A DNA stretch of 64,000 bases, from positions 62,001 to 126,000 of the forward strand of contig NZ_BJCC01000006.1 of NCBI RefSeq assembly GCF_004309355.1, given 5' to 3'. Every line of letters begins with the position of its first letter. Position 1 is the stretch's first letter. Below are positions 1 to 64,000 of this stretch, piece after piece. The notes under the pieces are model-generated. The model did no database searches. It was not told the origin of the DNA and saw only the letters and a program-made list of their open reading frames with translations. Origin of the DNA: Enterococcus florum (GTDB taxonomy: Bacteria; Bacillota; Bacilli; Lactobacillales; Enterococcaceae). The translations under genes were made by a program, and so were the position numbers.

Positions 1-1
1 G

Positions 2-46
2 AAGATAGATGAAAACAATACTAGAGATTATTTTTTGCAGCATTGA
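2..46 (+). CDS. Possible C-terminal end of an upstream gene (partial)
   Basis: One frame is open from the window edge for 14 codons and stops with TGA at 44-46, and an intrinsic terminator begins about 19 bases later. That layout fits the tail of a rightward gene whose body lies outside the window. The other two forward frames stop within the first 12 bases. So few residues cannot be assigned to a family, and the open frame could be chance. Confidence 0.25.
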   Translation, partial: KIDENNTRDYFLQH

Positions 47-64
47 TCTATCTTGTCTGATTAG

Positions 65-102
65 ACCTGAATTCTTTGGCCAAAAGAGTTCAGGTTTTTT
101 CT
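65..102 (+). terminator. Intrinsic terminator
   Basis: An imperfect hairpin has ACCTGAA/TTCAGGT as its outer stem, with further pairing inside, and is followed by a run of six T. It would end transcription entering from the left edge. Confidence 0.75.
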
Positions 103-551
103 ATACCATTAAAAAATGAATAGAAGTGATCTTTATTCTCAATGTTATTGAATAGCAAAAGCGAAAATCATAACCGAAGATTCGAAAAGCTATTCCATTC
201 TTTTGAATGATGATTGCGGAAGAGAGCAAAAATGCCACCGATTTACGAAAGCGTATCTCTCAGGTTAGAAACAGAAGACGACTGCATAAGGTGACGTTGT
301 CTTCTGTTTTTGCACGGTAGTGAGGAGAAGAACTGTATTTGCGAAAAAAATCTAATTGATGACGTCATGATGAGGACTGTTACCAATAATCTATTAGTTT
401 TGGGGAACTGCAAGACGATTATCAACTGTATGTTGTTTTAAGCAGGAAAGCAGCATACGGAGACCATGAACCAGCGAGGCGGCGGAAATTTTGCCAAGTC
501 CATCGCTGCATTTTGCGGATGTTTACACGTCACGGGCAGTAATATCCGCTT
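103..551. other. Stretch without a supported gene
   Basis: About 450 bases lie between the first terminator and the end of the minus-strand acyltransferase gene. Apart from one hairpin at 271-307 I see only short open frames without a ribosome binding site or a recognisable family. Fragments near 420-545 stay open for roughly 30-45 codons in two forward frames but have no credible start; they may be decayed coding sequence or noise. No insertion-sequence ends or tRNA-like folds are visible. Confidence 0.5.
271..307. terminator. Hairpin, possibly bidirectional terminator
   Basis: The stem ACAGAAGAC/GTCTTCTGT, extended by a few pairs including one G-T, is followed by five T on the plus strand. 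It lies downstream of the minus-strand acyltransferase gene but more than 240 bases beyond its stop, so which transcript it serves is unclear. Confidence 0.55.
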
Positions 552-1754
552 TTAGAACATAGATACCGATCGCTTTCTTTTGCTGAGAAGAGAAACAAAG
601 AAAACGAGTGAAGCCATTAAAATGCAAGGAATGATCTCAAACTGTACAGGAGTGATCGCATGTCCTTTGAGATAAATAAACGCCCCCAGTATTTCGGTCC
701 ACAAAAAGGCAAAGAAGAAGGAACCTATCCAAACGCGTTTACGAATAGGCGTTCTCTTGATTTGAATCAGGCAGCAGCTTAAAAAATGAGTAAACAGCCA
801 AGCAAGCAGAAAACTGAAAGGGCCTGATCGTAAAACCGGCAGATGGAAGCCATTGCCAATTTCATATAGAATAATGATCACTATTGGATGAATGAAATAG
901 TAATATTGAGAACATCGTCGAAGCTTGTCAGTAGGAAAAGAAAAGTGATACCGGCTTGTTGCACCTGTTAAAAATAGAAGAAAGCTAAATGGCACTAATA
1001 TAATTAAAAAATTGCAATCTAAACGGTTCAATTGAAAAGCAAACAGACCTTCTAAAATGAGAAACAAGCCAACAGGGAACAGCCAGCGCTTAAACAACTC
1101 TCTTTTCAGAAACAATTCATGTTGGTGATCAAAGATATAAAATCCAACAGTCGTGAAGATCAGTCCATAAAATAGACCGTTTCGCGTTGTAAAAAAGAGT
1201 TGAATAAACTGATCGAAGAATTGCCTAAATGCAGAGACAGTAATCAACTCATAATACGTTTCAAAACTGCCGAAGAGATAGAACAATCCTGCTATTAAGA
1301 ACACTGCTTTATAGGATAGTCGTTTTAAGAGGTGGTCAACGAGTACCAGCGAAAGCATCAATGCTGGGATATACCAAAGATGATAATAGGTGCCAATGTA
1401 GCCAAGACCAAAAAGCAAGGCAAAGGGATACATCGCCTGGCTGATTTGCAAATTTTGATGAAGCCAATCTAAGCCGATCGGTATGAATAAGAAGCTCCAC
1501 AGCAGATAATTTTTCCCCATAGAAAAGAGCTTCTGTTTGAAATAATTTGGCTGGTCGATGGTTTTCTTACGGATAAAATAGGCACCGCTGATAAAGAAAA
1601 ATGGGACAGCTAGTCGACAAAGAATGTTTTGAATGAAGAAATTTGCAAGAGGATGCCCCAGCATCGTCCCACAATGGACACAAATCACGAGTAGTGCTGC
1701 AGCAAATTTCATCACGTTTAACATTGAATAATTGATCGAATACTGCTTTTCCAT
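552..1754 (-). CDS. Acyltransferase-3-like integral membrane protein (VanT membrane-domain-like)
   Basis: About 400 residues with roughly ten hydrophobic segments, typical of the acyltransferase 3 (OafA/WecH) superfamily of membrane proteins that modify envelope sugars or peptides. Near the N-terminus is a segment with VICVHCG, matching the usual His-containing motif of TM1, followed by RLAVPFFFISG. Motifs YHLWYIPAL and TRNGLFYG strongly recall the membrane half of the serine racemase VanT, but no racemase domain follows. The start at 1754 is chosen over the upstream ATG at 1817 because GAAGGAGGG sits just ahead of it. It is transcribed divergently from the UvrA-like gene. Substrate unknown; an acyltransferase or amino-acid-handling role is inference. 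Confidence 0.75.
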   Translation of the reverse strand: MEKQYSINYSMLNVMKFAAALLVICVHCGTMLGHPLANFFIQNILCRLAVPFFFISGAYFIRKKTIDQPNYFKQKLFSMGKNYLLWSFLFIPIGLDWLHQNLQISQAMYPFALLFGLGYIGTYYHLWYIPALMLSLVLVDHLLKRLSYKAVFLIAGLFYLFGSFETYYELITVSAFRQFFDQFIQLFFTTRNGLFYGLIFTTVGFYIFDHQHELFLKRELFKRWLFPVGLFLILEGLFAFQLNRLDCNFLIILVPFSFLLFLTGATSRYHFSFPTDKLRRCSQYYYFIHPIVIIILYEIGNGFHLPVLRSGPFSFLLAWLFTHFLSCCLIQIKRTPIRKRVWIGSFFFAFLWTEILGAFIYLKGHAITPVQFEIIPCILMASLVFFVSLLSKRKRSVSMF

Positions 1755-1856
1755 GATCAATCCCTCCTTCTTCTTTCCTGACAAGCTAAGTGTATAAAGA
1801 AAACCTCCGGAGAACATCCAACCAGAGACTGAATATTCTCTAAGACAAACTCACCG

Positions 1857-1887
1857 TTGACTCTCCAGTTACGGTAGACTTTATACT
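1857..1887 (+). promoter_or_regulatory. MerR-type promoter with 19-bp spacer
   Basis: TTGACT at 1857-1862 and TATACT at 1882-1887 are separated by 19 bases, two more than the optimum. The spacer carries a partial dyad centred on CTCC-N6-GGTAG. Overlong spacers containing a dyad are the hallmark of promoters activated by MerR-family regulators through DNA untwisting. The ATG of the UvrA-like gene follows 20 bases after the -10. No MerR-family gene is present in this window. Confidence 0.6.
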
Positions 1888-1906
1888 ACAGGAAAGGGGG
1901 AGTGAC

Positions 1907-4234
1907 ATGAATTCGTTGAAATTAACAGAAGTGTCCCAAAACAATTTAAAAAAGATCTCTTTGGAGCTGCAGAAGAATCAACTGATCGTTTTTACAGGAG
2001 TATCTGGATCGGGAAAATCTAGTTTAGTCTTTGATACAATCGCAGCCGAAGCACAAAGGCAAATGAACGCGAACTATCCAGCGTTCGTCCGAAATCGAAT
2101 GCCGAAATACCGGAAGCCGAAAGTGATGAGAATTGAAAATCTTAACCCAGCTGTCGTAGTGGACCAATCACCTTTAGGAGGAAATCAGCGTTCGACGGTA
2201 GGGACGATCACGGAAATCTCCAGCTTGCTGCGTCTGCTGTATTCTCGAATCGGAGAACCTGCTGGACGATCCGCAAGCCAATTCTCTTTTAACCATCCTC
2301 AAGGAATGTGCCAGGAATGTTCAGGATTAGGTCAAGTCAACGTCATCAACATAGATCGTCTGATTGATCACGAAAAAACATGGAACGAAGGCCCTGTTCG
2401 TGATGGCAAGTTCGCTGTAGGGACTTGGTACTGGAAGCAATATGCGGCAGCAGAATACTTCGAGAATGATGTTGCGTTGAAGGATTTAACTCAAAACCAA
2501 TGGAATCAGTTGATGTACGGACACCCTGAGAAACTGGCGCCAATCAATCCGAAATTAGAGGGTATCTACCGAAATTATGAGCGCATTTTATTAAAGCGCG
2601 ATCTCTCCGCATATGGAAAACACTACGAAGAAAAACAAAAGGAATTGGTCGTTCAAACAGTTTGTCCTCAATGTCGCGGTCAGAGATTATGTGAAGAGTC
2701 CTTATCAGTAAAAATCAAAGGGAGATCTATTGCTGATTGTGTTCAGATGGACATGAATGAGTTTCTGGACTTTTTGAAAAGCTTAGACCAGCGTACAGTT
2801 TCAGAGGTGATTGAAGAATTGATCCAGCAAGTCCAACGGTTGATTGATATCGGACTGGATTATCTGCATTTGGATCGTCAAACTCCTACACTCTCTGGTG
2901 GCGAAGCGCAACGTGTAAAGCTGGTCAAACACATGGGCAGCTCTCTAAATGGCATGATTTATATTTTTGATGAACCTAGTACAGGGATGCACGCAAGAGA
3001 CGTTTCTAGAATCAACCAACTCATGCAAAGTCTTAGGGATAAAGGAAATACAGTTCTAGTGGTTGAGCATGATCCTGATGTGATCGCGGTAGCGGATGAA
3101 GTAATTGATATTGGTCCTCTTGCAGGCAAAGACGGAGGTGAGGTCGTCTTTCAAGGAAGCTACATGGAACTTTTGACATCAGATTGCCTGACTGGCAAAG
3201 AAATTCGGCAGTCTCGTCCAGTAAATCGTTCTACTAGAAAATGGCAGGAGAGTATCAAAATCAAGAACGCCACATTACACAACTTGAAAAATGTGACGGT
3301 AGAGATTCCAAAACATATTTTGACCGTTATCACAGGAGTTGCTGGCTCAGGAAAATCTAGCTTGATCACAAAGGTCTTGCCAGAACAAGCCGCAGAAACC
3401 ATCAAGATCATCGATCAATCACCCATTAAAGCAACTAATCGAGCGACACCTGTCACTTATTTAGGGATCTATGATGAGATTCGCCGTTCCTTCTCAAAAG
3501 CGAACAATACAGATATCGGGATGTTCAGCTTTAACTCTAAGGGAGCCTGTCCTATTTGCAAAGGCAAAGGTGAAACGACTGTAGAATTGGTTTTTATGGA
3601 TCCCGTAATTAATGAATGTGAGAGCTGCCAAGGAAAGCGATTTTCGAATAAAGCACTGAGTTATACCTATCAAGGGAAATCGATTATCGATGTGTTGGCC
3701 ATGACGCCTAAAGAGGTCCAAAAGCTTTATTATCAAACAGGCAGTAAACGGTTGTTAGAGAAGCTGCAGGCGATGATCGATACTGGTCTGACTTATCTGC
3801 CAATCGGACGCTCACTGTCTTCACTTTCTGGAGGCGAACGCCAACGGTTAAAACTAGCGAAAGCCATCGATCAGAAAGAGACATTGTTTGTGCTAGACGA
3901 GCCCACGACTGGATTGCACTTATCCGATATAAAGAAATTAAACGAGTTATTCCAAAGAATTGTAAACAAAGGAAATACGCTGATTATTATCGAACACCAC
4001 AGCGAGGTCATCAAATCTGCTGATTGGGTTATCGATGTGGGACCAGAAGGGGGGATTAACGGAGGTGAAATTGTTTTTAGCGGTACACCAGAAGAACTGC
4101 TTCTCAGTGGTACGATCACAGGAAACTATTTAGCTCAAAGTATGGTCAAAGCAGTTAAAGAAGAAGTTGATCAATTAAAAGCAACCAAACACCTAACAAA
4201 TGAAGTTTCAATGGTGAGTAGTAAAAAGGTCTAA
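1907..4234 (+). CDS. Short UvrA paralogue (class II, excinuclease subunit A-like)
   Basis: A 775-residue tandem ABC ATPase. Walker A motifs occur near residues 31-39 (GVSGSGKSS) and 478-486 (GVAGSGKSS); signature motifs LSGGEAQR near 329 and LSGGERQR near 640; Walker B IFDEPSTG and VLDEPTTG. CxxC pairs near residues 135, 252, 547 and 571 match the UvrA zinc modules. Canonical UvrA is about 940-950 residues; here the chain passes from the LRLLYSRIG region almost directly to the first CxxC, so the UvrB-binding insertion appears absent. Such class II proteins include Deinococcus UvrA2 and the drug-resistance protein DrrC. A role in tolerance to DNA-binding drugs is inferred. GGGGGAGTGAC supports the start. 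Confidence 0.88.
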   Translation: MNSLKLTEVSQNNLKKISLELQKNQLIVFTGVSGSGKSSLVFDTIAAEAQRQMNANYPAFVRNRMPKYRKPKVMRIENLNPAVVVDQSPLGGNQRSTVGTITEISSLLRLLYSRIGEPAGRSASQFSFNHPQGMCQECSGLGQVNVINIDRLIDHEKTWNEGPVRDGKFAVGTWYWKQYAAAEYFENDVALKDLTQNQWNQLMYGHPEKLAPINPKLEGIYRNYERILLKRDLSAYGKHYEEKQKELVVQTVCPQCRGQRLCEESLSVKIKGRSIADCVQMDMNEFLDFLKSLDQRTVSEVIEELIQQVQRLIDIGLDYLHLDRQTPTLSGGEAQRVKLVKHMGSSLNGMIYIFDEPSTGMHARDVSRINQLMQSLRDKGNTVLVVEHDPDVIAVADEVIDIGPLAGKDGGEVVFQGSYMELLTSDCLTGKEIRQSRPVNRSTRKWQESIKIKNATLHNLKNVTVEIPKHILTVITGVAGSGKSSLITKVLPEQAAETIKIIDQSPIKATNRATPVTYLGIYDEIRRSFSKANNTDIGMFSFNSKGACPICKGKGETTVELVFMDPVINECESCQGKRFSNKALSYTYQGKSIIDVLAMTPKEVQKLYYQTGSKRLLEKLQAMIDTGLTYLPIGRSLSSLSGGERQRLKLAKAIDQKETLFVLDEPTTGLHLSDIKKLNELFQRIVNKGNTLIIIEHHSEVIKSADWVIDVGPEGGINGGEIVFSGTPEELLLSGTITGNYLAQSMVKAVKEEVDQLKATKHLTNEVSMVSSKKV

Positions 4235-4299
4235 GAAATTGAGACGAGCGACTGAGCGACGTGCTTGCAAAATCGAGAACTGACATGAGAACAGATTTG

Positions 4300-4337
4300 A
4301 AGTAGACGATAGCAGGATGACTATCGTCTACTTTTAT
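4300..4337 (+). terminator. Intrinsic terminator
   Basis: A perfect 12-bp stem (AGTAGACGATAG with its complement), an eight-base loop and a short T run, about 65 bases after the UvrA-like gene. Confidence 0.85.
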
Positions 4338-4431
4338 GTCGAATGGGCAAGTTTAATCAGAAATATGTTAGCACACGAACGAATACTCACTTATTTGCTT
4401 TCAAGTAGACCTATAAGAAAAAGAAATGTTT

Positions 4432-4460
4432 TTGCATGATTTGATTTGAACCGTTATACT
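4432..4460 (+). promoter_or_regulatory. Probable hemW promoter
   Basis: TTGCAT at 4432-4437 and TATACT at 4455-4460 with a 17-base spacer, about 84 bases before the hemW start. Confidence 0.55.
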
Positions 4461-4543
4461 GTAAAGCTGAACCACGATTCAATGCTGTTTAGGATTTAGC
4501 GACAAAATACGCAAGATTACCTTGCTTTGCGAGAGGATATAAA

Positions 4544-5713
4544 ATGGAAACGATACATACAGCTAATCAAGACAATCTCTCTGCCTATATTCATATTCCT
4601 TTTTGTGAACACATCTGTTACTACTGCGACTTTAATAAGGTATTCATTGAAGGCCAGCCTGTTGATGAATACATCGAGGCTCTTTTATTGGAGGCGCAAT
4701 TGATGGTCGAGTCCTATCCGGTGAAAAAGAGCGAAACACTATATATTGGTGGAGGAACACCGACATCATTAAATACGCAACAGCTAGAGCGACTGGTCAG
4801 CGGTATCCGTGAGATTCTTCCCTTTAGCGACGGGGAGTTCACAGTTGAAGCCAATCCGGGAGACCTTACCGCAGAAAAACTAGACGTTCTAAAAGCATAC
4901 GGTGTGAATCGCTTGTCAATGGGGGTCCAAACCTTTGAAAATCGATTGCTGAAAAAAATAGGTCGCAAGCACTCAGCTGAGGATGTGTATCAAACAATTG
5001 ATCTCTTAGAAAAGAATCAATTTGACAATATTTCTATCGACTTAATCTATGCTCTTCCTGGTCAAACGCTAGAAAGCTTTCGTGACACCATCAAACGAGC
5101 CATTGAACTGGATCTGCCTCATTACTCGCTGTACTCGCTGATTTTGGAGAATAAGACCATGTTTATGAATTGGGTTCGAAAAGGACGATTGGAATTACCG
5201 GATCAGGAAGTCGAAGCACAAATGTTTTTAGAGACAATCGAGGCGATGGAAAAAGCGGGAAGACACCAGTATGAAATCAGCAATTTTGCTAAAAAAGGGT
5301 ATGAGAGTCGGCATAATCTCGTTTATTGGAACAATCAACACTATTTTGGGATTGGTGCTGGCGCCAGCGGCTATATCAATAACACGAGATATAAAAATCA
5401 TGGTCCGATCCAGCATTATCTTCATCCATTAAAAGAAAAACAGCTTCCAGTTATTGAAAAAGAGATCTTGACTGAAAAAGAACAGATCGAAGAAGAAATG
5501 TTTTTAGGACTTCGAAAACTTTCAGGGGTTAAAAAAGCTGCATTTAAAGAGAAATTTAAGCTTTCTCTCGAAGATGTCTACTCCCAACCGATCAATAGCC
5601 TGGTTTCAGAAGGTCTATTAGAAAACACGGATACAGCAGTCTTTTTAACTCAGAAAGGTGTGTTTCGAGGGAATGAAGTTTTCGAACACTTTTTGCTGGA
5701 TAAAGAGAATTAG
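4544..5713 (+). CDS. hemW: Radical SAM heme chaperone HemW
   Basis: A 389-residue radical SAM protein of the HemN-like family now called HemW, which binds heme and is thought to deliver it to target proteins. The cluster motif CxxxCxxC is at Cys21, Cys25 and Cys28, followed by a GGGTP motif in the SAM-binding region, and the C-terminal part is HemW-like. Older annotations call this family oxygen-independent coproporphyrinogen III oxidase, but HemW proteins lack that activity. It sits immediately upstream of hrcA, a common arrangement in Firmicutes. Its stop codon lies inside the first CIRCE element, so its 3' end overlaps the heat-shock control region. GAGAGGAT precedes the ATG. Confidence 0.92.
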   Translation: METIHTANQDNLSAYIHIPFCEHICYYCDFNKVFIEGQPVDEYIEALLLEAQLMVESYPVKKSETLYIGGGTPTSLNTQQLERLVSGIREILPFSDGEFTVEANPGDLTAEKLDVLKAYGVNRLSMGVQTFENRLLKKIGRKHSAEDVYQTIDLLEKNQFDNISIDLIYALPGQTLESFRDTIKRAIELDLPHYSLYSLILENKTMFMNWVRKGRLELPDQEVEAQMFLETIEAMEKAGRHQYEISNFAKKGYESRHNLVYWNNQHYFGIGAGASGYINNTRYKNHGPIQHYLHPLKEKQLPVIEKEILTEKEQIEEEMFLGLRKLSGVKKAAFKEKFKLSLEDVYSQPINSLVSEGLLENTDTAVFLTQKGVFRGNEVFEHFLLDKEN

Positions 5714-5736
5714 CACTCTATGTTTCAGAGTGCTAA
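5710..5736. promoter_or_regulatory. CIRCE operator 1 (HrcA binding site)
   Basis: A perfect TTAGCACTC-N9-GAGTGCTAA inverted repeat. It overlaps the hemW stop codon (5711-5713) and lies upstream of the -35 element of the hrcA promoter. Confidence 0.95.
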
Positions 5737-5753
5737 TATTGATGTATTTTTTC

Positions 5754-5781
5754 TTGACTTCTTTTTTCAATGTGATATATT
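5754..5781 (+). promoter_or_regulatory. hrcA-grpE-dnaK promoter
   Basis: TTGACT at 5754-5759 and TATATT at 5776-5781 with a 16-base spacer. The core is flanked by a CIRCE element on each side, as expected for a vegetative promoter repressed by HrcA. Confidence 0.75.
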
Positions 5782-5791
5782 AGTAATCGAG

Positions 5792-5818
5792 TTAGCACTT
5801 AAATAGATGGAGTGCTAA
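5792..5818. promoter_or_regulatory. CIRCE operator 2 (HrcA binding site)
   Basis: TTAGCACTT-N9-GAGTGCTAA with one mismatch in the left arm. It lies in the transcription-start region of hrcA, where bound HrcA would block initiation and where the RNA could also fold in the leader. Confidence 0.95.
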
Positions 5819-5835
5819 CCAGAGGGTGAAGAAAA

Positions 5836-6867
5836 ATGTTAACAGATCGTCAAAAAATAATTCTTAGTTTGATCATTCAAAATTACACAAGCAATGGTCA
5901 ACCTGTAGGATCAAAAAAGTTGATGGACGAAGGTGTAAACGCCAGCTCTGCCACGATTCGCAATGATATGAAGGTCTTGGAGGAGTACGGACTGTTAGAG
6001 AAGACTCATTCTTCTTCTGGAAGAATTCCATCGATGAAAGGCTACCGCTACTATGTCGATCATCTGCTGAAACCGGATAAGGTGGCACGTCAGGAGATCG
6101 ATCAAATTCGATTGTCGCTAAAAAAGGATATTCATGAAATTGATGATATCATTCGTCATTCGGCGGAGATGCTGTCTCAGGTGACCAGTTACACCGCCTT
6201 TTCATTAGGCCCAGAAATGAAGGATCGAAAACTGACTGGGTTTCGTATCGTACCGTTAAATGACAAGCAAATTTTAGCGATTATTGTGACCGATCGTGGC
6301 AATGTAGAAAGTCAGGTCTTTCGAATTCCTGAAAATGTCGCCAGCAGCGATCTTGAAAAAATGGTGAAGATCATTAATGACCGTTTAGTGGGAGAACCAT
6401 TAGCGACAGTCTACCAAAAGCTGCGCACGGAGATCCCAATGATTTTGCATCGTTATTTTCAAACCACAGAAGGTGTTTCTCGGCTCTTCGATGTGATTTT
6501 AAACGAGGCCTTTGAAGAAAAGGTGTATGTCAGCGGCGGCATGAACATTCTGAATTTCAATCAAGGCCCTGACATCCATCAAATCAAATCTATGTATACA
6601 CTCGTACAGGATCCAAACGAATTAGTGCGTTTGCTGATTCCTTTCACAGATCCAGTGCACATACGCATTGGCAACGAGTTGGAGAACGAGCTGCTGCAGA
6701 ACATGAGCTTGATTCAAGCCAATTACGATATCGAAGGACACGGAACTGGTGTCATCGGATTGTTGGGACCTGCAAACATGCCGTATTCTCGTATGTTTGG
6801 ATTAGTCGAGGTTTTTCGTAGGGAATTAGCCAATAAGTTGGCAGACTACTATCGTTCTCTTGATTAG
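5836..6867 (+). CDS. hrcA: Heat-inducible transcription repressor HrcA
   Basis: A 343-residue HrcA, the repressor of class I heat-shock genes that binds CIRCE. The N-terminal winged helix covers about residues 1-75 (SSATIRNDMKVLEEYGLLEK is the helix-turn-helix region), followed by the GAF-like dimerisation and effector domain characteristic of the family. Length and motifs are normal. It is first in a cluster with grpE and dnaK and is preceded by two CIRCE sites, so it should repress itself; family knowledge says GroEL assists folding of HrcA and so couples repression to chaperone availability. GAGGGTGAAG precedes the ATG. Confidence 0.96.
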   Translation: MLTDRQKIILSLIIQNYTSNGQPVGSKKLMDEGVNASSATIRNDMKVLEEYGLLEKTHSSSGRIPSMKGYRYYVDHLLKPDKVARQEIDQIRLSLKKDIHEIDDIIRHSAEMLSQVTSYTAFSLGPEMKDRKLTGFRIVPLNDKQILAIIVTDRGNVESQVFRIPENVASSDLEKMVKIINDRLVGEPLATVYQKLRTEIPMILHRYFQTTEGVSRLFDVILNEAFEEKVYVSGGMNILNFNQGPDIHQIKSMYTLVQDPNELVRLLIPFTDPVHIRIGNELENELLQNMSLIQANYDIEGHGTGVIGLLGPANMPYSRMFGLVEVFRRELANKLADYYRSLD

Positions 6868-6951
6868 AAAATAAATAAAAAAAGCAGTAAGATGAATAAG
6901 TGAAGTAAAAATCTTTTTCATATCGATGAAGAGGAGAAAGGATGGCAAGCG

Positions 6952-7494
6952 GTGAGCGAAAAAGAAAAAAATGAAGCAACCAATGAAGAAGTAGAACCTA
7001 CTGAAACTACCGAGGATATAGCAGAAGAGACGGTGGAGGAACTGACACCAGAAGAGCTGTTGCAGGCTAAAGTTGAGGAACTAGAAGATCAGTTTTTACG
7101 GGCACGAGCTGAAATCGCAAATATTACGAATCGCAATCGCAATGAACGTGAACAACTGCAAAAATATCGTTCACAGGATCTGGCAAAGAAATTGTTTCCA
7201 GCGATGGATAATTTGGAGCGGGCGATGGCAACGGAAGTCTCCAATGAACAAGGCGCCAGCTTGAAAAAAGGCGTAGAAATGGTTTTGGAAAGCTTGCGTC
7301 ATGCATTGAAGGAAGAAGGCATTGAAGAAATCAAAGCTTCAGGCGAAGCCTTTGACCCGAATCTTCATCAGGCAGTTCAAACGATCCCAGCCGGTGACGA
7401 TGTCGCGGCAGATACAATTGTCGAGGTCCTGCAAAAGGGCTACAAACTACACGACCGTGTGTTGCGACCAGCAATGGTTATCGTAGCACAATAA
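6952..7494 (+). CDS. grpE: Nucleotide exchange factor GrpE
   Basis: A 180-residue GrpE, which releases ADP from DnaK. It has an acidic, low-complexity N-terminus (about residues 1-45), a long coiled-coil helix (about 45-100) and the C-terminal beta domain ending [10 protein letters not shown]. The start is the GTG at 6952, with AAAGGA nine bases upstream. An alternative ATG at 6942 lies in another frame, opens only ten codons and ends right after a run of seven A; one base fewer in that run would make it continuous with grpE. The gene lies 84 bases after hrcA and 36 before dnaK, so co-transcription is likely. Confidence 0.94.
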
Positions 7495-7512
7495 TAATAT
7501 AGATAAAATTAA

Positions 7513-9360
<1,848 letters not shown>

Positions 9361-9373
9361 TTAGCCTGTCGAT

Positions 9374-9405
9374 AAAAAGCCAAAGTCATCGCTTTGGCTT
9401 TTTAT
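9374..9405 (+). terminator. Intrinsic terminator after dnaK
   Basis: A 12-bp stem (AAAAAGCCAAAG and its complement), a six-base loop and a T-rich tail. It separates dnaK from dnaJ. Confidence 0.9.
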
Positions 9406-9468
9406 TTTTAAGAAATAGTCTCAACCTCAAAAAAAGTGCAAGAAAAGATTCGTATCACTTTTGAATTA

Positions 9469-9477
9469 TGATACAAT
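9469..9477 (+). promoter_or_regulatory. Extended -10 promoter of dnaJ
   Basis: TGATACAAT fits the extended -10 pattern TGnTACAAT, 33 bases before the dnaJ ATG. No clear -35 and no CIRCE element are seen here. Confidence 0.5.
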
Positions 9478-9510
9478 ACATAAGATGTTAATATATATGG
9501 AGGGAAGCCA

Positions 9511-10674
9511 ATGGCTACAAAACGAGATTACTACGAGGTCCTGGGACTGCAAAAAGGGGCTTCGGATGATGAAATCAAAAAAGCATATCGCAAGCTTTCC
9601 AAGCAGTATCACCCAGATATTAATAAAGAAGCGGATGCCGAAGATAAATTCAAGGAGATTTCTGAAGCTTACGAAATCTTAAGCGACCCTCAGAAGCGGG
9701 CAGCCTATGATCAATATGGACACGCGGGAACCGATCCTAACTTTGGTGGAGGTGCAGGCGGATTTGGTGGTTTTGGCGGCGGAGGCGGCTTCGGCGGCAA
9801 TGCTGGATTTGGTTTTGAAGATATTTTCGAATCATTCTTTGGTGGAGGCGGTCGACAAGCCGATCCAAATGCACCACGTCAAGGCGCTGATTTGCAATAT
9901 TCAATCAACTTGGAATTTGAAGAAGCAATCTTTGGTGTGGAAAAAGAAATCAAATACAATCGTGAAGAGGTTTGTCATACCTGTCAAGGGAATGGTGCAA
10001 AACCAGGGACTGAACCTGTTGTTTGTCATAAATGCCATGGTTCAGGATCAATCAATGTCGAACGTCAAACACCACTTGGTCGTGTGATGAGTCGACAAAC
10101 CTGTGATGTTTGTCATGGAACAGGGAAAGAGATTAAAGATCCTTGTCCAACTTGTCATGGGTCTGGACACGAAAAACGCCCGCATACTGTCAAGGTCAAT
10201 GTGCCTGCCGGGGTCGAGGATGGCCAGCAAATGCGTCTTGCTGATCAAGGAGAAGCAGGTGTGAATGGCGGACCTTACGGTGATCTGTATGTAGTATTCA
10301 AGGTTTCTCAAAGCGATATCTTTGATCGAGATGGGTCAGAAATCTATTACACCTTACCGTTAAGCTTTGTACAGGCAGCGTTAGGAGATGAGGTGGCAGT
10401 TCCTACCGTACATGGCGATGTGAAGCTGAAAATTCCTGCCGGGACACAGACAGGAACCAAATTCCGTCTTCGTGGAAAGGGCGCACCAAGATTGCGCGGG
10501 AATGCAACTGGAGATCAACAAGTTACTGTTAAGATTATCACTCCGAAAAATCTGAATGATCAGCAAAGAGAAGCCTTGCGAGCATTTGCAAAAGCAGGCG
10601 GTCAAACAGTCAGTGAACAAAAGGACGAGGGGTTCTTCGGGAAAGTCAAAGACGCCTTTGGTGGAAAAAAATAG
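9511..10674 (+). CDS. dnaJ: Chaperone protein DnaJ (Hsp40)
   Basis: A 387-residue class I DnaJ. The J domain (about 1-70) has the HPD motif at residues 34-36; a Gly/Phe-rich linker covers about 75-112; four zinc-finger repeats follow, with motifs [24 protein letters not shown] and CPTCHGSG; then the C-terminal substrate-binding domains. It stimulates DnaK ATPase and delivers substrates. GGAGGGAAGCC precedes the ATG. In many Firmicutes dnaJ is co-transcribed with dnaK; here a terminator lies between them and dnaJ seems to have its own promoter. Confidence 0.97.
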
Positions 10675-10683
10675 AATCAATTT

Positions 10684-10711
10684 AACCAGACAATCCTGTC
10701 TGGTTTTTTTT
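10684..10711 (+). terminator. Intrinsic terminator after dnaJ
   Basis: AACCAGACA-ATCC-TGTCTGGTT followed by a T run: a nine-bp perfect stem with a four-base loop. Confidence 0.93.
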
Positions 10712-10755
10712 ATAGTATAATTTCTGTATTAGAGGGAATTTCGGGAGGCGAATGT

Positions 10756-11697
10756 ATGAAAAAAATCGAACGGGTCATCGAACGCATGATGAATGATTTG
10801 CTCTATTATTTTGTGGCAACGGACATCGATGATCTAGATCCACTGTTGCGCACGCTGCATTTCTTTGTTCAATCTGTCGATCAAAGTCGGCTGTCCAAAC
10901 GAATTGTTGATAAACGGGTGGTACGCCGGGTCTTTACAGAGCAAATGCCGCTGCATCTGCCGCTTTTTACCGATGAAAGTTTCGTTGCTTATCAAATCAT
11001 CAATGACTTTTACTATGCCTGCTTATTGGAAAAAATCATCACACGTCAGGAATATACGATGATCATCTTATTATTAAGAGAAAACCGCGAAATTTTTTTC
11101 CAACGTATGACCAATCCTGATTACTGGTCCGAACGAAAGATTCGGACATTGGACGAGTGGATGTTGGACGATAAGGAATATGATACTAAAATAGATACTA
11201 TGGCTTTTGAGACCTCGAAAATCATTGAGTTTCCCCAAAAAAAGGGGACAGCTCCGCCTCGGGCAAGAGAGTGCTCTTATCAACTTCGCATTGATATTCA
11301 AGGCTGCAAGCCGCCTGTTTGGCGACGATTGGTTTTACCTGAAGGTTCAACTTTCGAACAACTGCATCATTTGATTCAGATCATGTTTTCGCTTGAAAAC
11401 AATCCGCACTATTTTTTCGAGATTAGAAATGAAATCATCAAGAACCCAGAACTTTCATTTCGGTTCGACGCTGCGAAAAAGGTGCAGATCGATGCTTATC
11501 TTCAAAGAGGTAGTCAATTTAAATATGTAAATTCATCAACTGGAAACCAGTTTTTCAAGATCGTTGTCGAGAAAGTATTGGATCAGGTGTTTGCCATTCC
11601 TTGCTGTGCCAAAGCAAAAGGGTTGACTGCTGATGCTTCAGATCTTGATTTGAAACGAATCGATCGTGAAATGCATGAATACTGGAAGAGCGACTGA
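10756..11697 (+). CDS. Two-part protein with C-terminal pRiA4b ORF-3-like domain
   Basis: 313 residues. The C-terminal half (about 175-310) starts YQLRIDIQGCKPPVWRRLVL and continues LEQ/HHLIQ-like, matching the plasmid pRiA4b ORF-3-like domain (Pfam PRiA4_ORF3), which is widespread and without a well-established biochemical role. The N-terminal half (about 1-160) is largely helical and I do not recognise it. It has its own TATAAT at 10716-10721, the RBS GGGAGGCG and a terminator overlapping its stop, so it is a single-gene unit between dnaJ and mprF. Neighbours give no functional hint. Function unknown. Confidence 0.7.
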   Translation: MKKIERVIERMMNDLLYYFVATDIDDLDPLLRTLHFFVQSVDQSRLSKRIVDKRVVRRVFTEQMPLHLPLFTDESFVAYQIINDFYYACLLEKIITRQEYTMIILLLRENREIFFQRMTNPDYWSERKIRTLDEWMLDDKEYDTKIDTMAFETSKIIEFPQKKGTAPPRARECSYQLRIDIQGCKPPVWRRLVLPEGSTFEQLHHLIQIMFSLENNPHYFFEIRNEIIKNPELSFRFDAAKKVQIDAYLQRGSQFKYVNSSTGNQFFKIVVEKVLDQVFAIPCCAKAKGLTADASDLDLKRIDREMHEYWKSD

Positions 11698-11713
11698 TCG
11701 GTCGCTCTTTTTT
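11686..11713 (+). terminator. Intrinsic terminator overlapping the stop codon
   Basis: AAGAGCGAC-N6-GTCGCTCTT plus a T run; the TGA stop of the preceding gene lies at the start of the loop. Confidence 0.88.
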
Positions 11714-12026
11714 GCTGGACAATAAATTCGGTTCAAAAAGAAAATTGAAAGAAGTAAAGTAAGACCTTTTGTAATAGGCAAAATCATCCAAACCGTTGTT
11801 CATTCCAAAATTTTACTAATGAAATCCCCTTTAAACATCGCTAAGGCAACTGTTTGCTTAGGATTTCCGAACGATGAAAAGAAAATGCTGAAAACGGAGC
11901 ATCCGCTTGCTGAAGCGATGGTTAGTTTAAGAGTGCGAGACTGAGCAAAGAAAGAGCGATATTCAGCGAAGCCAATCCTAAAACACCGAAAAAAAGACCT
12001 GAGAAGCAAGTTCTCAGGTCGATTGG
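11698..12026. other. Intergenic region between convergent genes
   Basis: About 330 bases between the unknown gene and the convergent mprF, with a terminator at each end. A 41-codon open frame starts with ATG at 11819 but has no ribosome binding site. Nothing else recognisable. Confidence 0.5.
11988..12020 (-). terminator. Intrinsic terminator of mprF
   Basis: Read on the minus strand: GACCTGAGAA, a five-base loop, TTCTCAGGTC, then seven T. It lies just after the mprF stop. Confidence 0.93.
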
Positions 12027-14603
12027 TTAGTTTCTCAGCAGAAATCGTTTTATTCCACTAGGTCTTTTTTCGCCTTTGATCGGAGCATTATCGACAATCA
12101 GCAGTGCAATCATAACAAAGCCGATCCAACTATCTCGAGAATACAGTACATATTCAGGTATCCATTCAGAGGCGTACTTGTCCTTGTATTCTTTTAGGCC
12201 GCCAAAGGAGTAAAAACGGGAGCCGAAATGATAAACCAAATAGGCGATTCTTTCTTGCGTAAAACTTTTCCTAGAAGTACCCACGTTGGCTAATGGAGCC
12301 ATTCCTAAATCAAAGTAAGCAACCCCTTGTTCTCTCATATACTGAAAAAGGTTGATAAACAAAAAGTCCATCGTACCGCTTGGCGCTTTTTTGGGGCTGT
12401 GCCGCATCAAGTCGATCGTACCGATCTCCTTAGAATAGGTTGGCATGAAGTTTGCGAAGGCGACAAGTTCTTCCTCTTTATTTTTTACGACAGCGATTGG
12501 GGCACGCTGCAGATAATCCTCAGAGAAAAAGCCTAGGGAAAATCCCTTTTCCTTGCGGCCAGCAAGCCACTCATCAGAGATTCCTTTTAATTGCTGCATG
12601 GTTTCGGCAGAAAAGGGCGGTTGTAAAACATCAAATTGGAAACCTTCTTTAATGTTTTTGTTGAAACTCGACCGTTGCCCCTTCCTCTTTTTACCGCTTA
12701 GAGTAAAATCAGGCAAAAAGACATGAGCCTTCTCGCCAAACTTGATAAAGTCATATCCAAACTCATGCAGAATCATGACCATCTCTTCACCGTTTTCATA
12801 AAACACCGGCTGATAATTGTATTTATCTGCTTCAGTGATCAGTGCTTCTGTAGCAGCTGGAAAGTCCTCCTTTTTGCCAGAGGGATCTCCCATAATCAAT
12901 AACTTGTTGTTAAAGGTAGCCAGTTGAAAAAAAACAGTATCAATCTCTCCGGATTGATAATAAAACACCTGTTTGTCCTTTAAAAATACTAATTGGCTGT
13001 CCGGATTGCCTCCATAAGTCTCAAGAATAGATTGTACTCGAGTGTCCTCTACGGCTTCACCGATTCTGATTCGCGGGCCTTTTAAAAAACGAATCAATAA
13101 TAAGACGATTAGTGAGACCAGTAAAATGGCTGCGAAACCAACGATCCAAATCTGTTCGCTGGGAAATAAAAAGAATTCCGGCAAGTGGTGGCGATGGTGA
13201 ATTGTTGGACTATTGTAGACCCCGATCACGATGTAGAGAAGTGCCAATCCACCTATGATGAAGCCGTCAATGGTAAGCCATTCCGCGGAATAAACCAGCT
13301 GTTCTCGATACAATTCTCCCTTTGAAAAAATGACAAAAAGCAGCAGTAAGGTTAAATAAATCCCTGTAAATACCGTAAATCCTGCGGCCAAAGTGTAGAC
13401 AAAGCTAAGTAAAATCAAGATGATCGTCGGCCAAAATCCTCTTTTTACCCGAGCAGCAATGCCTCTTCCAGCAATAATCAATAAGTAACCTAACAAGATA
13501 GCCGGGAAAACAACGATTGCTCGGGAGTGTATTGGATTCAGCCTGCGTAAAAAGCGAAAATGCTCAAACGCCTCTGGGATCGTGGCAGATAACACGAGCA
13601 TAGTCCCCGTAAAATACAGCAAGATGACCTCCAGCTTGTGTGCCAGTTCTTTTAGCAGGTCGACTGGAATCCCATGATAGTGCTGGTTCAATGTGGTTCC
13701 AATATTTCTAAAGAATAAGACGATACCTATCAAAAAAGGAATAATGTAATAAAAAAGCCGGAATAGTAAAATCCAAGCGACCACAGTCTCTCTTGAAATA
13801 CCTAAAGCAGACAATCCGATGATCATCATCAAATCAAAGCTGCCCAGCTCTCCGGGGATCATTGAGACAATACCGATGACTGTTGCTGCAATAAACAATG
13901 GAACAACTTGTCTAATCTCAAATGAGATTCCCATCAAAAAGCCTGTTGAGATAAAACTAACGAGTACACCCGTCCATTCAAGAAAAGAGGTGCCGATCAA
14001 TTGGAATCGTTCGCGGTTTTTTAGGTCCCCTAAATATTCTCCTTTTCCAAAGACACTTAAAAGAAACACGATTGGGAAATAAAGCCCGCCGCCAATCAAC
14101 CAAAGCCAATATTGCTGCAGATAAGATCCAGTTTGTCCGGTCAAGGTCAGAAAAAAAGAAAGCAATGCGTAGATCGACAGGCCAGACATCGTAAAAACCA
14201 GCACTTTTGACAAAGCCTTCACAACTGCTTTACCTGAAGTCTTTTTTCCGTATAATTCAGAGCGCAGCCCTGCACTGATAAAACCGCCAAAACCCGCTAT
14301 ATTATTCAATGTATTAACAAGCCAACTTGTTTCTAATAAATATACCTTATTCGGTTTTTGCCCTAACAATCGGTTCAAAACCCAATCGTACCCGACCATC
14401 GGCAGAATCGCGAGTAAACCAATAAGCGCCATTAAGACAATTCGTCCCTTGCTGATTTGATCGAAAATCGTTCCCAACTGATCGAACGAAATGGTTTTTC
14501 CAATATTCATCAATTCTGATACGACGATTACCACCACGGAAAGTAGAAAAATAACTTTTATTTTTCCTAAGCGGTTTTTGAACCATTCTACTATGTTCTT
14601 CAA
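12027..14603 (-). CDS. mprF: Phosphatidylglycerol lysyltransferase MprF
   Basis: About 858 residues. The N-terminal two thirds hold many membrane segments (the flippase part, LPG synthase TM domain); the C-terminal third (about 530-830) is the cytosolic DUF2156 aminoacyl-transfer domain, with SSFNKNIKEGF and a DLGMAPLANVG motif typical of the family. MprF adds lysine (sometimes alanine or arginine) from charged tRNA to phosphatidylglycerol and flips the product outward, lowering the negative surface charge and protecting against cationic peptides and daptomycin. The TTG at 14603 is preferred: GAGGTGA lies just ahead, whereas the upstream ATG at 14675 would overlap the preceding hydrolase gene. 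It follows that gene by 10 bases. Confidence 0.92.
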   Translation of the reverse strand: MKNIVEWFKNRLGKIKVIFLLSVVVIVVSELMNIGKTISFDQLGTIFDQISKGRIVLMALIGLLAILPMVGYDWVLNRLLGQKPNKVYLLETSWLVNTLNNIAGFGGFISAGLRSELYGKKTSGKAVVKALSKVLVFTMSGLSIYALLSFFLTLTGQTGSYLQQYWLWLIGGGLYFPIVFLLSVFGKGEYLGDLKNRERFQLIGTSFLEWTGVLVSFISTGFLMGISFEIRQVVPLFIAATVIGIVSMIPGELGSFDLMMIIGLSALGISRETVVAWILLFRLFYYIIPFLIGIVLFFRNIGTTLNQHYHGIPVDLLKELAHKLEVILLYFTGTMLVLSATIPEAFEHFRFLRRLNPIHSRAIVVFPAILLGYLLIIAGRGIAARVKRGFWPTIILILLSFVYTLAAGFTVFTGIYLTLLLLFVIFSKGELYREQLVYSAEWLTIDGFIIGGLALLYIVIGVYNSPTIHHRHHLPEFFLFPSEQIWIVGFAAILLVSLIVLLLIRFLKGPRIRIGEAVEDTRVQSILETYGGNPDSQLVFLKDKQVFYYQSGEIDTVFFQLATFNNKLLIMGDPSGKKEDFPAATEALITEADKYNYQPVFYENGEEMVMILHEFGYDFIKFGEKAHVFLPDFTLSGKKRKGQRSSFNKNIKEGFQFDVLQPPFSAETMQQLKGISDEWLAGRKEKGFSLGFFSEDYLQRAPIAVVKNKEEELVAFANFMPTYSKEIGTIDLMRHSPKKAPSGTMDFLFINLFQYMREQGVAYFDLGMAPLANVGTSRKSFTQERIAYLVYHFGSRFYSFGGLKEYKDKYASEWIPEYVLYSRDSWIGFVMIALLIVDNAPIKGEKRPSGIKRFLLRN

Positions 14604-14613
14604 TCTATTCACC

Positions 14614-15333
14614 TCAGTTTTCCAATAAAAATTGCAATACTTCCTGATTAAAACGTTTCGGGTTTCTTCTGGCAAACATATGTCCCTGACCGGAAACTAA
14701 CGCGAAGCTGGCATTAGGAATCGAACGGGCGATATACATGCTGTGCTCAGTCTTTATCACATCATGCTTGCCTACAATAACCAGAGTTGGTGCAGCAATC
14801 CGTTCAAGATCTTCTTTCTTGACTCCGATATCTCGAAACAGCAATCTTAAAATCGGTAAAAAATTACGCATCCCTGTATCAAAAAAGGCTCCTAGCCAGA
14901 CGATCGCATATTGAATGTAACTCCCGAAATGAGGAAGTGATCGAACACCGCTAGGGTCGGTATTGCCTGCATTCAAAATCAAATGATCCACCATAGCGGG
15001 ATAGCGGCAGGCAAACACCATCGCTAAGTTTGCACCATCACTAAAACCAAGAAAATCTGCTTTTTCCAGTTGCTCTTTCATCATCAGTGTTCGCAAGTCT
15101 TCTGCCATCAATTGAAAGCTGATTTTCTTTTGAGTATTGGTTGAACGACCATGGCCGCGACTATCTATGACAAAAACAGTGAAATGCTTGCTGAAGCTGT
15201 TGAGCTGTCTTGAAAAGTATTTTCCGCTGCCGCCGTTTCCGTGAAGTAGAAATAGGGCAGGTCCAGCACCATATTTTTCATAATAGATTTCTGAACCGTC
15301 TTGCATGACGGCTGTTCGTTTCTCGTTTTTCAA
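14614..15333 (-). CDS. Alpha/beta hydrolase
   Basis: About 239 residues. The fold markers are LFLLHGNGGSG (oxyanion region), the nucleophile elbow GFSDG, an Asp in VGKHDVI and the catalytic His in GQGHMF. The TTG at 15333 is chosen because TAGGTGATG precedes it; the ATG at 15423 would place the start upstream of the probable promoter. Substrate unknown; the family includes esterases, lipases and thioesterases. It is the first gene of a two-gene minus-strand unit with mprF, 10 bases apart, which suggests but does not prove a lipid-related role. Confidence 0.85.
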   Translation of the reverse strand: MKNEKRTAVMQDGSEIYYEKYGAGPALFLLHGNGGSGKYFSRQLNSFSKHFTVFVIDSRGHGRSTNTQKKISFQLMAEDLRTLMMKEQLEKADFLGFSDGANLAMVFACRYPAMVDHLILNAGNTDPSGVRSLPHFGSYIQYAIVWLGAFFDTGMRNFLPILRLLFRDIGVKKEDLERIAAPTLVIVGKHDVIKTEHSMYIARSIPNASFALVSGQGHMFARRNPKRFNQEVLQFLLEN

Positions 15334-15353
15334 ATCATCACCTACTAATGTAT

Positions 15354-15383
15354 AGTATACCGATTTTCTTGGAGGTTTCACAA
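15354..15383 (-). promoter_or_regulatory. Probable promoter of the hydrolase-mprF unit
   Basis: On the minus strand, TTGTGA (15383-15378) and TATACT (15359-15354) with an 18-base spacer, about 20 bases before the TTG start. Confidence 0.5.
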
Positions 15384-15493
15384 CTAAATGGGTAAATAAA
15401 CTGAATACTTTCTTATGATTCATTAAAGAAGTATAAAACCGTCAGAAATTGCTTTTAAAATTAATAAGCCTTCTTGTACTATAAGAGAAAATA

Positions 15494-16138
15494 TTGAATG
15501 TTTGGACGAATTTACGAATGATGAGCAAATTTTTAAAACGACTGCTACTCTTTGTATTGCTGCTAAGTCTGATGGCAGCGGGAGTGATGTTTTATCGAAC
15601 CAATCAATCGACTAAAAATGTAAATCACTACCGGTCTGAAGTAGCAGAAATCGCTGCTGAGAACGGCATGGAAAAATACACAGATGTGATATTGGCTATT
15701 ATGTATACTGAGTCAAAGGGCAAAGGGACTGACTTAATGCAAAGCTCCGAAAGTGTTTATGGTGTCAGAGGACAGATTTCTTCTCAGAAAGAGAGCATTG
15801 AGCAAGGAATCTCGCACTTCGCAGAAAGCCTTCGATTGAGTAGAGAAGCCGGGTGTGATCTTTCTACCGCGATTCAAGCGTATAATTATGGGTTTCAATA
15901 CATCGATTTTGTGAAAGCGCATGGCGGAACCAATTCTGTAGAGTTGGCGGAACAGTATTCTAGAGATGTTTTGTCCCCTCAAATGGGGAACAACGAACAA
16001 AACCAATACCGCTATGTCAAATGGCAGGCTGTTTTGTACAATGGGGGTTATTTATACCAAGACGGCGGCAACATGTTTTATGCGGATGTCGTGTCCATGA
16101 ATCAGCACCTGCTTGACTGGTTTCAAAGGATTCAGTAA
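15494..16138 (+). CDS. Membrane-anchored lysozyme-like protein
   Basis: About 205-214 residues depending on the start. An N-terminal hydrophobic segment (around residues 14-34) should anchor or export it. The rest matches the bacterial lysozyme-like family (Pfam Lysozyme_like): ILAIMYTESKGKG carries the likely catalytic Glu, followed by SSESVYG, a Gly/Asn-Tyr region AIQAYNYGF and YVKWQAVLYNGG. Such proteins cleave peptidoglycan glycan strands or act as small wall-remodelling enzymes. Start choice is weak: ATG at 15494 or the ATG pair near 15518-15521; no good ribosome binding site precedes either. It stands alone between divergent mprF and dnaG. Confidence 0.75.
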   Translation: MNVWTNLRMMSKFLKRLLLFVLLLSLMAAGVMFYRTNQSTKNVNHYRSEVAEIAAENGMEKYTDVILAIMYTESKGKGTDLMQSSESVYGVRGQISSQKESIEQGISHFAESLRLSREAGCDLSTAIQAYNYGFQYIDFVKAHGGTNSVELAEQYSRDVLSPQMGNNEQNQYRYVKWQAVLYNGGYLYQDGGNMFYADVVSMNQHLLDWFQRIQ

Positions 16139-16162
16139 GTCTTAAAACAGACGGCACAAAAC

Positions 16163-16190
16163 TTGCAAAAAGTAAGAGAAATGTTATAAT
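16163..16190 (+). promoter_or_regulatory. Probable dnaG-rpoD promoter
   Basis: TTGCAA at 16163-16168 and TATAAT at 16185-16190 with a 16-base spacer, about 100 bases before the dnaG start. The leader contains AAAAGTCGC...GCGATTTTT (about 16212-16251), a weak terminator-like hairpin with a long loop. Confidence 0.6.
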
Positions 16191-16289
16191 GATAGATGTA
16201 TAATTTTGCCTAAAAGTCGCGCTGATCGAACATTGTATTGGGGCGATTTTTGTAGCTGTTATCATAATTTTGGAATTGGGGTGATGTTT

Positions 16290-18116
16290 GTGGCACAAAG
16301 GATTCCCCAAGAGGTGATCGATGAGGTCCGCAGCAAAACCAATATCGTGGAAGTTGTCGGGCAATATGTTCAATTAAAAAAGGCCGGAAAGAACTATTCA
16401 GGGCTATGCCCATTTCATGAGGAGAAGACTCCTTCGTTCAGTGTTGCGGAAGACAAGCAGATGTTTTATTGCTTTGGTTGCGGCAAAGGTGGGAATGTTT
16501 TTACTTTTTTACAGGAATTGGAAGGGCTGAATTTTCCCGAGGCAGTCAAACGTGTGGCCGATCTTGAACAAATCCCATTGGCTTTTGAGATTCGTTCCGA
16601 ACCAGTTTCTGAAGTTTCCTCACAACAGCGGCAATTGCTTGCACTGCACGAGCGCGTCAGAGATTTGTATCATCACATATTGATGAATACGAAGGTCGGA
16701 GAAGAGGCGTTGAACTATCTTCATGAACGTGGATTGAACGATGAACTGATTGAAGAGTTTAACATCGGATTCGCACCAAACGAGCGTGGTTTTTTAGTTC
16801 AGGTATGTCAGCAAGACAAGATTGAAACAGCTGTGATGGAAAACAGCGGATTGTTCGTTCAACGTGAAGATGGAAGCTTCAATGACCGCTTTTATCAACG
16901 AGTGATGTTTCCTTTGAATGATCCTCGTGGTCGAACGGTTGGGTTTTCCGGACGTTTGTTGGTCTCAAAAGATTTTTCTGGAGAAAATCAGCCGAAGTAT
17001 TTGAATTCACCTGAGACAGAATTGTTTAACAAACGGCAAGTATTATTTAATTTTGACAAAGCGCGTAATGAGATCCGCAAACAAGGAGAAGCGATCCTGT
17101 TTGAAGGATTCATGGATGTGCTAGCCGCGTGGCAGGCCGGAATCAAGATCGGCTTGGCTTCGATGGGAACCAGCTTGACAGAACAGCAGATCCGTGCGAT
17201 CGAACGGCTCACCAGTCATGTCATATTGGCTTATGATGGTGATAGTGCTGGACTCACAGCTACGGAACGGGCGTTGAGGTTGTTGACAGACCATAGTCGG
17301 TTGCAATTATCCGCTGTAACAATCCCTGAGAAGCTGGACCCGGATGAATATTTAAGGAAATATGGTGCAGAGGAATTACGAAACCTGCTGCAGCATGGAA
17401 GACAGACTCCTTTTGTTTTCAAGATGAATTACCTTGAAAAAGGATTGAATCTCGAAAACGAAAATGATCGATTGATTTATTTGAATGAGTTAGTCGATGA
17501 GCTGGTAAAGGTTCAATCTCCGATGGAGCAAGATCTTTACCTAGGGCAATTGTCTGAGCGTTTTGATATCACTCGAGAAGGACTTAAGCAGCAGTTGAAA
17601 CAGGCAAGACGATCTCAGCGCTCTGAGCGCAGAGAACAACGCCAAGTGATAGATACTACTGCACCAGTACCACAAAAAAGCAGTCTCTCTATCGTTGAAA
17701 AGGCTGAAAGAATGTTGTTGTATCGAGGAATGAATGAACGTAGTGTTCGCGAACGATTGGTGCAAGATGAGGTTCAATTCGTGCACGATCAATACCAGGA
17801 ATTGCTGCTTCACTTAGATAGTTATATGATGGTTCATGATCAATTTGTTTTAGCAGATTTTCTGAACTATTTACAGGAAGACTCAATGAAACGTTTAATC
17901 ATTGAGATTTCCGTTTTACAAATGTCAGAGGATAGTACGGAAGAGGAAATCTATGACTTAATGCAGGTGATCTCGCAGGCTGGCATCGCTGATGAAATCA
18001 AAAAACGACAAAAAGAGCAGCTGGAAGCCAGAAAAGCTGGAAATCAGCAAAGAGAATTAGAATTAACAATCCAAATTATCGAACTGACGAAGCGCTTGAA
18101 ACAAGCCGAAATGTGA
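16290..18116 (+). CDS. dnaG: DNA primase DnaG
   Basis: 608 residues from the GTG. The N-terminal CHC2 zinc-binding domain ([13 protein letters not shown] ... [10 protein letters not shown]), the TOPRIM core ([20 protein letters not shown]) and the C-terminal helicase-binding region are all present. It makes RNA primers for replication. The GTG at 16290 is preferred because GGGGTGAT lies immediately upstream and overlaps the ATG at 16284; the product then begins [13 protein letters not shown], the usual N-terminus of enterococcal DnaG as I recall it. The stop lies 17 bases before the rpoD ATG, so the two form the conserved macromolecular-synthesis pair. Confidence 0.96.
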
Positions 18117-18133
18117 AAGGGGCATTTTTATTT

Positions 18134-19243
18134 ATGGCAGATGTAAAAACCAACAAAGAATACCAAACCGCTCTAGCAGCCTTTATCAAGGAGAAAAAAC
18201 CATTAGGTCAAGTTGTTTATGATGAGTTGACCAATCGGATGGCGACACCTTACTCTTTGAATGCCGAAGCGATGGATCAATTGATCCAAAAAGTCGAAGA
18301 TGCTGGAATCAGCGTTGTTGACGAGAACGGCGAGCCTTCAAAAGCAAGCCTAAAACAAAATGAGAAAGCTGCAAAGGCTGCAGCTGTCGAAGATTTGTCT
18401 GCCCCTACTGGAGTAAAAATCAATGATCCCGTTCGTATGTATTTAAAAGAAATCGGACGTGTTCCTTTATTAACAGCTGAAGAAGAAGTCGAATTAGCTT
18501 TATTGATCGAACAAGGAGATCAAGAAGCAAAACAACGTTTGGCTGAAGCCAACTTACGTTTGGTCGTAAGTATTGCAAAACGCTATGTCGGACGCGGTAT
18601 GCAGTTTCTTGATCTGATTCAAGAAGGCAATATGGGATTGATGAAGGCTGTTGAAAAATTTGATTACCGTAAAGGTTTTAAGTTTTCTACCTACGCAACC
18701 TGGTGGATTCGCCAAGCCATTACGCGAGCAATCGCTGACCAAGCTCGAACGATCCGTATCCCTGTGCATATGGTCGAAACGATCAATAAACTCATTCGAG
18801 TGCAGCGTCAATTATTGCAAGATCTTGGAAGAGAACCTACACCAGAAGAGATCGGAGCTGAAATGGATCTCCCGACTGAAAAGGTACGTGAGATTTTAAA
18901 AATTGCTCAGGAACCTGTTTCTCTGGAAACACCAATTGGTGAAGAGGATGATTCTCATCTAGGTGATTTCATCGAAGATCAAGAAGCAACCAGTCCAGCT
19001 GAACACGCAGCGTCTGAGATGCTGAAGGAACAATTAGAGGATGTACTGGATACATTGACGGACCGCGAGGAGAATGTATTGCGCTTGCGTTTTGGATTAG
19101 ACGATGGCAGAACACGCACCTTAGAAGAGGTTGGTAAAGTCTTTGGCGTCACTCGTGAACGGATTCGTCAGATCGAGGCGAAGGCATTACGTAAATTGCG
19201 TCATCCCTCTCGTTCGAAACAATTAAAAGATTTCTTAGAATAA
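18134..19243 (+). CDS. rpoD: RNA polymerase primary sigma factor RpoD (SigA)
   Basis: 369 residues. Region 1.1 is at the N-terminus, region 1.2-2.4 includes [16 protein letters not shown] and [15 protein letters not shown], and region 4.2 includes [19 protein letters not shown]. It directs transcription from the -35/-10 promoters seen throughout the window. The ATG at 18134 follows AAAGGGG; a GTG at 18113 overlapping the dnaG stop would add seven residues and is less likely. A 16-bp-stem terminator follows directly. Confidence 0.97.
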
Positions 19244-19254
19244 GCATTCACGGC

Positions 19255-19295
19255 AGATCAAGAGAAAGTCGTCAGACTTTCTCTTGATCTTTTTT
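19255..19295 (+). terminator. Strong intrinsic terminator after rpoD
   Basis: A perfect 16-bp stem with the four-base loop GTCA, followed by a T run. Confidence 0.96.
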
Positions 19296-19562
19296 CTAGC
19301 TATTTTTTCACAAAGAAAATAGGCAGTACACAAATGATACATTTCAAATATATTGAAAAAAATTATTAATGCATAAGCAGTTATTAATTATTGAGTAATA
19401 ATCAAATTATATTTTTAACAACCCGACAAAATCACTTATTTCCCTTTAGAAAGTAATTTTCCGCTTTTCCTTGTTTTCATGAAAAAGCGTAGAATACATA
19501 TTGGAAGTGTTTTAATAATATGTTAAATTAAGGACTGAGAAAAGGGAAAGGAGTCGATTAAA

Positions 19563-20639
19563 TTGCATAGATGTCCAAATTGTGGTTTTGAGTTGGAAGA
19601 TAAGATTTTTGCAGCTTCCAATGAACATCCTGTCTCATTTAAAAAAAGAGAGACAGATGTATTGACTTACTTAGAACAGACAGCGAGCGAAAGCGAATGG
19701 CTCGAATTGAGTCGGATGCCGGCAGGTTTTGTTGAAGATCCCTCCCATTCTAAAGACTCTCCGATAAAGATAGACACTGACAGATTTGCCGATGAGTTTG
19801 AGATCAACCCTGTATTAGCCAGATACATTCAGGAACATAAAGAAGCTGAGAAAGTTGCACAAAAACTGGCGCATGAAGATACAAAGAATGACTTGTTTTC
19901 AAGAAAGGCTCCGGAAATACAAAATCAACCTGTCAAACAGACGACGAAAAAAAGGCGCCGAAAGAAATCTTTGATTGTATTATGTATGGCTGTGTTATTA
20001 CTTGGCGGATCAGGGTATTACGTCTACCAAGCGAAAGAGGCTGAGGCCCAACGGATCGCTGCTTTAGAAAAGGACAATAAAGCTTGTGATCAGGTTGAGA
20101 AGAAGATCAAGCAATTCTATTTGGATCAAGATCAGACGTACGTCGATCCAGAAATGGTTTGGCAAGATCGAGAAGCATTAGAAAAAGAGTTAAAACAAGT
20201 AAAGGACACGAAGCGTTATGATCAGTTAAAAGCTTCCTATGACCGATTAGTTGAAAAGACTGAGCAATTGAAGGAAGTCAACTTCCTATTTACTCATCGA
20301 GCAATTCAGGGAGACGAGCTTTCATCTGAAATGACACTAAAAAGAGACATGCCTGTTAATCTGACGGTTGATACAGGAGATGAAGCGTTTGATCAACTTT
20401 TAAACGAGGCTGTTCGTCAAGCCAAAGAACAATATCGTCAGTTGGACGAGGCAAAACAAAAAACAGCATTGCTTTATCAAGGGGAAAAAGTCAACGCAAG
20501 AGTGACACGTGAACAATATGATCAAGCAGCAGCAGCAGTCAAGGAAGTCAAAAATCAGCAGCTTGTGAAGGTACAAAAACAACAGCTGGCTGCTGTCGAT
20601 CAGTTTTTAACCGAGACGGAAGAATACACGATAGAGTGA
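19563..20639 (+). CDS. Zinc-ribbon, single-pass membrane protein; possible MapZ-like division protein
   Basis: 358 residues. An N-terminal zinc ribbon begins CPNCGFELEDK, but no second CxxC pair is obvious. A charged cytoplasmic region (about 10-135) ends in the basic stop KKRRRKK, then one membrane helix (about 139-158), then a mostly helical extracellular domain with Gln- and Lys-rich coiled-coil stretches. The layout (cytoplasmic N-terminus, single helix, extracellular helical bundle with FTHRAIQGDELSSEM) resembles the first extracellular domain of the division-site protein MapZ; this is recognition from memory. The start is TTG with AAAGGAGTCGATTAAA ahead. It stands between rpoD and cvfB with its own terminator. 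Confidence 0.6.
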   Translation: MHRCPNCGFELEDKIFAASNEHPVSFKKRETDVLTYLEQTASESEWLELSRMPAGFVEDPSHSKDSPIKIDTDRFADEFEINPVLARYIQEHKEAEKVAQKLAHEDTKNDLFSRKAPEIQNQPVKQTTKKRRRKKSLIVLCMAVLLLGGSGYYVYQAKEAEAQRIAALEKDNKACDQVEKKIKQFYLDQDQTYVDPEMVWQDREALEKELKQVKDTKRYDQLKASYDRLVEKTEQLKEVNFLFTHRAIQGDELSSEMTLKRDMPVNLTVDTGDEAFDQLLNEAVRQAKEQYRQLDEAKQKTALLYQGEKVNARVTREQYDQAAAAVKEVKNQQLVKVQKQQLAAVDQFLTETEEYTIE

Positions 20640-20644
20640 TCGAT

Positions 20645-20672
20645 AGCCAGGGCGGTCGACCCTGGCTTTTTT
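20645..20672 (+). terminator. Intrinsic terminator
   Basis: AGCCAGGG-N7-CCCTGGCT with a T run, six bases after the preceding stop. Confidence 0.93.
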
Positions 20673-20687
20673 AAAGGAGAGAAGAAA

Positions 20688-21542
20688 ATGGACGAATTAT
20701 TAGGACAAGTTTTTACAGCACTTGTCATGGATGAAAATGAGACACATTACTTTGTGCAGAAAAATGGGGTGACCTTTCGTCTATCCAAAGAAAAAGAGTT
20801 GGCGATTGGAGAGATGGTCGAAGGATTCGGCTATGTTAACCAAAAAAAAGAAGCGGTGTTTACTTTAGAAATTCCTCAAGTTCGCGTAGGCCATTTTGCC
20901 TTTGGTGAGGTAACTGACGTTCGACGAGATTTAGGTGCATTTGTCGATATCGGTCTTCCTGACAAGGATATGGTGGTTTCTCTCGATGAAATGCCGACGA
21001 TGAAAGAGCTTTGGCCCAAAAAGGGTGATCGATTGATGATCAGCATTCGTGTGGATGAAAAGGATCGCATGTGGGGAACTTTAGCAGACGAGACATTGTT
21101 TCATTCGTTAAGCCGCAAAGGCAGTGCTGAAATGCAGAATGAAAACAAAAAAGGAACGATTTACCGTTTGAAGGTAGCTGGCAGTTTCTTGATCACGGAA
21201 GACTTGTATCTCGGATTTGTCCATCCTTCTGAACGGTATGTAGAACCTCGATTGGGTGAGGTAGTCGAGGCTAGAGTGATCGGAGTGAGACCAGATGGTG
21301 TGTTGAACATGTCTCTCAAACCACGATCCCATGAAATGATCAATGATGATGCTGCTATGATTTTAACGATGCTTGAACGAAACAGTGAACACAAACTACC
21401 TTATTGGGACAAGTCCTCTCCCGAAGAGATCAAACAATTCTTTGGCATCAGTAAAGGACAGTTTAAACGAGCAATCGGTCATTTATTGAAGGAAAAACGG
21501 ATTGTCCAAGAGAATGGATCGATACGATTGAAAACTAATTGA
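20688..21542 (+). CDS. cvfB: S1-domain RNA-binding protein CvfB
   Basis: 284 residues of the CvfB (YitL) family: S1-like modules with GEVTDVRRDLGAFVDIGL near residues 72-90 and a second around 150-215 (VVEARVIGVRPDGVLNMSL), and a C-terminal winged helix (about 220-284) with FGISKGQFKRAIGHLLK. In Staphylococcus CvfB affects virulence gene expression and binds RNA. AAAGGAGAGAAGAAA precedes the ATG. It is a single gene between two terminator or promoter regions. Confidence 0.9.
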   Translation: MDELLGQVFTALVMDENETHYFVQKNGVTFRLSKEKELAIGEMVEGFGYVNQKKEAVFTLEIPQVRVGHFAFGEVTDVRRDLGAFVDIGLPDKDMVVSLDEMPTMKELWPKKGDRLMISIRVDEKDRMWGTLADETLFHSLSRKGSAEMQNENKKGTIYRLKVAGSFLITEDLYLGFVHPSERYVEPRLGEVVEARVIGVRPDGVLNMSLKPRSHEMINDDAAMILTMLERNSEHKLPYWDKSSPEEIKQFFGISKGQFKRAIGHLLKEKRIVQENGSIRLKTN

Positions 21543-21570
21543 GAATGACTTGCGAAAACTTCTTGAATAA

Positions 21571-21584
21571 ATTATAATTATTCT
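21571..21584. promoter_or_regulatory. Fur-type box 1
   Basis: ATTATAATTATTCT, the first of two identical 14-base copies before fur. Read with its flanks as TTATAAT-T-ATTCTCA it matches the 7-1-7 Fur pattern TGATAAT-N-ATTATCA at 12 of 14 positions. Confidence 0.65.
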
Positions 21585-21613
21585 CATGAAATAAGTTCGT
21601 TTTTGATTCTTAC

Positions 21614-21627
21614 ATTATAATTATTCT
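21614..21627. promoter_or_regulatory. Fur-type box 2
   Basis: The second exact copy of ATTATAATTATTCT, 43 bases after the first and 21 bases before the fur start. It also resembles the Per box TTATAATTATTATAA (14 of 15). Confidence 0.65.
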
Positions 21628-21648
21628 AAACAGCGGGAGGATTTTTTG

Positions 21649-22101
21649 ATGAATGCAGCACTAGCGTTACAAAAAACCAAGAAACAATTACATGACTCAG
21701 GATTCAAGCTGACACCGCAACGTGAGGCGACTTTATTGGTGCTGCTGGAAAACGAAAAAGATCATCTTTCTGCTGAAGAAATCTATTTTTTAGTCAAAAA
21801 GAAAAGTCCTGAGATTGGATTAGCGACTGTTTACCGTACGCTGGAGATTCTTACTGATCTGCACATCGTAGATAAAGTCAGTTTTGATGATGGCTTGGCT
21901 CGATACGATTTGCGTAAAGAAGGAGCAGAACATTTTCACCATCACCTGTTGTGTTTAGAGTGCGGCAATATTGAAGAGATCGAAGAGGACCTGCTAGGCG
22001 GTGTGGAAGAGATCGTCGAATCACGGTATCACTTTCAAGTAAAGGATCATCGTTTGACCTTCCATGGTATTTGTTTGGCTTGCCAGCAAAAGGCCGAATA
22101 A
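21649..22101 (+). CDS. fur: Ferric uptake regulator Fur
   Basis: 150 residues. The winged helix is N-terminal (LTPQREATLLVLLENEKDHLSAEEIY and IGLATVYRTLE); the metal-binding and dimerisation domain has HFHHHLLCLECG and HGICLACQQ with two CxxC pairs for structural zinc. Sequence features resemble Bacillus Fur (RYDLRKEGA, FHHHL, DHRLTFHGIC) more than PerR or Zur. It represses iron-acquisition genes when iron is plentiful. The ATG at 21649 follows GCGGGAGG; the preceding TTG is not needed. Two Fur-type boxes upstream suggest self-regulation. The next gene is xerD, as in Bacillus order. Confidence 0.92.
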   Translation: MNAALALQKTKKQLHDSGFKLTPQREATLLVLLENEKDHLSAEEIYFLVKKKSPEIGLATVYRTLEILTDLHIVDKVSFDDGLARYDLRKEGAEHFHHHLLCLECGNIEEIEEDLLGGVEEIVESRYHFQVKDHRLTFHGICLACQQKAE

Positions 22102-22147
22102 ATAGTTTTTTAAAAACGATCAGGATAGCTTGTGATCGATTGGTGAA

Positions 22148-22195
22148 GTCCCTTGAAAAGATAGTGAGATTGACTATCCAATCAAGGGACTTTTT
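22148..22195 (+). terminator. Intrinsic terminator after fur
   Basis: Outer stem GTCCCTTGA/TCAAGGGAC and inner stem GATAGT/ACTATC, then five T. Confidence 0.88.
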
Positions 22196-22223
22196 GGTAT
22201 GATAAGGCGAAAGTGGTGAAGAG

Positions 22224-23114
22224 ATGGAGGAACAAATCAGCGAATACCTGCATTATTTAACGATTGAGCGCGGGTTATCCGTGAACACACGAATCAGTTA
22301 TGAACGCGATTTGAATCAATACCTTTCTTTTTTGAAAGAAAATAATTTGAAAAACTGGCAGGAAGTTGATCGGTATTTGGTTATCGCCTTTTTGACTAAG
22401 TTAACTGAAGACGGCAAGGCTGCAACGACGATTACTCGAATGATCTCCAGTTTGCGCCGTTTCCACCAATTTTTAAGACAAGAGCGATTTACGGATCACG
22501 ACCCCATGCAGCACATCGATAGTCCAAAAAAGGCCCAGAAATTACCGCAGACGCTTTCGTTGACAGAAGTTGAAGCATTGATTGCCACACCGGATACTAG
22601 TACAACACTAGGAATCAGGGACCGAGCGATTTTAGAGGTGATGTATGCGACTGGTCTTCGAGTCAGTGAATTGATTGGTTTAAAATTAGGAGACATCCAT
22701 TTAGAGATGGGACTTTTGCAAACACTTGGCAAAGGAGAGAAAGAACGAATCGTTCCATTAGGCGATTATGCGATTCACTGGCTGCAGCGTTATCTTTCCG
22801 AAGCACGGCCTTTGTTGACTGCAAAAACTCCTCGCGAAACACATCTCTTTGTCAACAATCATGGTCGGGGCCTTTCGAGGCAAGGAATTTGGAAAAATCT
22901 AAAACAAATCGTGTTGAAGGCCGGCATCAAAAAGGATGTTACCCCCCATACCTTGCGACACAGTTTTGCGACGCATTTACTTGAAAACGGGGCTGATTTG
23001 CGGACGGTTCAAGAACTTCTGGGGCATGCTGATATATCAACGACACAGATCTACACTCATATTACAAAACGACGAATGACCGACGTGTACAAAGAATTTT
23101 TCCCGAGAGCTTGA
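22224..23114 (+). CDS. xerD: Site-specific tyrosine recombinase XerD
   Basis: 296 residues. The N-terminal SAM-like core-binding domain covers about 1-85; the catalytic domain has Arg in TGLRVSELIG, Lys in GKGEKER, HTLRHSFATHLL, LLGHADISTTQ and the nucleophile Tyr in IYTHI. With XerC (55.7 kb) it resolves chromosome dimers at dif. The gene order fur-xerD-ribT-scpA-scpB-rluB supports XerD rather than XerC. AGTGGTG precedes the ATG. Confidence 0.94.
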   Translation: MEEQISEYLHYLTIERGLSVNTRISYERDLNQYLSFLKENNLKNWQEVDRYLVIAFLTKLTEDGKAATTITRMISSLRRFHQFLRQERFTDHDPMQHIDSPKKAQKLPQTLSLTEVEALIATPDTSTTLGIRDRAILEVMYATGLRVSELIGLKLGDIHLEMGLLQTLGKGEKERIVPLGDYAIHWLQRYLSEARPLLTAKTPRETHLFVNNHGRGLSRQGIWKNLKQIVLKAGIKKDVTPHTLRHSFATHLLENGADLRTVQELLGHADISTTQIYTHITKRRMTDVYKEFFPRA

Positions 23115-23129
23115 TTGGAGGAGTTAGCG

Positions 23130-23501
23130 ATGATTACTCTTTATAGAAAAAACCAACGGAAAATTGCCATGGGACTTTTAAGTTTTCATAAAAACCTTCA
23201 CGAACACCGCCATCTTTTGAAAGAGATCGACACCTATGAAGAAGATGAAAAGTATCAGTTGTATTGTTTTTACTGTGACGGATCTTCTAAAAATGTACAG
23301 GGCTTGATTGGAATCAGTCTCGATGATGCACAAGAACTAGTGCTGCACGATATTTGTTTAAACCCTTCCTATCGAGGCGAAAGATTAGGCTATGAGATGA
23401 TGGATCAATTGCAGCAGGCACATCCAGATCATCGAATCATTGGAACCAGAGCAACAGCTGCATTTTTGGATAAGTGGAAAAGGAGCAGGGGAATAGAATA
23501 A
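23130..23501 (+). CDS. ribT: GNAT-type protein RibT
   Basis: About 123 residues. The C-terminal half has a GNAT-like acetyl-CoA region (LHDICLNPSYRGERLGYEMMDQL, split here at L and G). It matches RibT, a small protein of unclear function that in Bacillus lies by the riboflavin operon and next to scpA. The ATG at 23130 follows GGAGGAG and is preferred over TTG at 23115. The stop abuts the scpA start at 23502, so translation is likely coupled. There is no riboflavin biosynthesis operon in the window, although a RibU-type transporter lies 2.4 kb downstream. Confidence 0.8.
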   Translation: MITLYRKNQRKIAMGLLSFHKNLHEHRHLLKEIDTYEEDEKYQLYCFYCDGSSKNVQGLIGISLDDAQELVLHDICLNPSYRGERLGYEMMDQLQQAHPDHRIIGTRATAAFLDKWKRSRGIE

Positions 23502-24248
23502 ATGGAAGCAATCAATTTGAAATTAGATGTCTTTGAAGGTCCGCTGGATCTTCTTTTACATTTGATCCAGCAATTAGAGATCGATATTTACGATATCCCG
23601 ATTGCGAAAGTAACTGAGCAGTACATGGACTTTATCCACGCAATGAAAACTTTGGAACTCGAGGTAGCTGGAGAGTATTTAGTCATGGCCGCAACACTGA
23701 TGTCGATCAAGAGCCAGATGCTTCTGCCGAAACCCGAACTGGTATATGATTATGAGGAGGAAGAAGGCGAAGACCCACGAGATGCCTTAGTCCAACAGTT
23801 ATTGGAGTATCGCAAATACAAATATGCCGCTTCTCTTTTGTCTGAGAAAGAAGCAGAGCGTAGTTTGTACTTTACAAAAGAACCGATGAATTTAGCTGAA
23901 TATGAAGAAAAGCTGCCTCCACTGCCAGCTAATCAGGTTAACACGATCGATTTATTTTTAGCTTTACATGATGTGCTGCAACGGCAGAAAAAGAGTCAGC
24001 CGATTGAAACGACCGTCGCAGGTGAAACAGTATCGATCGAAGACAAGGTCGCCGAATTAAATTTACAATTGGATCGATTATCTGCTGGAGAAGGCATTTC
24101 TTTGGATAGTCTGTTTACGCAGTACACGAAAGAGGAATTGATAACTACATTTATGGCCCTGCTGGAGTTGATGAAAAAAGGGGCGGCAGTGGTCCAACAA
24201 GAAGAAACATATGCCCCTATTGTTATATTTAAGGGAGCACTGATATGA
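23502..24248 (+). CDS. scpA: Segregation and condensation protein A (ScpA)
   Basis: 248 residues, the kleisin subunit of the Smc-ScpAB condensin. The N-terminal domain begins LKLDVFEGPLDLLLHLI and includes EYLVMAATLMSIKSQMLLP, both family hallmarks; the middle is acidic and the C-terminal winged helix binds Smc. The start follows the ribT stop directly. The stop TGA overlaps the scpB ATG by four bases (ATGA), indicating translational coupling in a ribT-scpA-scpB-rluB operon. Confidence 0.96.
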   Translation: MEAINLKLDVFEGPLDLLLHLIQQLEIDIYDIPIAKVTEQYMDFIHAMKTLELEVAGEYLVMAATLMSIKSQMLLPKPELVYDYEEEEGEDPRDALVQQLLEYRKYKYAASLLSEKEAERSLYFTKEPMNLAEYEEKLPPLPANQVNTIDLFLALHDVLQRQKKSQPIETTVAGETVSIEDKVAELNLQLDRLSAGEGISLDSLFTQYTKEELITTFMALLELMKKGAAVVQQEETYAPIVIFKGALI

Positions 24249-24826
24249 GTTTAATGAGTCAAATCGAAGCATTGCTTTTCGTGGTAGGAGAAGAAGGGAT
24301 CGAGCTGGAGGAACTGTCCTTTGCGATCCAGCGATCAACTGCAGAGATCTATCATGAAATGGCGAATCTAAAAGAAAAATATACCGTGGATGAGGCTTCA
24401 GCGCTGACGATCTTAGAGGTTGGCAATCATTTTGTGCTGACGACCAAAAAAAAATATGCACCTTTACTAAAAGAATTCGCTCGTTCCCCTTTGGCCAATC
24501 GGCTGAGCCAGGCGGCACTTGAAACGTTGTCGATCATTGCTTATAAACAACCAATCACGCGCGGAGAAGTCGATGAATTAAGAGGTGTCCAGTCTAGCGG
24601 AGCAGTTCAAACCCTGGTCTCTAGACAGCTGATTGAAGAAAAAGGACGCGTGGAAGGTCCGGGACGAGCTATTTTGTATGGCACGACAACGTATTTTATG
24701 GATTATTTTGGATTAAGGGATTTAAACGAATTACCAGATGTTCAACAGATGGAAGAAGATTTGGCCGAAGACGAGGAACAACTGGATCTTTTTTACGACC
24801 GATTCAAGGAAGAGGATGACATTTAA
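24245..24826 (+). CDS. scpB: Segregation and condensation protein B (ScpB)
   Basis: 193 residues with two winged-helix domains: an N-terminal one (MSQIEALLFVVGEEG) and a second with QAALETLSIIAYKQPITRGE, both diagnostic. The C-terminus is acidic. It binds ScpA as a dimer and regulates Smc. It overlaps scpA by four bases and rluB by one (TAATG). Confidence 0.96.
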   Translation: MSLMSQIEALLFVVGEEGIELEELSFAIQRSTAEIYHEMANLKEKYTVDEASALTILEVGNHFVLTTKKKYAPLLKEFARSPLANRLSQAALETLSIIAYKQPITRGEVDELRGVQSSGAVQTLVSRQLIEEKGRVEGPGRAILYGTTTYFMDYFGLRDLNELPDVQQMEEDLAEDEEQLDLFYDRFKEEDDI

Positions 24827-25542
24827 TGGAAAGACTGCAAAAGGTGATTGCCCACGCTGGAATTGCTTCAAGAAGAAAAGCTGAAACACTGATTACGGAA
24901 GGCCGTGTAAAAGTCAATGGTGAGGCAATACGAGAGTTAGGGACAAAGGTCAGCAAAAAGGATGTTGTCGAAGTAGACGGTCTGCCAATTTTTCAAGAGG
25001 AGCCTGTCTATTACTTGTTTTATAAACCGCGCGGCGTCATTTCTGCCGTTACCGATGATAAAAATCGAAAAGTAGTCACTGATTACTTTCCAGGAGTTTC
25101 AGAAAGAATCTATCCTGTAGGTCGTCTTGACTATGATACTTCAGGCATTTTACTGCTGACGAATGATGGAGATTTTTCTCAGCGTTTGGCTCATCCTAAG
25201 CATCAGGTGGACAAAGTATATGTAGCAAAGGTAAAAGGCTTAGCGGACAAAAAGAATTTGTATCCATTAACAAAGGGAATCATGCTCGACGGCAAAAAAA
25301 CCGCTCCAGCTCGTTATGATATCTTATCAACGGACAAGAAAACAGAGACGAGTATCGTACAGTTGACTATTCATGAAGGAAGAAATCATCAGGTCAAGAA
25401 TATGTTGAAAGCAGTCGGACTGCCTGTTCAGAAATTGAAAAGAGAGACTTATGGTGATTTGACGCTTCAAGGCCTGCGCCCAGGAGAGTATCGCAGTTTA
25501 AATTCCCGTGAAATCAACAGTTTGTTGCATCAAGCAAAATAA
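24826..25542 (+). CDS. rluB: Ribosomal large-subunit pseudouridine synthase RluB
   Basis: 238 residues. An S4 RNA-binding domain covers about 1-60 (LQKVIAHAGIASRRKAETLI); the RsuA-type catalytic domain has the active-site Asp in GRLDYDTSGILLLTND and the motif HEGRNHQVKNMLKAVG. RluB makes a pseudouridine in 23S rRNA near the peptidyl-transferase centre. It is the last gene of the ribT-scpA-scpB unit and starts in the scpB stop codon. Confidence 0.93.
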   Translation: MERLQKVIAHAGIASRRKAETLITEGRVKVNGEAIRELGTKVSKKDVVEVDGLPIFQEEPVYYLFYKPRGVISAVTDDKNRKVVTDYFPGVSERIYPVGRLDYDTSGILLLTNDGDFSQRLAHPKHQVDKVYVAKVKGLADKKNLYPLTKGIMLDGKKTAPARYDILSTDKKTETSIVQLTIHEGRNHQVKNMLKAVGLPVQKLKRETYGDLTLQGLRPGEYRSLNSREINSLLHQAK

Positions 25543-25609
25543 GTAGGTGCAGTTACTTGTTTTTTGATAGTAAACTTGTTATAGTTTTTATAGATAAAAA
25601 AATAATTTA

Positions 25610-25728
25610 AGGTTCGTCTTCAGGGGCAGGGTGAAAATCCCGACCGGTGGTGATAGTCCACGAACTGCGCAAGCAGCTGACTCGGTGTGATTCCGAGACC
25701 GACAGTACAGTCTGGATAAAGAAGATAG
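25610..25728 (+). ncRNA. FMN riboswitch (RFN element)
   Basis: Conserved RFN blocks appear in order: GGTTCGTCTTCAGGGGCAGG, GTGAAATTCCC-like GTGAAAATCCCGACCGG, TGGTGATAGTCCACGA, then GACTCGGTGTGATTCCGAGACCGACAG as split stem arms, and GTCTGGATAAAGAAGA at the end. When FMN binds, the following terminator should form and shut off the RibU gene. Confidence 0.97.
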
Positions 25729-25756
25729 GCTTATTTGAGTACGCATGTATTTAAGT

Positions 25757-25791
25757 AACTCTATGCTCTTTATGAAGCATAGAGTTTTTTT
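25757..25791 (+). terminator. Riboswitch-controlled terminator
   Basis: AACTCTATGCT-N8-AGCATAGAGTT with a T run: an 11-bp stem just after the RFN aptamer, as expected for transcriptional attenuation. Confidence 0.92.
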
Positions 25792-25930
25792 GCGATTTTG
25801 AGTGCAGATGGAAGATTTTTAAATCAATGATCGGTCAAAGCCGAACGAATAGAAAATCCAGCATTTCGCAACACATCATAGCCGCTTGAATAATCCTGTG
25901 AAGATGATTCCGAATAGGAGGATTTTCTTA

Positions 25931-26527
25931 ATGAAGAACTTGAAATTACAAAAAATGACAGCTGTGGCTGTCGCAGCAGCTATGGGCTTGATCTTGCAGT
26001 TTATTGCGTTTCCGATCTTGCCGATGTTTCCTTTTTTGACCTTAGACTTTAGTGATATCCCTGTATTGATCAACATGTTCGTTTTTGGTCCATTTGTCGG
26101 GTTGGCAACGGCGTTTATGCGTTCACTGCTTCACTTGACGATGACGGGATTTTCATTGGATCACCTCATTGGAGATGCAGCCAGCTTTTTAGCTACTAGC
26201 ATGTTCACTTTACCAATGTTTTACTTGTTTAGAAAAGACAATATGAAGAAAAAAGTAGTTGGCAGTGCATTGGGAATCCTAGCGATGACACTCTTTATGA
26301 GTGTTGCGAATTATTTCGTAATCACCCCGTTGTACTTAAAGGCATTTGGACTGTCCGCAGGGCAAATGCTGGGAATGGGGTTAGGAAGGTATGTCTTAAT
26401 CGGTATCGTTCCTTTTAACATCCTTAAAGGAGTAACAGTAAGTGCCGTTTTCCTTGTACTGCATGCCAAATTGCTCCCTTGGCTGAGCAAGAAGAGTTTG
26501 GTGAAACATAGCCATTCCTCGATTTAA
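25931..26527 (+). CDS. ribU: Riboflavin ECF transporter S component RibU
   Basis: 198 residues with about six membrane segments, of the ECF-type S components that capture riboflavin and work with the shared energising module (encoded elsewhere). It begins KLQKMTAVAVAAAMGLIL and contains FPFLTLDFSDIPVLINMFVF (shown to 20 residues), a feature of RibU. The FMN riboswitch upstream gives strong support. The ATG at 25931 follows AGGAGG; an in-frame ATG at 25886 is not supported by a ribosome binding site. Confidence 0.95.
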   Translation: MKNLKLQKMTAVAVAAAMGLILQFIAFPILPMFPFLTLDFSDIPVLINMFVFGPFVGLATAFMRSLLHLTMTGFSLDHLIGDAASFLATSMFTLPMFYLFRKDNMKKKVVGSALGILAMTLFMSVANYFVITPLYLKAFGLSAGQMLGMGLGRYVLIGIVPFNILKGVTVSAVFLVLHAKLLPWLSKKSLVKHSHSSI

Positions 26528-26530
26528 CTC

Positions 26531-26594
26531 AAAAAAGGTGGATTATTTTTCCTGATCGAAAAACTTCAGGAAAAACAGTCCGCCTTTTTTTCTT
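26531..26594. terminator. Bidirectional terminator between ribU and ferredoxin
   Basis: Nested stems AAAAAGGTGGA/TCCGCCTTTTT and TTTTTCCTGA/TCAGGAAAAA, with T runs on both strands, between two convergent genes. Confidence 0.88.
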
Positions 26595-26603
26595 TTGCAT
26601 ATG

Positions 26604-26819
26604 TTATAGTGAATCGTGTAAAAGAATTGCACGAGTGGGGCATCGACGTGTAGCCGCAAGAACGTGCTCTTCTTCAGAGACTGGAACAAACTCCTGCATG
26701 GCTTTTGCTTCTCCAACGAATACAACAATCCCCTCATCGGTATAGTCAAAAAAACTGGGAGCGATTGTTTGGCACAACCCACATGCAATACATTGTTCTG
26801 GTAGAATTTCACATTTCAC
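26604..26819 (-). CDS. fer: Ferredoxin, single [4Fe-4S] type
   Basis: 71 residues. Cys10, Cys13 and Cys16 (CIACGLC) and Cys60-Pro61 give a single-cluster pattern as in Bacillus Fer. It carries electrons in the cytoplasm; the partner is unknown. It is divergent from the ypbB-like gene, with AGAAGGTGATTTTG upstream of its ATG on the minus strand. The fer-ypbB-recS-LysM arrangement matches Bacillus. Confidence 0.9.
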   Translation of the reverse strand: MKCEILPEQCIACGLCQTIAPSFFDYTDEGIVVFVGEAKAMQEFVPVSEEEHVLAATRRCPTRAILLHDSL

Positions 26820-26846
26820 AAAATCACCTTCTAGGAGAATTTTAGC

Positions 26847-27833
26847 ATGACATTATTTATTCTATCGTTATTTCATACAGGACACAAGTTGAGAATCTCT
26901 ACACTATATCATCTACTTGTCGGAAAAAGAACCAGCTCGGTGCAGCTGCATGGTTTCTTTTTCCAGAATCTTGGGTATTTTGGAGCCCTTCCAGAACTTA
27001 CTGAGACTCAGTTTTATTCAGTCATCCAAAGATTGAACAAAGCTGGATTGATTCTTGAGACAGACGGATTTGGACAACTTACGACTAAAGGAAAGAATTA
27101 TCTCGAGGAAGGAGAACGGCCTTCATTAGAGTGGATCAACGGGTTGCGTTTCGGGCGTGGGCGAGCGGCTTGCTGGCAAATGACATTATTGGCACTCCAG
27201 GTGGTCAGTCATCTTTCTTATCACGAAAAAAACTATTTGCCGATTGAATCTCGTCCGTTTTATTTAAACCATGTAAAAAACTGGCTGGCGAACTCTTCCT
27301 CCGCTCTTTTTCGTGAGTTGATCGAGGAGTTGGAGCATCTTTTAGCCAAATTGCCTCAGGAACAGTCTGATTTTTTAGCAAATCAATTTAGTGGAAAGGA
27401 TTTAGATGGGCGTGTGCCTTTTCAAATAATTCCTGAGAAGTGGCAGGATTCCCCTTGGCGAGAATTATATAGTAAAAATGCAGTTGATCGATTTTTGAGT
27501 GAGATACCGCACCAACCGAACTTATTTCGGTTGCTAAAGCCTTTAGATCAAGTGAATTATAATCAAAGCATGTTGAGAACCCAAGATTTATTTTTAGCGG
27601 GCAACACCTTTGAACAAATCATGGAAAAAAGAAAGCTGAAAGAGGGGACGATCAATGATCATTTGATTGAATGGGCCTTATTAGACGAGAAGTTCCCTTT
27701 CGATCGATTTGAACTGATCTTTTTTTCGGGTGAAACACAGGTAGTTCAACTGTCGCATAAAGCGCATGCTGAACTACCCTACGTTGTATTTCGTCTTTCT
27801 CAAATCCATTCGTTGAAGGAGCTGCGCAAATGA
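26847..27833 (+). CDS. YpbB-family helix-turn-helix protein
   Basis: 328 residues. The C-terminal part (about 245-325) has the helix-turn-helix_40 pattern (TQDLFLAGNTFEQIMEKRKL, then TINDHLIEWAL) seen in YpbB and some RecQ C-termini. The N-terminal two thirds is not recognised. The stop overlaps the recQ ATG by four bases. In Bacillus ypbB lies next to recS in the same way, so the protein probably works with the helicase; the HTH domain may supply the DNA-binding part this RecQ lacks. That is inference. Confidence 0.8.
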   Translation: MTLFILSLFHTGHKLRISTLYHLLVGKRTSSVQLHGFFFQNLGYFGALPELTETQFYSVIQRLNKAGLILETDGFGQLTTKGKNYLEEGERPSLEWINGLRFGRGRAACWQMTLLALQVVSHLSYHEKNYLPIESRPFYLNHVKNWLANSSSALFRELIEELEHLLAKLPQEQSDFLANQFSGKDLDGRVPFQIIPEKWQDSPWRELYSKNAVDRFLSEIPHQPNLFRLLKPLDQVNYNQSMLRTQDLFLAGNTFEQIMEKRKLKEGTINDHLIEWALLDEKFPFDRFELIFFSGETQVVQLSHKAHAELPYVVFRLSQIHSLKELRK

Positions 27834-29203
27834 ATCTAGAAAAAGCATTGCATCACTATTTTGGGTATACGAGTTTTCGTCCGGGACAAAAAGAAATCAT
27901 TGCACCAATCCTTGAAGGGGAATCGGTTTTTGGGATGCTGCCGACTGGAACGGGGAAGACGCTATGTTATCAACTCGCTGGCTATTTAATGGAAGGAACC
28001 GTCCTCATTATTTCTCCTTTGATCTCATTAATGGAGGATCAGGTGACCCAGCTTTCTCTGAATGGGGAAAAGCGCGGCATTGCCTTAAATAGTTTATTGT
28101 CTAAGGGTGAAAAACAGTTTGTACTGCGACATTTAGCATCCTATAAATTTGTGTTCATGAGTCCAGAAATGTTTTTGGCGGAGCCGGTACAAACGGCACT
28201 AAAACAACTAAAGGTCGCATTTTTGGTTGTTGATGAGGCCCATTGTATTTCTCAATGGGGGGTAGATTTTCGTCCAGAATATTTGAAACTGGCTGAAGGT
28301 ATCCAGCAGCTGAACATCTCACCTGTTTTAGCCTTAACTGCCACAGCTACTCAAGCGGTCCGTGGAGATATTCAGCATCTTTTGTTTCAGCGATCCGTCA
28401 AAGAAGTAATTCACCCTGTGGATCGTCCGAACATTCGCTTATTTGTCCGTCAAGGTGAAAAAATGCAGCAATTAAACGCTCTTGTCAGCTCTTTGTCTGG
28501 TGCCGGAATCATCTACTGTGCTACTCGCAAACAAGTAGAGAGAATTTACCATGCAATTAAACAGTCGGAATCTGTCGCTTACTATCATGGTGGTTTGACA
28601 GGACAGGAACGGCGCATGCTTCAGCAACAATTTTTAACAGGGAAGCTGCGGCTGCTGATTGCCACCAATGCCTTTGGGATGGGCATCAATAAAGAAGACA
28701 TTCGATTTGTAATTCATTACGATTTGCCTGCCTCTCCTGAAGATTATCTCCAAGAAATCGGCCGAGCTGGAAGAGATGGCAAAACCAGTCAGGCGATCCT
28801 TTTATATAACGAGGGAGACGAAAAGATCCATTATTTTCTTCAAAATCAAACTGCAGAAGCTAAACGACTTTTTCAAACAAAGCAGAAGGAAGCAATTCAA
28901 GAACCTTTAGTCCAAAAATGGCAGCATTTTTTTGCGGATCGTTCAGATGAATTACTGCAGTTACTGGAACGAAAAGAAAAAACGAAGCACAATCAGCTTA
29001 AAAGCATGCTGGCTTATATCCAGACTGAAAATTGCCGCAGAGAATTCCTAATTCATTATTTTGATCAACAGTTGATCCGCAAGCCGCAGGTCTGTTGTGA
29101 TTTAGACCATGCTGAATTGATTGAAGATTATACTCAAATTCAAAAAGAGCAGGAAGTTGCTTCCTGGCAAAGTATTTTAAAAAAATTGGTTAAAATCAAG
29201 TGA
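27830..29203 (+). CDS. Short RecQ-family ATP-dependent DNA helicase (RecS-like)
   Basis: 457 residues. Walker A MLPTGTGKT; DEAH in VVDEAHCISQWGVDFRPEY; SAT-like ALTATAT; motif V/VI ATNAFGMGINKEDIRF and QEIGRAGRDGK. The C-terminus has Cys in TENCRREF and VCCDLDHAEL, a remnant of the RecQ zinc site, but no winged-helix or HRDC domain follows, so it resembles Bacillus RecS (YpbC). RecQ helicases unwind recombination and stalled-fork intermediates. It is coupled to the ypbB-like gene by a four-base overlap. Confidence 0.92.
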   Translation: MNLEKALHHYFGYTSFRPGQKEIIAPILEGESVFGMLPTGTGKTLCYQLAGYLMEGTVLIISPLISLMEDQVTQLSLNGEKRGIALNSLLSKGEKQFVLRHLASYKFVFMSPEMFLAEPVQTALKQLKVAFLVVDEAHCISQWGVDFRPEYLKLAEGIQQLNISPVLALTATATQAVRGDIQHLLFQRSVKEVIHPVDRPNIRLFVRQGEKMQQLNALVSSLSGAGIIYCATRKQVERIYHAIKQSESVAYYHGGLTGQERRMLQQQFLTGKLRLLIATNAFGMGINKEDIRFVIHYDLPASPEDYLQEIGRAGRDGKTSQAILLYNEGDEKIHYFLQNQTAEAKRLFQTKQKEAIQEPLVQKWQHFFADRSDELLQLLERKEKTKHNQLKSMLAYIQTENCRREFLIHYFDQQLIRKPQVCCDLDHAELIEDYTQIQKEQEVASWQSILKKLVKIK

Positions 29204-29238
29204 AAGATTTGAAAATTAAGCCACTTTTTTTTGACCTA

Positions 29239-29247
29239 TGGTATAAT
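29239..29247 (+). promoter_or_regulatory. Extended -10 promoter of the LysM gene
   Basis: TGGTATAAT matches TGnTATAAT exactly, about 33 bases before the TTG start. No -35 at proper spacing. Confidence 0.6.
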
Positions 29248-29279
29248 ATTTTGCGATAGCAATTAGGAGGTAGAGTAAA

Positions 29280-29858
29280 TTGAGTAGAAGAGATCGTAAT
29301 CAAGAAGAGAACAATGAACCTTGGGATCAACATATTTATGAGAATGAGACCGAAGACTCTAGCTCTCGTCAATCTCGGCAACAACAAAATAAAGGTGGGA
29401 ATACACGCTTTTTAACGATTTTAGTTATCTTGCTTTTATTATTGATATCGATCCCGACCGGTGCCTACTTCTTGGTCACAAGAGATACTGGTCAACCAGC
29501 GGCAACACCGGCGAGTACGACGCAAGTGACGTCTGAATCTTCTAGTGTCGAGTCATCTGAGTCCAGCACTGAAGAATCAAGTACAGTTGAATCAAGCGAG
29601 AGCAGCGAGGCTCCAGTAGAGTCGGCTCCCTCACAAGCACAGCCAGAGCAAACAACACCTTCTGAACCTGAGTCTTCTGCTGATGAAGCAACCGGCAATG
29701 AACAATTTGCCACCGTACAAGCAGGTGATGGACTTCAACAAATCTCGCAACGTACCGGAGTTCCAGTTGAGGAGATAGCTCGATTGAACGGGATAACGAT
29801 TCAAGGTGGAACTTTTTCACCAGCAATTAATCCTGGACAACAGTTAAGAATTAAGTAA
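29280..29858 (+). CDS. LysM-domain membrane-anchored protein (YpbE-like)
   Basis: 192 residues. A charged cytoplasmic N-terminus (about 1-40), one membrane helix (about 43-65), a Ser/Glu/Thr-rich extracellular linker (about 70-140), then one LysM domain (about 142-192, with VQAGDGLQQISQRTGVPVEE and LNGITIQG) that binds peptidoglycan. The start is TTG with TAGGAGGTAGAG ahead. It matches YpbE of the Bacillus recS neighbourhood in position and plan. The repetitive Ser-rich linker is typical of enterococcal wall proteins. Confidence 0.85.
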   Translation: MSRRDRNQEENNEPWDQHIYENETEDSSSRQSRQQQNKGGNTRFLTILVILLLLLISIPTGAYFLVTRDTGQPAATPASTTQVTSESSSVESSESSTEESSTVESSESSEAPVESAPSQAQPEQTTPSEPESSADEATGNEQFATVQAGDGLQQISQRTGVPVEEIARLNGITIQGGTFSPAINPGQQLRIK

Positions 29859-29877
29859 AGAATCTATTGTGAGATTC

Positions 29878-29915
29878 AAGCCGTAATCTTTCCAAAGATT
29901 ACGGCTTATTGTTTG
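29878..29915 (+). terminator. Intrinsic terminator
   Basis: AGCCGTAATCTTT and its complement separated by two bases (so the innermost pairs must open); the tail TTATTGTTT is only moderately T-rich. Confidence 0.7.
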
Positions 29916-29928
29916 AAAGGAAGATTTC

Positions 29929-30600
29929 ATGAATAAGTTTTCAATTGCCATCGATGGTCCAGCCTCATCAGGCAAAAGCACCGTCGCAAAAATATTAGCG
30001 AACGCGTTCAATTTTGTTTATGTCGATACAGGTGCAATGTACCGCACTGTCACTTATCTAGCAATTCAGCATAAAATCGAGTTTTCTGATGAAGACCAAC
30101 TGACTGAATTGATTAGACGTTACCCGATCTCTTTTAAGCAGACCAAGGAAGGTCAGCTGGTTTTTGTCGAAGGAGAGGATATCACTCAAGCAATAAGACA
30201 GGCGGATGTAACGGCTGCTGTGTCAGAAGTTTCCGCCCACAGGAAGGTTCGTGAAGAGCTGGTTGAAGCGCAAAGACGGATCGCAAGCTCTGGAGGGGTG
30301 GTAATGGATGGCAGAGATATTGGTACTGTCGTGCTGCCTAAAGCCGAAGTTAAAATCTTTCTAGTGGCAAGTGTTCAAGAGCGTGCAGAACGCAGGCACA
30401 AGGAGAACCTTGAAAGAGGCATCGAAAGTGATCTTGAAAGCATTCAAACGGCAATTGCTCAGCGGGATTATCTGGATTCTCATCGGGAGGTGTCTCCATT
30501 ACTTCAAGCTGACGATGCGATCCGAATCGATACGACTGGAATGACGATCGAGGCAGTCGTATCGGAAATCAAGGACATTATCCACCAAAAAGGGTGTTGA
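29929..30600 (+). CDS. cmk: Cytidylate kinase
   Basis: 223 residues. The P-loop is AIDGPASSGKSTVAK; the CMP-specific region has VDTGAMYRTVTYLA and MDGRDIGTVVLP; the LID has ERAERRHKEN. It phosphorylates CMP and dCMP. It is followed by the S1-domain gene and der, the conserved cmk-rpsA-der order. GAAAGGAAG precedes the ATG. Confidence 0.96.
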   Translation: MNKFSIAIDGPASSGKSTVAKILANAFNFVYVDTGAMYRTVTYLAIQHKIEFSDEDQLTELIRRYPISFKQTKEGQLVFVEGEDITQAIRQADVTAAVSEVSAHRKVREELVEAQRRIASSGGVVMDGRDIGTVVLPKAEVKIFLVASVQERAERRHKENLERGIESDLESIQTAIAQRDYLDSHREVSPLLQADDAIRIDTTGMTIEAVVSEIKDIIHQKGC

Positions 30601-30612
30601 TTTACGGGTTTT

Positions 30613-30678
30613 AAAAAAAATAAGGCGAATTTCTCGTTCTTTTTGATAAAAAGCGGAGAAATCGCTTTATTTTTTTTA
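30613..30678 (+). terminator. Intrinsic terminator after cmk
   Basis: A long imperfect A/T-rich stem with GCGA(A)TTTCTC pairing to GAGAAATCGC, flanked by A and T runs. Confidence 0.8.
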
Positions 30679-30745
30679 AGGAATATTCTAAAATAGGGGA
30701 TGTAGTGTATTTACGTATGAATTGTTGGTTAGGAGGACAAACGTC

Positions 30746-31966
30746 ATGACAGAGTTAGAGCAAAACCAAATGGATAACGAAAATGTTTCCATGGAAGCAG
30801 CAATGGAAAGCGTACAAGAGGTTCAAGTCGGCGATATCGTCAAAGGCGAGGTGCTTGCTTTAGAAGATAAACAAGTCATCGTTGGTATTGAAGGTGCGGG
30901 AGTTGAGGGGGTTGTTCCTGCAAAAGAGCTTTCTACGTTACCCGTCGAGGATATTAGTGAAGAAGTGAAGGTTGGCGATGTCCTTGATTTAGTTGTCATT
31001 TCATCGATCGGGAAAGACAAAGAAAATGGAAGTTATTTACTTTCCAAACGTCGCCTGGATGCGAAGAAGGTTTGGGAAGATATCGAGAAGGATTATGAAG
31101 CGAACAAGATTATTGAAGCCCCTGTTACCAGCAGTGTGAAGGGTGGTTTAGTAGTTGATGTAGGCGTACGTGGTTTCGTACCTGCTTCAATGATCGATGA
31201 CCATTTTGTAGATGATTTTTCGACATATGTTGGAAAAACATTGGCTTTTAAGATTATTGAGATCGAACCTTCTGAAAATCGCCTGATTCTTTCTCACAAA
31301 GCTGTTGTAGAGGCAGAAAAGGCAGAAAAGAAACAAGAAATCTTAGGAGAACTTCATGAAGGCGACGTGATCAAAGGTCAGGTAGCGCGTCTAACTGATT
31401 TTGGAGCATTTATTGATCTTGGCGGTATTGATGGCCTCGTTCACGTGTCCGAAATTTCTCACAGTCATGTTGGCAAGCCGGCAGATGTATTGTCTGTTGG
31501 GGATGAGGTAGAAGTTGTCGTACTATCCGTTGATCCTGGAAAAGAACGCATTTCGTTGTCTATCAAAGCCAACCTGCCTGGACCATGGTCTGATATTGAA
31601 GACAAAGCAGCACCTGGTACTGTTTTAGAAGGTACTGTGAAACGCTTGACCAGTTTTGGTGCGTTCGTTGAGATTTTCCCAGGGGTAGAAGGACTTGTGC
31701 ACATTTCTCAAATCTCACACAAGCATATTGCTACGCCGCATGAAGTATTGCATGAAGGCGATGTGATTCAGGTTAAAGTTCTTGAGGTACACCCAGACGA
31801 TCATCGTGTGGCTCTTTCGATCAAAGCGTTGGAAGAAAAACCTGAGGAAGAAAAAGAAGAACCGGTTGAAGAATCTTACGAAATGCCAGAGGAAAGTACT
31901 GGATTTACGATGGGAGATATTCTAGGGGACGCTTTGAATGATAACTCTGACGAGGAATCTGAATAA
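30746..31966 (+). CDS. rpsA: 30S ribosomal protein S1 homologue (four S1 domains)
   Basis: 406 residues with four S1 repeats at about 28-95, 113-178, 199-267 and 284-353; repeats 3 and 4 are the best conserved (LTDFGAFIDLGGIDGLVHVS; LTSFGAFVEIFPGVEGLVHI). The tail is acidic. Gram-positive S1 proteins are shorter than the six-repeat S1 of Escherichia coli and their role in initiation is less essential. The ATG at 30746 follows TTAGGAGGACAAACGTC; the ATG at 30722 is upstream of that site. Its neighbours cmk and der match Bacillus ypfD. Confidence 0.92.
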   Translation: MTELEQNQMDNENVSMEAAMESVQEVQVGDIVKGEVLALEDKQVIVGIEGAGVEGVVPAKELSTLPVEDISEEVKVGDVLDLVVISSIGKDKENGSYLLSKRRLDAKKVWEDIEKDYEANKIIEAPVTSSVKGGLVVDVGVRGFVPASMIDDHFVDDFSTYVGKTLAFKIIEIEPSENRLILSHKAVVEAEKAEKKQEILGELHEGDVIKGQVARLTDFGAFIDLGGIDGLVHVSEISHSHVGKPADVLSVGDEVEVVVLSVDPGKERISLSIKANLPGPWSDIEDKAAPGTVLEGTVKRLTSFGAFVEIFPGVEGLVHISQISHKHIATPHEVLHEGDVIQVKVLEVHPDDHRVALSIKALEEKPEEEKEEPVEESYEMPEESTGFTMGDILGDALNDNSDEESE

Positions 31967-31975
31967 AGAAAGTAC

Positions 31976-32004
31976 AAAGACGTGCTGCGGCGCGTCTTTT
32001 TCTT
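31976..32004 (+). terminator. Intrinsic terminator after the S1 gene
   Basis: AAAGACGTGC-TGCG-GCGCGTCTTT (one G-T pair) followed by Ts. Confidence 0.88.
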
Positions 32005-32023
32005 TAGAAAGTCAAAATATTTT

Positions 32024-32052
32024 ACTCCCTTCTTGCAAGAAGGGAGTTCTTT
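32024..32052. repeat. 24-bp perfect palindrome before der
   Basis: Twelve bases ACTCCCTTCTTG followed directly by their reverse complement, with a loop only if inner pairs open. The T-rich tail TCTTT could make it a second terminator; it could also be an operator. Confidence 0.7.
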
Positions 32053-32060
32053 CGTTAAAC

Positions 32061-32101
32061 TAAGGAGAATTGTCCGTTCGATAAGGAGAACTGTTCGAGC
32101 G
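32061..32101 (+). repeat. Two tandem 20-base imperfect repeats in the der leader
   Basis: TAAGGAGAATTGTCCGTTCG and TAAGGAGAACTGTTCGAGCG start 21 bases apart and share 16 of 20 positions. Each contains AAGGAG, a ribosome-binding-like core without a start codon after it. A small hairpin CGTTGATCCAACG follows. Confidence 0.6.
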
Positions 32102-32154
32102 TTGATCCAACGCTTGCTAAGAACGAATATATGAATTCAACAAGGAGCAAACAA

Positions 32155-33465
32155 ATGTCAAATCCAACAATAGCCATCGTAGGGCGTCCGAATGTCGGAA
32201 AATCAACGATCTTTAACCGGATCGCTGGCGAACGCATTTCGATCGTCGAGGATACCCCCGGCGTAACAAGAGATCGCATCTATGCCAAAGGGGAATGGTT
32301 GACTCATGAGTTTTCCATCATTGACACTGGTGGAATCGATATTGGGGATGAACCCTTTATGGAACAAATCAAGCAGCAAGCGCAAATTGCAATCGATGAA
32401 GCCGATGTGATTTTATTTATTACTAGTGGGCGTGAAGGAGTAACAGACGCTGATGAGGCGGTAGCGAAAATTTTATACCGCAGCAAAAAGCCAGTCATCT
32501 TAATGGTCAACAAAGTAGACAATCCAGAAATGCGCAGTGAGGTCTATGAGTTTTATTCATTAGGACTAGGCGATCCTTACCCGGTTTCGGGAAGTCATGG
32601 TCTGGGTCTCGGCGATGTATTAGATGAAGCCGTGAAGCATTTTCCAGATGAAGAAGAAAATGAAGAGGATGAAACGATTAAATTTAGTTTGATCGGTCGT
32701 CCAAACGTCGGAAAATCTTCATTGATCAATGCGATTTTAGGGGAAGACCGAGTGATCGTTTCTGACATTGAAGGAACGACGCGTGATGCCATTGACACGC
32801 ACTTTACAAGTGAAAACGGCCAAGAATTTACCATGATTGATACCGCGGGTATGCGAAAACGCGGCAAAGTTTACGAAAACACCGAAAAATACAGTGTGAT
32901 GCGAGCGATGCGAGCCATTGATCGTTCTGATGTTGTACTGGTCATCTTGAACGGTGAAGAAGGCATTCGTGAACAAGACAAACGCATCGCTGGTTACGCG
33001 CATGAAGCAGGCAGAGGGATCATTATCGTCGTCAACAAGTGGGATCTTGTCAAAAAGGATACCAACACGATGAAAAAATTCGAAGAAGAAATCCGTGAAG
33101 AGTTTGCTTATCTTGATTATGCACCGATCATTTTCGTATCTGCATTGACGAAACAACGATTGAATAAGCTACCGGAATTAATTGAGGGTGTCAGCATGAA
33201 TCAAAATATGCGTATTCCATCCTCTGTGTTGAATGAAATTATTATGGATGCTGTGGCGATCAATCCGACACCTACGGATAAGGGAAAACGATTAAAGATT
33301 TTTTACGCGACGCAAGTTGCAGTTAAGCCCCCGACCTTCGTAGTATTTGTCAATGAAGAAGAATTGATGCATTTCTCCTATTCTCGGTTTTTAGAGAACC
33401 AAATACGCAAAGCCTTCGAGTTTGAGGGAACGCCGATCAAAATCATTCCTCGTCGAAGAAAATAG
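32155..33465 (+). CDS. der: Ribosome biogenesis GTPase Der (EngA)
   Basis: 436 residues with two tandem GTPase domains: G1 [12 protein letters not shown] near 10 and DTGG near 56; second G1 [12 protein letters not shown] near 182 and DTAGMRK near 229, NKWD near 293; and a KH-like C-terminal domain ending IIPRRRK. It is needed for late 50S subunit maturation. The ATG at 32155 follows AAGGAG; the upstream in-frame ATG at 32131 is not supported. Confidence 0.96.
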
Positions 33466-33591
33466 GCATTTTATCATATTATGCGGCTTGTGACAAATGT
33501 TTTTTTTCAACCAGTGAAAATGCATGAATTTTGTGTCATAAAATGGTAAAAACCTTGCTATCACAAGGTTCTTATGCTATCGTTATATCAG

Positions 33592-33617
33592 AATATTGAC
33601 CAAATCAATATTTTTTT
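33592..33617 (+). terminator. Probable intrinsic terminator between der and hup
   Basis: AATATTGA-N5-TCAATATT with a T run, AT-rich. A second hairpin, AACCTTG-N6-CAAGGTT at 33551-33570, lies just upstream. Confidence 0.6.
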
Positions 33618-33691
33618 CTAGAAGCTGGACCACTCAGCGACTAGAATGATGTATTTACATCAGACTCATTTCTTGGGAGGTGAATTCATTC

Positions 33692-33967
33692 ATGGCAAAC
33701 AAAGCGGAATTGATCGAAAAAGTTGCAGCAGCTACCGATTTAACTAAGAAAGATGCAACAGCAGCTGTTGATGCTGTTTTTTCAACAATCCAAGATGCTT
33801 TAGCTGAAGGTGAAAAAGTTCAGTTGATCGGTTTTGGTAACTTTGAAGTTCGTGAACGTGCGGCTCGTAAAGGACGCAACCCACAAACTGGAGAAGAAAT
33901 CGAAATCCCTGCAAGCAAAGTACCTGCGTTCAAACCAGGTAAAGCATTAAAAGATGCTGTCAAATAA
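33692..33967 (+). CDS. hup: Nucleoid-associated protein HU
   Basis: 91 residues: N-terminal helices ([20 protein letters not shown]) and the DNA-binding arm motif [20 protein letters not shown], exactly the HU pattern. It bends and compacts DNA. The ATG at 33692 is preferred over 33680 because GGGAGGTGAATTCATTC is the ribosome binding site. Codon bias looks strong, as expected for an abundant protein. Confidence 0.97.
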
Positions 33968-33978
33968 GACCAGCATAG

Positions 33979-34010
33979 GAGCCCTTGTCTAGCAAGGGTT
34001 CTTTTTTTTT
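33979..34010 (+). terminator. Intrinsic terminator after hup
   Basis: GAGCCCTTG-TCTAG-CAAGGGTTC (one G-T pair) followed by nine T. Confidence 0.93.
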
Positions 34011-34124
34011 AAAAAAAAGAATATCGAGCGCGTCTTTTTAGGCTTATTGCGATCCTAAATTTCTAGTATGTTTCAACTAAATGAAATATAATAATACTAG
34101 AGAGTAAAAAAGGGTGGTGAGAGA

Positions 34125-35177
34125 ATGGAAGTCAGTTATCAAAAGGATCAGCAGAGAACCTCTGTAATTTACGGGGAGACCGTGGCAACCATGATGCGTC
34201 AAGAAGACCTTTCAAATCGTCAGATTTTAATTTGCGGCAATCAGCGTTATTATGACTTATATGCCGATAAATTGGCTCAATACATACCCGATTCCAGTAG
34301 ACAGGATTGGTTTATCACGACCAATCATCGTTATTGCAATGACATGGGAAATTTTAAAGAGTTCGTTCATTTTATTAAACGATTTCCTAAGCAGGAAGAG
34401 ATTCTTTTTATCGGGATCGGCAATGAGGGTGTGATCGAGCTGACCTCTTTTTTACACCATGTCTCTAATTTGAATAGTCGATTATGGCTGATTCCTGTTT
34501 CTATTCGCTCTTTTGCCCAGAGTTTGTCCTTTGATAATCAGATTTTTTTGCTGGAATCAATGGACCCTGTGCTGCGAGTCAAAGAAAATGCAGAATACAT
34601 CTTATTTGACCACACCTTGGCTGACCAGCAAACGACTGGGAAAATGGTTGATTTGTTAAGCTTCATTCGTTGCGGAATCGTTTGCGAGCATGCGTTCCTA
34701 CAAACCTTGTATACGAGTTTTCCTAATCGTCAACTGTTGATGCAGCGCTCGTTTTCTGCGTTTATTGAATCACTAATCCATTATTACCAGACAGAGGCTG
34801 GGACGATATCACGTTTTGGAAAAAGCTTTGAGCGAGCCTTTTTTCAAACGGAGAATGGGCATTTGCTTTCCAATAGTATGAAGAACATGTTCGGTTTGCT
34901 GCTGGAGCTGTGTTGGAATATCAAGGCGAGTGATCTAGATTTCAATTTTAAAAACTTTATGATATGGTTGATGAGTTTAGGGTATCCTTTGGTTTTGCCG
35001 GAACAGATCTCTTTAGGGGAATATGGGCAGCAAGTAATTTCTTTAGCGAAGGAAATTCCTATGGATCAGCTAAACGAGATTGGTGTAACGGGTGGACAAC
35101 GCGTTCCAACAGAAACAGAGCTAATTGAGACGTTTAAGTATTATCAACAATTATTAGATGAGATTAGAGGAAATTAA
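34125..35177 (+). CDS. Degenerate dehydroquinate-synthase-like protein (probable pseudoenzyme)
   Basis: 350 residues. Overall order and length match the AroB fold: an N-terminal nucleotide-binding part with ILFIGIGNEGVIELTSF (about 93) where AroB has GGGV(I/V)GD, then LWLIPVSIRSFAQ (about 120) where AroB has PTTLLAQVDSSVGGK, then FIRCGIVCEH (about 182) where AroB has EVIKYG, and RFGKSFERAF (about 230) where AroB has FGHTFGHA. The metal-binding Glu and both His positions and the NAD-binding glycines are changed, so dehydroquinate synthesis is unlikely. The stop abuts the TPR gene, which precedes reoY. The homology call is by eye and should be checked by profile search. Confidence 0.55.
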   Translation: MEVSYQKDQQRTSVIYGETVATMMRQEDLSNRQILICGNQRYYDLYADKLAQYIPDSSRQDWFITTNHRYCNDMGNFKEFVHFIKRFPKQEEILFIGIGNEGVIELTSFLHHVSNLNSRLWLIPVSIRSFAQSLSFDNQIFLLESMDPVLRVKENAEYILFDHTLADQQTTGKMVDLLSFIRCGIVCEHAFLQTLYTSFPNRQLLMQRSFSAFIESLIHYYQTEAGTISRFGKSFERAFFQTENGHLLSNSMKNMFGLLLELCWNIKASDLDFNFKNFMIWLMSLGYPLVLPEQISLGEYGQQVISLAKEIPMDQLNEIGVTGGQRVPTETELIETFKYYQQLLDEIRGN

Positions 35178-36434
35178 ATGACATATAGTGAAAGAATGTT
35201 AGCTGCACTTCAAAATGAAGAATTGACGGAAGCCAACCTAATGCTGGAGCAAGCATTGCAAAAGGACGCTCCAGAGATGTTGGCAAGTCTCGCTCAAGAA
35301 TTGCAAGTGATTGGTTTTTTAGAGGAGGCAAAGCGAGTTTACCTGCACTTGTTAACGATCTTTCCAGAAGAGGATTCCTTCTATCTATTTTTAGCCGAGA
35401 TTGCGATCGAGGATGATGAGATCGACCAAGCATTTGAGTATCTAGAAAAAATCACTCCGGCAAGTGAAAATTATCTGGAGAGCTTGTTGATCATTGCCGA
35501 CTTATACCAGGTATTAGGTATTCCGGAGGTCAGCGAAGCCAAGTTGATCCAAGCCAAATCCTTGGCACCGGATGAACCATTGATTCTGTTTGCTTTAGCA
35601 GAGCTTCATTTTTCAAACAATCAACTTGGTGAAGCTATCAATGAATATGGTCAGTTGAAAAAACAAGGGCTGGAGGAAGTTGCAGGCGTGTTGCTGGATG
35701 AGCGAATCGGCAGTGCTTACAGCATGATGGGGGGCTTTGAAGAGGCCCTGCCGTTTTTAGAAAGTGCCTTAGAAGAAGACCATACTTCTGATCGACTCTT
35801 TCAAGTCGGCTTCACTTATTATCAATTGCATGATTATCAACGAGCGATTATGTATTTGCAGGAATTGATCGCTCTTGAGCCAAATTATCAAAGTGCCTAC
35901 TTTATTTTGGCAGAATCCCTGAAGGAGGAAGAACAATTAGAGGAGGCTTTTGAGACAGCAGAACAAGGAATCAAAGAGAATCCTTTTCAGGTCGAATTGC
36001 TTCATCTTGCTTCTGAAATTGCTTATCGCCTGCATGACCGTAAGAAGGCAGAGGAATTATTGGAACAAGCGTTAGAAACGGGAGAAAAAACCGATGAGAC
36101 ACTGTTAACCTTAAGTAATCTTTATCTGAACGAGGATGAACCTGAAAAAGCGATCGAAATGATCGGGAAAATGGAAGAGGATGACAATCCTTATGCCGCT
36201 TGGAATTTGGCACAGGCTTATAATGCAATGGAAGAATTCGAGCTTGCTGGAACCTATTACCAAGAGGCATATGAGGCCTTGAATCATGAACCCGATTTTT
36301 TGAAAGAATATGGAATCTTCTTAAGAGAGGATGGCAAAATTCCTCTGTCAAAACAAGTCTTGACTCAATACTTAGAACTGGAACCCGGAGATTTAGAGGT
36401 GTTGTCACTTTTGGACGATTCAACAGAGAGGTGA
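35178..36434 (+). CDS. Tetratricopeptide repeat protein (YpiA-like)
   Basis: 418 residues made almost entirely of TPR helices (for example [59 protein letters not shown]-like), strongly acidic. It lacks a signal peptide, so it is a cytoplasmic scaffold. It starts in the stop of the pseudo-AroB gene and ends four bases before reoY. In Bacillus and Listeria a TPR gene likewise precedes ypiB/reoY. The partner is unknown. Confidence 0.9.
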
Positions 36435-36438
36435 TCGT

Positions 36439-36999
36439 ATGATTGATGTAGCTGAAAAAAGAAGTTTTCTCGTTTGGTTGATCAACCATGTTTCTTTTCG
36501 TCGTCGTGAAGTTATTTGGATTTTGAATTATTTGATTAATCATGAAACGATCTTAAACAATGTGCATATCGTTGAAAATGCTGATCTAACAAAACGAGGG
36601 TTAGTAATTCATGACATTACTCATGAAACAGAACCCATGGTCCTTCATATTCAAAATCAAGCATTTACGAATAGTGATCAAATTTTCCATGAAATTCGCT
36701 TACATTGGCAACAGCCGCTGTATTTAGAATGTATTTTTCCAAATTCTTGGCACAATGAACAATATTTGTCTGTACTAGAAGACAATCCGGAGATTTCATG
36801 GAACGATTCTGTCAGTGAAGAAATTATTCAAGAAGTAGAGAATTATATGGAACGAGAAGAAAAGGAAGCCAAAATGAGGTTGCTGAACCATCAAATCGAC
36901 CGAGCGCTTGAAGAAGGCGATCGCGAAGCCTTTTTACAGCTTTCTGATGAGATCAATCGGTTAAAAATGTCAATTTGTGAAGACGAATTAATGAAATAA
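36439..36999 (+). CDS. reoY: ReoY (YpiB, UPF0302 family)
   Basis: 186 residues. UPF0302 N-terminal domain ([34 protein letters not shown]) and a C-terminal IDEAL-like helix ([20 protein letters not shown]). In Listeria ReoY helps ClpCP degrade MurA, controlling the first committed step of peptidoglycan synthesis. It is the last gene of the pseudo-AroB-TPR-ReoY unit and is followed by a strong terminator. GAGAGGTGATCGT precedes the ATG. Confidence 0.9.
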
Positions 37000-37055
37000 A
37001 AGAGGAAAGCAGCTGACTTCGAACTGAATGAAGTCTCTGCTCTCCTCTTTTTTTT
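37000..37055. terminator. Bidirectional terminator
   Basis: A long imperfect stem beginning AGAGGAAAGCAG and closed by its near-complement, with a run of T on the plus strand and TTTTATTT on the minus strand, between two convergent genes. Confidence 0.9.
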
Positions 37056-37940
37056 CTAACTTCGCTTAAGAAAATATCTTTTTCGCTGTGGTTTAAGGTA
37101 GGTGAAGCCTTCACCCATAACATCGTGAACATTAGTGATGGAAATGAAGGCTTTCTCGTCCATATGATGGACAATTTTTTTAACTTCATTTAATTCCTGG
37201 GGTGCAACGATGATATAGACGATTTTTTTAAGTTCTGAAGAAAAACCGCCTTCTCCGTGCATATACGTTACTCCGCGTTCTAAGTGTTCCATCAGCAGCT
37301 GAGCAATTGCTTCGTTTTGATTTGAAATGATCATGACTCCTTTGGCTGTGTATCCCCCTGAAGACAAGACATCTACAACCTTGCTGAAAACAAAGGAAAC
37401 GATCAGGGTGTACATCATCCGTTTCAAATCTAAATACGTTAGGGAACAAAGCAATACGATCGCATCAAAAACCAGCAGCGATTTTCCCATCGTTAATCCC
37501 TTTTTTTGCTCCAAAATACGCGCGATCACATCTGCACCGCCCGTCGTACCGCCATAACGGTAGACAACCCCACTCCCAAAACCGGCAAACAATCCTGCTA
37601 GGATCGACACAATAAATAAGTCATGGTCCAAATTGATCTCAAGGGGAACACGCTGCCAAATCCAGAGAAAGACAGACAAACTGACTGTTCCTAAAATGGT
37701 GTAATAAAATGAACGCTTCCCCAGGACTCTGCCTCCGATCAAAATCAATGGTATGTTGATGATCAGTGTAGAATAAGCAGGATCGATGCCAAACAAGGCA
37801 CGAAAAATCAACGTAATCCCTGTCACTCCGCCCTCAGCTAAATGATTGGCGATATTTAAATACACGAGGCCAAATGCGTAGATCGCCGTTCCCAAGACAA
37901 TAAAAAAAACCTCTTTTATTCGTGTTGTTGTCGTTTCCAT
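37056..37940 (-). CDS. YitT/DUF2179-family membrane protein (YpjC-like)
   Basis: About 294 residues with five to six membrane helices (N-terminal DUF161, with NIANHLAEGGVTGI and GVVYRYGGTTGGADVI) and a cytosolic C-terminal DUF2179 domain. The function is not established; a transport role is assumed. The ATG at 37940 follows AAGGAGGGG; ATG at 37970 is unsupported. It is divergent from the MazG-like gene and cca, matching ypjC-ypjD-cca in Bacillus. Confidence 0.85.
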   Translation of the reverse strand: METTTTRIKEVFFIVLGTAIYAFGLVYLNIANHLAEGGVTGITLIFRALFGIDPAYSTLIINIPLILIGGRVLGKRSFYYTILGTVSLSVFLWIWQRVPLEINLDHDLFIVSILAGLFAGFGSGVVYRYGGTTGGADVIARILEQKKGLTMGKSLLVFDAIVLLCSLTYLDLKRMMYTLIVSFVFSKVVDVLSSGGYTAKGVMIISNQNEAIAQLLMEHLERGVTYMHGEGGFSSELKKIVYIIVAPQELNEVKKIVHHMDEKAFISITNVHDVMGEGFTYLKPQRKRYFLKRS

Positions 37941-38057
37941 AAGCCCCTCCTTCAATAATCTTTCCCACACTCAACATAGCATGAAATCTCAAGACTTACA
38001 ACAACTTGATAGGAATGATGGTCTTTTTTTGATAAGATAAGTTTGAGGTGGTAATGA

Positions 38058-38408
38058 ATGGAAGAAAAAACATTGGCAAAGATGCAGCAAGAAGTTGACG
38101 ACTATATTCAACAATTCAAAGCAGGTTATTTTTCTCCTTTGGCTCAGATGGCCCGCTTAACAGAAGAGGTTGGAGAATTAGCTAGAGAGGTCAATCATTA
38201 CTATGGTGAAAAGCCAAAAAAGGCAACAGAAAAAGCCAATACCGTTGCTGAAGAATTAGGGGATGTCCTGTTCGTCACGATGATCATGGCAAATTCGATG
38301 GATATTGACTTAACAGAAGTGTTCATTAAAAATATGGATAAATTCAATCAGCGAGATCAGTTTCGTTTCGAGCGAAAAGATGGCCGGAAAAAAGGGGAAA
38401 ACGCATGA
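38058..38408 (+). CDS. MazG-like nucleotide pyrophosphohydrolase (YpjD)
   Basis: 116 residues. An all-alpha MazG-type fold with the acidic metal-binding motif EEVGELAREV and EELGDVLF (ExxE and ExxD). Such enzymes hydrolyse nucleoside triphosphates to monophosphates, including damaged nucleotides. GAGGTGGTAATGA precedes the ATG. It overlaps cca by four bases (ATGA). Confidence 0.9.
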   Translation: MEEKTLAKMQQEVDDYIQQFKAGYFSPLAQMARLTEEVGELAREVNHYYGEKPKKATEKANTVAEELGDVLFVTMIMANSMDIDLTEVFIKNMDKFNQRDQFRFERKDGRKKGENA

Positions 38409-39622
38409 GATTAACTAGTCTGCCTCTCGAGTTTCAAGGCGCAATGCCAATTTTACGCTCTTTGCATAACGCCGGCTATGAAGCTTATTATGTTGGCGGG
38501 AGCGTCAGGGATATTTTACTGAACAAACCGATTCATGATGTGGATATCGCAACCAGTGCGTTTCCGGCAGAGGTAAAGGAACTTTTTCGTCGAACGATCG
38601 ATGTAGGCATTCAGCACGGCACGGTAATGGTCATAACCAAAGAAGCCACCTATGAAGTCACTACCTTTCGTACGGAATCAACCTACCAAGATTACCGCAG
38701 GCCAGACCATGTGGAATTTGTTCGTTCATTGAAAGAGGATCTGAAGCGCAGAGATTTTACAATCAATGCCTTGGCTGTAGGAATCGATGGAGAAGTGATT
38801 GATCTTTTCGATGGCTTAAGTGATTTGAGAAATAAGATTTTGCGTGCCGTTGGCAACCCGTATGAACGATTCCATGAGGATGCTTTGCGGATGATGCGTG
38901 CCTTGCGTTTTGTCAGCCAACTAGGTTTCAATCTAGAGCCTCAGACGTTTGAGGCGATTTATGAGTACCATTCGCTGCTGGCAAAAATCTCTGTCGAGCG
39001 AATCAACGTAGAGTTTGTAAAGTTATTGATGGGGTCCTTTCGACAGGCGGGCCTTCGCTCTTTTGTTGAATCCGAGTGCTACATCTACTGTCCAGGACTA
39101 AGAAACCAAGGAGAAGGCCTGCTGCGATTTGCCGAGCTGGGTGGTCCAGCAATTCCGACCGAAAGACAAGCCTGGACTGTACTGATAGATTGCTTGGGAT
39201 TGGCTGAACAAGAGATCCAACCATTTATGAAGGAATGGAAATGCTCCAACCAGCTAATCAAGGAAGTACGCCAAATGGTACCCGCTCTTGCGTACCGAAA
39301 GCAGCATGAATGGAACGACTGGCAGCTATACCAGTTAGGCAGGGAATTGGCATTGTCTGTTGACTATTTATTGTATTATTTCCATCAGGAGCCCAATCTA
39401 GCGAAAATTCGATTGATGTATCAAAACTTGAAGATCCACTCAATGAAGGATTTAGCGATCAAGGGCAATCAATTGATGGAGTCTTTTGATTATCCGCGAG
39501 GGCCGTGGATCAATCAAGTGTTAAGAGCGATCGAAAAGGCCGTCGTGGATCGACGATTAGAAAATCATTCGGAAGAATTAATGAACTTCGCAAAGGACTA
39601 TTTACGAAAGGAGCAGCCATGA
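38405..39622 (+). CDS. cca: CCA tRNA nucleotidyltransferase
   Basis: 405 residues. The nucleotidyltransferase core has VGGSVRDILL and DVDIAT (metal-binding Asp-x-Asp), then RRDFTINALA and the PolyA_pol RNA-binding helices ERFHEDALRMMRALRFVSQL. It adds or repairs the 3' CCA of tRNAs. It is translationally coupled to the upstream YpjD gene and to the downstream hotdog-fold gene by four-base overlaps. Confidence 0.95.
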   Translation: MRLTSLPLEFQGAMPILRSLHNAGYEAYYVGGSVRDILLNKPIHDVDIATSAFPAEVKELFRRTIDVGIQHGTVMVITKEATYEVTTFRTESTYQDYRRPDHVEFVRSLKEDLKRRDFTINALAVGIDGEVIDLFDGLSDLRNKILRAVGNPYERFHEDALRMMRALRFVSQLGFNLEPQTFEAIYEYHSLLAKISVERINVEFVKLLMGSFRQAGLRSFVESECYIYCPGLRNQGEGLLRFAELGGPAIPTERQAWTVLIDCLGLAEQEIQPFMKEWKCSNQLIKEVRQMVPALAYRKQHEWNDWQLYQLGRELALSVDYLLYYFHQEPNLAKIRLMYQNLKIHSMKDLAIKGNQLMESFDYPRGPWINQVLRAIEKAVVDRRLENHSEELMNFAKDYLRKEQP

Positions 39623-39996
39623 CTAAGTATACAATGACGTTTTCTGTGACCAGTAACGACACTGCAAAAAAGCTGGGTTCAGGTGATCTCGACGTGTTAG
39701 GAACACCGCGTTTAGTTGCCATGATGGAGCATTGTGCCAAAGATTTGCTTAGAAAGCAGTTGAAGGAGGAGGAGACAAGTGTAGGGTATAAGCTTGATTT
39801 GAAACACTTAGCCCCTACTACTGTAGGCAGCGAGCTTACCATCAATGCAGAGTTGGTAGAGCAATCCGGGAATCGCGCGTTTTTTGTGCTGGAGGCCTAT
39901 GAGCAGGACGTGCTGGTAGGCAAAGCGAAACATGAGCGGGTTGTTGTGGATTCAGCGAAATTCTTGGCGAAATTGAACCAAAATCACAATATGTGA
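39619..39996 (+). CDS. Thioesterase-like hotdog-fold protein
   Basis: 125 residues. Sequence order (LGSGDLDVLGTPRLVAMMEH and LDLKHLAPTTVGSELTI) matches the fluoroacetyl-CoA thioesterase-like branch of the hotdog superfamily. The substrate is unknown. The ATG at 39619 follows AAAGGAGCAGCC and overlaps the cca stop; an earlier in-frame ATG at 39505 lies inside cca and is unsupported. Confidence 0.8.
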   Translation: MTKYTMTFSVTSNDTAKKLGSGDLDVLGTPRLVAMMEHCAKDLLRKQLKEEETSVGYKLDLKHLAPTTVGSELTINAELVEQSGNRAFFVLEAYEQDVLVGKAKHERVVVDSAKFLAKLNQNHNM

Positions 39997-40115
39997 CCGT
40001 TTGCTGGATTGTATGATACTATTTATTTATATCAAGTAATGATCGATGGACATTTCAACTGGAGATGTCGCAGGACTTGAGAACCAGTCTATTAATAGGC
40101 AAAAGGAGAATGATC

Positions 40116-40568
40116 ATGGAAAAAGGAATGACAGCTTTAAAATTTTATTTCCGCAATGGAGAGACTTGGACGATCGAACGTCGGTATATCGGTGACTTGT
40201 GGATCAAACAAATTACAACGAGCTTTGGCCGGATCAATGGCAGTGAATTTGTTGAGATCCATCCTTGTGCGGGATTCAAGATCGAAATTTATCAAGAAGG
40301 CGACTATGTTCAAACTGCTGATATTAATTTAGGCGGCTTAGAAATGGGTATGTTCGATCGTGCAAAAAAATTCGAAGATATTGAACGGATGGAAATCATC
40401 TATCGCAGCGGCAAACCGGATATCGTTTATTTTCCTTATAAAGACAAAGACAATGAAGGATTGGATAACGTTTATCAATCCACAAAGGTCTCTGAAAAAA
40501 CTAAAAGTCTGTACATCGTGATCGACCCAGATAAAAATGTGGATGACGTGTACAAAGATCAATTCTAA
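40116..40568 (+). CDS. Conserved-looking protein of unknown function
   Basis: 150 residues with no recognised family. No signal peptide or membrane helix. The order suggests a beta-rich fold (TALKFYFRNGETWTIERRYI, FVEIHPCAGFKIEIYQEGD) followed by a charged, partly acidic C-terminus. The ATG at 40116 follows AAAGGAGAATGATC. It is a single-gene unit with a clean terminator, 119 bases after the thioesterase-like gene. Confidence 0.75.
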   Translation: MEKGMTALKFYFRNGETWTIERRYIGDLWIKQITTSFGRINGSEFVEIHPCAGFKIEIYQEGDYVQTADINLGGLEMGMFDRAKKFEDIERMEIIYRSGKPDIVYFPYKDKDNEGLDNVYQSTKVSEKTKSLYIVIDPDKNVDDVYKDQF

Positions 40569-40579
40569 TTAATCAATAA

Positions 40580-40613
40580 AGTCCTAAGAATCTGGCATTC
40601 TTAGGCTTTTTTT
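40580..40613 (+). terminator. Intrinsic terminator
   Basis: CCTAAGAAT-CTGGC-ATTCTTAGG, then C and seven T. Confidence 0.93.
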
Positions 40614-40712
40614 ATGTGGAAAAAGGGTCTTTTTGGACTCTTACACGATCGATTTGGTACATGAAGAAGGGATGACAAACAAGATTCAAGCATTTCTTTG
40701 TGCCTCTTTTTT

Positions 40713-40721
40713 TGTTACAAT
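40713..40721 (+). promoter_or_regulatory. Extended -10 promoter of the ABC-F gene
   Basis: TGTTACAAT (TGnTACAAT) about 30 bases before the start codon. Confidence 0.5.
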
Positions 40722-40750
40722 AGCGGAAGAAAATATGAGGGACGACGTAT

Positions 40751-42634
40751 ATGAAAGAATTAAAGGTAACAAATCTAATAAAAACATTTGGGGATAAAAC
40801 GTTGTTCGATTCGATCTCATTTTTGGTCCACGAGAGGGATCGAATTGGATTGATCGGTGTAAACGGCACCGGAAAATCAAGTTTATTAACTATTTTGGCA
40901 GGACTTGATAGTGGTGATGGCGATATTTCTGCTATTGAAAAGAGCAGTGACTATCGCATAGGTTATTTGTCTCAAGAACAGCAGTTTGATCCTGAGATGA
41001 CAGTCTTGGATGTGGTCTTTCAGGGCGACAATGCGTTGATGCAAACGGTTCGTGATTACGAGCGGGCGTTGCTTTCGTTGAATGCCGCTGCAGAAGACCC
41101 TGCATTGCAAGCTCGTTTTGCGAAGGCAGAAGAAGCCATGAATAAACAATCCGCGTGGAGTGCGGACAGTGAAGCGAAGGCCATTTTGAATAAGCTTGGG
41201 ATCGATACCCTCGAAAAACGGATTAGGGATCTTTCGGGTGGTCAAGTAAAGCGAGTAGGATTGGCACAGGTATTAATTGATGCACCGGACTTGCTTTTGT
41301 TGGATGAACCGACGAACCATTTGGACTATGATGCGATCGAATGGCTGGAAAACTATTTGAAGCATTACCAAGGAGCTCTCTTGATGGTGACCCACGATCG
41401 GTACTTTCTTGATCGGGTAACCACTCGTATTTTTGAATTGTCATATGGTACATTATATGAATACCAGGGGAATTACGAAGCCTATGTTGCAGAGAAAGCG
41501 GAACGTGATCGTGTGGCTGCTGAACAAGAAGGGAAACGAGTTCAGCTTTATAAACAAGAACTAGCCTGGATGCGAGCGGGCGCCAAGGCACGAACGACGA
41601 AACAACAGGCGCGAATCCATCGGTTTGAAGATTTAAAAGAAAATCTCCATCAGGTTCACTTAGAGGATTCGCTTGAAATCACTTTGGCGACCACTCGCTT
41701 AGGGAAAAAAGTCTTGGAACTGAAGGATGCCTCTTATCAAATTGAGGGCAAGCAGATTTTACAGCACTTTGATCTTTTGATACAGGCTGGAGAACGTCTC
41801 GGCATCACCGGAAAAAATGGTGCTGGGAAATCAACATTGCTAAACATTCTGGCTGAGCGTATTCCACTGGATAGCGGGGTGTTGGAGGTTGGTGAGACCG
41901 TTCGATTGGCTTATTATACGCAGCGCAATGAAGCTATGAATCCTGAAAAACGAATGATTGCCTACCTGCAGGAAACAGCAGAAGAAGTCAAACAAAAGGA
42001 CGGTACACATATTGGTGTAGCCGAACTACTGGAACGATTCCTATTTCCTCGATTTATGCATGGAACATTGATCGGCAAGCTTTCGGGGGGTGAGAAGCGC
42101 CGGCTGTATTTACTAAAACTGTTGATTCAGCAACCCAACGTATTATTACTGGATGAACCCACAAATGATTTGGACATTGCAACATTGACGGTACTCGAGG
42201 ATTATTTACAAAGTTTTGCGGGTTCAGTCATTACAGTTTCACACGACCGATATTTTTTGGACAAGGTAACACAAAAGCTCCTAGTATTTAAGGGAGATGG
42301 ACTGATCGACGTTCATTTTGGATCAATCATGGATTATCTATCTCACCAGAAGAAAGAATCTAAATCATCAAAACCAGAAAAAACAACAGTCTCTACCAAA
42401 CCTAAGAAGAAAAAAATGTCGTATATGGAACAAAAGGAATGGGAGACGATCGAAGAAGAGATTGCTGAGCTTGAAACAAAAAACGAGCAGTTAACAGAAG
42501 AAATGACGACTTATCAAGGTGATGACTTTACCAAACTTCAACGTCTGCAGCAGGAGATTACAGAAACGGAGACACTGCTGGAGGAAAAAATGATGCGTTG
42601 GGAATATCTAAGCGAGATCGTGGAGGGACATTAA
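40751..42634 (+). CDS. ABC-F family ATPase (Uup-like)
   Basis: 627 residues: two ABC domains without membrane helices. Walker [10 protein letters not shown] near 38 and GKNGAGKST near 357; signatures LSGGQVKR and LSGGEKRR; Walker [12 protein letters not shown] and [13 protein letters not shown]-terminal coiled coil (about 560-627) follows a Lys-rich linker, matching the Uup subgroup. ABC-F proteins act on ribosomes; Uup-like members are housekeeping rather than resistance factors. It is followed by thyA with one base between stop and start. Confidence 0.92.
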
Positions 42635-42635
42635 C

Positions 42636-43583
42636 ATGGAACAAGTATACCTAGAATTAGGGAGAAAATTGTTGGAAGACGGACATCAAAAGGGAGACCG
42701 TACCGGGACAGGAACCAAGAGCTTATTCGGTTATCAAATGCGCTTTGATCTGAACGAAGGATTTCCTCTGTTGACGACTAAACGGGTTCCCTTTGGTCTA
42801 ATCAAAAGTGAACTGTTGTGGTTTATTCACGGAGATACCAACATTCGCTATTTATTGCAGCACAACAATCACATCTGGGATGAATGGGCTTTTGAACGGT
42901 ACATTCAATCTGACGAGTACACAGGTCCTGATATGACTGATTTTGGCCGTCGCTCTTTGGTTGACGAAGACTTCAACAAAGCATATCAAAGAGAATTAAA
43001 AGTGTTTTGTGAAAAAATCGTCGAAGATGAAGCCTTTGCTGAGAAATTCGGCGACCTCGGTAATATTTACGGCTCCCAGTGGCGTCATTGGGAAACAAAA
43101 AATGGTGGATTCATCGATCAATTGGGGGATGTGATCGAAATGATCAAAACCAATCCGAATTCACGCCGGTTACTAGTCTCTGCTTGGAATCCAGAGGATG
43201 TGCCATCGATGGCTTTGCCGCCATGTCATACGATGTTTCAGTTTTACGTAAATGATGGAAAATTAAGCTGTCAACTTTACCAGCGCAGTGCGGATGTCTT
43301 TTTAGGTGTACCATTTAATATCGCCAGCTATGCACTGCTGACCCATTTGATCGCACATGAAACTGGGTTAGAGGTGGGTGATTTTGTCCATACCTTGGGA
43401 GATGCCCATTTATACTCAAACCATGAGGAGCAAATGAAAGAACAGCTTTCACGAGAACCCAAAGCGTTTCCTAAGTTGAAGTTGAATCAAGAAAAGTCTT
43501 CTGTTTTCGATTTTGAAATGACAGATATTCAGATTGAGGGCTATGATCCTGCGCCGGCTATCAAAGCGCCAGTGGCCGTTTAG
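42636..43583 (+). CDS. thyA: Thymidylate synthase ThyA
   Basis: 315 residues. Folate- and dUMP-binding features: [12 protein letters not shown] near the N-terminus, [13 protein letters not shown], catalytic Cys in [31 protein letters not shown], and GDAHLYSNH. It converts dUMP to dTMP using methylene-tetrahydrofolate, yielding dihydrofolate that the next gene recycles. GGAGGGACATTAAC precedes the ATG. Confidence 0.98.
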
Positions 43584-43597
43584 AAGGAGGTATGTGG

Positions 43598-44098
43598 ATG
43601 CTAAAAGCAATTTGGGCACAAGACAAAAATGGGTTGATTGGAAAAAACGATGTTTTACCCTGGCATCTGCCAAATGACTTGCGCTTTTTTAAGGAAACTA
43701 CCTTAGGGCATACCTTGGTGATGGGTCGGAAAACTTTCGAAGGGATGGGCGGTCGTCCATTACCTAAACGACAAACGATCGTTTTGACCCGCAATCGCGA
43801 CTACCACAATGAAGGTGTTCTAGTGATGCATTCACTGCAAGAGATAATCGCTTATTCCCAAACTGTACAAGAAACAACCTATATTGCTGGAGGTGCCTCG
43901 ATCTATCGGGAATTACTGCCGTATTGTGATCAGCTGTATCGGACAGTAATTGATCATGCGTTTGAAGGAGATGCTTATTTTCCGGAGATAGATTGGTCTG
44001 TTTGGAGACTATGCGAACAAACCGAGGGAAGAGTAGATGAAAAAAATCACTATCCTCATCGTTTTGAGCGGTATGAACGAATCAACCGAGCGAAGTAA
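43598..44098 (+). CDS. folA: Dihydrofolate reductase
   Basis: 166 residues. MLKAIWAQDKNGLIGKNDVL at the N-terminus, PWHLPNDLRFFKETT with the catalytic Asp, MGRKTFEGMGGRPLP for NADPH, and IAGGASIYRELLP. It regenerates tetrahydrofolate after thymidylate synthesis; target of trimethoprim. The ATG at 43598 lies seven bases after AAGGAGG; the ATG at 43592 is too close. It forms a thyA-folA operon, with its terminator overlapping the stop. Confidence 0.96.
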   Translation: MLKAIWAQDKNGLIGKNDVLPWHLPNDLRFFKETTLGHTLVMGRKTFEGMGGRPLPKRQTIVLTRNRDYHNEGVLVMHSLQEIIAYSQTVQETTYIAGGASIYRELLPYCDQLYRTVIDHAFEGDAYFPEIDWSVWRLCEQTEGRVDEKNHYPHRFERYERINRAK

Positions 44099-44113
44099 AC
44101 GCTCGGTTTTTTT
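44084..44113 (+). terminator. Intrinsic terminator overlapping the folA stop
   Basis: AACCGAGCG-N7-CGCTCGGTT and a T run. Confidence 0.92.
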
Positions 44114-44161
44114 CAAGTTTCTTTAAATTGACGCGATAACAATGAAAATTTTCAAGGTCTC

Positions 44162-44170
44162 TGCTATACT
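44162..44170 (+). promoter_or_regulatory. Extended -10 promoter of the degV gene
   Basis: TGCTATACT (TGnTATACT) about 40 bases before the start. No convincing -35. Confidence 0.55.
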
Positions 44171-44210
44171 GAGATTAATTTGAAATCAGGATTTGGAAAG
44201 AAGGATAAAG

Positions 44211-45053
44211 ATGCCAAATGTAAAGATCGTTACCGACTCTTCTTGCACCTTTGAAAAAAAGTATCGAGAAGATTTAAATATCACTGTGATTCCCCTATCC
44301 GTTATGATCGACGATGTTCTCTATCCAGATGATGACGCGTTGACCGGGGAACGGTTTATGGAGATGATGGGAGCAGCCAAGGCTCTGCCGAAAACTAGTC
44401 AGCCGCCGATCGGATATTTCGCGGAATTGTATGATGAACTTGGAAAAGACGGCAGTCCGATTATTTCGATTCACATGACCCAAAGTTTAAGCGGAACAGT
44501 AGAATCTGCTCGTCAAGCTACTTTTTTAACCAATAGCGAGGTCACTGTGTTTGATAGCGGATTTATTGATCAATCCTTGGCTTTCATTGTAATCAGAGCT
44601 GCTGAGATGGCACAGGCTGGGGCAAGTGTTGAAGAAATCATGGCTGAAGTCAAAAAAATCAAAGAAAACAGCCGATTGTTCATTGGGATTTCCTCTTTAG
44701 ATAATTTAGTAAAAGGCGGACGTGTCAGTCGGGCAAAAGGTGTGTTATCGAATGTGCTGAATATGCGAATCGTAATGGAGCTTGAAGACGGCTCGCTGCT
44801 TCCGATCATGAAAGGGAGAGGAAAAAAAACATTCAGTAAATGGTTTGAAAACTTCAAGGATGAGCTGAGTAAATTTGCTCACGTCAAGCGTATCGGCATT
44901 TCCCATACGGGACGAACAGAATTTATCGAGGAAGCAAAAGCTGCTTTGCAAGAGATGTTCCCAGATATGGAGATTCCTGTGTTGCATACGAATCCTATCG
45001 TAGCGACACACACAGGAGAAGACGCATTTGCGATTATGTATTATACTGACTAA
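44211..45053 (+). CDS. DegV-family fatty-acid-binding protein
   Basis: 280 residues. The two-domain DegV fold: KIVTDSSCTF (lipid headgroup-binding Ser/Thr), TSQPPIGYF, SQSLSGT-like MTQSLSGTVESAR, and VKGGRVSRAKGV in the C-terminal domain. Family members (such as FakB) bind a fatty acid and present it to FakA kinase; whether this one does is inferred. The ATG at 44211 follows GGAAAGAAGGATAAAG. Confidence 0.92.
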   Translation: MPNVKIVTDSSCTFEKKYREDLNITVIPLSVMIDDVLYPDDDALTGERFMEMMGAAKALPKTSQPPIGYFAELYDELGKDGSPIISIHMTQSLSGTVESARQATFLTNSEVTVFDSGFIDQSLAFIVIRAAEMAQAGASVEEIMAEVKKIKENSRLFIGISSLDNLVKGGRVSRAKGVLSNVLNMRIVMELEDGSLLPIMKGRGKKTFSKWFENFKDELSKFAHVKRIGISHTGRTEFIEEAKAALQEMFPDMEIPVLHTNPIVATHTGEDAFAIMYYTD

Positions 45054-45054
45054 C

Positions 45055-45084
45055 ACTGTCTCTTTTGATAGAGGCAGTTTTTTT
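45055..45084 (+). terminator. Intrinsic terminator after the degV gene
   Basis: ACTGTCTCT-N6-AGAGGCAGT (one G-T pair) with a T run; it lies immediately before the ribosome binding site of the next gene. Confidence 0.85.
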
Positions 45085-45100
45085 CCAAGGAGGGAAAGGA

Positions 45101-45958
45101 TTGAAAAAAATTTATGTTTGGCTGATACCGCTTGTAGCGGCTGTGATATCGTTTGCGGGTTTAGCCTTTTTTATTCCGAAGGCACAGCCTCGGCTAAAAG
45201 CCGATCCTCAAACTCAAAATCAGCATTATAAACAAACTGTCCACTTTGTAGCGGTTGGCGATTCACTGACTCAAGGAGTGGGAGATGAAACAGATCGTGG
45301 CGGGTTCGTTCCCTTAGTAGCGGATAGTTTAAGAGATGAATACAGTCTTTCCACTGTTCAGACCGAGAACTATGGAGTCTCTGGCGAACGCAGCGATCAG
45401 ATTTTAAAACGGCTTAAAAAGGATACTGATCTGCAGCGCAGTCTGGAAAGCTCAGATATGATCACGTTGACTGTGGGCGGAAATGATTTGTTACAGGCTT
45501 TTCAAAAAAACATAACGGCAACTTCAGCGAAGAAATTTGATGGTTCTATCAAAAAATATCAAAAGAATGTCGAAAAAATAATTGAGAAAATCAGAGAATT
45601 AAACACGCAAGCACCAATTTATCTAGTTGGGATCTATAATCCTTATTATTTGAATTTCTCTGATATCAAAGAAATGCAAGAGGTTGTAGACAATTGGAAT
45701 GACGCATCTGAAGAGTTGGCAAAAGACTCTACGAATGTTTTCTTCGTTCCCGTGAATGACTTGCTGTATAAGGGGTTGCCTACAAGTGATTCCACAGACG
45801 AATCGTCAGGCGACCAGCCAACAGTAAAGAATAATGTATTATACGATGAAGACAATTTTCATCCCAATAACCTTGGGTATCAATTAATGGCTAATGCCGT
45901 TCGAGATGAAATGATTGATACGAATGAACTTTGGCTTTTAAAGGAGGAGAACAAGTGA
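45101..45958 (+). CDS. SGNH/GDSL-family hydrolase (YpmR-like)
   Basis: 285 residues. An N-terminal hydrophobic helix (about 5-25) should export or anchor it. Block I GDSLTQGVGD holds the nucleophile Ser; block III GGNDLL; block V DNFHPNNLGY holds Asp-x-x-His. Such enzymes are lipases or acylhydrolases acting on lipids or cell-wall esters. The TTG at 45101 follows CCAAGGAGGG. It overlaps the YpmS-like gene by four bases (GTGA), matching ypmR-ypmS in Bacillus. Confidence 0.9.
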   Translation: MKKIYVWLIPLVAAVISFAGLAFFIPKAQPRLKADPQTQNQHYKQTVHFVAVGDSLTQGVGDETDRGGFVPLVADSLRDEYSLSTVQTENYGVSGERSDQILKRLKKDTDLQRSLESSDMITLTVGGNDLLQAFQKNITATSAKKFDGSIKKYQKNVEKIIEKIRELNTQAPIYLVGIYNPYYLNFSDIKEMQEVVDNWNDASEELAKDSTNVFFVPVNDLLYKGLPTSDSTDESSGDQPTVKNNVLYDEDNFHPNNLGYQLMANAVRDEMIDTNELWLLKEENK

Positions 45959-46551
45959 AAAAAAAGGTGAACGGCTGGAAGATTGCGTTCTTAATTTTGA
46001 TCGGGCTACTGCTCGGAAGCACGATTTTTCTTGCTACACGTGTCTTCTCTCAAAGAGAAACGGGTTTGCCTTCCAGCGGTGAAACAAAGGTAGCTGAAGG
46101 CTCTCCTGTACTGACTATGAATACAAACAAGAAGAAATTAAACGATGTTATGGACTATTTTTTGGATGAATTCCAAGAGGATTCATCGATCAAATACGAT
46201 TTTTATTTAGAGAATCAAGCGATGCTGGCCGGAAAATTTAAATTTTTAGGAGCCAAGGTCGATTTTAATCTTTATTTTGATCCCTTCGTGATGGACAATG
46301 GAAATGTTCAATTAAAGGCAAGAGATCTTTCGATCGGGACTTTGAATCTTCCAGTGCGTGAGGTCCTGTCAATCCTCAAACGCAGTTACAAATTTCCAGA
46401 TTGGGTTGAAGTGACGCCTAAAAATCAAACGATCGAGTTGAAGCTGAACGAGTTCTCTTTAGAAAATGGAATGTTTATCCGAGCGAATCATATCGATTTA
46501 GTGAATGATGATATCCAATTCAGCTTGTATTTGCCGAAAGATAAAAACTAG
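45955..46551 (+). CDS. YpmS/DUF2140-family membrane protein
   Basis: 198 residues. One N-terminal membrane helix (about 9-30), then an extracellular domain with KFKFLGAKVDFNLYFDPFV, matching DUF2140. No catalytic residues are apparent; function unknown. The GTG at 45955 follows AAAGGAGGAGAACAA and lies in the stop of the GDSL gene, so translation is coupled and the two probably act together outside the membrane. Confidence 0.85.
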   Translation: MKKKVNGWKIAFLILIGLLLGSTIFLATRVFSQRETGLPSSGETKVAEGSPVLTMNTNKKKLNDVMDYFLDEFQEDSSIKYDFYLENQAMLAGKFKFLGAKVDFNLYFDPFVMDNGNVQLKARDLSIGTLNLPVREVLSILKRSYKFPDWVEVTPKNQTIELKLNEFSLENGMFIRANHIDLVNDDIQFSLYLPKDKN

Positions 46552-46564
46552 ACAGGAGAAGTCA

Positions 46565-46786
46565 ATGAGAAGAAGCTTTTACCATTATATTCTGACTCAG
46601 CGCGGATCGAACCAAAAAGACCCTGTCGAGGCCTTTGCCGATCATGTCAGCCAGGATATCATGTTTCCAAAGCAGTCAGAAAACTATCATGAGGTAGCCG
46701 ATTATTTGGAAATGAACACGAACTATATAAAGTCGATGGATCTATTTGATCGACTTTGGGAAAAATACACCGAAAATAATCAATAA
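46565..46786 (+). CDS. YozE-family small protein (UPF0346)
   Basis: 73 residues matching YozE_SAM_like: MRRSFYHYILTQRG, then DPVEAFADHVSQDIMFPKQS and NYHEVADYLEMN. It is a small helical SAM-like fold of unknown function, widespread in Bacillota. The ATG at 46565 follows AGGAGAAGTCA; a frame extension upstream overlaps the YpmS gene and lacks support. Last gene of the GDSL-YpmS-YozE unit. Confidence 0.9.
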   Translation: MRRSFYHYILTQRGSNQKDPVEAFADHVSQDIMFPKQSENYHEVADYLEMNTNYIKSMDLFDRLWEKYTENNQ

Positions 46787-46793
46787 AATTATT

Positions 46794-46826
46794 GGAAAAG
46801 CCTAAGAGTGCTTTTCCTTTTTTTTT
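46794..46826 (+). terminator. Intrinsic terminator
   Basis: GGAAAAGC-N8-GCTTTTCC with a T run. Confidence 0.88.
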
Positions 46827-46831
46827 ACTCG

Positions 46832-46840
46832 TGCTATCAT
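46832..46840 (+). promoter_or_regulatory. Extended -10 promoter of the processing protease gene
   Basis: TGCTATCAT (TGnTATCAT). It overlaps the ATG at 46839, so that ATG cannot be the start if this is the promoter. Confidence 0.45.
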
Positions 46841-46868
46841 GAAAAAAAGGGTGAAAGGATGGTGCTTC

Positions 46869-48284
46869 TTGCAGAAAAAAACAGTATCAATACCAGTTTT
46901 GCTGATTGTCGTTGTTTGTACGATTATCGTGACTGCAACGATCGTACATTTTGTTGAAGAAAATCAAATTCTTCATACCGATTCTGTAGTGAAAGTAACC
47001 AGATCTGACCTTGACGATGTGCAGGATCTTTATGATTTGATCACCACCAATTATGTAGAAAAGGTGGATAAAAAGGCCCTGATTAGAGGCGCATTGACTG
47101 GAATGACCGAGGCGTTAGGAGATCGACGCTCAAAATTTCTTTCCAAAGAGGAAATGGAAAAATTGAGGGAGGACGTTTCCAGCAGCTTTGAAGGCATTGG
47201 TGCCAACCTTCAGTTAAGGAATCGCTTGCCGTATGTTGAAAAAGAACCTATTAAGAATTCACCTGCGGATAAGGCAGGATTGAAAATGGGCGATGTGCTG
47301 CGAGAGGTGAATGATACATCTACTGCTCAGAGATCTTTGGACGAGATCGCCCAGATGATTCGAGGGAAAAAGGGAACCGAAGTGAAATTGCTTATTGATC
47401 GAGAAGACGAACAATTCACAGTGACGATTCAGCGAGATGTGATTGCAAACGATACCGTCACTGGTACTATCGATCCCAGTCAGCCCAACGTGGGTTCGAT
47501 TCAAGTGAGTCACTTCCGGGAGACCACTGGATTAGAATTTCGAAACATCATCGAGAAGCTGAGAGAACAAGGTGCTATCTCCTTTATCGTAGATCTTCGT
47601 CAAAACTCAGGGGGCCTTTTTTCGGAAGCAGAACGAGTAGCCAGTTATTTTTTAAAAGATGGCGATACCATCGTTCAATTTGAAAATGATAAGAAAACGA
47701 TTGAAAAGCATGTGTCAGCGAAAAAGGTTGACGAAGGCTTTAAAATAAAGGAACCGAGCGTTTTTTTAGTCGATCCTGAAACAGCTTCATCCGCTGAATT
47801 AGTCGCGGCTGCCGTGAAAAGCAAGGATATTCCGGTTGTGGGCATCACTACCTTTGGGAAGGCTTCCGTTCAAAACGTAAAAAAAATCGGTAAAAGCGGA
47901 TATATTCAATTGACTGTTTTGCGTTGGTTGACGCCAGAGGGAGAGTCGATCAGCCGCAAAGGAGTGTCTCCGACGATTGAAGCCAATGTCCCTGAATATG
48001 CCAAATTACCACCGATTCCTGCCAATGCAGATTGGCGCATTGGTGACAGCAATGAAGAAATAAGCAATTTGAATCGCATGCTGCAGGCCTTAGGACATCA
48101 AACAGAAGGTGAAACGTATAGTCAGCAAACCAGCAATGCACTAAAAGTGATCCAAACTGAAAATAACTTAGAGCCGACAGGATTAGTTGATGCAACCACA
48201 GTGCAAAGGATTCAAGAAGAATTATTCAAACTCGTAAAAGCTGATGATACAGCTTATAAACAAGCGCTTGAAGCATTGAAGTAG
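46869..48284 (+). CDS. C-terminal processing peptidase (S41 family, CtpA/CtpB-like)
   Basis: About 471 residues. N-terminal membrane helix (about 6-28), PDZ domain (about 110-190, with SFEGIGANLQ and SPADKAGLKMGDVL), S41 protease core with catalytic Ser in PETASSAELVAAAVKSKDIP and Lys in TFGKASVQ, and a C-terminal peptidoglycan-binding-like helix bundle (LNRMLQALGHQTEGETYSQQ). It cleaves exported proteins. TTG at 46869 is preferred: AAAGGATGG precedes it, and the ATG at 46839 lies in the probable -10. Confidence 0.88.
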   Translation: MQKKTVSIPVLLIVVVCTIIVTATIVHFVEENQILHTDSVVKVTRSDLDDVQDLYDLITTNYVEKVDKKALIRGALTGMTEALGDRRSKFLSKEEMEKLREDVSSSFEGIGANLQLRNRLPYVEKEPIKNSPADKAGLKMGDVLREVNDTSTAQRSLDEIAQMIRGKKGTEVKLLIDREDEQFTVTIQRDVIANDTVTGTIDPSQPNVGSIQVSHFRETTGLEFRNIIEKLREQGAISFIVDLRQNSGGLFSEAERVASYFLKDGDTIVQFENDKKTIEKHVSAKKVDEGFKIKEPSVFLVDPETASSAELVAAAVKSKDIPVVGITTFGKASVQNVKKIGKSGYIQLTVLRWLTPEGESISRKGVSPTIEANVPEYAKLPPIPANADWRIGDSNEEISNLNRMLQALGHQTEGETYSQQTSNALKVIQTENNLEPTGLVDATTVQRIQEELFKLVKADDTAYKQALEALK

Positions 48285-48331
48285 TCAAAGAGGAAGGCTT
48301 TCTTTTATAATGAACGTGAGGGGGCGCTTGA

Positions 48332-48880
48332 ATGAAGGTTCACTTAACAACTGATCACTTGTGGCTTGGGTTAAAGTATTTTTTGATTGCGCTCTTTTTC
48401 GGTGTGTTGATTCGCGGGTTCATTTTGATTCCGGTTCCTGTCACCGGCGATTCGATGGCTCAGAATTTGAATCAAGGAGACATGATCGTCATGGAGAAAT
48501 ACAGTCGGATCAAGCGCTTTGATGTGATTGTTTTTCGTAAAGATGACGGTACTACCTATATCAAACGCGTGATTGGATTGCCAGGAGATACAATCGTATA
48601 CGAACAAGATCAATTATTCATTAATGATGAAAAAGTTCCTGAGGGGTTTCTGACTAACAATCGAGATCATGACCACGAAGTCACACCTTACACGACCAAT
48701 TTTCATTTAGCCGATCTGATCGGTACACCAGAGCTTCCAGAAAATGAGTATTTTGTCATGGGCGACAATCGCCGTATCTCAAAAGACAGCCGTTCATTTG
48801 GTACCGTAGATAGTGATGAGGTGTTAGGCAAAGCTCGTTTGGTTTATTATCCGTTGCGTCATCTCAAATTTATTCATTAG
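48332..48880 (+). CDS. lepB: Signal peptidase I
   Basis: 182 residues. An N-terminal membrane helix (about 12-32), then the catalytic Ser in TGDSMAQNL and general-base Lys in TYIKRVIGLPGD, and box E GDNRRISKDSR. It removes signal peptides from secreted proteins. GAGGGGGCGC precedes the ATG. It lies 47 bases after the processing protease gene with no terminator between, so co-transcription is likely. Confidence 0.95.
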   Translation: MKVHLTTDHLWLGLKYFLIALFFGVLIRGFILIPVPVTGDSMAQNLNQGDMIVMEKYSRIKRFDVIVFRKDDGTTYIKRVIGLPGDTIVYEQDQLFINDEKVPEGFLTNNRDHDHEVTPYTTNFHLADLIGTPELPENEYFVMGDNRRISKDSRSFGTVDSDEVLGKARLVYYPLRHLKFIH

Positions 48881-48881
48881 A

Positions 48882-48916
48882 TCCGCTTTTCTCAAAACGA
48901 GAGGGCGGTTTTTCAT
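48882..48916 (+). terminator. Probable intrinsic terminator after lepB
   Basis: CCGCTTTTCTC pairing imperfectly with GAGAGGGCGG across an AAAAC loop, then five T. Confidence 0.7.
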
Positions 48917-48964
48917 TTTGCAGAAACTTATTTTCTGGTTTTTGTTTTCGATAAATCACTGCTG

Positions 48965-48973
48965 TGGTATGAT
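48965..48973 (+). promoter_or_regulatory. Extended -10 promoter of rbgA
   Basis: TGGTATGAT (TGnTATGAT) about 53 bases before the rbgA ATG. Confidence 0.5.
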
Positions 48974-49025
48974 GAGTAACGGACCTTACAAGAAAAGAAT
49001 CGATTGTTGAGGAGGAATTACATAT

Positions 49026-49874
49026 ATGACGATTCAATGGTTTCCAGGACACATGGCCAAAGCCAAGCGAGAGGTCTCGGAAAAATTAAAATTTGTCGAT
49101 ATCGTTTTTGAGTTGGTGGATGCACGATTGCCGTTTTCTTCTCGCAATCCGATGCTTGATCAAATCATTCAACAAAAACCGCGACTGATCCTGCTGAACA
49201 AGGCTGATTTGGCTGACCCAGCTCAAACGACAAAATGGATAGATTACTTTACATCACAGGACAATCAAGTGCTGGCTTTAACAGCTAAAAATGATAAAAG
49301 TGTAAAACAGATCGTACCTGCCGCAAAGAAGGTTTTGTCTGACAAACTAGACCGTGAAAAGGCCCGTGGAATCAAACCAAGAGCCATTCGGGCGATGGTA
49401 CTTGGCATCCCAAATGTAGGGAAATCGACTTTGCTTAATCATTTAGCGGGAAAAAAAATCGCAACGACCGGCAACAAACCGGGAGTTACCAAAGGCCAGC
49501 AATGGATTCGCTTTGGTAATCAGCTGGAGCTGTTGGATACACCAGGCATTTTATGGCCTAAATTTGAAGATCCTGACATTGGCCAAAAACTGGCACTGAG
49601 TGGCGCTATCAAAGATGATTTGCTGCACTTAGATGATTTGGCATTGGCGGAATTAGAATTTTTGCGTCGTTTTTATCCTGATCAGCTGAAGGAACGCTAT
49701 GGACTATCAGAAGACGATCTGTTTCAAGAATTACCTGACTTGTTAATCGAAATCGCTCGAAAGCGCGGGTTTAAGGATGATTACGATCGCGCCAGTGAAA
49801 TGCTGATCAATGAACTACGTTCTGGAAAGCTGGGACGTTATACATTGGATCGTTTTGAGGAGTTGGCAAAATAG
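49026..49874 (+). CDS. rbgA: Ribosome biogenesis GTPase RbgA (YlqF)
   Basis: 282 residues. A circularly permuted GTPase: G4 LNKADL near 57 comes first, then G1 GIPNVGKSTLLN near 127 and G3 DTPGI near 173. An N-terminal IQWFPGHMAKAKRE motif is diagnostic. It is needed for maturation of the 50S subunit. GAGGAGGAATTACATAT precedes the ATG. The stop TAG overlaps the rnhB GTG by one base. Confidence 0.96.
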   Translation: MTIQWFPGHMAKAKREVSEKLKFVDIVFELVDARLPFSSRNPMLDQIIQQKPRLILLNKADLADPAQTTKWIDYFTSQDNQVLALTAKNDKSVKQIVPAAKKVLSDKLDREKARGIKPRAIRAMVLGIPNVGKSTLLNHLAGKKIATTGNKPGVTKGQQWIRFGNQLELLDTPGILWPKFEDPDIGQKLALSGAIKDDLLHLDDLALAELEFLRRFYPDQLKERYGLSEDDLFQELPDLLIEIARKRGFKDDYDRASEMLINELRSGKLGRYTLDRFEELAK

Positions 49875-50647
49875 TGGAAAAGGTTCCAATCACACAAATA
49901 AAAGCGTTGTTGAAGAAGATAGATCAAACTGACGATTCCCGTTTAACAGCGTTGAGAGCTGACACACGAAAAGGCGTTCAACAGGCCATTTTACAATGGG
50001 AAAGACAGCAGAAAAAGCAATTAGAATTAGTTGAAAAATATCAGGAGATGTCTTTATTCGAACAAGAAAAGTCTGCCTTGGGCTTTCAAATGATCGCTGG
50101 TATCGATGAAGTAGGAAGAGGGCCTTTGGCTGGCCCTGTTGTCGCTGCATCTGTTATTTTAAAACCGGGTCATCAGATTCTTGGATTGAATGATTCAAAA
50201 CAGCTTTCGGCTCACACTCGAGAGGATTTGGTAAAGCAGATACAAAAGAATGCTTTAGCGATCGGGATTGGGGAAGCAAGCGCAGTAGAAATCGATCAGT
50301 TGAACATCTATCAAGCTACTAAAGTTGCGATGCAGCGGGCAATCGATCAGATGTCGATTCAACCAGACTGCCTGTTGATCGACGCCATGGAATTGCCGAA
50401 TGGTCTTCCACAAGAAAAAATCATCAAAGGGGATGCCCGCTCGGTTTCTATTGCCGCTGCTAGTATCATTGCCAAAGTTCACCGCGACAAATGGATGGCT
50501 GAATATGGGCAGCAATATCCTGAATATGGCTTTGAAAAAAATGCGGGATATGGCACGCAGCAGCATTTAGCTGCGATCGAACAGCAAGGAATCTTGCCTA
50601 TTCATCGAAAAACGTTCGCACCAATCAAAGAAAAAATAAAGAATTAA
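49874..50647 (+). CDS. rnhB: Ribonuclease HII
   Basis: 257 residues. Core motif IAGIDEVGRGPLAGPVVAA-like (Asp and Glu catalytic), LNDSKQLSAHTR, and LIDAMELP with another catalytic Asp. The longer N-terminal extension (about 1-70) is typical of Gram-positive RNase HII. It removes ribonucleotides from DNA. It starts with GTG in the rbgA stop codon. Confidence 0.95.
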   Translation: MEKVPITQIKALLKKIDQTDDSRLTALRADTRKGVQQAILQWERQQKKQLELVEKYQEMSLFEQEKSALGFQMIAGIDEVGRGPLAGPVVAASVILKPGHQILGLNDSKQLSAHTREDLVKQIQKNALAIGIGEASAVEIDQLNIYQATKVAMQRAIDQMSIQPDCLLIDAMELPNGLPQEKIIKGDARSVSIAAASIIAKVHRDKWMAEYGQQYPEYGFEKNAGYGTQQHLAAIEQQGILPIHRKTFAPIKEKIKN

Positions 50648-50705
50648 AATTAAATCTGTCTATTTCGACTATGTTTAAGTAAAGAGCCGGAATGGAGAGA
50701 TTTTT

Positions 50706-51563
50706 TTGGATAAGACAAATTTTATTTTAAGACTAAGTTTAGTAAAGGGAATTGGTATTGCAACCAAAGTCAAAATTTATCGCTTTGTAAAAAAGCACGA
50801 TTATTGGGACCTTACATTGACCGAAGCAAAAAATTTCGCAAAGGGAAAACAAATTTATGACTGGGAATTCTGGAATGAGGAAAATCTAGAGAGAATCAAA
50901 CAACAGCATCACTACCTGACGATCGAAAGTGATCGTTACCCGGAGGAGTTGAAACAATTACCTGTTCCGCCGTTGGTATTGTATTACAAAGGCAATTTGT
51001 CTTTGCTTGAAGAAAAAAGTTTAGCGATCGTAGGTGCTCGTGCAGCCAGTGATTACGGATTTCAGCTGATCAAACAGTTTATGCCTAGCCTGATCAAGCA
51101 CCGATTTGTGATTGTTAGTGGCTTAGCAAAAGGAATTGACAGTTATGCTCATCAGTTTGCCATTTCCAGTAGCGGGAAGACCATTGGAGTGATTGGTACA
51201 GGCTTGGATATATGTTATCCACGGGAAAGCGCCAACCTTCAAATCGAGATGGCAAAAAATCATTTGTTGCTAAGCGAATACATCAATGGAACACCGCCGT
51301 CAAGATTTCATTTCCCGATGCGCAATCGTATCATCGCTGGGTTGGGACAAGGAGTATTGGTGATCGAGGCCAAGCAAAAAAGCGGATCGCTGATCACGGC
51401 GCAACAGGCGCTTGATTATGGCAAAGAAGTTTTTGCGGTGCCAGGGGATGTCTTAAATGGCCGTTCGAGCGGCTGCCATCAGCTGATCCAAGATGGTGCG
51501 TTATGCGTAGAAAAAGTCCAAGATATCTTTGATTCTTTCCATTTATTAAAAAAAATTCGCTAG
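50706..51563 (+). CDS. dprA: DNA processing protein DprA
   Basis: 285 residues. A SAM-like N-terminus (about 1-65) and the Rossmann core with LAIVGARAASDYG, VSGLAKGIDSYAH and GTGLDICYPRESANL. DprA loads RecA on incoming single strands during transformation. The start is TTG following ATGGAGAGA. It lies 58 bases after rnhB, probably in the same unit, and before topA as in many Firmicutes. Confidence 0.94.
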   Translation: MDKTNFILRLSLVKGIGIATKVKIYRFVKKHDYWDLTLTEAKNFAKGKQIYDWEFWNEENLERIKQQHHYLTIESDRYPEELKQLPVPPLVLYYKGNLSLLEEKSLAIVGARAASDYGFQLIKQFMPSLIKHRFVIVSGLAKGIDSYAHQFAISSSGKTIGVIGTGLDICYPRESANLQIEMAKNHLLLSEYINGTPPSRFHFPMRNRIIAGLGQGVLVIEAKQKSGSLITAQQALDYGKEVFAVPGDVLNGRSSGCHQLIQDGALCVEKVQDIFDSFHLLKKIR

Positions 51564-51570
51564 CGATGAC

Positions 51571-51599
51571 TTGACAAACGAAATGTGAATCGCTATGAT
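51571..51599 (+). promoter_or_regulatory. topA promoter
   Basis: TTGACA at 51571-51576 and TATGAT at 51594-51599 with a 17-base spacer, just after the dprA stop and about 63 bases before the topA TTG. Confidence 0.75.
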
Positions 51600-51661
51600 A
51601 GGCTACGATTTGTCAGTAAATTTGAGTATATAATAGAAGAAAAAATGAGGGGGCAAAACGC

Positions 51662-53740
51662 TTGGCCTATAAAAATCTAGTTATTGTGGAATCGCCAGCA
51701 AAAGCAAAAACAATTGAAAAATATCTTGGTAGAAATTACAAGGTCGTTGCGAGTGTTGGTCATGTTCGGGACTTGCCGAAAAGCAAGATGGGAATCGATG
51801 TTGAAAATAATTATGAACCACATTATATTTCCATTCGCGGCAAAGGCGATGTGATCAAAGGATTAAAACAAGCGGCAAAAAAAGCACAAAAAGTTTATCT
51901 AGCAAGTGACCCGGATAGAGAAGGGGAAGCAATTGCTTGGCACTTAGCTTTTCTCTTAGGCTTGAATCTTGAGGATAAAAATCGCGTTGTTTTCAACGAA
52001 ATCACAAAAGATGCTGTTAAAGCTGCCTTTAAAGAACCTCGAAGTATCGATCTTTCTTTGGTCGATGCGCAACAAGCACGAAGAGCGTTGGATCGGTTAG
52101 TCGGGTATTCAATCTCTCCGATTCTTTGGCGCAAAGTCAAAAAAGGCCTAAGTGCTGGTCGTGTTCAATCGATCGCATTGAAGCTGATTATCGATCGTGA
52201 ACAAGAAATTCGCGGGTTTGTTCCGGAAGAGTATTGGAGTATCGACGGCAATTTCAAAAAAGAGAAGAAAAAGTTCAAAGCCAACTTTTGGGGGATTGAC
52301 GGAAAGAAGAAAAAGCTGGGAAATGCTGAAGCCGTCAAGGAAGTGACCCAACGAATAGATGGTAAAGATTACGAAGTCAAGAAGGTGGAAAAGAAGGAAC
52401 GCAAACGGAATCCTGCTCAACCCTTCACGACAAGCAATATGCAGCAGGAAGCAGCTCGTAAATTGAATTTCCGAACTCGAAAGACGATGATGGTCGCACA
52501 GCAGCTTTATGAAGGAATCGCTTTAGGAAAACAGGGAACAGTCGGTTTGATCACGTATATGCGTACGGACTCCACTCGAATTTCTGATACTGCAAAAGGC
52601 GAAGCGGCAGAATATATCGAAAACACTTACGGCAAAGAATACTCGCAACATCATACACGAAAAGCTAAAAATTCTAAAGGGGCGCAAGACGCCCACGAAG
52701 CGATTCGTCCAACGAGTGTGCACCGTACACCGGATGAGATGAAAAAATATTTAGACAAAGACCAATTGAAATTATATACTTTGATCTGGTCTCGATTTGT
52801 AGCAAGTCAAATGACGCCAGCGATCCTGGACACAATGAAAGTAACCTTGAACCAAAATGGTGTGATCTTTATCGCCAACGGGTCTAAAGTGAAGTTTAAA
52901 GGGTTTATGCAGGTTTATGTCGAGGGTCGTGATGATGGCAAGGAAGATAAAGAAAATATTTTGCCCGAATTGGTCGAAGGCGATGTCGTTCAATCGATCA
53001 GCATCGAACCAAAACAGCACTTTACGCAGCCTCCTGCACGTTTCAGTGAAGCCACACTGATCAAGACGTTAGAAGAAAACGGTGTGGGTCGTCCATCCAC
53101 GTATGCACCAACATTGGATACGATTCAACGACGCTACTATGTTAAACTAACACAACGCCGTTTTGAGCCGACTGAATTAGGCGAAATCGTTAATTCCCTT
53201 ATCGTAGAGTTTTTCCCGCAAATCGTGGACGTCAACTTTACAGCAGAGATGGAAAATGATTTGGATAAAGTCGAGGAGGGCAAGGAAGAATGGATCAAGG
53301 TTGTCGACCGTTTTTATCGACCTTTTGAAAAAGAGCTGGAAAAAGCGGAAGAAAACATTGAAAAGGTTCAGATCAAGGATGAACCAGCTGGCTTTGACTG
53401 CGATGTCTGCGGCCATCCAATGGTCATTAAATTAGGTCGGTATGGAAAATTCTATGCCTGCAGCAACTTCCCTGATTGCCGAAATACGAAACCGATCATT
53501 AAAGAGATCGGGGTTGAATGTCCTGTCTGTCATAAGGGACAAGTTGTTGAACGCAAGTCCAAGAAAAATCGACTTTTCTATGGTTGTTCTCGTTATCCGG
53601 ATTGCGACTTCACCTCATGGGACAAACCAATAGGGAGAAGCTGTCCAAAATGTGATGGGTATCTTGTTGAGAAGAAAGTCAAGGGCGGCAAGCAAGTTGT
53701 TTGTATTAATGGCGACTACGAAGAAGCTGTACAAAAATAG
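51662..53740 (+). CDS. topA: DNA topoisomerase I TopA
   Basis: 692 residues. TOPRIM domain [15 protein letters not shown] and [13 protein letters not shown], the nucleophile Tyr in TYMRTDSTR, and a C-terminal region with zinc-finger modules ([28 protein letters not shown]). The third module is incomplete, ending in a single Cys. It relaxes negative supercoils. The start is TTG after GAGGGGGC. Followed by trmFO. Confidence 0.97.
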
Positions 53741-53757
53741 CGTAAGCGAGGAAATGA

Positions 53758-55056
53758 ATGGTTAAAATTGTTAATGTTATCGGGGCAGGCCTTGCTGGAA
53801 GCGAAGCCGCATGGCAGATCGCTGAGGCAGGCGTACCTGTAAAGTTATTTGAAATGCGCCCAGCCAAATCAACACCTGCTCATCATACCGACAAGTTTGC
53901 AGAGCTGGTCTGCTCGAACTCGTTGAGAGGCAATGGTCTGACCAATGCTGTCGGTGTTTTAAAAGAAGAGATGCGACATCTACATTCAATAGTGATTGAT
54001 TCTGCTGACAAGACAGCGGTTCCGGCAGGCGGAGCACTGGCTGTTGATCGTGAAGGCTTTTCTGAATTGATTACTAAACGGATCAAAGAACATCCAATGG
54101 TGACTGTCGTTTCAGAAGAAGTCCATTCCATTCCCGAAGGAATCACTGTGATTGCTACTGGACCTTTAACATCAGAAGCCCTAGCAAAAGAAATCGCCGA
54201 CTTTAATGGGTCGCACGGCTTCTATTTTTACGATGCAGCTGCTCCAATTATTGATGAGGCAACGATTGATCGTGAGAAGGTCTATTTGAAATCCCGTTAC
54301 GACAAGGGTGAAGCGGCTTACCTGAATTGTCCGATGAGCGAAGAAGAGTTCAAAGCCTTTTACGAGGCGTTGATTACTGCTGAAACGGCAGAAATGAAAA
54401 CCTTCGAAAAAGAGAAATTTTTTGAAGGCTGTATGCCGATCGAAGTCATGGCCAAACGTGGTATCAAAACAATGTTATTTGGTCCACTAAAGCCCGTTGG
54501 ACTGGAAGATCCCAAGACTGGAAAGCGGCCCTACGCAGTGATCCAGCTTCGTCAAGATAATGCCGCAGCTTCCATGTATAACATTGTAGGTTTTCAAACT
54601 CATTTAAAATGGGGGGAACAAAAGCGTGTCTTTCGGATGATCCCTGGTCTGGAAAATGCTGAGTTTTTGCGTTACGGTGTGATGCATCGCAACAGCTTTA
54701 TGAACTCTCCTGAGCTGCTGCTCCCTACTTATCAAAGCAGAAAGCGCGAAGATTTGTTCTTTGCAGGTCAAATGACTGGAGTCGAAGGGTACGTAGAGAG
54801 TGCAGGAAGCGGATTGGTTGCTGGCATTAACGCAGCGAAGCTGGCAAAAGGGGAACCATTGATCGAATTTCCTCAAGAAACGGCAATAGGAGCAATGGCC
54901 CATTACATTACGCATGCTGAGGGCAAGCATTTTCAACCTATGAATGCTAATTTTGGGTTATTCCCCAGCTTACCAGAGCGAATCAAGGATAAAAAGCTTC
55001 GCTATGAAATGCTGGCTGACCGAGCTTTAAAAGCCTTAGCCAGCACGACAAGATAA
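53758..55056 (+). CDS. trmFO: tRNA m5U54 methyltransferase TrmFO (folate-dependent)
   Basis: 432 residues. The FAD-binding motif [17 protein letters not shown] is at the N-terminus, then [22 protein letters not shown], and [18 protein letters not shown] near the C-terminus (shown as 18 residues), all diagnostic of the Gid/TrmFO family. It methylates U54 of tRNA with methylene-tetrahydrofolate. It sits between topA and xerC as in Bacillus; GAGGAAATGA precedes the ATG. Confidence 0.97.
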
Positions 55057-55065
55057 CCTTCTATA

Positions 55066-55101
55066 GAGCCTCGTACAAACGTAGTTTGTGCGGGGCTTTT
55101 C
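55066..55101 (+). terminator. Intrinsic terminator after trmFO
   Basis: AGCCTCGTACAAAC-GTA-GTTTGTGCGGGGCT with two G-T pairs, then Ts. Confidence 0.85.
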
Positions 55102-55187
55102 AGTCTGTTTTGTTTCAGACTAAAGTCTCATTTCAGAACGGTGTTGTTTGTATTAAACTGATTGGTAACTGTAAAGGAGGCAAGTGG

Positions 55188-55529
55188 ATGGAAGAAGATT
55201 GGCTGATGCGTCAAATTAAATTAGCAGGTGAAGGGATCGGTATCGTTTTAAAAAAGAAAGTGTCAGTAAATCAATTAAAGGAAATTCAAATCAGCGATGG
55301 AAAAACAATCTCCCGGATCGACCTAATCATGAACCATATGGCATTGTCGCAATATGAGGAAGCGTTTCTTCTGGTGAATGCATTAAAGTATCAGCTCTCT
55401 GTTTACGATTTTGAACAAGTATCTGGATGGTTTATCTCCTTGTTGCTGACTGCTCAGAAAGAGGGAGTCAATACGCTGGATGATGAGACGATCGAGCGCT
55501 ATCGGGAGCTGTTATCCAGTCTGCTCTAG
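55188..55529 (+). CDS. Small helical protein of unknown function
   Basis: 113 residues, no membrane segment, mainly helical, with MEEDWLMRQIKLAGEGIGIV at the start. I recall small Firmicutes families beginning this way (possibly DUF6483), but the assignment is unsure. The ATG at 55188 follows AAAGGAGGCAAGTGG; the longer in-frame version would begin within the trmFO terminator. It lies between trmFO and the xerC operon. Confidence 0.7.
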   Translation: MEEDWLMRQIKLAGEGIGIVLKKKVSVNQLKEIQISDGKTISRIDLIMNHMALSQYEEAFLLVNALKYQLSVYDFEQVSGWFISLLLTAQKEGVNTLDDETIERYRELLSSLL

Positions 55530-55595
55530 CCAAATGGGTGGCTAAGACAAACGCATTCCATGAAAAAAAGACGAACTTCCTAAAGAATTGTAAAC

Positions 55596-55628
55596 AAATT
55601 CGTGAAAAATCAATAAATTCTGACAATT
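55596..55628. promoter_or_regulatory. Two CodY-like boxes before xerC
   Basis: AAATTCGTGAAAAAT (55596-55610) and TAAATTCTGACAATT (55614-55628) each match the CodY consensus AATTTTCWGAAAATT at 11 of 15 positions. They lie upstream of the probable xerC promoter. Confidence 0.45.
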
Positions 55629-55631
55629 CAA

Positions 55632-55660
55632 TTGTATTTGAAATGCAGTTATGCTAAATT
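55632..55660 (+). promoter_or_regulatory. Probable xerC-hslV-hslU-codY promoter
   Basis: TTGTAT at 55632-55637, and TAAATT at 55655-55660 with an extended TGC before it, 17-base spacer. Confidence 0.45.
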
Positions 55661-55686
55661 TGGATTATGTTTGTGAGGTGTAAAAA

Positions 55687-56583
55687 ATGACGAACGAACT
55701 CCTCCTGCAGGATTTCCTGCGATACATCGTTACAGAGCGCGGGTATTCTCTGGGGACAAAGGAAGCTTATCAGCGTGATATCGAGGATTTCTGTGCTTTC
55801 TTAACGAATTCAGGAGAATCGAATTTTTTAGAGATCGATCATTTAGATGTACGCGTTTACTTGGCATTTTTGAATGATCATGCGTACAGCAGAAACACGA
55901 TCAGTCGAAAAATCGCCAGTCTGCGTTCCTTTTTTCAATATATGCTAAAGCAGGAAAAGATTCAGGAGAACCCCTTTTCGTATGTTCACTTAAAAAAGAA
56001 AAATCAACGATTGCCGCGATTCTTTTATGAAAAAGAAATTGAGGCACTTTTTCAAAGTACGGAGGGAGAAAAGCCTCTAGATCAAAGAAACCGAGCGCTT
56101 TTAGAGATTCTGTATGGATCTGGCCTGCGGGTAAGCGAGTGTGCGAATCTGACGATTTCTGAGGTAGATTTTGACAATAGTGTGATGTTGATTCACGGAA
56201 AAGGCAATAAGGATCGCTATGTCCCACTAGGTTCCTATGCTGCAGATGCGTTATTGGAATATTTTTCTGATGGCCGTCAAAAACTGATGAAAAAACATCT
56301 TCCGCACGATTTCGTCTTTGTCAATCATCGGGGCGCACAAATCACACCGACTGGAATTGAATACGTGCTGAATCAGCTGATCAAAAAAAGCAGTCTAACT
56401 ACAGATATTCATCCACATATGCTAAGGCATACATTCGCCACTCATTTATTAAACAATGGAGCTGATTTACGGACTGTTCAAGAATTATTGGGTCACGCGA
56501 ATCTGTCTACCACACAAATTTATACCCATGTGACAAAAGAAAGCTTACAAAAGAATTATCGTTCATTCCACCCTCGCGCTTAA
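55687..56583 (+). CDS. xerC: Site-specific tyrosine recombinase XerC
   Basis: 298 residues. N-terminal core-binding domain (about 1-90) and catalytic domain with SGLRVSECANL (Arg), HGKGNKDR (Lys), HMLRHTFATHLL and IYTHV (Tyr). It is the partner of XerD. Position directly before hslV matches codV of Bacillus. GTGAGGTGTAAAA precedes the ATG. It is 51 bases before hslV, in one unit. Confidence 0.94.
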   Translation: MTNELLLQDFLRYIVTERGYSLGTKEAYQRDIEDFCAFLTNSGESNFLEIDHLDVRVYLAFLNDHAYSRNTISRKIASLRSFFQYMLKQEKIQENPFSYVHLKKKNQRLPRFFYEKEIEALFQSTEGEKPLDQRNRALLEILYGSGLRVSECANLTISEVDFDNSVMLIHGKGNKDRYVPLGSYAADALLEYFSDGRQKLMKKHLPHDFVFVNHRGAQITPTGIEYVLNQLIKKSSLTTDIHPHMLRHTFATHLLNNGADLRTVQELLGHANLSTTQIYTHVTKESLQKNYRSFHPRA

Positions 56584-56634
56584 AACAGGTTGCGATTTTT
56601 GACGGGAATTAGAACGATGAGGAGGAAAATAAAC

Positions 56635-57186
56635 ATGACTGAATCACAATTTCATTCAACAACCATCTGTGCCGTTGAAAAAGACGGCCAATTTGCTATG
56701 GCCGGTGACGGACAGGTGACGATGGGTGAGCAGGTTATTATGAAAGGCACTGCTCGCAAAGTGCGCAGAATCTACAATGGCGAAGTTGTTGTCGGATTTG
56801 CTGGAAGTGTTGCGGATGCTTTTACTTTAGAAGAAAAATTTGAAGGAAAGCTAAATGAATACAATGGAAATTTACAGCGGGCCGCTGTTGAGCTGGCCCA
56901 AGAATGGCGAACACAGCAGGCAATGAAAAATTTAGAAGCTTTGTTGATTGTCATGAACAAAGAAGAAATGCTGCTGGTCTCAGGAAACGGAGAAGTGATT
57001 GCTCCTGATGACGGCATTCTGGCGATCGGGTCTGGTGGAAACTATGCGTTAGCCGCAGCACGAGCATTGAAGAAGCATAACCCTGCTATGACAGCGAAGG
57101 AAATTGCCGAAAGTGCCTTACAAATCGCGGCAGATATTTGTGTATTCACCAACCACAATATCATTGTCGAAGAGATGCATGCATAG
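56635..57186 (+). CDS. hslV: ATP-dependent protease subunit HslV (ClpQ)
   Basis: 183 residues. After a short N-terminal stretch MTESQFHS comes [10 protein letters not shown], where the catalytic Thr would be exposed by removal of the leader. [20 protein letters not shown] and [14 protein letters not shown] are typical. It is the proteolytic chamber of the HslUV complex. The ATG at 56635 follows GAGGAGGAAAATAAAC; the ATG at 56590 is unsupported. Confidence 0.96.
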
Positions 57187-57218
57187 AATCAACAAGCTAT
57201 TGTAAAAGGAGAATCGCT

Positions 57219-58616
57219 ATGACAGAAATTAATAAAACACCACGAGAGATTGTCCAAGATCTGGATCAGTACATCATTGGACAAAATGAGGCGAAACGTT
57301 CTGTGGCTGTAGCTTTGCGCAATCGGTACCGCCGGTTGCAGCTCGATTTCGCCATGCAGCAAGAGGTCACACCAAAAAATATCTTAATGATCGGCCCAAC
57401 AGGAGTAGGGAAAACAGAAATTGCCAGACGATTGGCTCGAATCGTAAAAGCCCCTTTTGCAAAGGTCGAGGCCACAAAATTCACTGAAGTCGGGTATGTA
57501 GGCCGTGATGTGGAATCAATGGTAAGAGACCTCGTGGAAAATGCCATCAAAATCGTTGAAAAGGACCAGTACTCCAAAGTGTATTCGAGAGCGCTGAAAC
57601 AGGCGAATAAGCGACTCGCAAAGGTTTTGGTTCCTGGCATCAAGCGTGAACAAAAAAAGAGCACTAATCCTTACGAACAAATGATGAACATGTTCAATCA
57701 AACCCAACAAAATGAACCTCAAGAAGAGGTAACTGAAGAAATCAAAGTCAATCGCAAAACCATCCTTGAACAATTGGAAAAGGGCTTGCTTGACTCCAGA
57801 GAAGTGACGATTGAGGTCGAAGAAGCAAAGAAATCAATGCCGATGATGAACAATGGGTTAGAGCAAATGGGGATCGATCTATCGGATACGTTAGGCGCTT
57901 TGACCCCTTCAAAAAAGGTGCAACGCACAGTGACAGTCAAAGAAGCGCAAGAATTGCTGGTGAAAGAGGAGCAAGCCAAGCTGGTCAATGAAGCGGATAT
58001 CCATACTGCGGCTATCAAGTTGGCGGAAAGCTCGGGCATCATTTTCATTGATGAGATCGACAAGATCACCTCGAAATCGCAGCAAAATTCGGGGGAGGTC
58101 TCAAGAGAAGGGGTTCAACGGGATATCCTTCCAATCGTAGAGGGTTCACGGGTCAATACAAAGTATGGCACGATACAAACAGATCATGTATTGTTTATTG
58201 CCAGTGGAGCATTCAGCTTTTCAAAGCCAAGCGATCTGATTCCAGAATTGCAAGGCCGTTTTCCGATTCGTGTCGAGTTGGATGACCTGAGTGCAGAGGA
58301 CTTTGTCAGAATCTTGACTGAGCCTAACAATGCGCTAATTAAGCAATATATTGCTTTGGTAGCTACGGAAAATGTCGATATCACGTTTACTCAAGAGGCT
58401 ATCGAAAAAATTGCCAGGATCGCCTTTGATGTCAATCGAGAAACTGACAATATCGGAGCACGAAGATTGCATACTATTTTGGAAAAGTTGTTGGAGGATC
58501 TGCTGTTTGAAGCACCAGAGATGCAGATGGGCGAGATCACGATTACAGAAGCCTATGTAGATGAAAAATTGGTTTCGATCGCACAAAACAAGGACTTAAG
58601 TCGTTATATTTTATAA
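57219..58616 (+). CDS. hslU: ATP-dependent protease ATPase subunit HslU (ClpY)
   Basis: 465 residues. Walker [15 protein letters not shown], Walker [11 protein letters not shown], the N-terminal [19 protein letters not shown] and the intermediate domain around 110-220. It unfolds substrates for HslV. The ATG at 57219 follows AAAGGAGAATCGCT; the frame opens further upstream into hslV but without support. Ends with the typical RYIL. Confidence 0.97.
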
Positions 58617-58667
58617 AAGCTATCTAAAAGAACAACAAATGATAAACTAAAAATAAGGAGGAAAAGA

Positions 58668-59456
58668 ATGGAAACTTTATTAGAAAAAACGCGTCAGATC
58701 AATCAGTTGATGCAGAAGAAAAATGCTTTTGAACCAACTGCGGAACTTCCGTATAACAATATGGCGCGTATTCTGGGGGATGTGTTGGATAGTTTGAGCT
58801 ATATCGTGGATGCCAAAGGGAAACTATTAGGCTTTAACGAGAAGATCGATATCAACAATGAACGGGTAAAATCATTTTTAGTCGATCGTCAATTTCCCGA
58901 CAGTTATCTAGGTGAGCTCTTGGATGTCGTCAAGACTGAGTCGAATATCCCAAGTGGGAATCCGGGTACAGCCTTCCCAACAGAGCGTTCGCAATATTAT
59001 CCAGATGGTGTGACGACCATCGTGCCGATATTCGGGTCTGGTGAACGTTTAGGGACGATCGTACTGGCGCGAACCGAAGAATCCTTTACGGAAGATGATC
59101 TAGTGTTGGCCGAGTATGGGGCGACTGTTATTGGTATGGAAATTCTGTATCAACAGTTTTTACATGTTGAGGAAAGCGTGCGCAATCAAACAGCCGTTCA
59201 AATGGCAATCAATACCTTATCGTATAGTGAGTTAAAAGCGGTAAAAGCGATCTTTGAAGCACTTGAAGGAGATGAGGGCAGATTGACTGCGTCAAACATT
59301 GCAGACAAAATCGGAATCACCCGCTCTGTCATCGTCAATGCTTTGCGTAAATTAGAGTCTGCTGGTATTATCGAATCAAGGTCTTTAGGGATGAAGGGAA
59401 CGTATTTGAAGGTCCTGAATCCTTTGTTCAAAAAAGAACTCGTCCGTCACAAATAA
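58668..59456 (+). CDS. codY: GTP-sensing pleiotropic repressor CodY
   Basis: 262 residues. N-terminal GAF domain (about 1-155) that binds branched-chain amino acids, and a C-terminal winged helix with NIADKIGITRSVIVNALRKL. In Bacillus it also senses GTP; lactococcal CodY senses only branched-chain amino acids, so the enterococcal effector set is uncertain. AAGGAGGAAAAGA precedes the ATG. Closes the xerC-hslVU-codY operon. Confidence 0.98.
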   Translation: METLLEKTRQINQLMQKKNAFEPTAELPYNNMARILGDVLDSLSYIVDAKGKLLGFNEKIDINNERVKSFLVDRQFPDSYLGELLDVVKTESNIPSGNPGTAFPTERSQYYPDGVTTIVPIFGSGERLGTIVLARTEESFTEDDLVLAEYGATVIGMEILYQQFLHVEESVRNQTAVQMAINTLSYSELKAVKAIFEALEGDEGRLTASNIADKIGITRSVIVNALRKLESAGIIESRSLGMKGTYLKVLNPLFKKELVRHK

Positions 59457-59473
59457 TCGAAAGGTGTGAGGAA

Positions 59474-60343
59474 ATGGCAGTTACGATTCAAAATGATTAC
59501 TTACAAGCAACGATCGTTGAAAAAGGCGCCGAATTGACTAGTTTAAAAGCAAATGGAATTGAATACATCTGGCAGGCCGATCCAGCTTTTTGGGGACGTC
59601 ATGCACCTATTCTGTTTCCTTTTGTTGGTCGTTTAAAGAACGATCAATACACCTACAAAGGACAAAGCTATCCGATGAATCAGCATGGGTTCGCTCGTAA
59701 TGCTGTGTTCGCGTTGATCGAACACTCTGCAGAAAAGGCTATACTCGAATTGGCTAGCAACGAGGAGACCAAAAAAATCTATCCTTTTGATTTTCGATTT
59801 ATGGTCAGCTATGAAGTGTGGGGTGAGGGACTGCGGATCCGGTTTGAAGTCGAAAACACGGGGCAAGAAGAGATGATCTTCGCCTTAGGTGGGCATCCTG
59901 CTTTTAATGTTCCGCTTGAAGAAGGTTTGAAATTTGAAGATCACTATTTTGCCTTTTCTCCGCAGAAAACGCGAGTCAAAATTCCTTTAGAAGGTCCATT
60001 TGCAAATTTGGATCAAAAAACACTAGGGCAAACCAATACGAGCATCAAAATTACCAGGAATCTTTTTGCTAACGATGCACTGATTTACGAAACTAAGGGA
60101 TTGAACACTTTTACGATCGCTAGCGAGGACTCTGTACATCGTGTTACGGTGGCGTACAATCATATTCCGTATGTCGGTCTATGGTCCCCGTATCCAAAAG
60201 AAGCACCTTTCGTTTGCATTGAACCGTGGTGGGGCTTTGCCGATACAGTCGACAGCAGCGGTAAACTGGAAGAAAAAGCAGGAATGAACCGCTTGGCGCC
60301 AGAACAGAAATTTAAAACTCAATTTTCTATTACAGTGAATTAA
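59474..60343 (+). CDS. Aldose 1-epimerase-family protein (LacX-like)
   Basis: 289 residues of the galactose mutarotase superfamily, with GRHAPILFPFVGRLKND, NQHGFARNAVF, and ALGGHPAFNVPL. The His residues in HGFAR and GGHPAF match the catalytic pair of the family. It catalyses sugar anomer interconversion; the substrate is unknown. GTGTGAGGAA precedes the ATG. It lies 18 bases after codY and could be transcribed from it. Confidence 0.88.
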   Translation: MAVTIQNDYLQATIVEKGAELTSLKANGIEYIWQADPAFWGRHAPILFPFVGRLKNDQYTYKGQSYPMNQHGFARNAVFALIEHSAEKAILELASNEETKKIYPFDFRFMVSYEVWGEGLRIRFEVENTGQEEMIFALGGHPAFNVPLEEGLKFEDHYFAFSPQKTRVKIPLEGPFANLDQKTLGQTNTSIKITRNLFANDALIYETKGLNTFTIASEDSVHRVTVAYNHIPYVGLWSPYPKEAPFVCIEPWWGFADTVDSSGKLEEKAGMNRLAPEQKFKTQFSITVN

Positions 60344-60393
60344 AACGCTGGCAGCAAGAAAGGAGGCTCCTTCTTGTTGCCAGCGTTTTTTTA
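60341..60393. terminator. Bidirectional terminator
   Basis: AAAACGCTGGCAGCAAGAA and its near-complement with a ten-base loop and T runs on both strands, between the epimerase gene and the convergent NUDIX gene. Confidence 0.93.
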
Positions 60394-61011
60394 GTCAAAT
60401 TGTACCTGCCAGTTCGCTTCGCGATAGGCTGAAAAACACAGTTCTATTTGCTGTGCCGTGGTTTTTTCTTCGGCCAATTCGGGCAGCTCATCTAAGCTGA
60501 ACCATCCGATCTGCAAAGTTTCACTGTTTTCAGTGAATTGTCCGCCTAATACCTTACATTCAACAAATATTTTGCAGACGCCATAAGCGTAGCGCGGAGG
60601 ATTATGTCGATTTCGATCTTGCAAAGCAATAATTTTGACTGCTTCGGCATCAAAACCAGTTTCTTCTTTGACCTCTTTTAGAGTATTGTCGCGAATCGAT
60701 TGATCGAAGTCGACCCAACCGCCCGGCAGCGACCATTTGAGATTGTTTTCCTGAACCAGCAAAATTTTTTGATCATTGAAAATGGCTGCACGAGTATCAA
60801 GTTTTGGCGTTGGATAGCCCGTTTCTTCAGCAAACAATCGCCGAAGTTCAGGCTGAGGCAAAGGCGATTGCATCGCCAGCATTTCTACAGCGATTGTACG
60901 AATTCGTTCAAACCGTTCTTTGTCAAATGGATCGTTCGTGTACGTCAACCCTGCCTGAGAAAGTGCCTGCAGCTCTACAGCCCAATCTAATAATCGTTCA
61001 TTGATTTCCAT
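60391..61011 (-). CDS. NUDIX hydrolase with N-terminal NUDIX_N domain
   Basis: 206 residues. N-terminal helical domain (about 1-60) typical of the ADP-ribose/8-oxo-type NUDIX proteins with the NUDIX_N_2 domain, then the NUDIX box GWVDFDQSIRDNTLKEVKEE TG-type (Gly ... Glu-Glu), in which the usual first Glu is Gln and Arg is Lys. Substrate unknown. AAGGAGTAATTC precedes the ATG, three bases after plsY, so they form a two-gene minus-strand unit. Confidence 0.88.
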   Translation of the reverse strand: MEINERLLDWAVELQALSQAGLTYTNDPFDKERFERIRTIAVEMLAMQSPLPQPELRRLFAEETGYPTPKLDTRAAIFNDQKILLVQENNLKWSLPGGWVDFDQSIRDNTLKEVKEETGFDAEAVKIIALQDRNRHNPPRYAYGVCKIFVECKVLGGQFTENSETLQIGWFSLDELPELAEEKTTAQQIELCFSAYREANWQVQFD

Positions 61012-61014
61012 GAA

Positions 61015-61641
61015 TTACTCCTTTTTGTTCAAACCAAATGAAACTCGGTTTTCTGTTCCCTTTTTTATTCGTTGAATATTTTCTTTATGTCGGTAAATGA
61101 TATAACAGGACAATAAAAAGCAGATGGTTGTCAAAAGCCAATCATGCTCAGGCAGAATCGCAGGCCAGACGAGCGGCAGAAGGATTGTGGACAAAGTAAC
61201 AAAAATGGCTGCCAAAATACTGGTAGCACTGACCATACTGGTTATAAAAAGAACGATGAGGAAGAAGCACAGGGAGTAAAAAAAGAATACGGGATTGTAT
61301 CCTAAAAGCATGCCTGCACTAGTAGCCACTGCTTTTCCACCTCGAAAGCTAGCAAAAACCGGCAGCGTATGCCCAATGACAGCGACTAATCCAAACCATA
61401 AAGGGTTGATTGGCAAAGCGAAAATCAGCGGCAGACAAGTGGCCAAAGTACCTTTCAATAGATCCATGGCAAAAACCACAAAGCCGGCGGGGCGTCCTAA
61501 AATACGAAACGTATTGGTCGTGCCAATATTTCCACTGCCGTAATCACGAATATCCTTTTTAAAAAAAATCTTTCCGATCCAGACGCCGGAAGGAATTGAA
61601 CCTAAGAAATAGGCCAATCCGAGAAGGATCACAGTTTTCAT
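61015..61641 (-). CDS. plsY: Glycerol-3-phosphate acyltransferase PlsY
   Basis: 208 residues with five membrane helices. Motif GSIPSGVWIGK, DYGSGNIGTTNTFR with the Gly-rich phosphate site, and FRGGKAVATSAGMLLGY, all diagnostic. It transfers acyl from acyl-phosphate to glycerol-3-phosphate, the first step of phosphatidic acid synthesis. The ATG at 61641 follows GAGGGTACAAA. A symmetric inverted repeat lies 22 bases upstream. parE lies 0.7 kb to the right; plsY next to parE is common in Firmicutes. Confidence 0.96.
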   Translation of the reverse strand: MKTVILLGLAYFLGSIPSGVWIGKIFFKKDIRDYGSGNIGTTNTFRILGRPAGFVVFAMDLLKGTLATCLPLIFALPINPLWFGLVAVIGHTLPVFASFRGGKAVATSAGMLLGYNPVFFFYSLCFFLIVLFITSMVSATSILAAIFVTLSTILLPLVWPAILPEHDWLLTTICFLLSCYIIYRHKENIQRIKKGTENRVSFGLNKKE

Positions 61642-61662
61642 TTTGTACCCTCATTTCTGTGG

Positions 61663-61681
61663 TGTTAAAGTTATTTTAACA
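61663..61681. promoter_or_regulatory. Inverted repeat between plsY and the CoA-binding gene
   Basis: TGTTAAA-N5-TTTAACA, perfect seven-base arms, 22 bases upstream of the plsY ATG on its promoter side and 36 bases before the extended -10 of the divergent gene. A plausible operator; regulator unknown. Confidence 0.5.
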
Positions 61682-61713
61682 GATTTGAAATAGGTGAACA
61701 ATCGTCAAAGCAG

Positions 61714-61722
61714 TGATATACT
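61714..61722 (+). promoter_or_regulatory. Extended -10 promoter of the CoA-binding gene
   Basis: TGATATACT (TGnTATACT) about 26 bases before the ATG. Confidence 0.55.
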
Positions 61723-61747
61723 ATTTTAAAACGAGAGGAGCAATGGT

Positions 61748-62170
61748 ATGGTATTTGAAAATCCAAGTCAAGAGCAAATTTTCACTTATTTAAACGAAGC
61801 CAAGGTGATCGCTGTTGTTGGAATCAGCAGCCACTCAGATAAAACCAGCAACGTGATTGCCCGTTTATTAAAGGAGAAGGGCTATACAGTGTATGGAGTC
61901 AATCCGATGCTTGCTGGAGAAACAGTAGATGGGATTGAGGTTTTCGGCGCACTGACCGATGTGCCAGAAAAAATCGACATCGTGGATGTGTTTCGCAGAA
62001 GCGAATTTTTACCAGAGGTGGCAGAAGAATTCCTGAAAACGGATGCGGCTGTTTTTTGGGCCCAATTGGGACTGTCTAGTGAAAAAGCCGCTGAAATACT
62101 GCAGACTCACAGCAGAAATGACATCGTCATGGATCGCTGTATTAAAATCGAATTGGCAAAACAAAATTAG
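61748..62170 (+). CDS. CoA-binding-domain protein (YccU-like)
   Basis: 140 residues, a single Rossmann CoA-binding fold: AVVGISSHSDKTSNVIARLL, GYTVYGVNPMLAGETVDGIE and VFWAQLGLSSEKA. Family function is poorly known; some bind CoA or are part of succinyl-CoA synthetase-like folds. GAGAGGAGCAATGGT precedes the ATG. Single-gene unit ending in a strong terminator. Confidence 0.88.
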   Translation: MVFENPSQEQIFTYLNEAKVIAVVGISSHSDKTSNVIARLLKEKGYTVYGVNPMLAGETVDGIEVFGALTDVPEKIDIVDVFRRSEFLPEVAEEFLKTDAAVFWAQLGLSSEKAAEILQTHSRNDIVMDRCIKIELAKQN

Positions 62171-62201
62171 AAATCCGCTGTTTTTCCGGTTAAAAATTGA
62201 T

Positions 62202-62238
62202 AAAAAGCCTTCTTGGAAACGATGAAGGCTTTTTTTTT
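62202..62238 (+). terminator. Intrinsic terminator
   Basis: AAAAAGCCTTC-N11-GAAGGCTTTTT, continued T run. Confidence 0.92.
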
Positions 62239-62356
62239 CGATCTTTTTAGCGTATCATAACAAATGATGTGACCGAGAGTAGCTAAATATTCAACGAAAC
62301 ACGTGAACGTATCAGGAAAAAACAAAGACTACTAATTGATATAAGGAGCTGTTAGC

Positions 62357-64000
62357 TTGGCTAAGAAAAAGAAACAAGAATACGATGACGCTTCGATTCA
62401 GGTATTAGAGGGCCTGGAAGCGGTAAGAAAACGACCTGGGATGTATATTGGATCGACGGACAGTCGCGGGTTGCACCATTTAGTTTATGAGATCGTCGAT
62501 AATGCAGTGGATGAAGCTCTTTCAGGATACGGCAGCGAAATCAATGTGACTCTTTATCCAGACAATAGTGTGAAAGTCAGTGATAAAGGTCGGGGGATGC
62601 CCGTTGGGATGCATGCTTCAGGAATCCCGACGGTAGAAGTCATTTTTACGATTCTCCATGCTGGAGGAAAATTCGGGCAAGAAGGCGGGTACAAAACTTC
62701 CGGAGGACTCCACGGCGTAGGCGCTAGTGTGGTAAATGCTTTGTCCACTTGGCTGACGGTCACCATTGTGCGAGATGGGGTTGAATATCAGCAGGTCTTT
62801 AAAGAGGGCGGAAAACCACAGGGGACATTGGAGAAAATTGGGAAAACACGGCAACCCAATGGCACAAGCGTTCACTTTTTACCAGACAACACCATTTTTT
62901 CGACCACTCATTTTTCTTATGAGACTCTTTCAGAACGACTAAGAGAGTCGGCTTTTCTGCTTCGCGGGGTGAAAATCTCGATCACTGATTTACGAGGCGA
63001 GGAAACAGTGGAAGAAGTTTTCCATTTTGAAGAAGGAATCAAGGAATTTGTCGAATATTTGAATGAAGACAAAGATACTCTGACTCCTGTGACCTATTTT
63101 TCCGGTTCCAAAGATGGGATTGAGGTTGAATTTGCTTATCAATACAATGACGGCTACTCTGAAAATGTTCTTTCATTCGTCAACAACGTCCGAACTAAAG
63201 ATGGCGGGACGCATGAGGCTGGTATGAAAACCTCTATGACGAAGTCTTTCAATGAATACGCTCGCAAGACAGGGCTTCTAAAAGAGAAAGACAAAAATCT
63301 GGAGGGTTCTGACTTTCGTGAAGGCTTATCTGCAGTCTTATCGATTCGTGTGCCAGAAAACCTGCTGCAGTTTGAAGGACAGACCAAGGAGAAACTGGGA
63401 ACTCCTGCAGCTCGCGGAGTGGTAGACGCTGTTATTGGAGAGCAGATGGGCTTTTACTTGCAAGAAAATAGTGAAACCAGTCAGATGCTGGTTCGAAAGG
63501 CAATTAAAGCGCGTGAGGCGCGTGAGGCGGCTCGCAAAGCCCGTGAAGAAAGCCGCAATGGCAAAAAACGCAAAAAGGGTGAATCTTTGCTTTCCGGAAA
63601 ATTGACACCTGCTCAATCTCGCAATGCGCAAAAGAATGAACTCTTTTTAGTCGAAGGGGATTCTGCCGGCGGGTCAGCCAAACAAGGCCGCGACCGGAAA
63701 TTTCAAGCGATTTTGCCCTTACGAGGAAAAGTTATCAACACTGAAAAAGCCAAACTTCAGGATATTTTAAAAAATGAAGAAATCAATACAATGATTTATA
63801 CGATCGGTGCGGGCGTTGGTGCGGAATTTTCGATTGAGGATTGCAATTACGACAAAGTGATCATCATGACCGATGCGGATACCGATGGAGCGCATATCCA
63901 GGTACTGCTTCTGACCTTTTTCTATCGTTATATGAAACCGTTGATTGAGGCTGGCAAAGTTTATATCGCTTTGCCTCCGTTATACAAGGTTTCCAGAGGA
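62357..64000 (+). CDS. parE: DNA topoisomerase IV subunit B ParE (5' part; cut by window edge)
   Basis: 548 codons are open to the window end. GHKL ATPase: QVLEGLEAVRKRPGMYIGST, DNAVDEALSGYG, DKGRGMPVGMH, GGKFGQEGGYKTSGGLHGVG-type lid (shown in part). Transducer, then TOPRIM with EGDSAGGSAKQGRDRKFQAI, PLRGKVINTEKA and DADTDGAHI. ParE rather than GyrB is favoured by the plsY neighbourhood and the sequence detail. With ParC it decatenates chromosomes and is a fluoroquinolone target. TTG at 62357 follows AAGGAG by eight bases. The 3' end lies outside the window. Confidence 0.94.
   Translation, partial: MAKKKKQEYDDASIQVLEGLEAVRKRPGMYIGSTDSRGLHHLVYEIVDNAVDEALSGYGSEINVTLYPDNSVKVSDKGRGMPVGMHASGIPTVEVIFTILHAGGKFGQEGGYKTSGGLHGVGASVVNALSTWLTVTIVRDGVEYQQVFKEGGKPQGTLEKIGKTRQPNGTSVHFLPDNTIFSTTHFSYETLSERLRESAFLLRGVKISITDLRGEETVEEVFHFEEGIKEFVEYLNEDKDTLTPVTYFSGSKDGIEVEFAYQYNDGYSENVLSFVNNVRTKDGGTHEAGMKTSMTKSFNEYARKTGLLKEKDKNLEGSDFREGLSAVLSIRVPENLLQFEGQTKEKLGTPAARGVVDAVIGEQMGFYLQENSETSQMLVRKAIKAREAREAARKAREESRNGKKRKKGESLLSGKLTPAQSRNAQKNELFLVEGDSAGGSAKQGRDRKFQAILPLRGKVINTEKAKLQDILKNEEINTMIYTIGAGVGAEFSIEDCNYDKVIIMTDADTDGAHIQVLLLTFFYRYMKPLIEAGKVYIALPPLYKVSRG

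Follow-up and report, generated by a model that had tools for sequence, protein, structure and literature searches.

In oval bacteria, the site of division is set by the protein MapZ. Residues 17-43 of pneumococcal MapZ bind FtsZ and residues 45-68 form a membrane-touching helix (PMC7055233), and EC2 of the same protein binds peptidoglycan (PMC4931243). Pneumococcal MapZ without extra2 is spread over the membrane, with a ring that persists at the constricting septum; EC1 is treated as a pedestal for EC2, and the same work asks why EC1 folds stably by itself (PMC4931243). Most enterococci are said to conserve MapZ (PMC4931243), it was found in representatives of Lactococcus and Enterococcus (PMC12203958), and a mapZ homolog of E. 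faecium has been named (PMC13014144). Among the papers listed by our searches of the literature, mostly as titles and abstract starts, none reports a natural duplicated or EC2-less MapZ, although an earlier report may exist in print. As far as searched, a genome that holds an EC2-less MapZ copy and, at another locus, a complete one is new.

The protein described here, referred to as short MapZ, resembles S. pneumoniae MapZ/LocZ (PF18041 plus PF18708) in its predicted single-pass architecture with a cytoplasmic N-terminus, in the profile and fold of EC1 (2nd9, subdomain 1), and in cytoplasmic motifs alignable to rows of the streptococcal type. Unlike S. pneumoniae MapZ, it lacks EC2 and the serine linker, its FtsZ-binding-like region is eroded, it carries half of a zinc ribbon (any ribbon: 0/14 streptococcal-type rows), and its genome holds a second, complete copy. 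The engineered pneumococcal mapZ without extra2 likewise keeps EC1 and misses EC2; however, that gene is the only copy there (PMC4931243), whereas short mapZ is natural and has a complete paralogue.

An EC2-less MapZ paralogue between rpoD and cvfB

The window, which is the whole stretch of 64,000 nucleotides of Enterococcus florum DNA that was analysed, encodes short MapZ at 19563..20639 as an open reading frame of 358 aa with a TTG start. All features given below with window positions are located on the + strand. A putative ribosome-binding site of the Shine-Dalgarno type, AAAGGAG (19547..19553), is found 9 nt 5' of the TTG. The gene lies downstream of rpoD (18113..19243, Sigma70 domains), as the preliminary description had placed it, and upstream of cvfB (20688..21542, CvfB domains), with an ordinary gap of 48 bp to the latter. 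The CPNC start, the charged cytoplasmic part, the KKRRRKK before one helix and the helical outer domain that had been described are all present at 19563-20639, the last of them as modelled. KKRRRKK corresponds to residues 129-135, preceded by the charged cytoplasmic part and followed by a single hydrophobic stretch, the transmembrane stretch at residues ~136-155 (19968..20027), also covered by helices of the AlphaFold2 model. Short MapZ is accordingly predicted from its sequence to possess one membrane helix and a cytoplasmic N-terminus. Terminator-like sites are predicted after rpoD (16-pair stem and T run, 19255..19290) and immediately 3' of short mapZ (20645..20667), so that the gene looks like a unit of its own. 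Promoter prediction over 18900-21000 gave 4 promoter-like sites against 3.8 expected in shuffles, and none of them stands out.

The search with the Pfam profile MapZ_EC1 (PF18041), proposed in the preliminary description as a check, returned a match over residues 159-286 (20037..20420) with an E-value of 2.6e-30 and 105.8 bits against a cut-off of 33.1, far above chance level; one part of the refuting outcome named in that description, the absence of a MapZ profile match, did not occur. The NCBIfam equivalog NF047909, by its name a streptococcal model, with 474 positions, reached 39.1 bits against a cut-off of 700 (E 4.1e-10). No match to MapZ_C2/EC2 (PF18708) was detected in short MapZ, either in the profile search (E up to 10) or in the genome search. 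Short MapZ belongs to the MapZ family; because EC2 was tested for and is absent, it is not MapZ proper. The proposal of an enterococcal MapZ counterpart stands as regards the family and the locus, and falls as regards an ordinary counterpart, since EC2 is missing and a complete MapZ is encoded elsewhere. What the usual enterococcal mapZ locus encodes here is a MapZ paralogue devoid of EC2, and we hold its identity together with the domain loss to be nearly certain. A zinc-ribbon membrane protein of the TcaA/YvbJ type was also considered; no such family matches short MapZ (profiles, E up to 10), although absence from that list proves nothing by itself.

The AlphaFold2 model, built from 17 aligned rows, has block-mean pLDDT values of 92-98 over residues 171-350 and values below 50 for nearly all of residues 1-152, the part in which the half ribbon falls. 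Helices were modelled at 137-144 and 150-183, with low confidence up to residue 152. The top Foldseek match of the model is 2nd9 (E 2.2e-3, probability 1.00, target TM 0.69, rmsd 2.4, 114 columns), with no match reaching E 0.001. The same entry, MapZ subdomain 1, is the sole match of the PDB search by sequence (weak, E 0.2). It is also the top match of VIA-align (Z 10.5, rmsd 4.1, 129 residues aligned; next row Z 8.7), where for helical bundles a Z below ~13 may reflect a mere common arrangement. The Z of 10.5 is support, not proof, and the MapZ identity rests on the profile match. Similarity to the Cry-toxin domain fold was only weak (Foldseek E > 2; VIA Z 7.5-8.7, rmsd 10.9-12.9). The C-terminal helical hairpin at residues 316-357 (20508..20633) aligns with enterococcal MapZ; it is a well-modelled continuation of the enterococcal EC1, and neither the Pfam match to EC1 nor the alignment with 2nd9 extends over it.

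In all 17 named enterococcal loci, including those of E. pallens, E. avium, E. raffinosus, E. malodoratus and E. mundtii, rpoD is found upstream and cvfB downstream of a complete MapZ with an EC2 ending and two CxxC. Among 20 further loci of the family, which is taken from these names and the sequences to be Enterococcaceae, MapZ is flanked by both genes in 19 and by cvfB only in 1. Short MapZ occupies this same rpoD-mapZ-cvfB slot. It shares the slot, EC1 and the helical hairpin with the complete MapZ of E. pallens (L121) and E. avium (L130), with identities of 38% and 35%, respectively, over the aligned parts. Unlike short MapZ, the 17 named relatives possess frames of 544-710 aa, two CxxC and EC2, and the complete enterococcal rows in the alignment of the family have long acidic linkers. 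Aligned with these relatives, the rpoD-linked copy lacks the second CxxC, so that only one half of the zinc ribbon is left. It also lacks the acidic cytoplasmic linker before the helix for the most part, and the outer linker plus EC2. It terminates at a domain border after the last EC1-side hairpin, and not within EC1.

In G014, a genome of the same genus (99% complete), rpoD adjoins cvfB with 137 bp between them (L084 2352-2490); EC1 matches only weakly there, EC2 gives no match, and mapZ is apparently missing. Four g30 genomes (one of them 88% complete) lack EC1 and EC2, and three others show nothing beyond a weak match to EC1.

The zinc ribbon and the cytoplasmic motifs

The CPNC at residues 4-7 (19572..19583) is the first half of a zinc ribbon. 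Short MapZ possesses this one CxxC only, with S19 and H22 in place of the second pair; the second CPxC is present in most of 16 named relatives (alignment A2), which agrees with the earlier suggestion that the ribbon may be half-lost. Two CxxC at the MapZ N-terminus were found in 43 of 44 rows of the family of short MapZ (complete copy counted, short gene excluded), in 10/10 rows of family f8 and in 1/1 of f5. Of the streptococcal-type rows (f3), 0/14 have them, in line with the lack of a ribbon that had been stated for streptococcal MapZ, with the reservation that the surveyed rows were chosen from strong matches and that all f3 rows carry one genus code. In total, 54 of the 55 non-streptococcal MapZ rows (short gene excluded) possess a two-CxxC ribbon, and L104 is the sole exception. 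From these counts by family, the ribbon is probably an old feature that was lost in the streptococcal line and half-lost in short MapZ. The survey also suggests that outside streptococci MapZ usually carries a cytoplasmic zinc ribbon, and that models based on streptococcal MapZ miss a part. The literature search found no paper linking MapZ with 'zinc ribbon'.

Two further cytoplasmic motifs were identified. The stretch EWLELSRMPAGFV (19695..19733) is the eroded counterpart of the conserved EWSEL motif, whose region aligns with the N-terminal region of the streptococcal type (in pneumococcus the FtsZ-binding residues 17-43), and NPVLARYIQEHK (19806..19841) corresponds to the conserved cytoplasmic helix motif. 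Matching regions of two streptococcal-type rows align with the EWSEL and NPILxxYIxEHK motifs of the enterococci, and both sides may do the same jobs. In the N-terminal region of short MapZ, the predicted FtsZ-binding-like motif is alignable but eroded.

Conserved columns, defined as those kept in at least 14 of 17 relatives, were counted in the short copy, in the complete copy and in the outlying G016. Over the transmembrane stretch and EC1, 76 of 132 conserved columns are kept in the short copy, 74 in the complete copy and 77 in G016. The corresponding numbers are 24 of 60, 37 and 42 for the cytoplasmic part, 6 of 15, 10 and 14 for the ribbon, 5 of 17, 10 and 14 for the EW region (residues 41-61), and 11 of 13, 12 and 10 for the NPxL helix (residues 78-96). 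EC1 is as well kept in the short copy as in the complete one, and the FtsZ-binding-like region is more eroded.

Both these counts and the codon-position figures cover the whole branch, pre-truncation time included, and their signature may predate the truncation; over helix plus EC1, changes specific to one copy at codon positions 1, 2 and 3 affect 0.35, 0.21 and 0.65 of the comparable sites in the short copy and 0.33, 0.18 and 0.64 in the complete copy. Positions 1+2 taken together differ from position 3 in the short copy (0.27 vs 0.65, p 2.6e-9) and in the complete copy (0.24 vs 0.64, p 1.3e-10). For the cytoplasmic part, the same comparison gave 0.43 vs 0.54 (p 0.23) in the short copy, or 0.42 vs 0.65 (p 0.0025) with the other reference pair, and 0.30 vs 0.36 (p 0.53) or 0.28 vs 0.47 (p 0.012) in the complete copy. 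In the cytoplasmic part, codon positions do not tell the two copies apart, and the claim of erosion rests on the column counts.

The complete copy and the history of the pair

PF18041 has three matches in the genome, corresponding to short MapZ, a complete MapZ of 481 aa, and a weak one in a different EC1-like protein. The complete copy possesses EC1 (1.1e-29), EC2 (4.5e-43) and two CxxC. It is located beside phoH and divergent from a run of genes, which from their sequences we take to be phoH, pgpH, ybeY, dgkA, era and recO. In five relatives, no mapZ was found within ~1.5 kb upstream of phoH. EC2 occurs once in this genome, in the complete copy; across the family it is present once each in 93 of 105 genomes and absent from 12. 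An EC1 above the cut-off was found in 95 of the family genomes, 93 of which also have EC2, each EC2 row matching the main EC1 row of its genome in contig and frame length. Among the 105 family genomes, two EC1 matches above 50 bits occur in this genome only, and short MapZ is the only EC1 match above 50 bits without EC2. No second genome with two strong EC1 genes appeared among the matches listed (to E ~1e-16) for 395 genomes of the order.

Short mapZ is known from one genome, a draft of 73 contigs, and no second genome of the species was found. The single copy of rpoD speaks against contamination, which the genome table gives as 1.89%. A scan of genome contigs with the short MapZ protein alone as query gave no matches, and neither did the plasmid search.

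A tree of the helix and EC1 region (38 rows, 225 columns) places both copies inside the genus clade (99/97); the short copy branches off at the base of this clade, and the shortest path from the complete copy leads to G019/G004/G013. Both end branches are rather long (0.84 and 0.76 against a median of 0.22), and the row of short MapZ is unusual in its letter composition. Five neighbouring genes place the organism itself beside G019/G004/G013 (SH-aLRT 96), in a quick tree with XerD missing from 3 rows. It is possible, though we give this somewhat less than even weight, that the complete copy was acquired by transfer from another enterococcus and that the short gene is the native one, later reduced. 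In favour of transfer, the best tree does not join the copies as a sister pair and the complete one is nearest to G019/G004/G013 by path; nevertheless, AU tests rejected neither a tree with the copies held together (p-AU 0.139) nor one with both beside G019/G004/G013 (0.095), nor two further placements (0.276 and 0.10). These tests are compatible with both duplication and transfer, and transfer is itself compatible with other readings. Duplication versus transfer alters the history of the pair, not its anatomy.

Possible role of short MapZ

Judged by its domains, the complete MapZ beside phoH would bind the wall and mark the equators. Short MapZ would be held by one helix with EC1 outside; without EC2, it would not be held at the equatorial position of the wall. 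The analogy with pneumococcal MapZ-delta-extra2 suggests a protein that would be dispersed over the membrane and collect at the septum during constriction, where, with an FtsZ handle that may be weak or absent, it could act via EC1 alongside the marking complete MapZ. The retention of EC1 together with the erosion of the FtsZ-binding-like region points to action through EC1. Most likely, short MapZ is a septal accessory, or works with or modulates complete MapZ, and is not the main FtsZ beacon; for the septal role, the analogy is with an engineered mutant of another genus. On balance we lean slightly towards short MapZ being an EC2-less accessory MapZ, the natural counterpart of pneumococcal mapZΔextra2, and we rate a retained accessory function as about evenly balanced.

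The main rival is a decaying relic, which would have lost EC2, half of the ribbon and a large part of the FtsZ motif beside a complete copy and have little or no function. Several conserved parts are indeed lost, with the cytoplasmic conserved columns at 24/60, and the lack of mapZ between rpoD and cvfB in G014 of the same genus (137-bp gap) and of EC2 in 12/105 family genomes indicates that the function can be lost. Nonetheless, the gene retains 358 open codons, a Shine-Dalgarno sequence and terminator-like sites on both sides, EC1 is kept as well as in the complete copy, and the protein ends at a domain border and not inside EC1; we consider a relic unlikely, though a serious competitor. Short MapZ could also still position FtsZ alone, EC2 being dispensable in this organism, in line with the retention of E45, W46, L49, P53, V57 and most of the NPxLxxYIxEHK helix. 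This appears improbable, given that the EW region keeps only 5/17 conserved columns, that complete MapZ coexists in the genome, and that equatorial rings need EC2 in pneumococcus (PMC4931243). An assembly error, by which a misassembly or a sequencing gap shortened a complete gene, would be conceivable in a draft genome from a single source; however, the stop is followed by a terminator-like site and the ordinary 48-bp gap to cvfB, several separate parts are gone at once, and the genome has one EC2 only and a single rpoD, which makes such an error very improbable.

Returning to the accessory MapZ, a split of labour can be put forward tentatively, in which complete MapZ marks the equators via the wall and the EC2-less MapZ serves only the septal MapZ ring or tunes complete MapZ via EC1. 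A natural protein that has kept EC1 and lost EC2 beside an intact copy separates the two domains in evolution, and makes the question of EC1 testable. If the split of labour is true, the pair would show what EC1 does alone, which the pneumococcal work left open.

Candidates for a second EC2-less case were also inspected. The 377-aa EC1 frame of G277, another genome of the order, was rejected, as it is one of two overlapping frames, the second of which ends in EC2; in this genome (L080 5356-6989) the complete mapZ has a frame break between its cytoplasmic and outer parts, either real or an assembly error. G083 and G110, with EC1 over the cut-off and no EC2, have partial EC1 matches in another, cytoplasm-less protein type. 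The family repeatedly shows a separate type of membrane protein of ~280-380 aa, which lacks a cytoplasmic part and whose EC1-like domain is mostly weak. Similar to short MapZ, proteins of this size (L012:6156-7103, L017:6172-7149) possess a single helix, an EC1-like domain and no EC2; unlike it, they lack a cytoplasmic domain and ribbon, many have Ser-rich tails, and their PF18041 matches are mostly under the cut-off. The gene next to L012:6156-7103, in the same genome as short mapZ, encodes a class A penicillin-binding protein, and such a gene is also found close to L082:6318-7358, of the EC1-like type.
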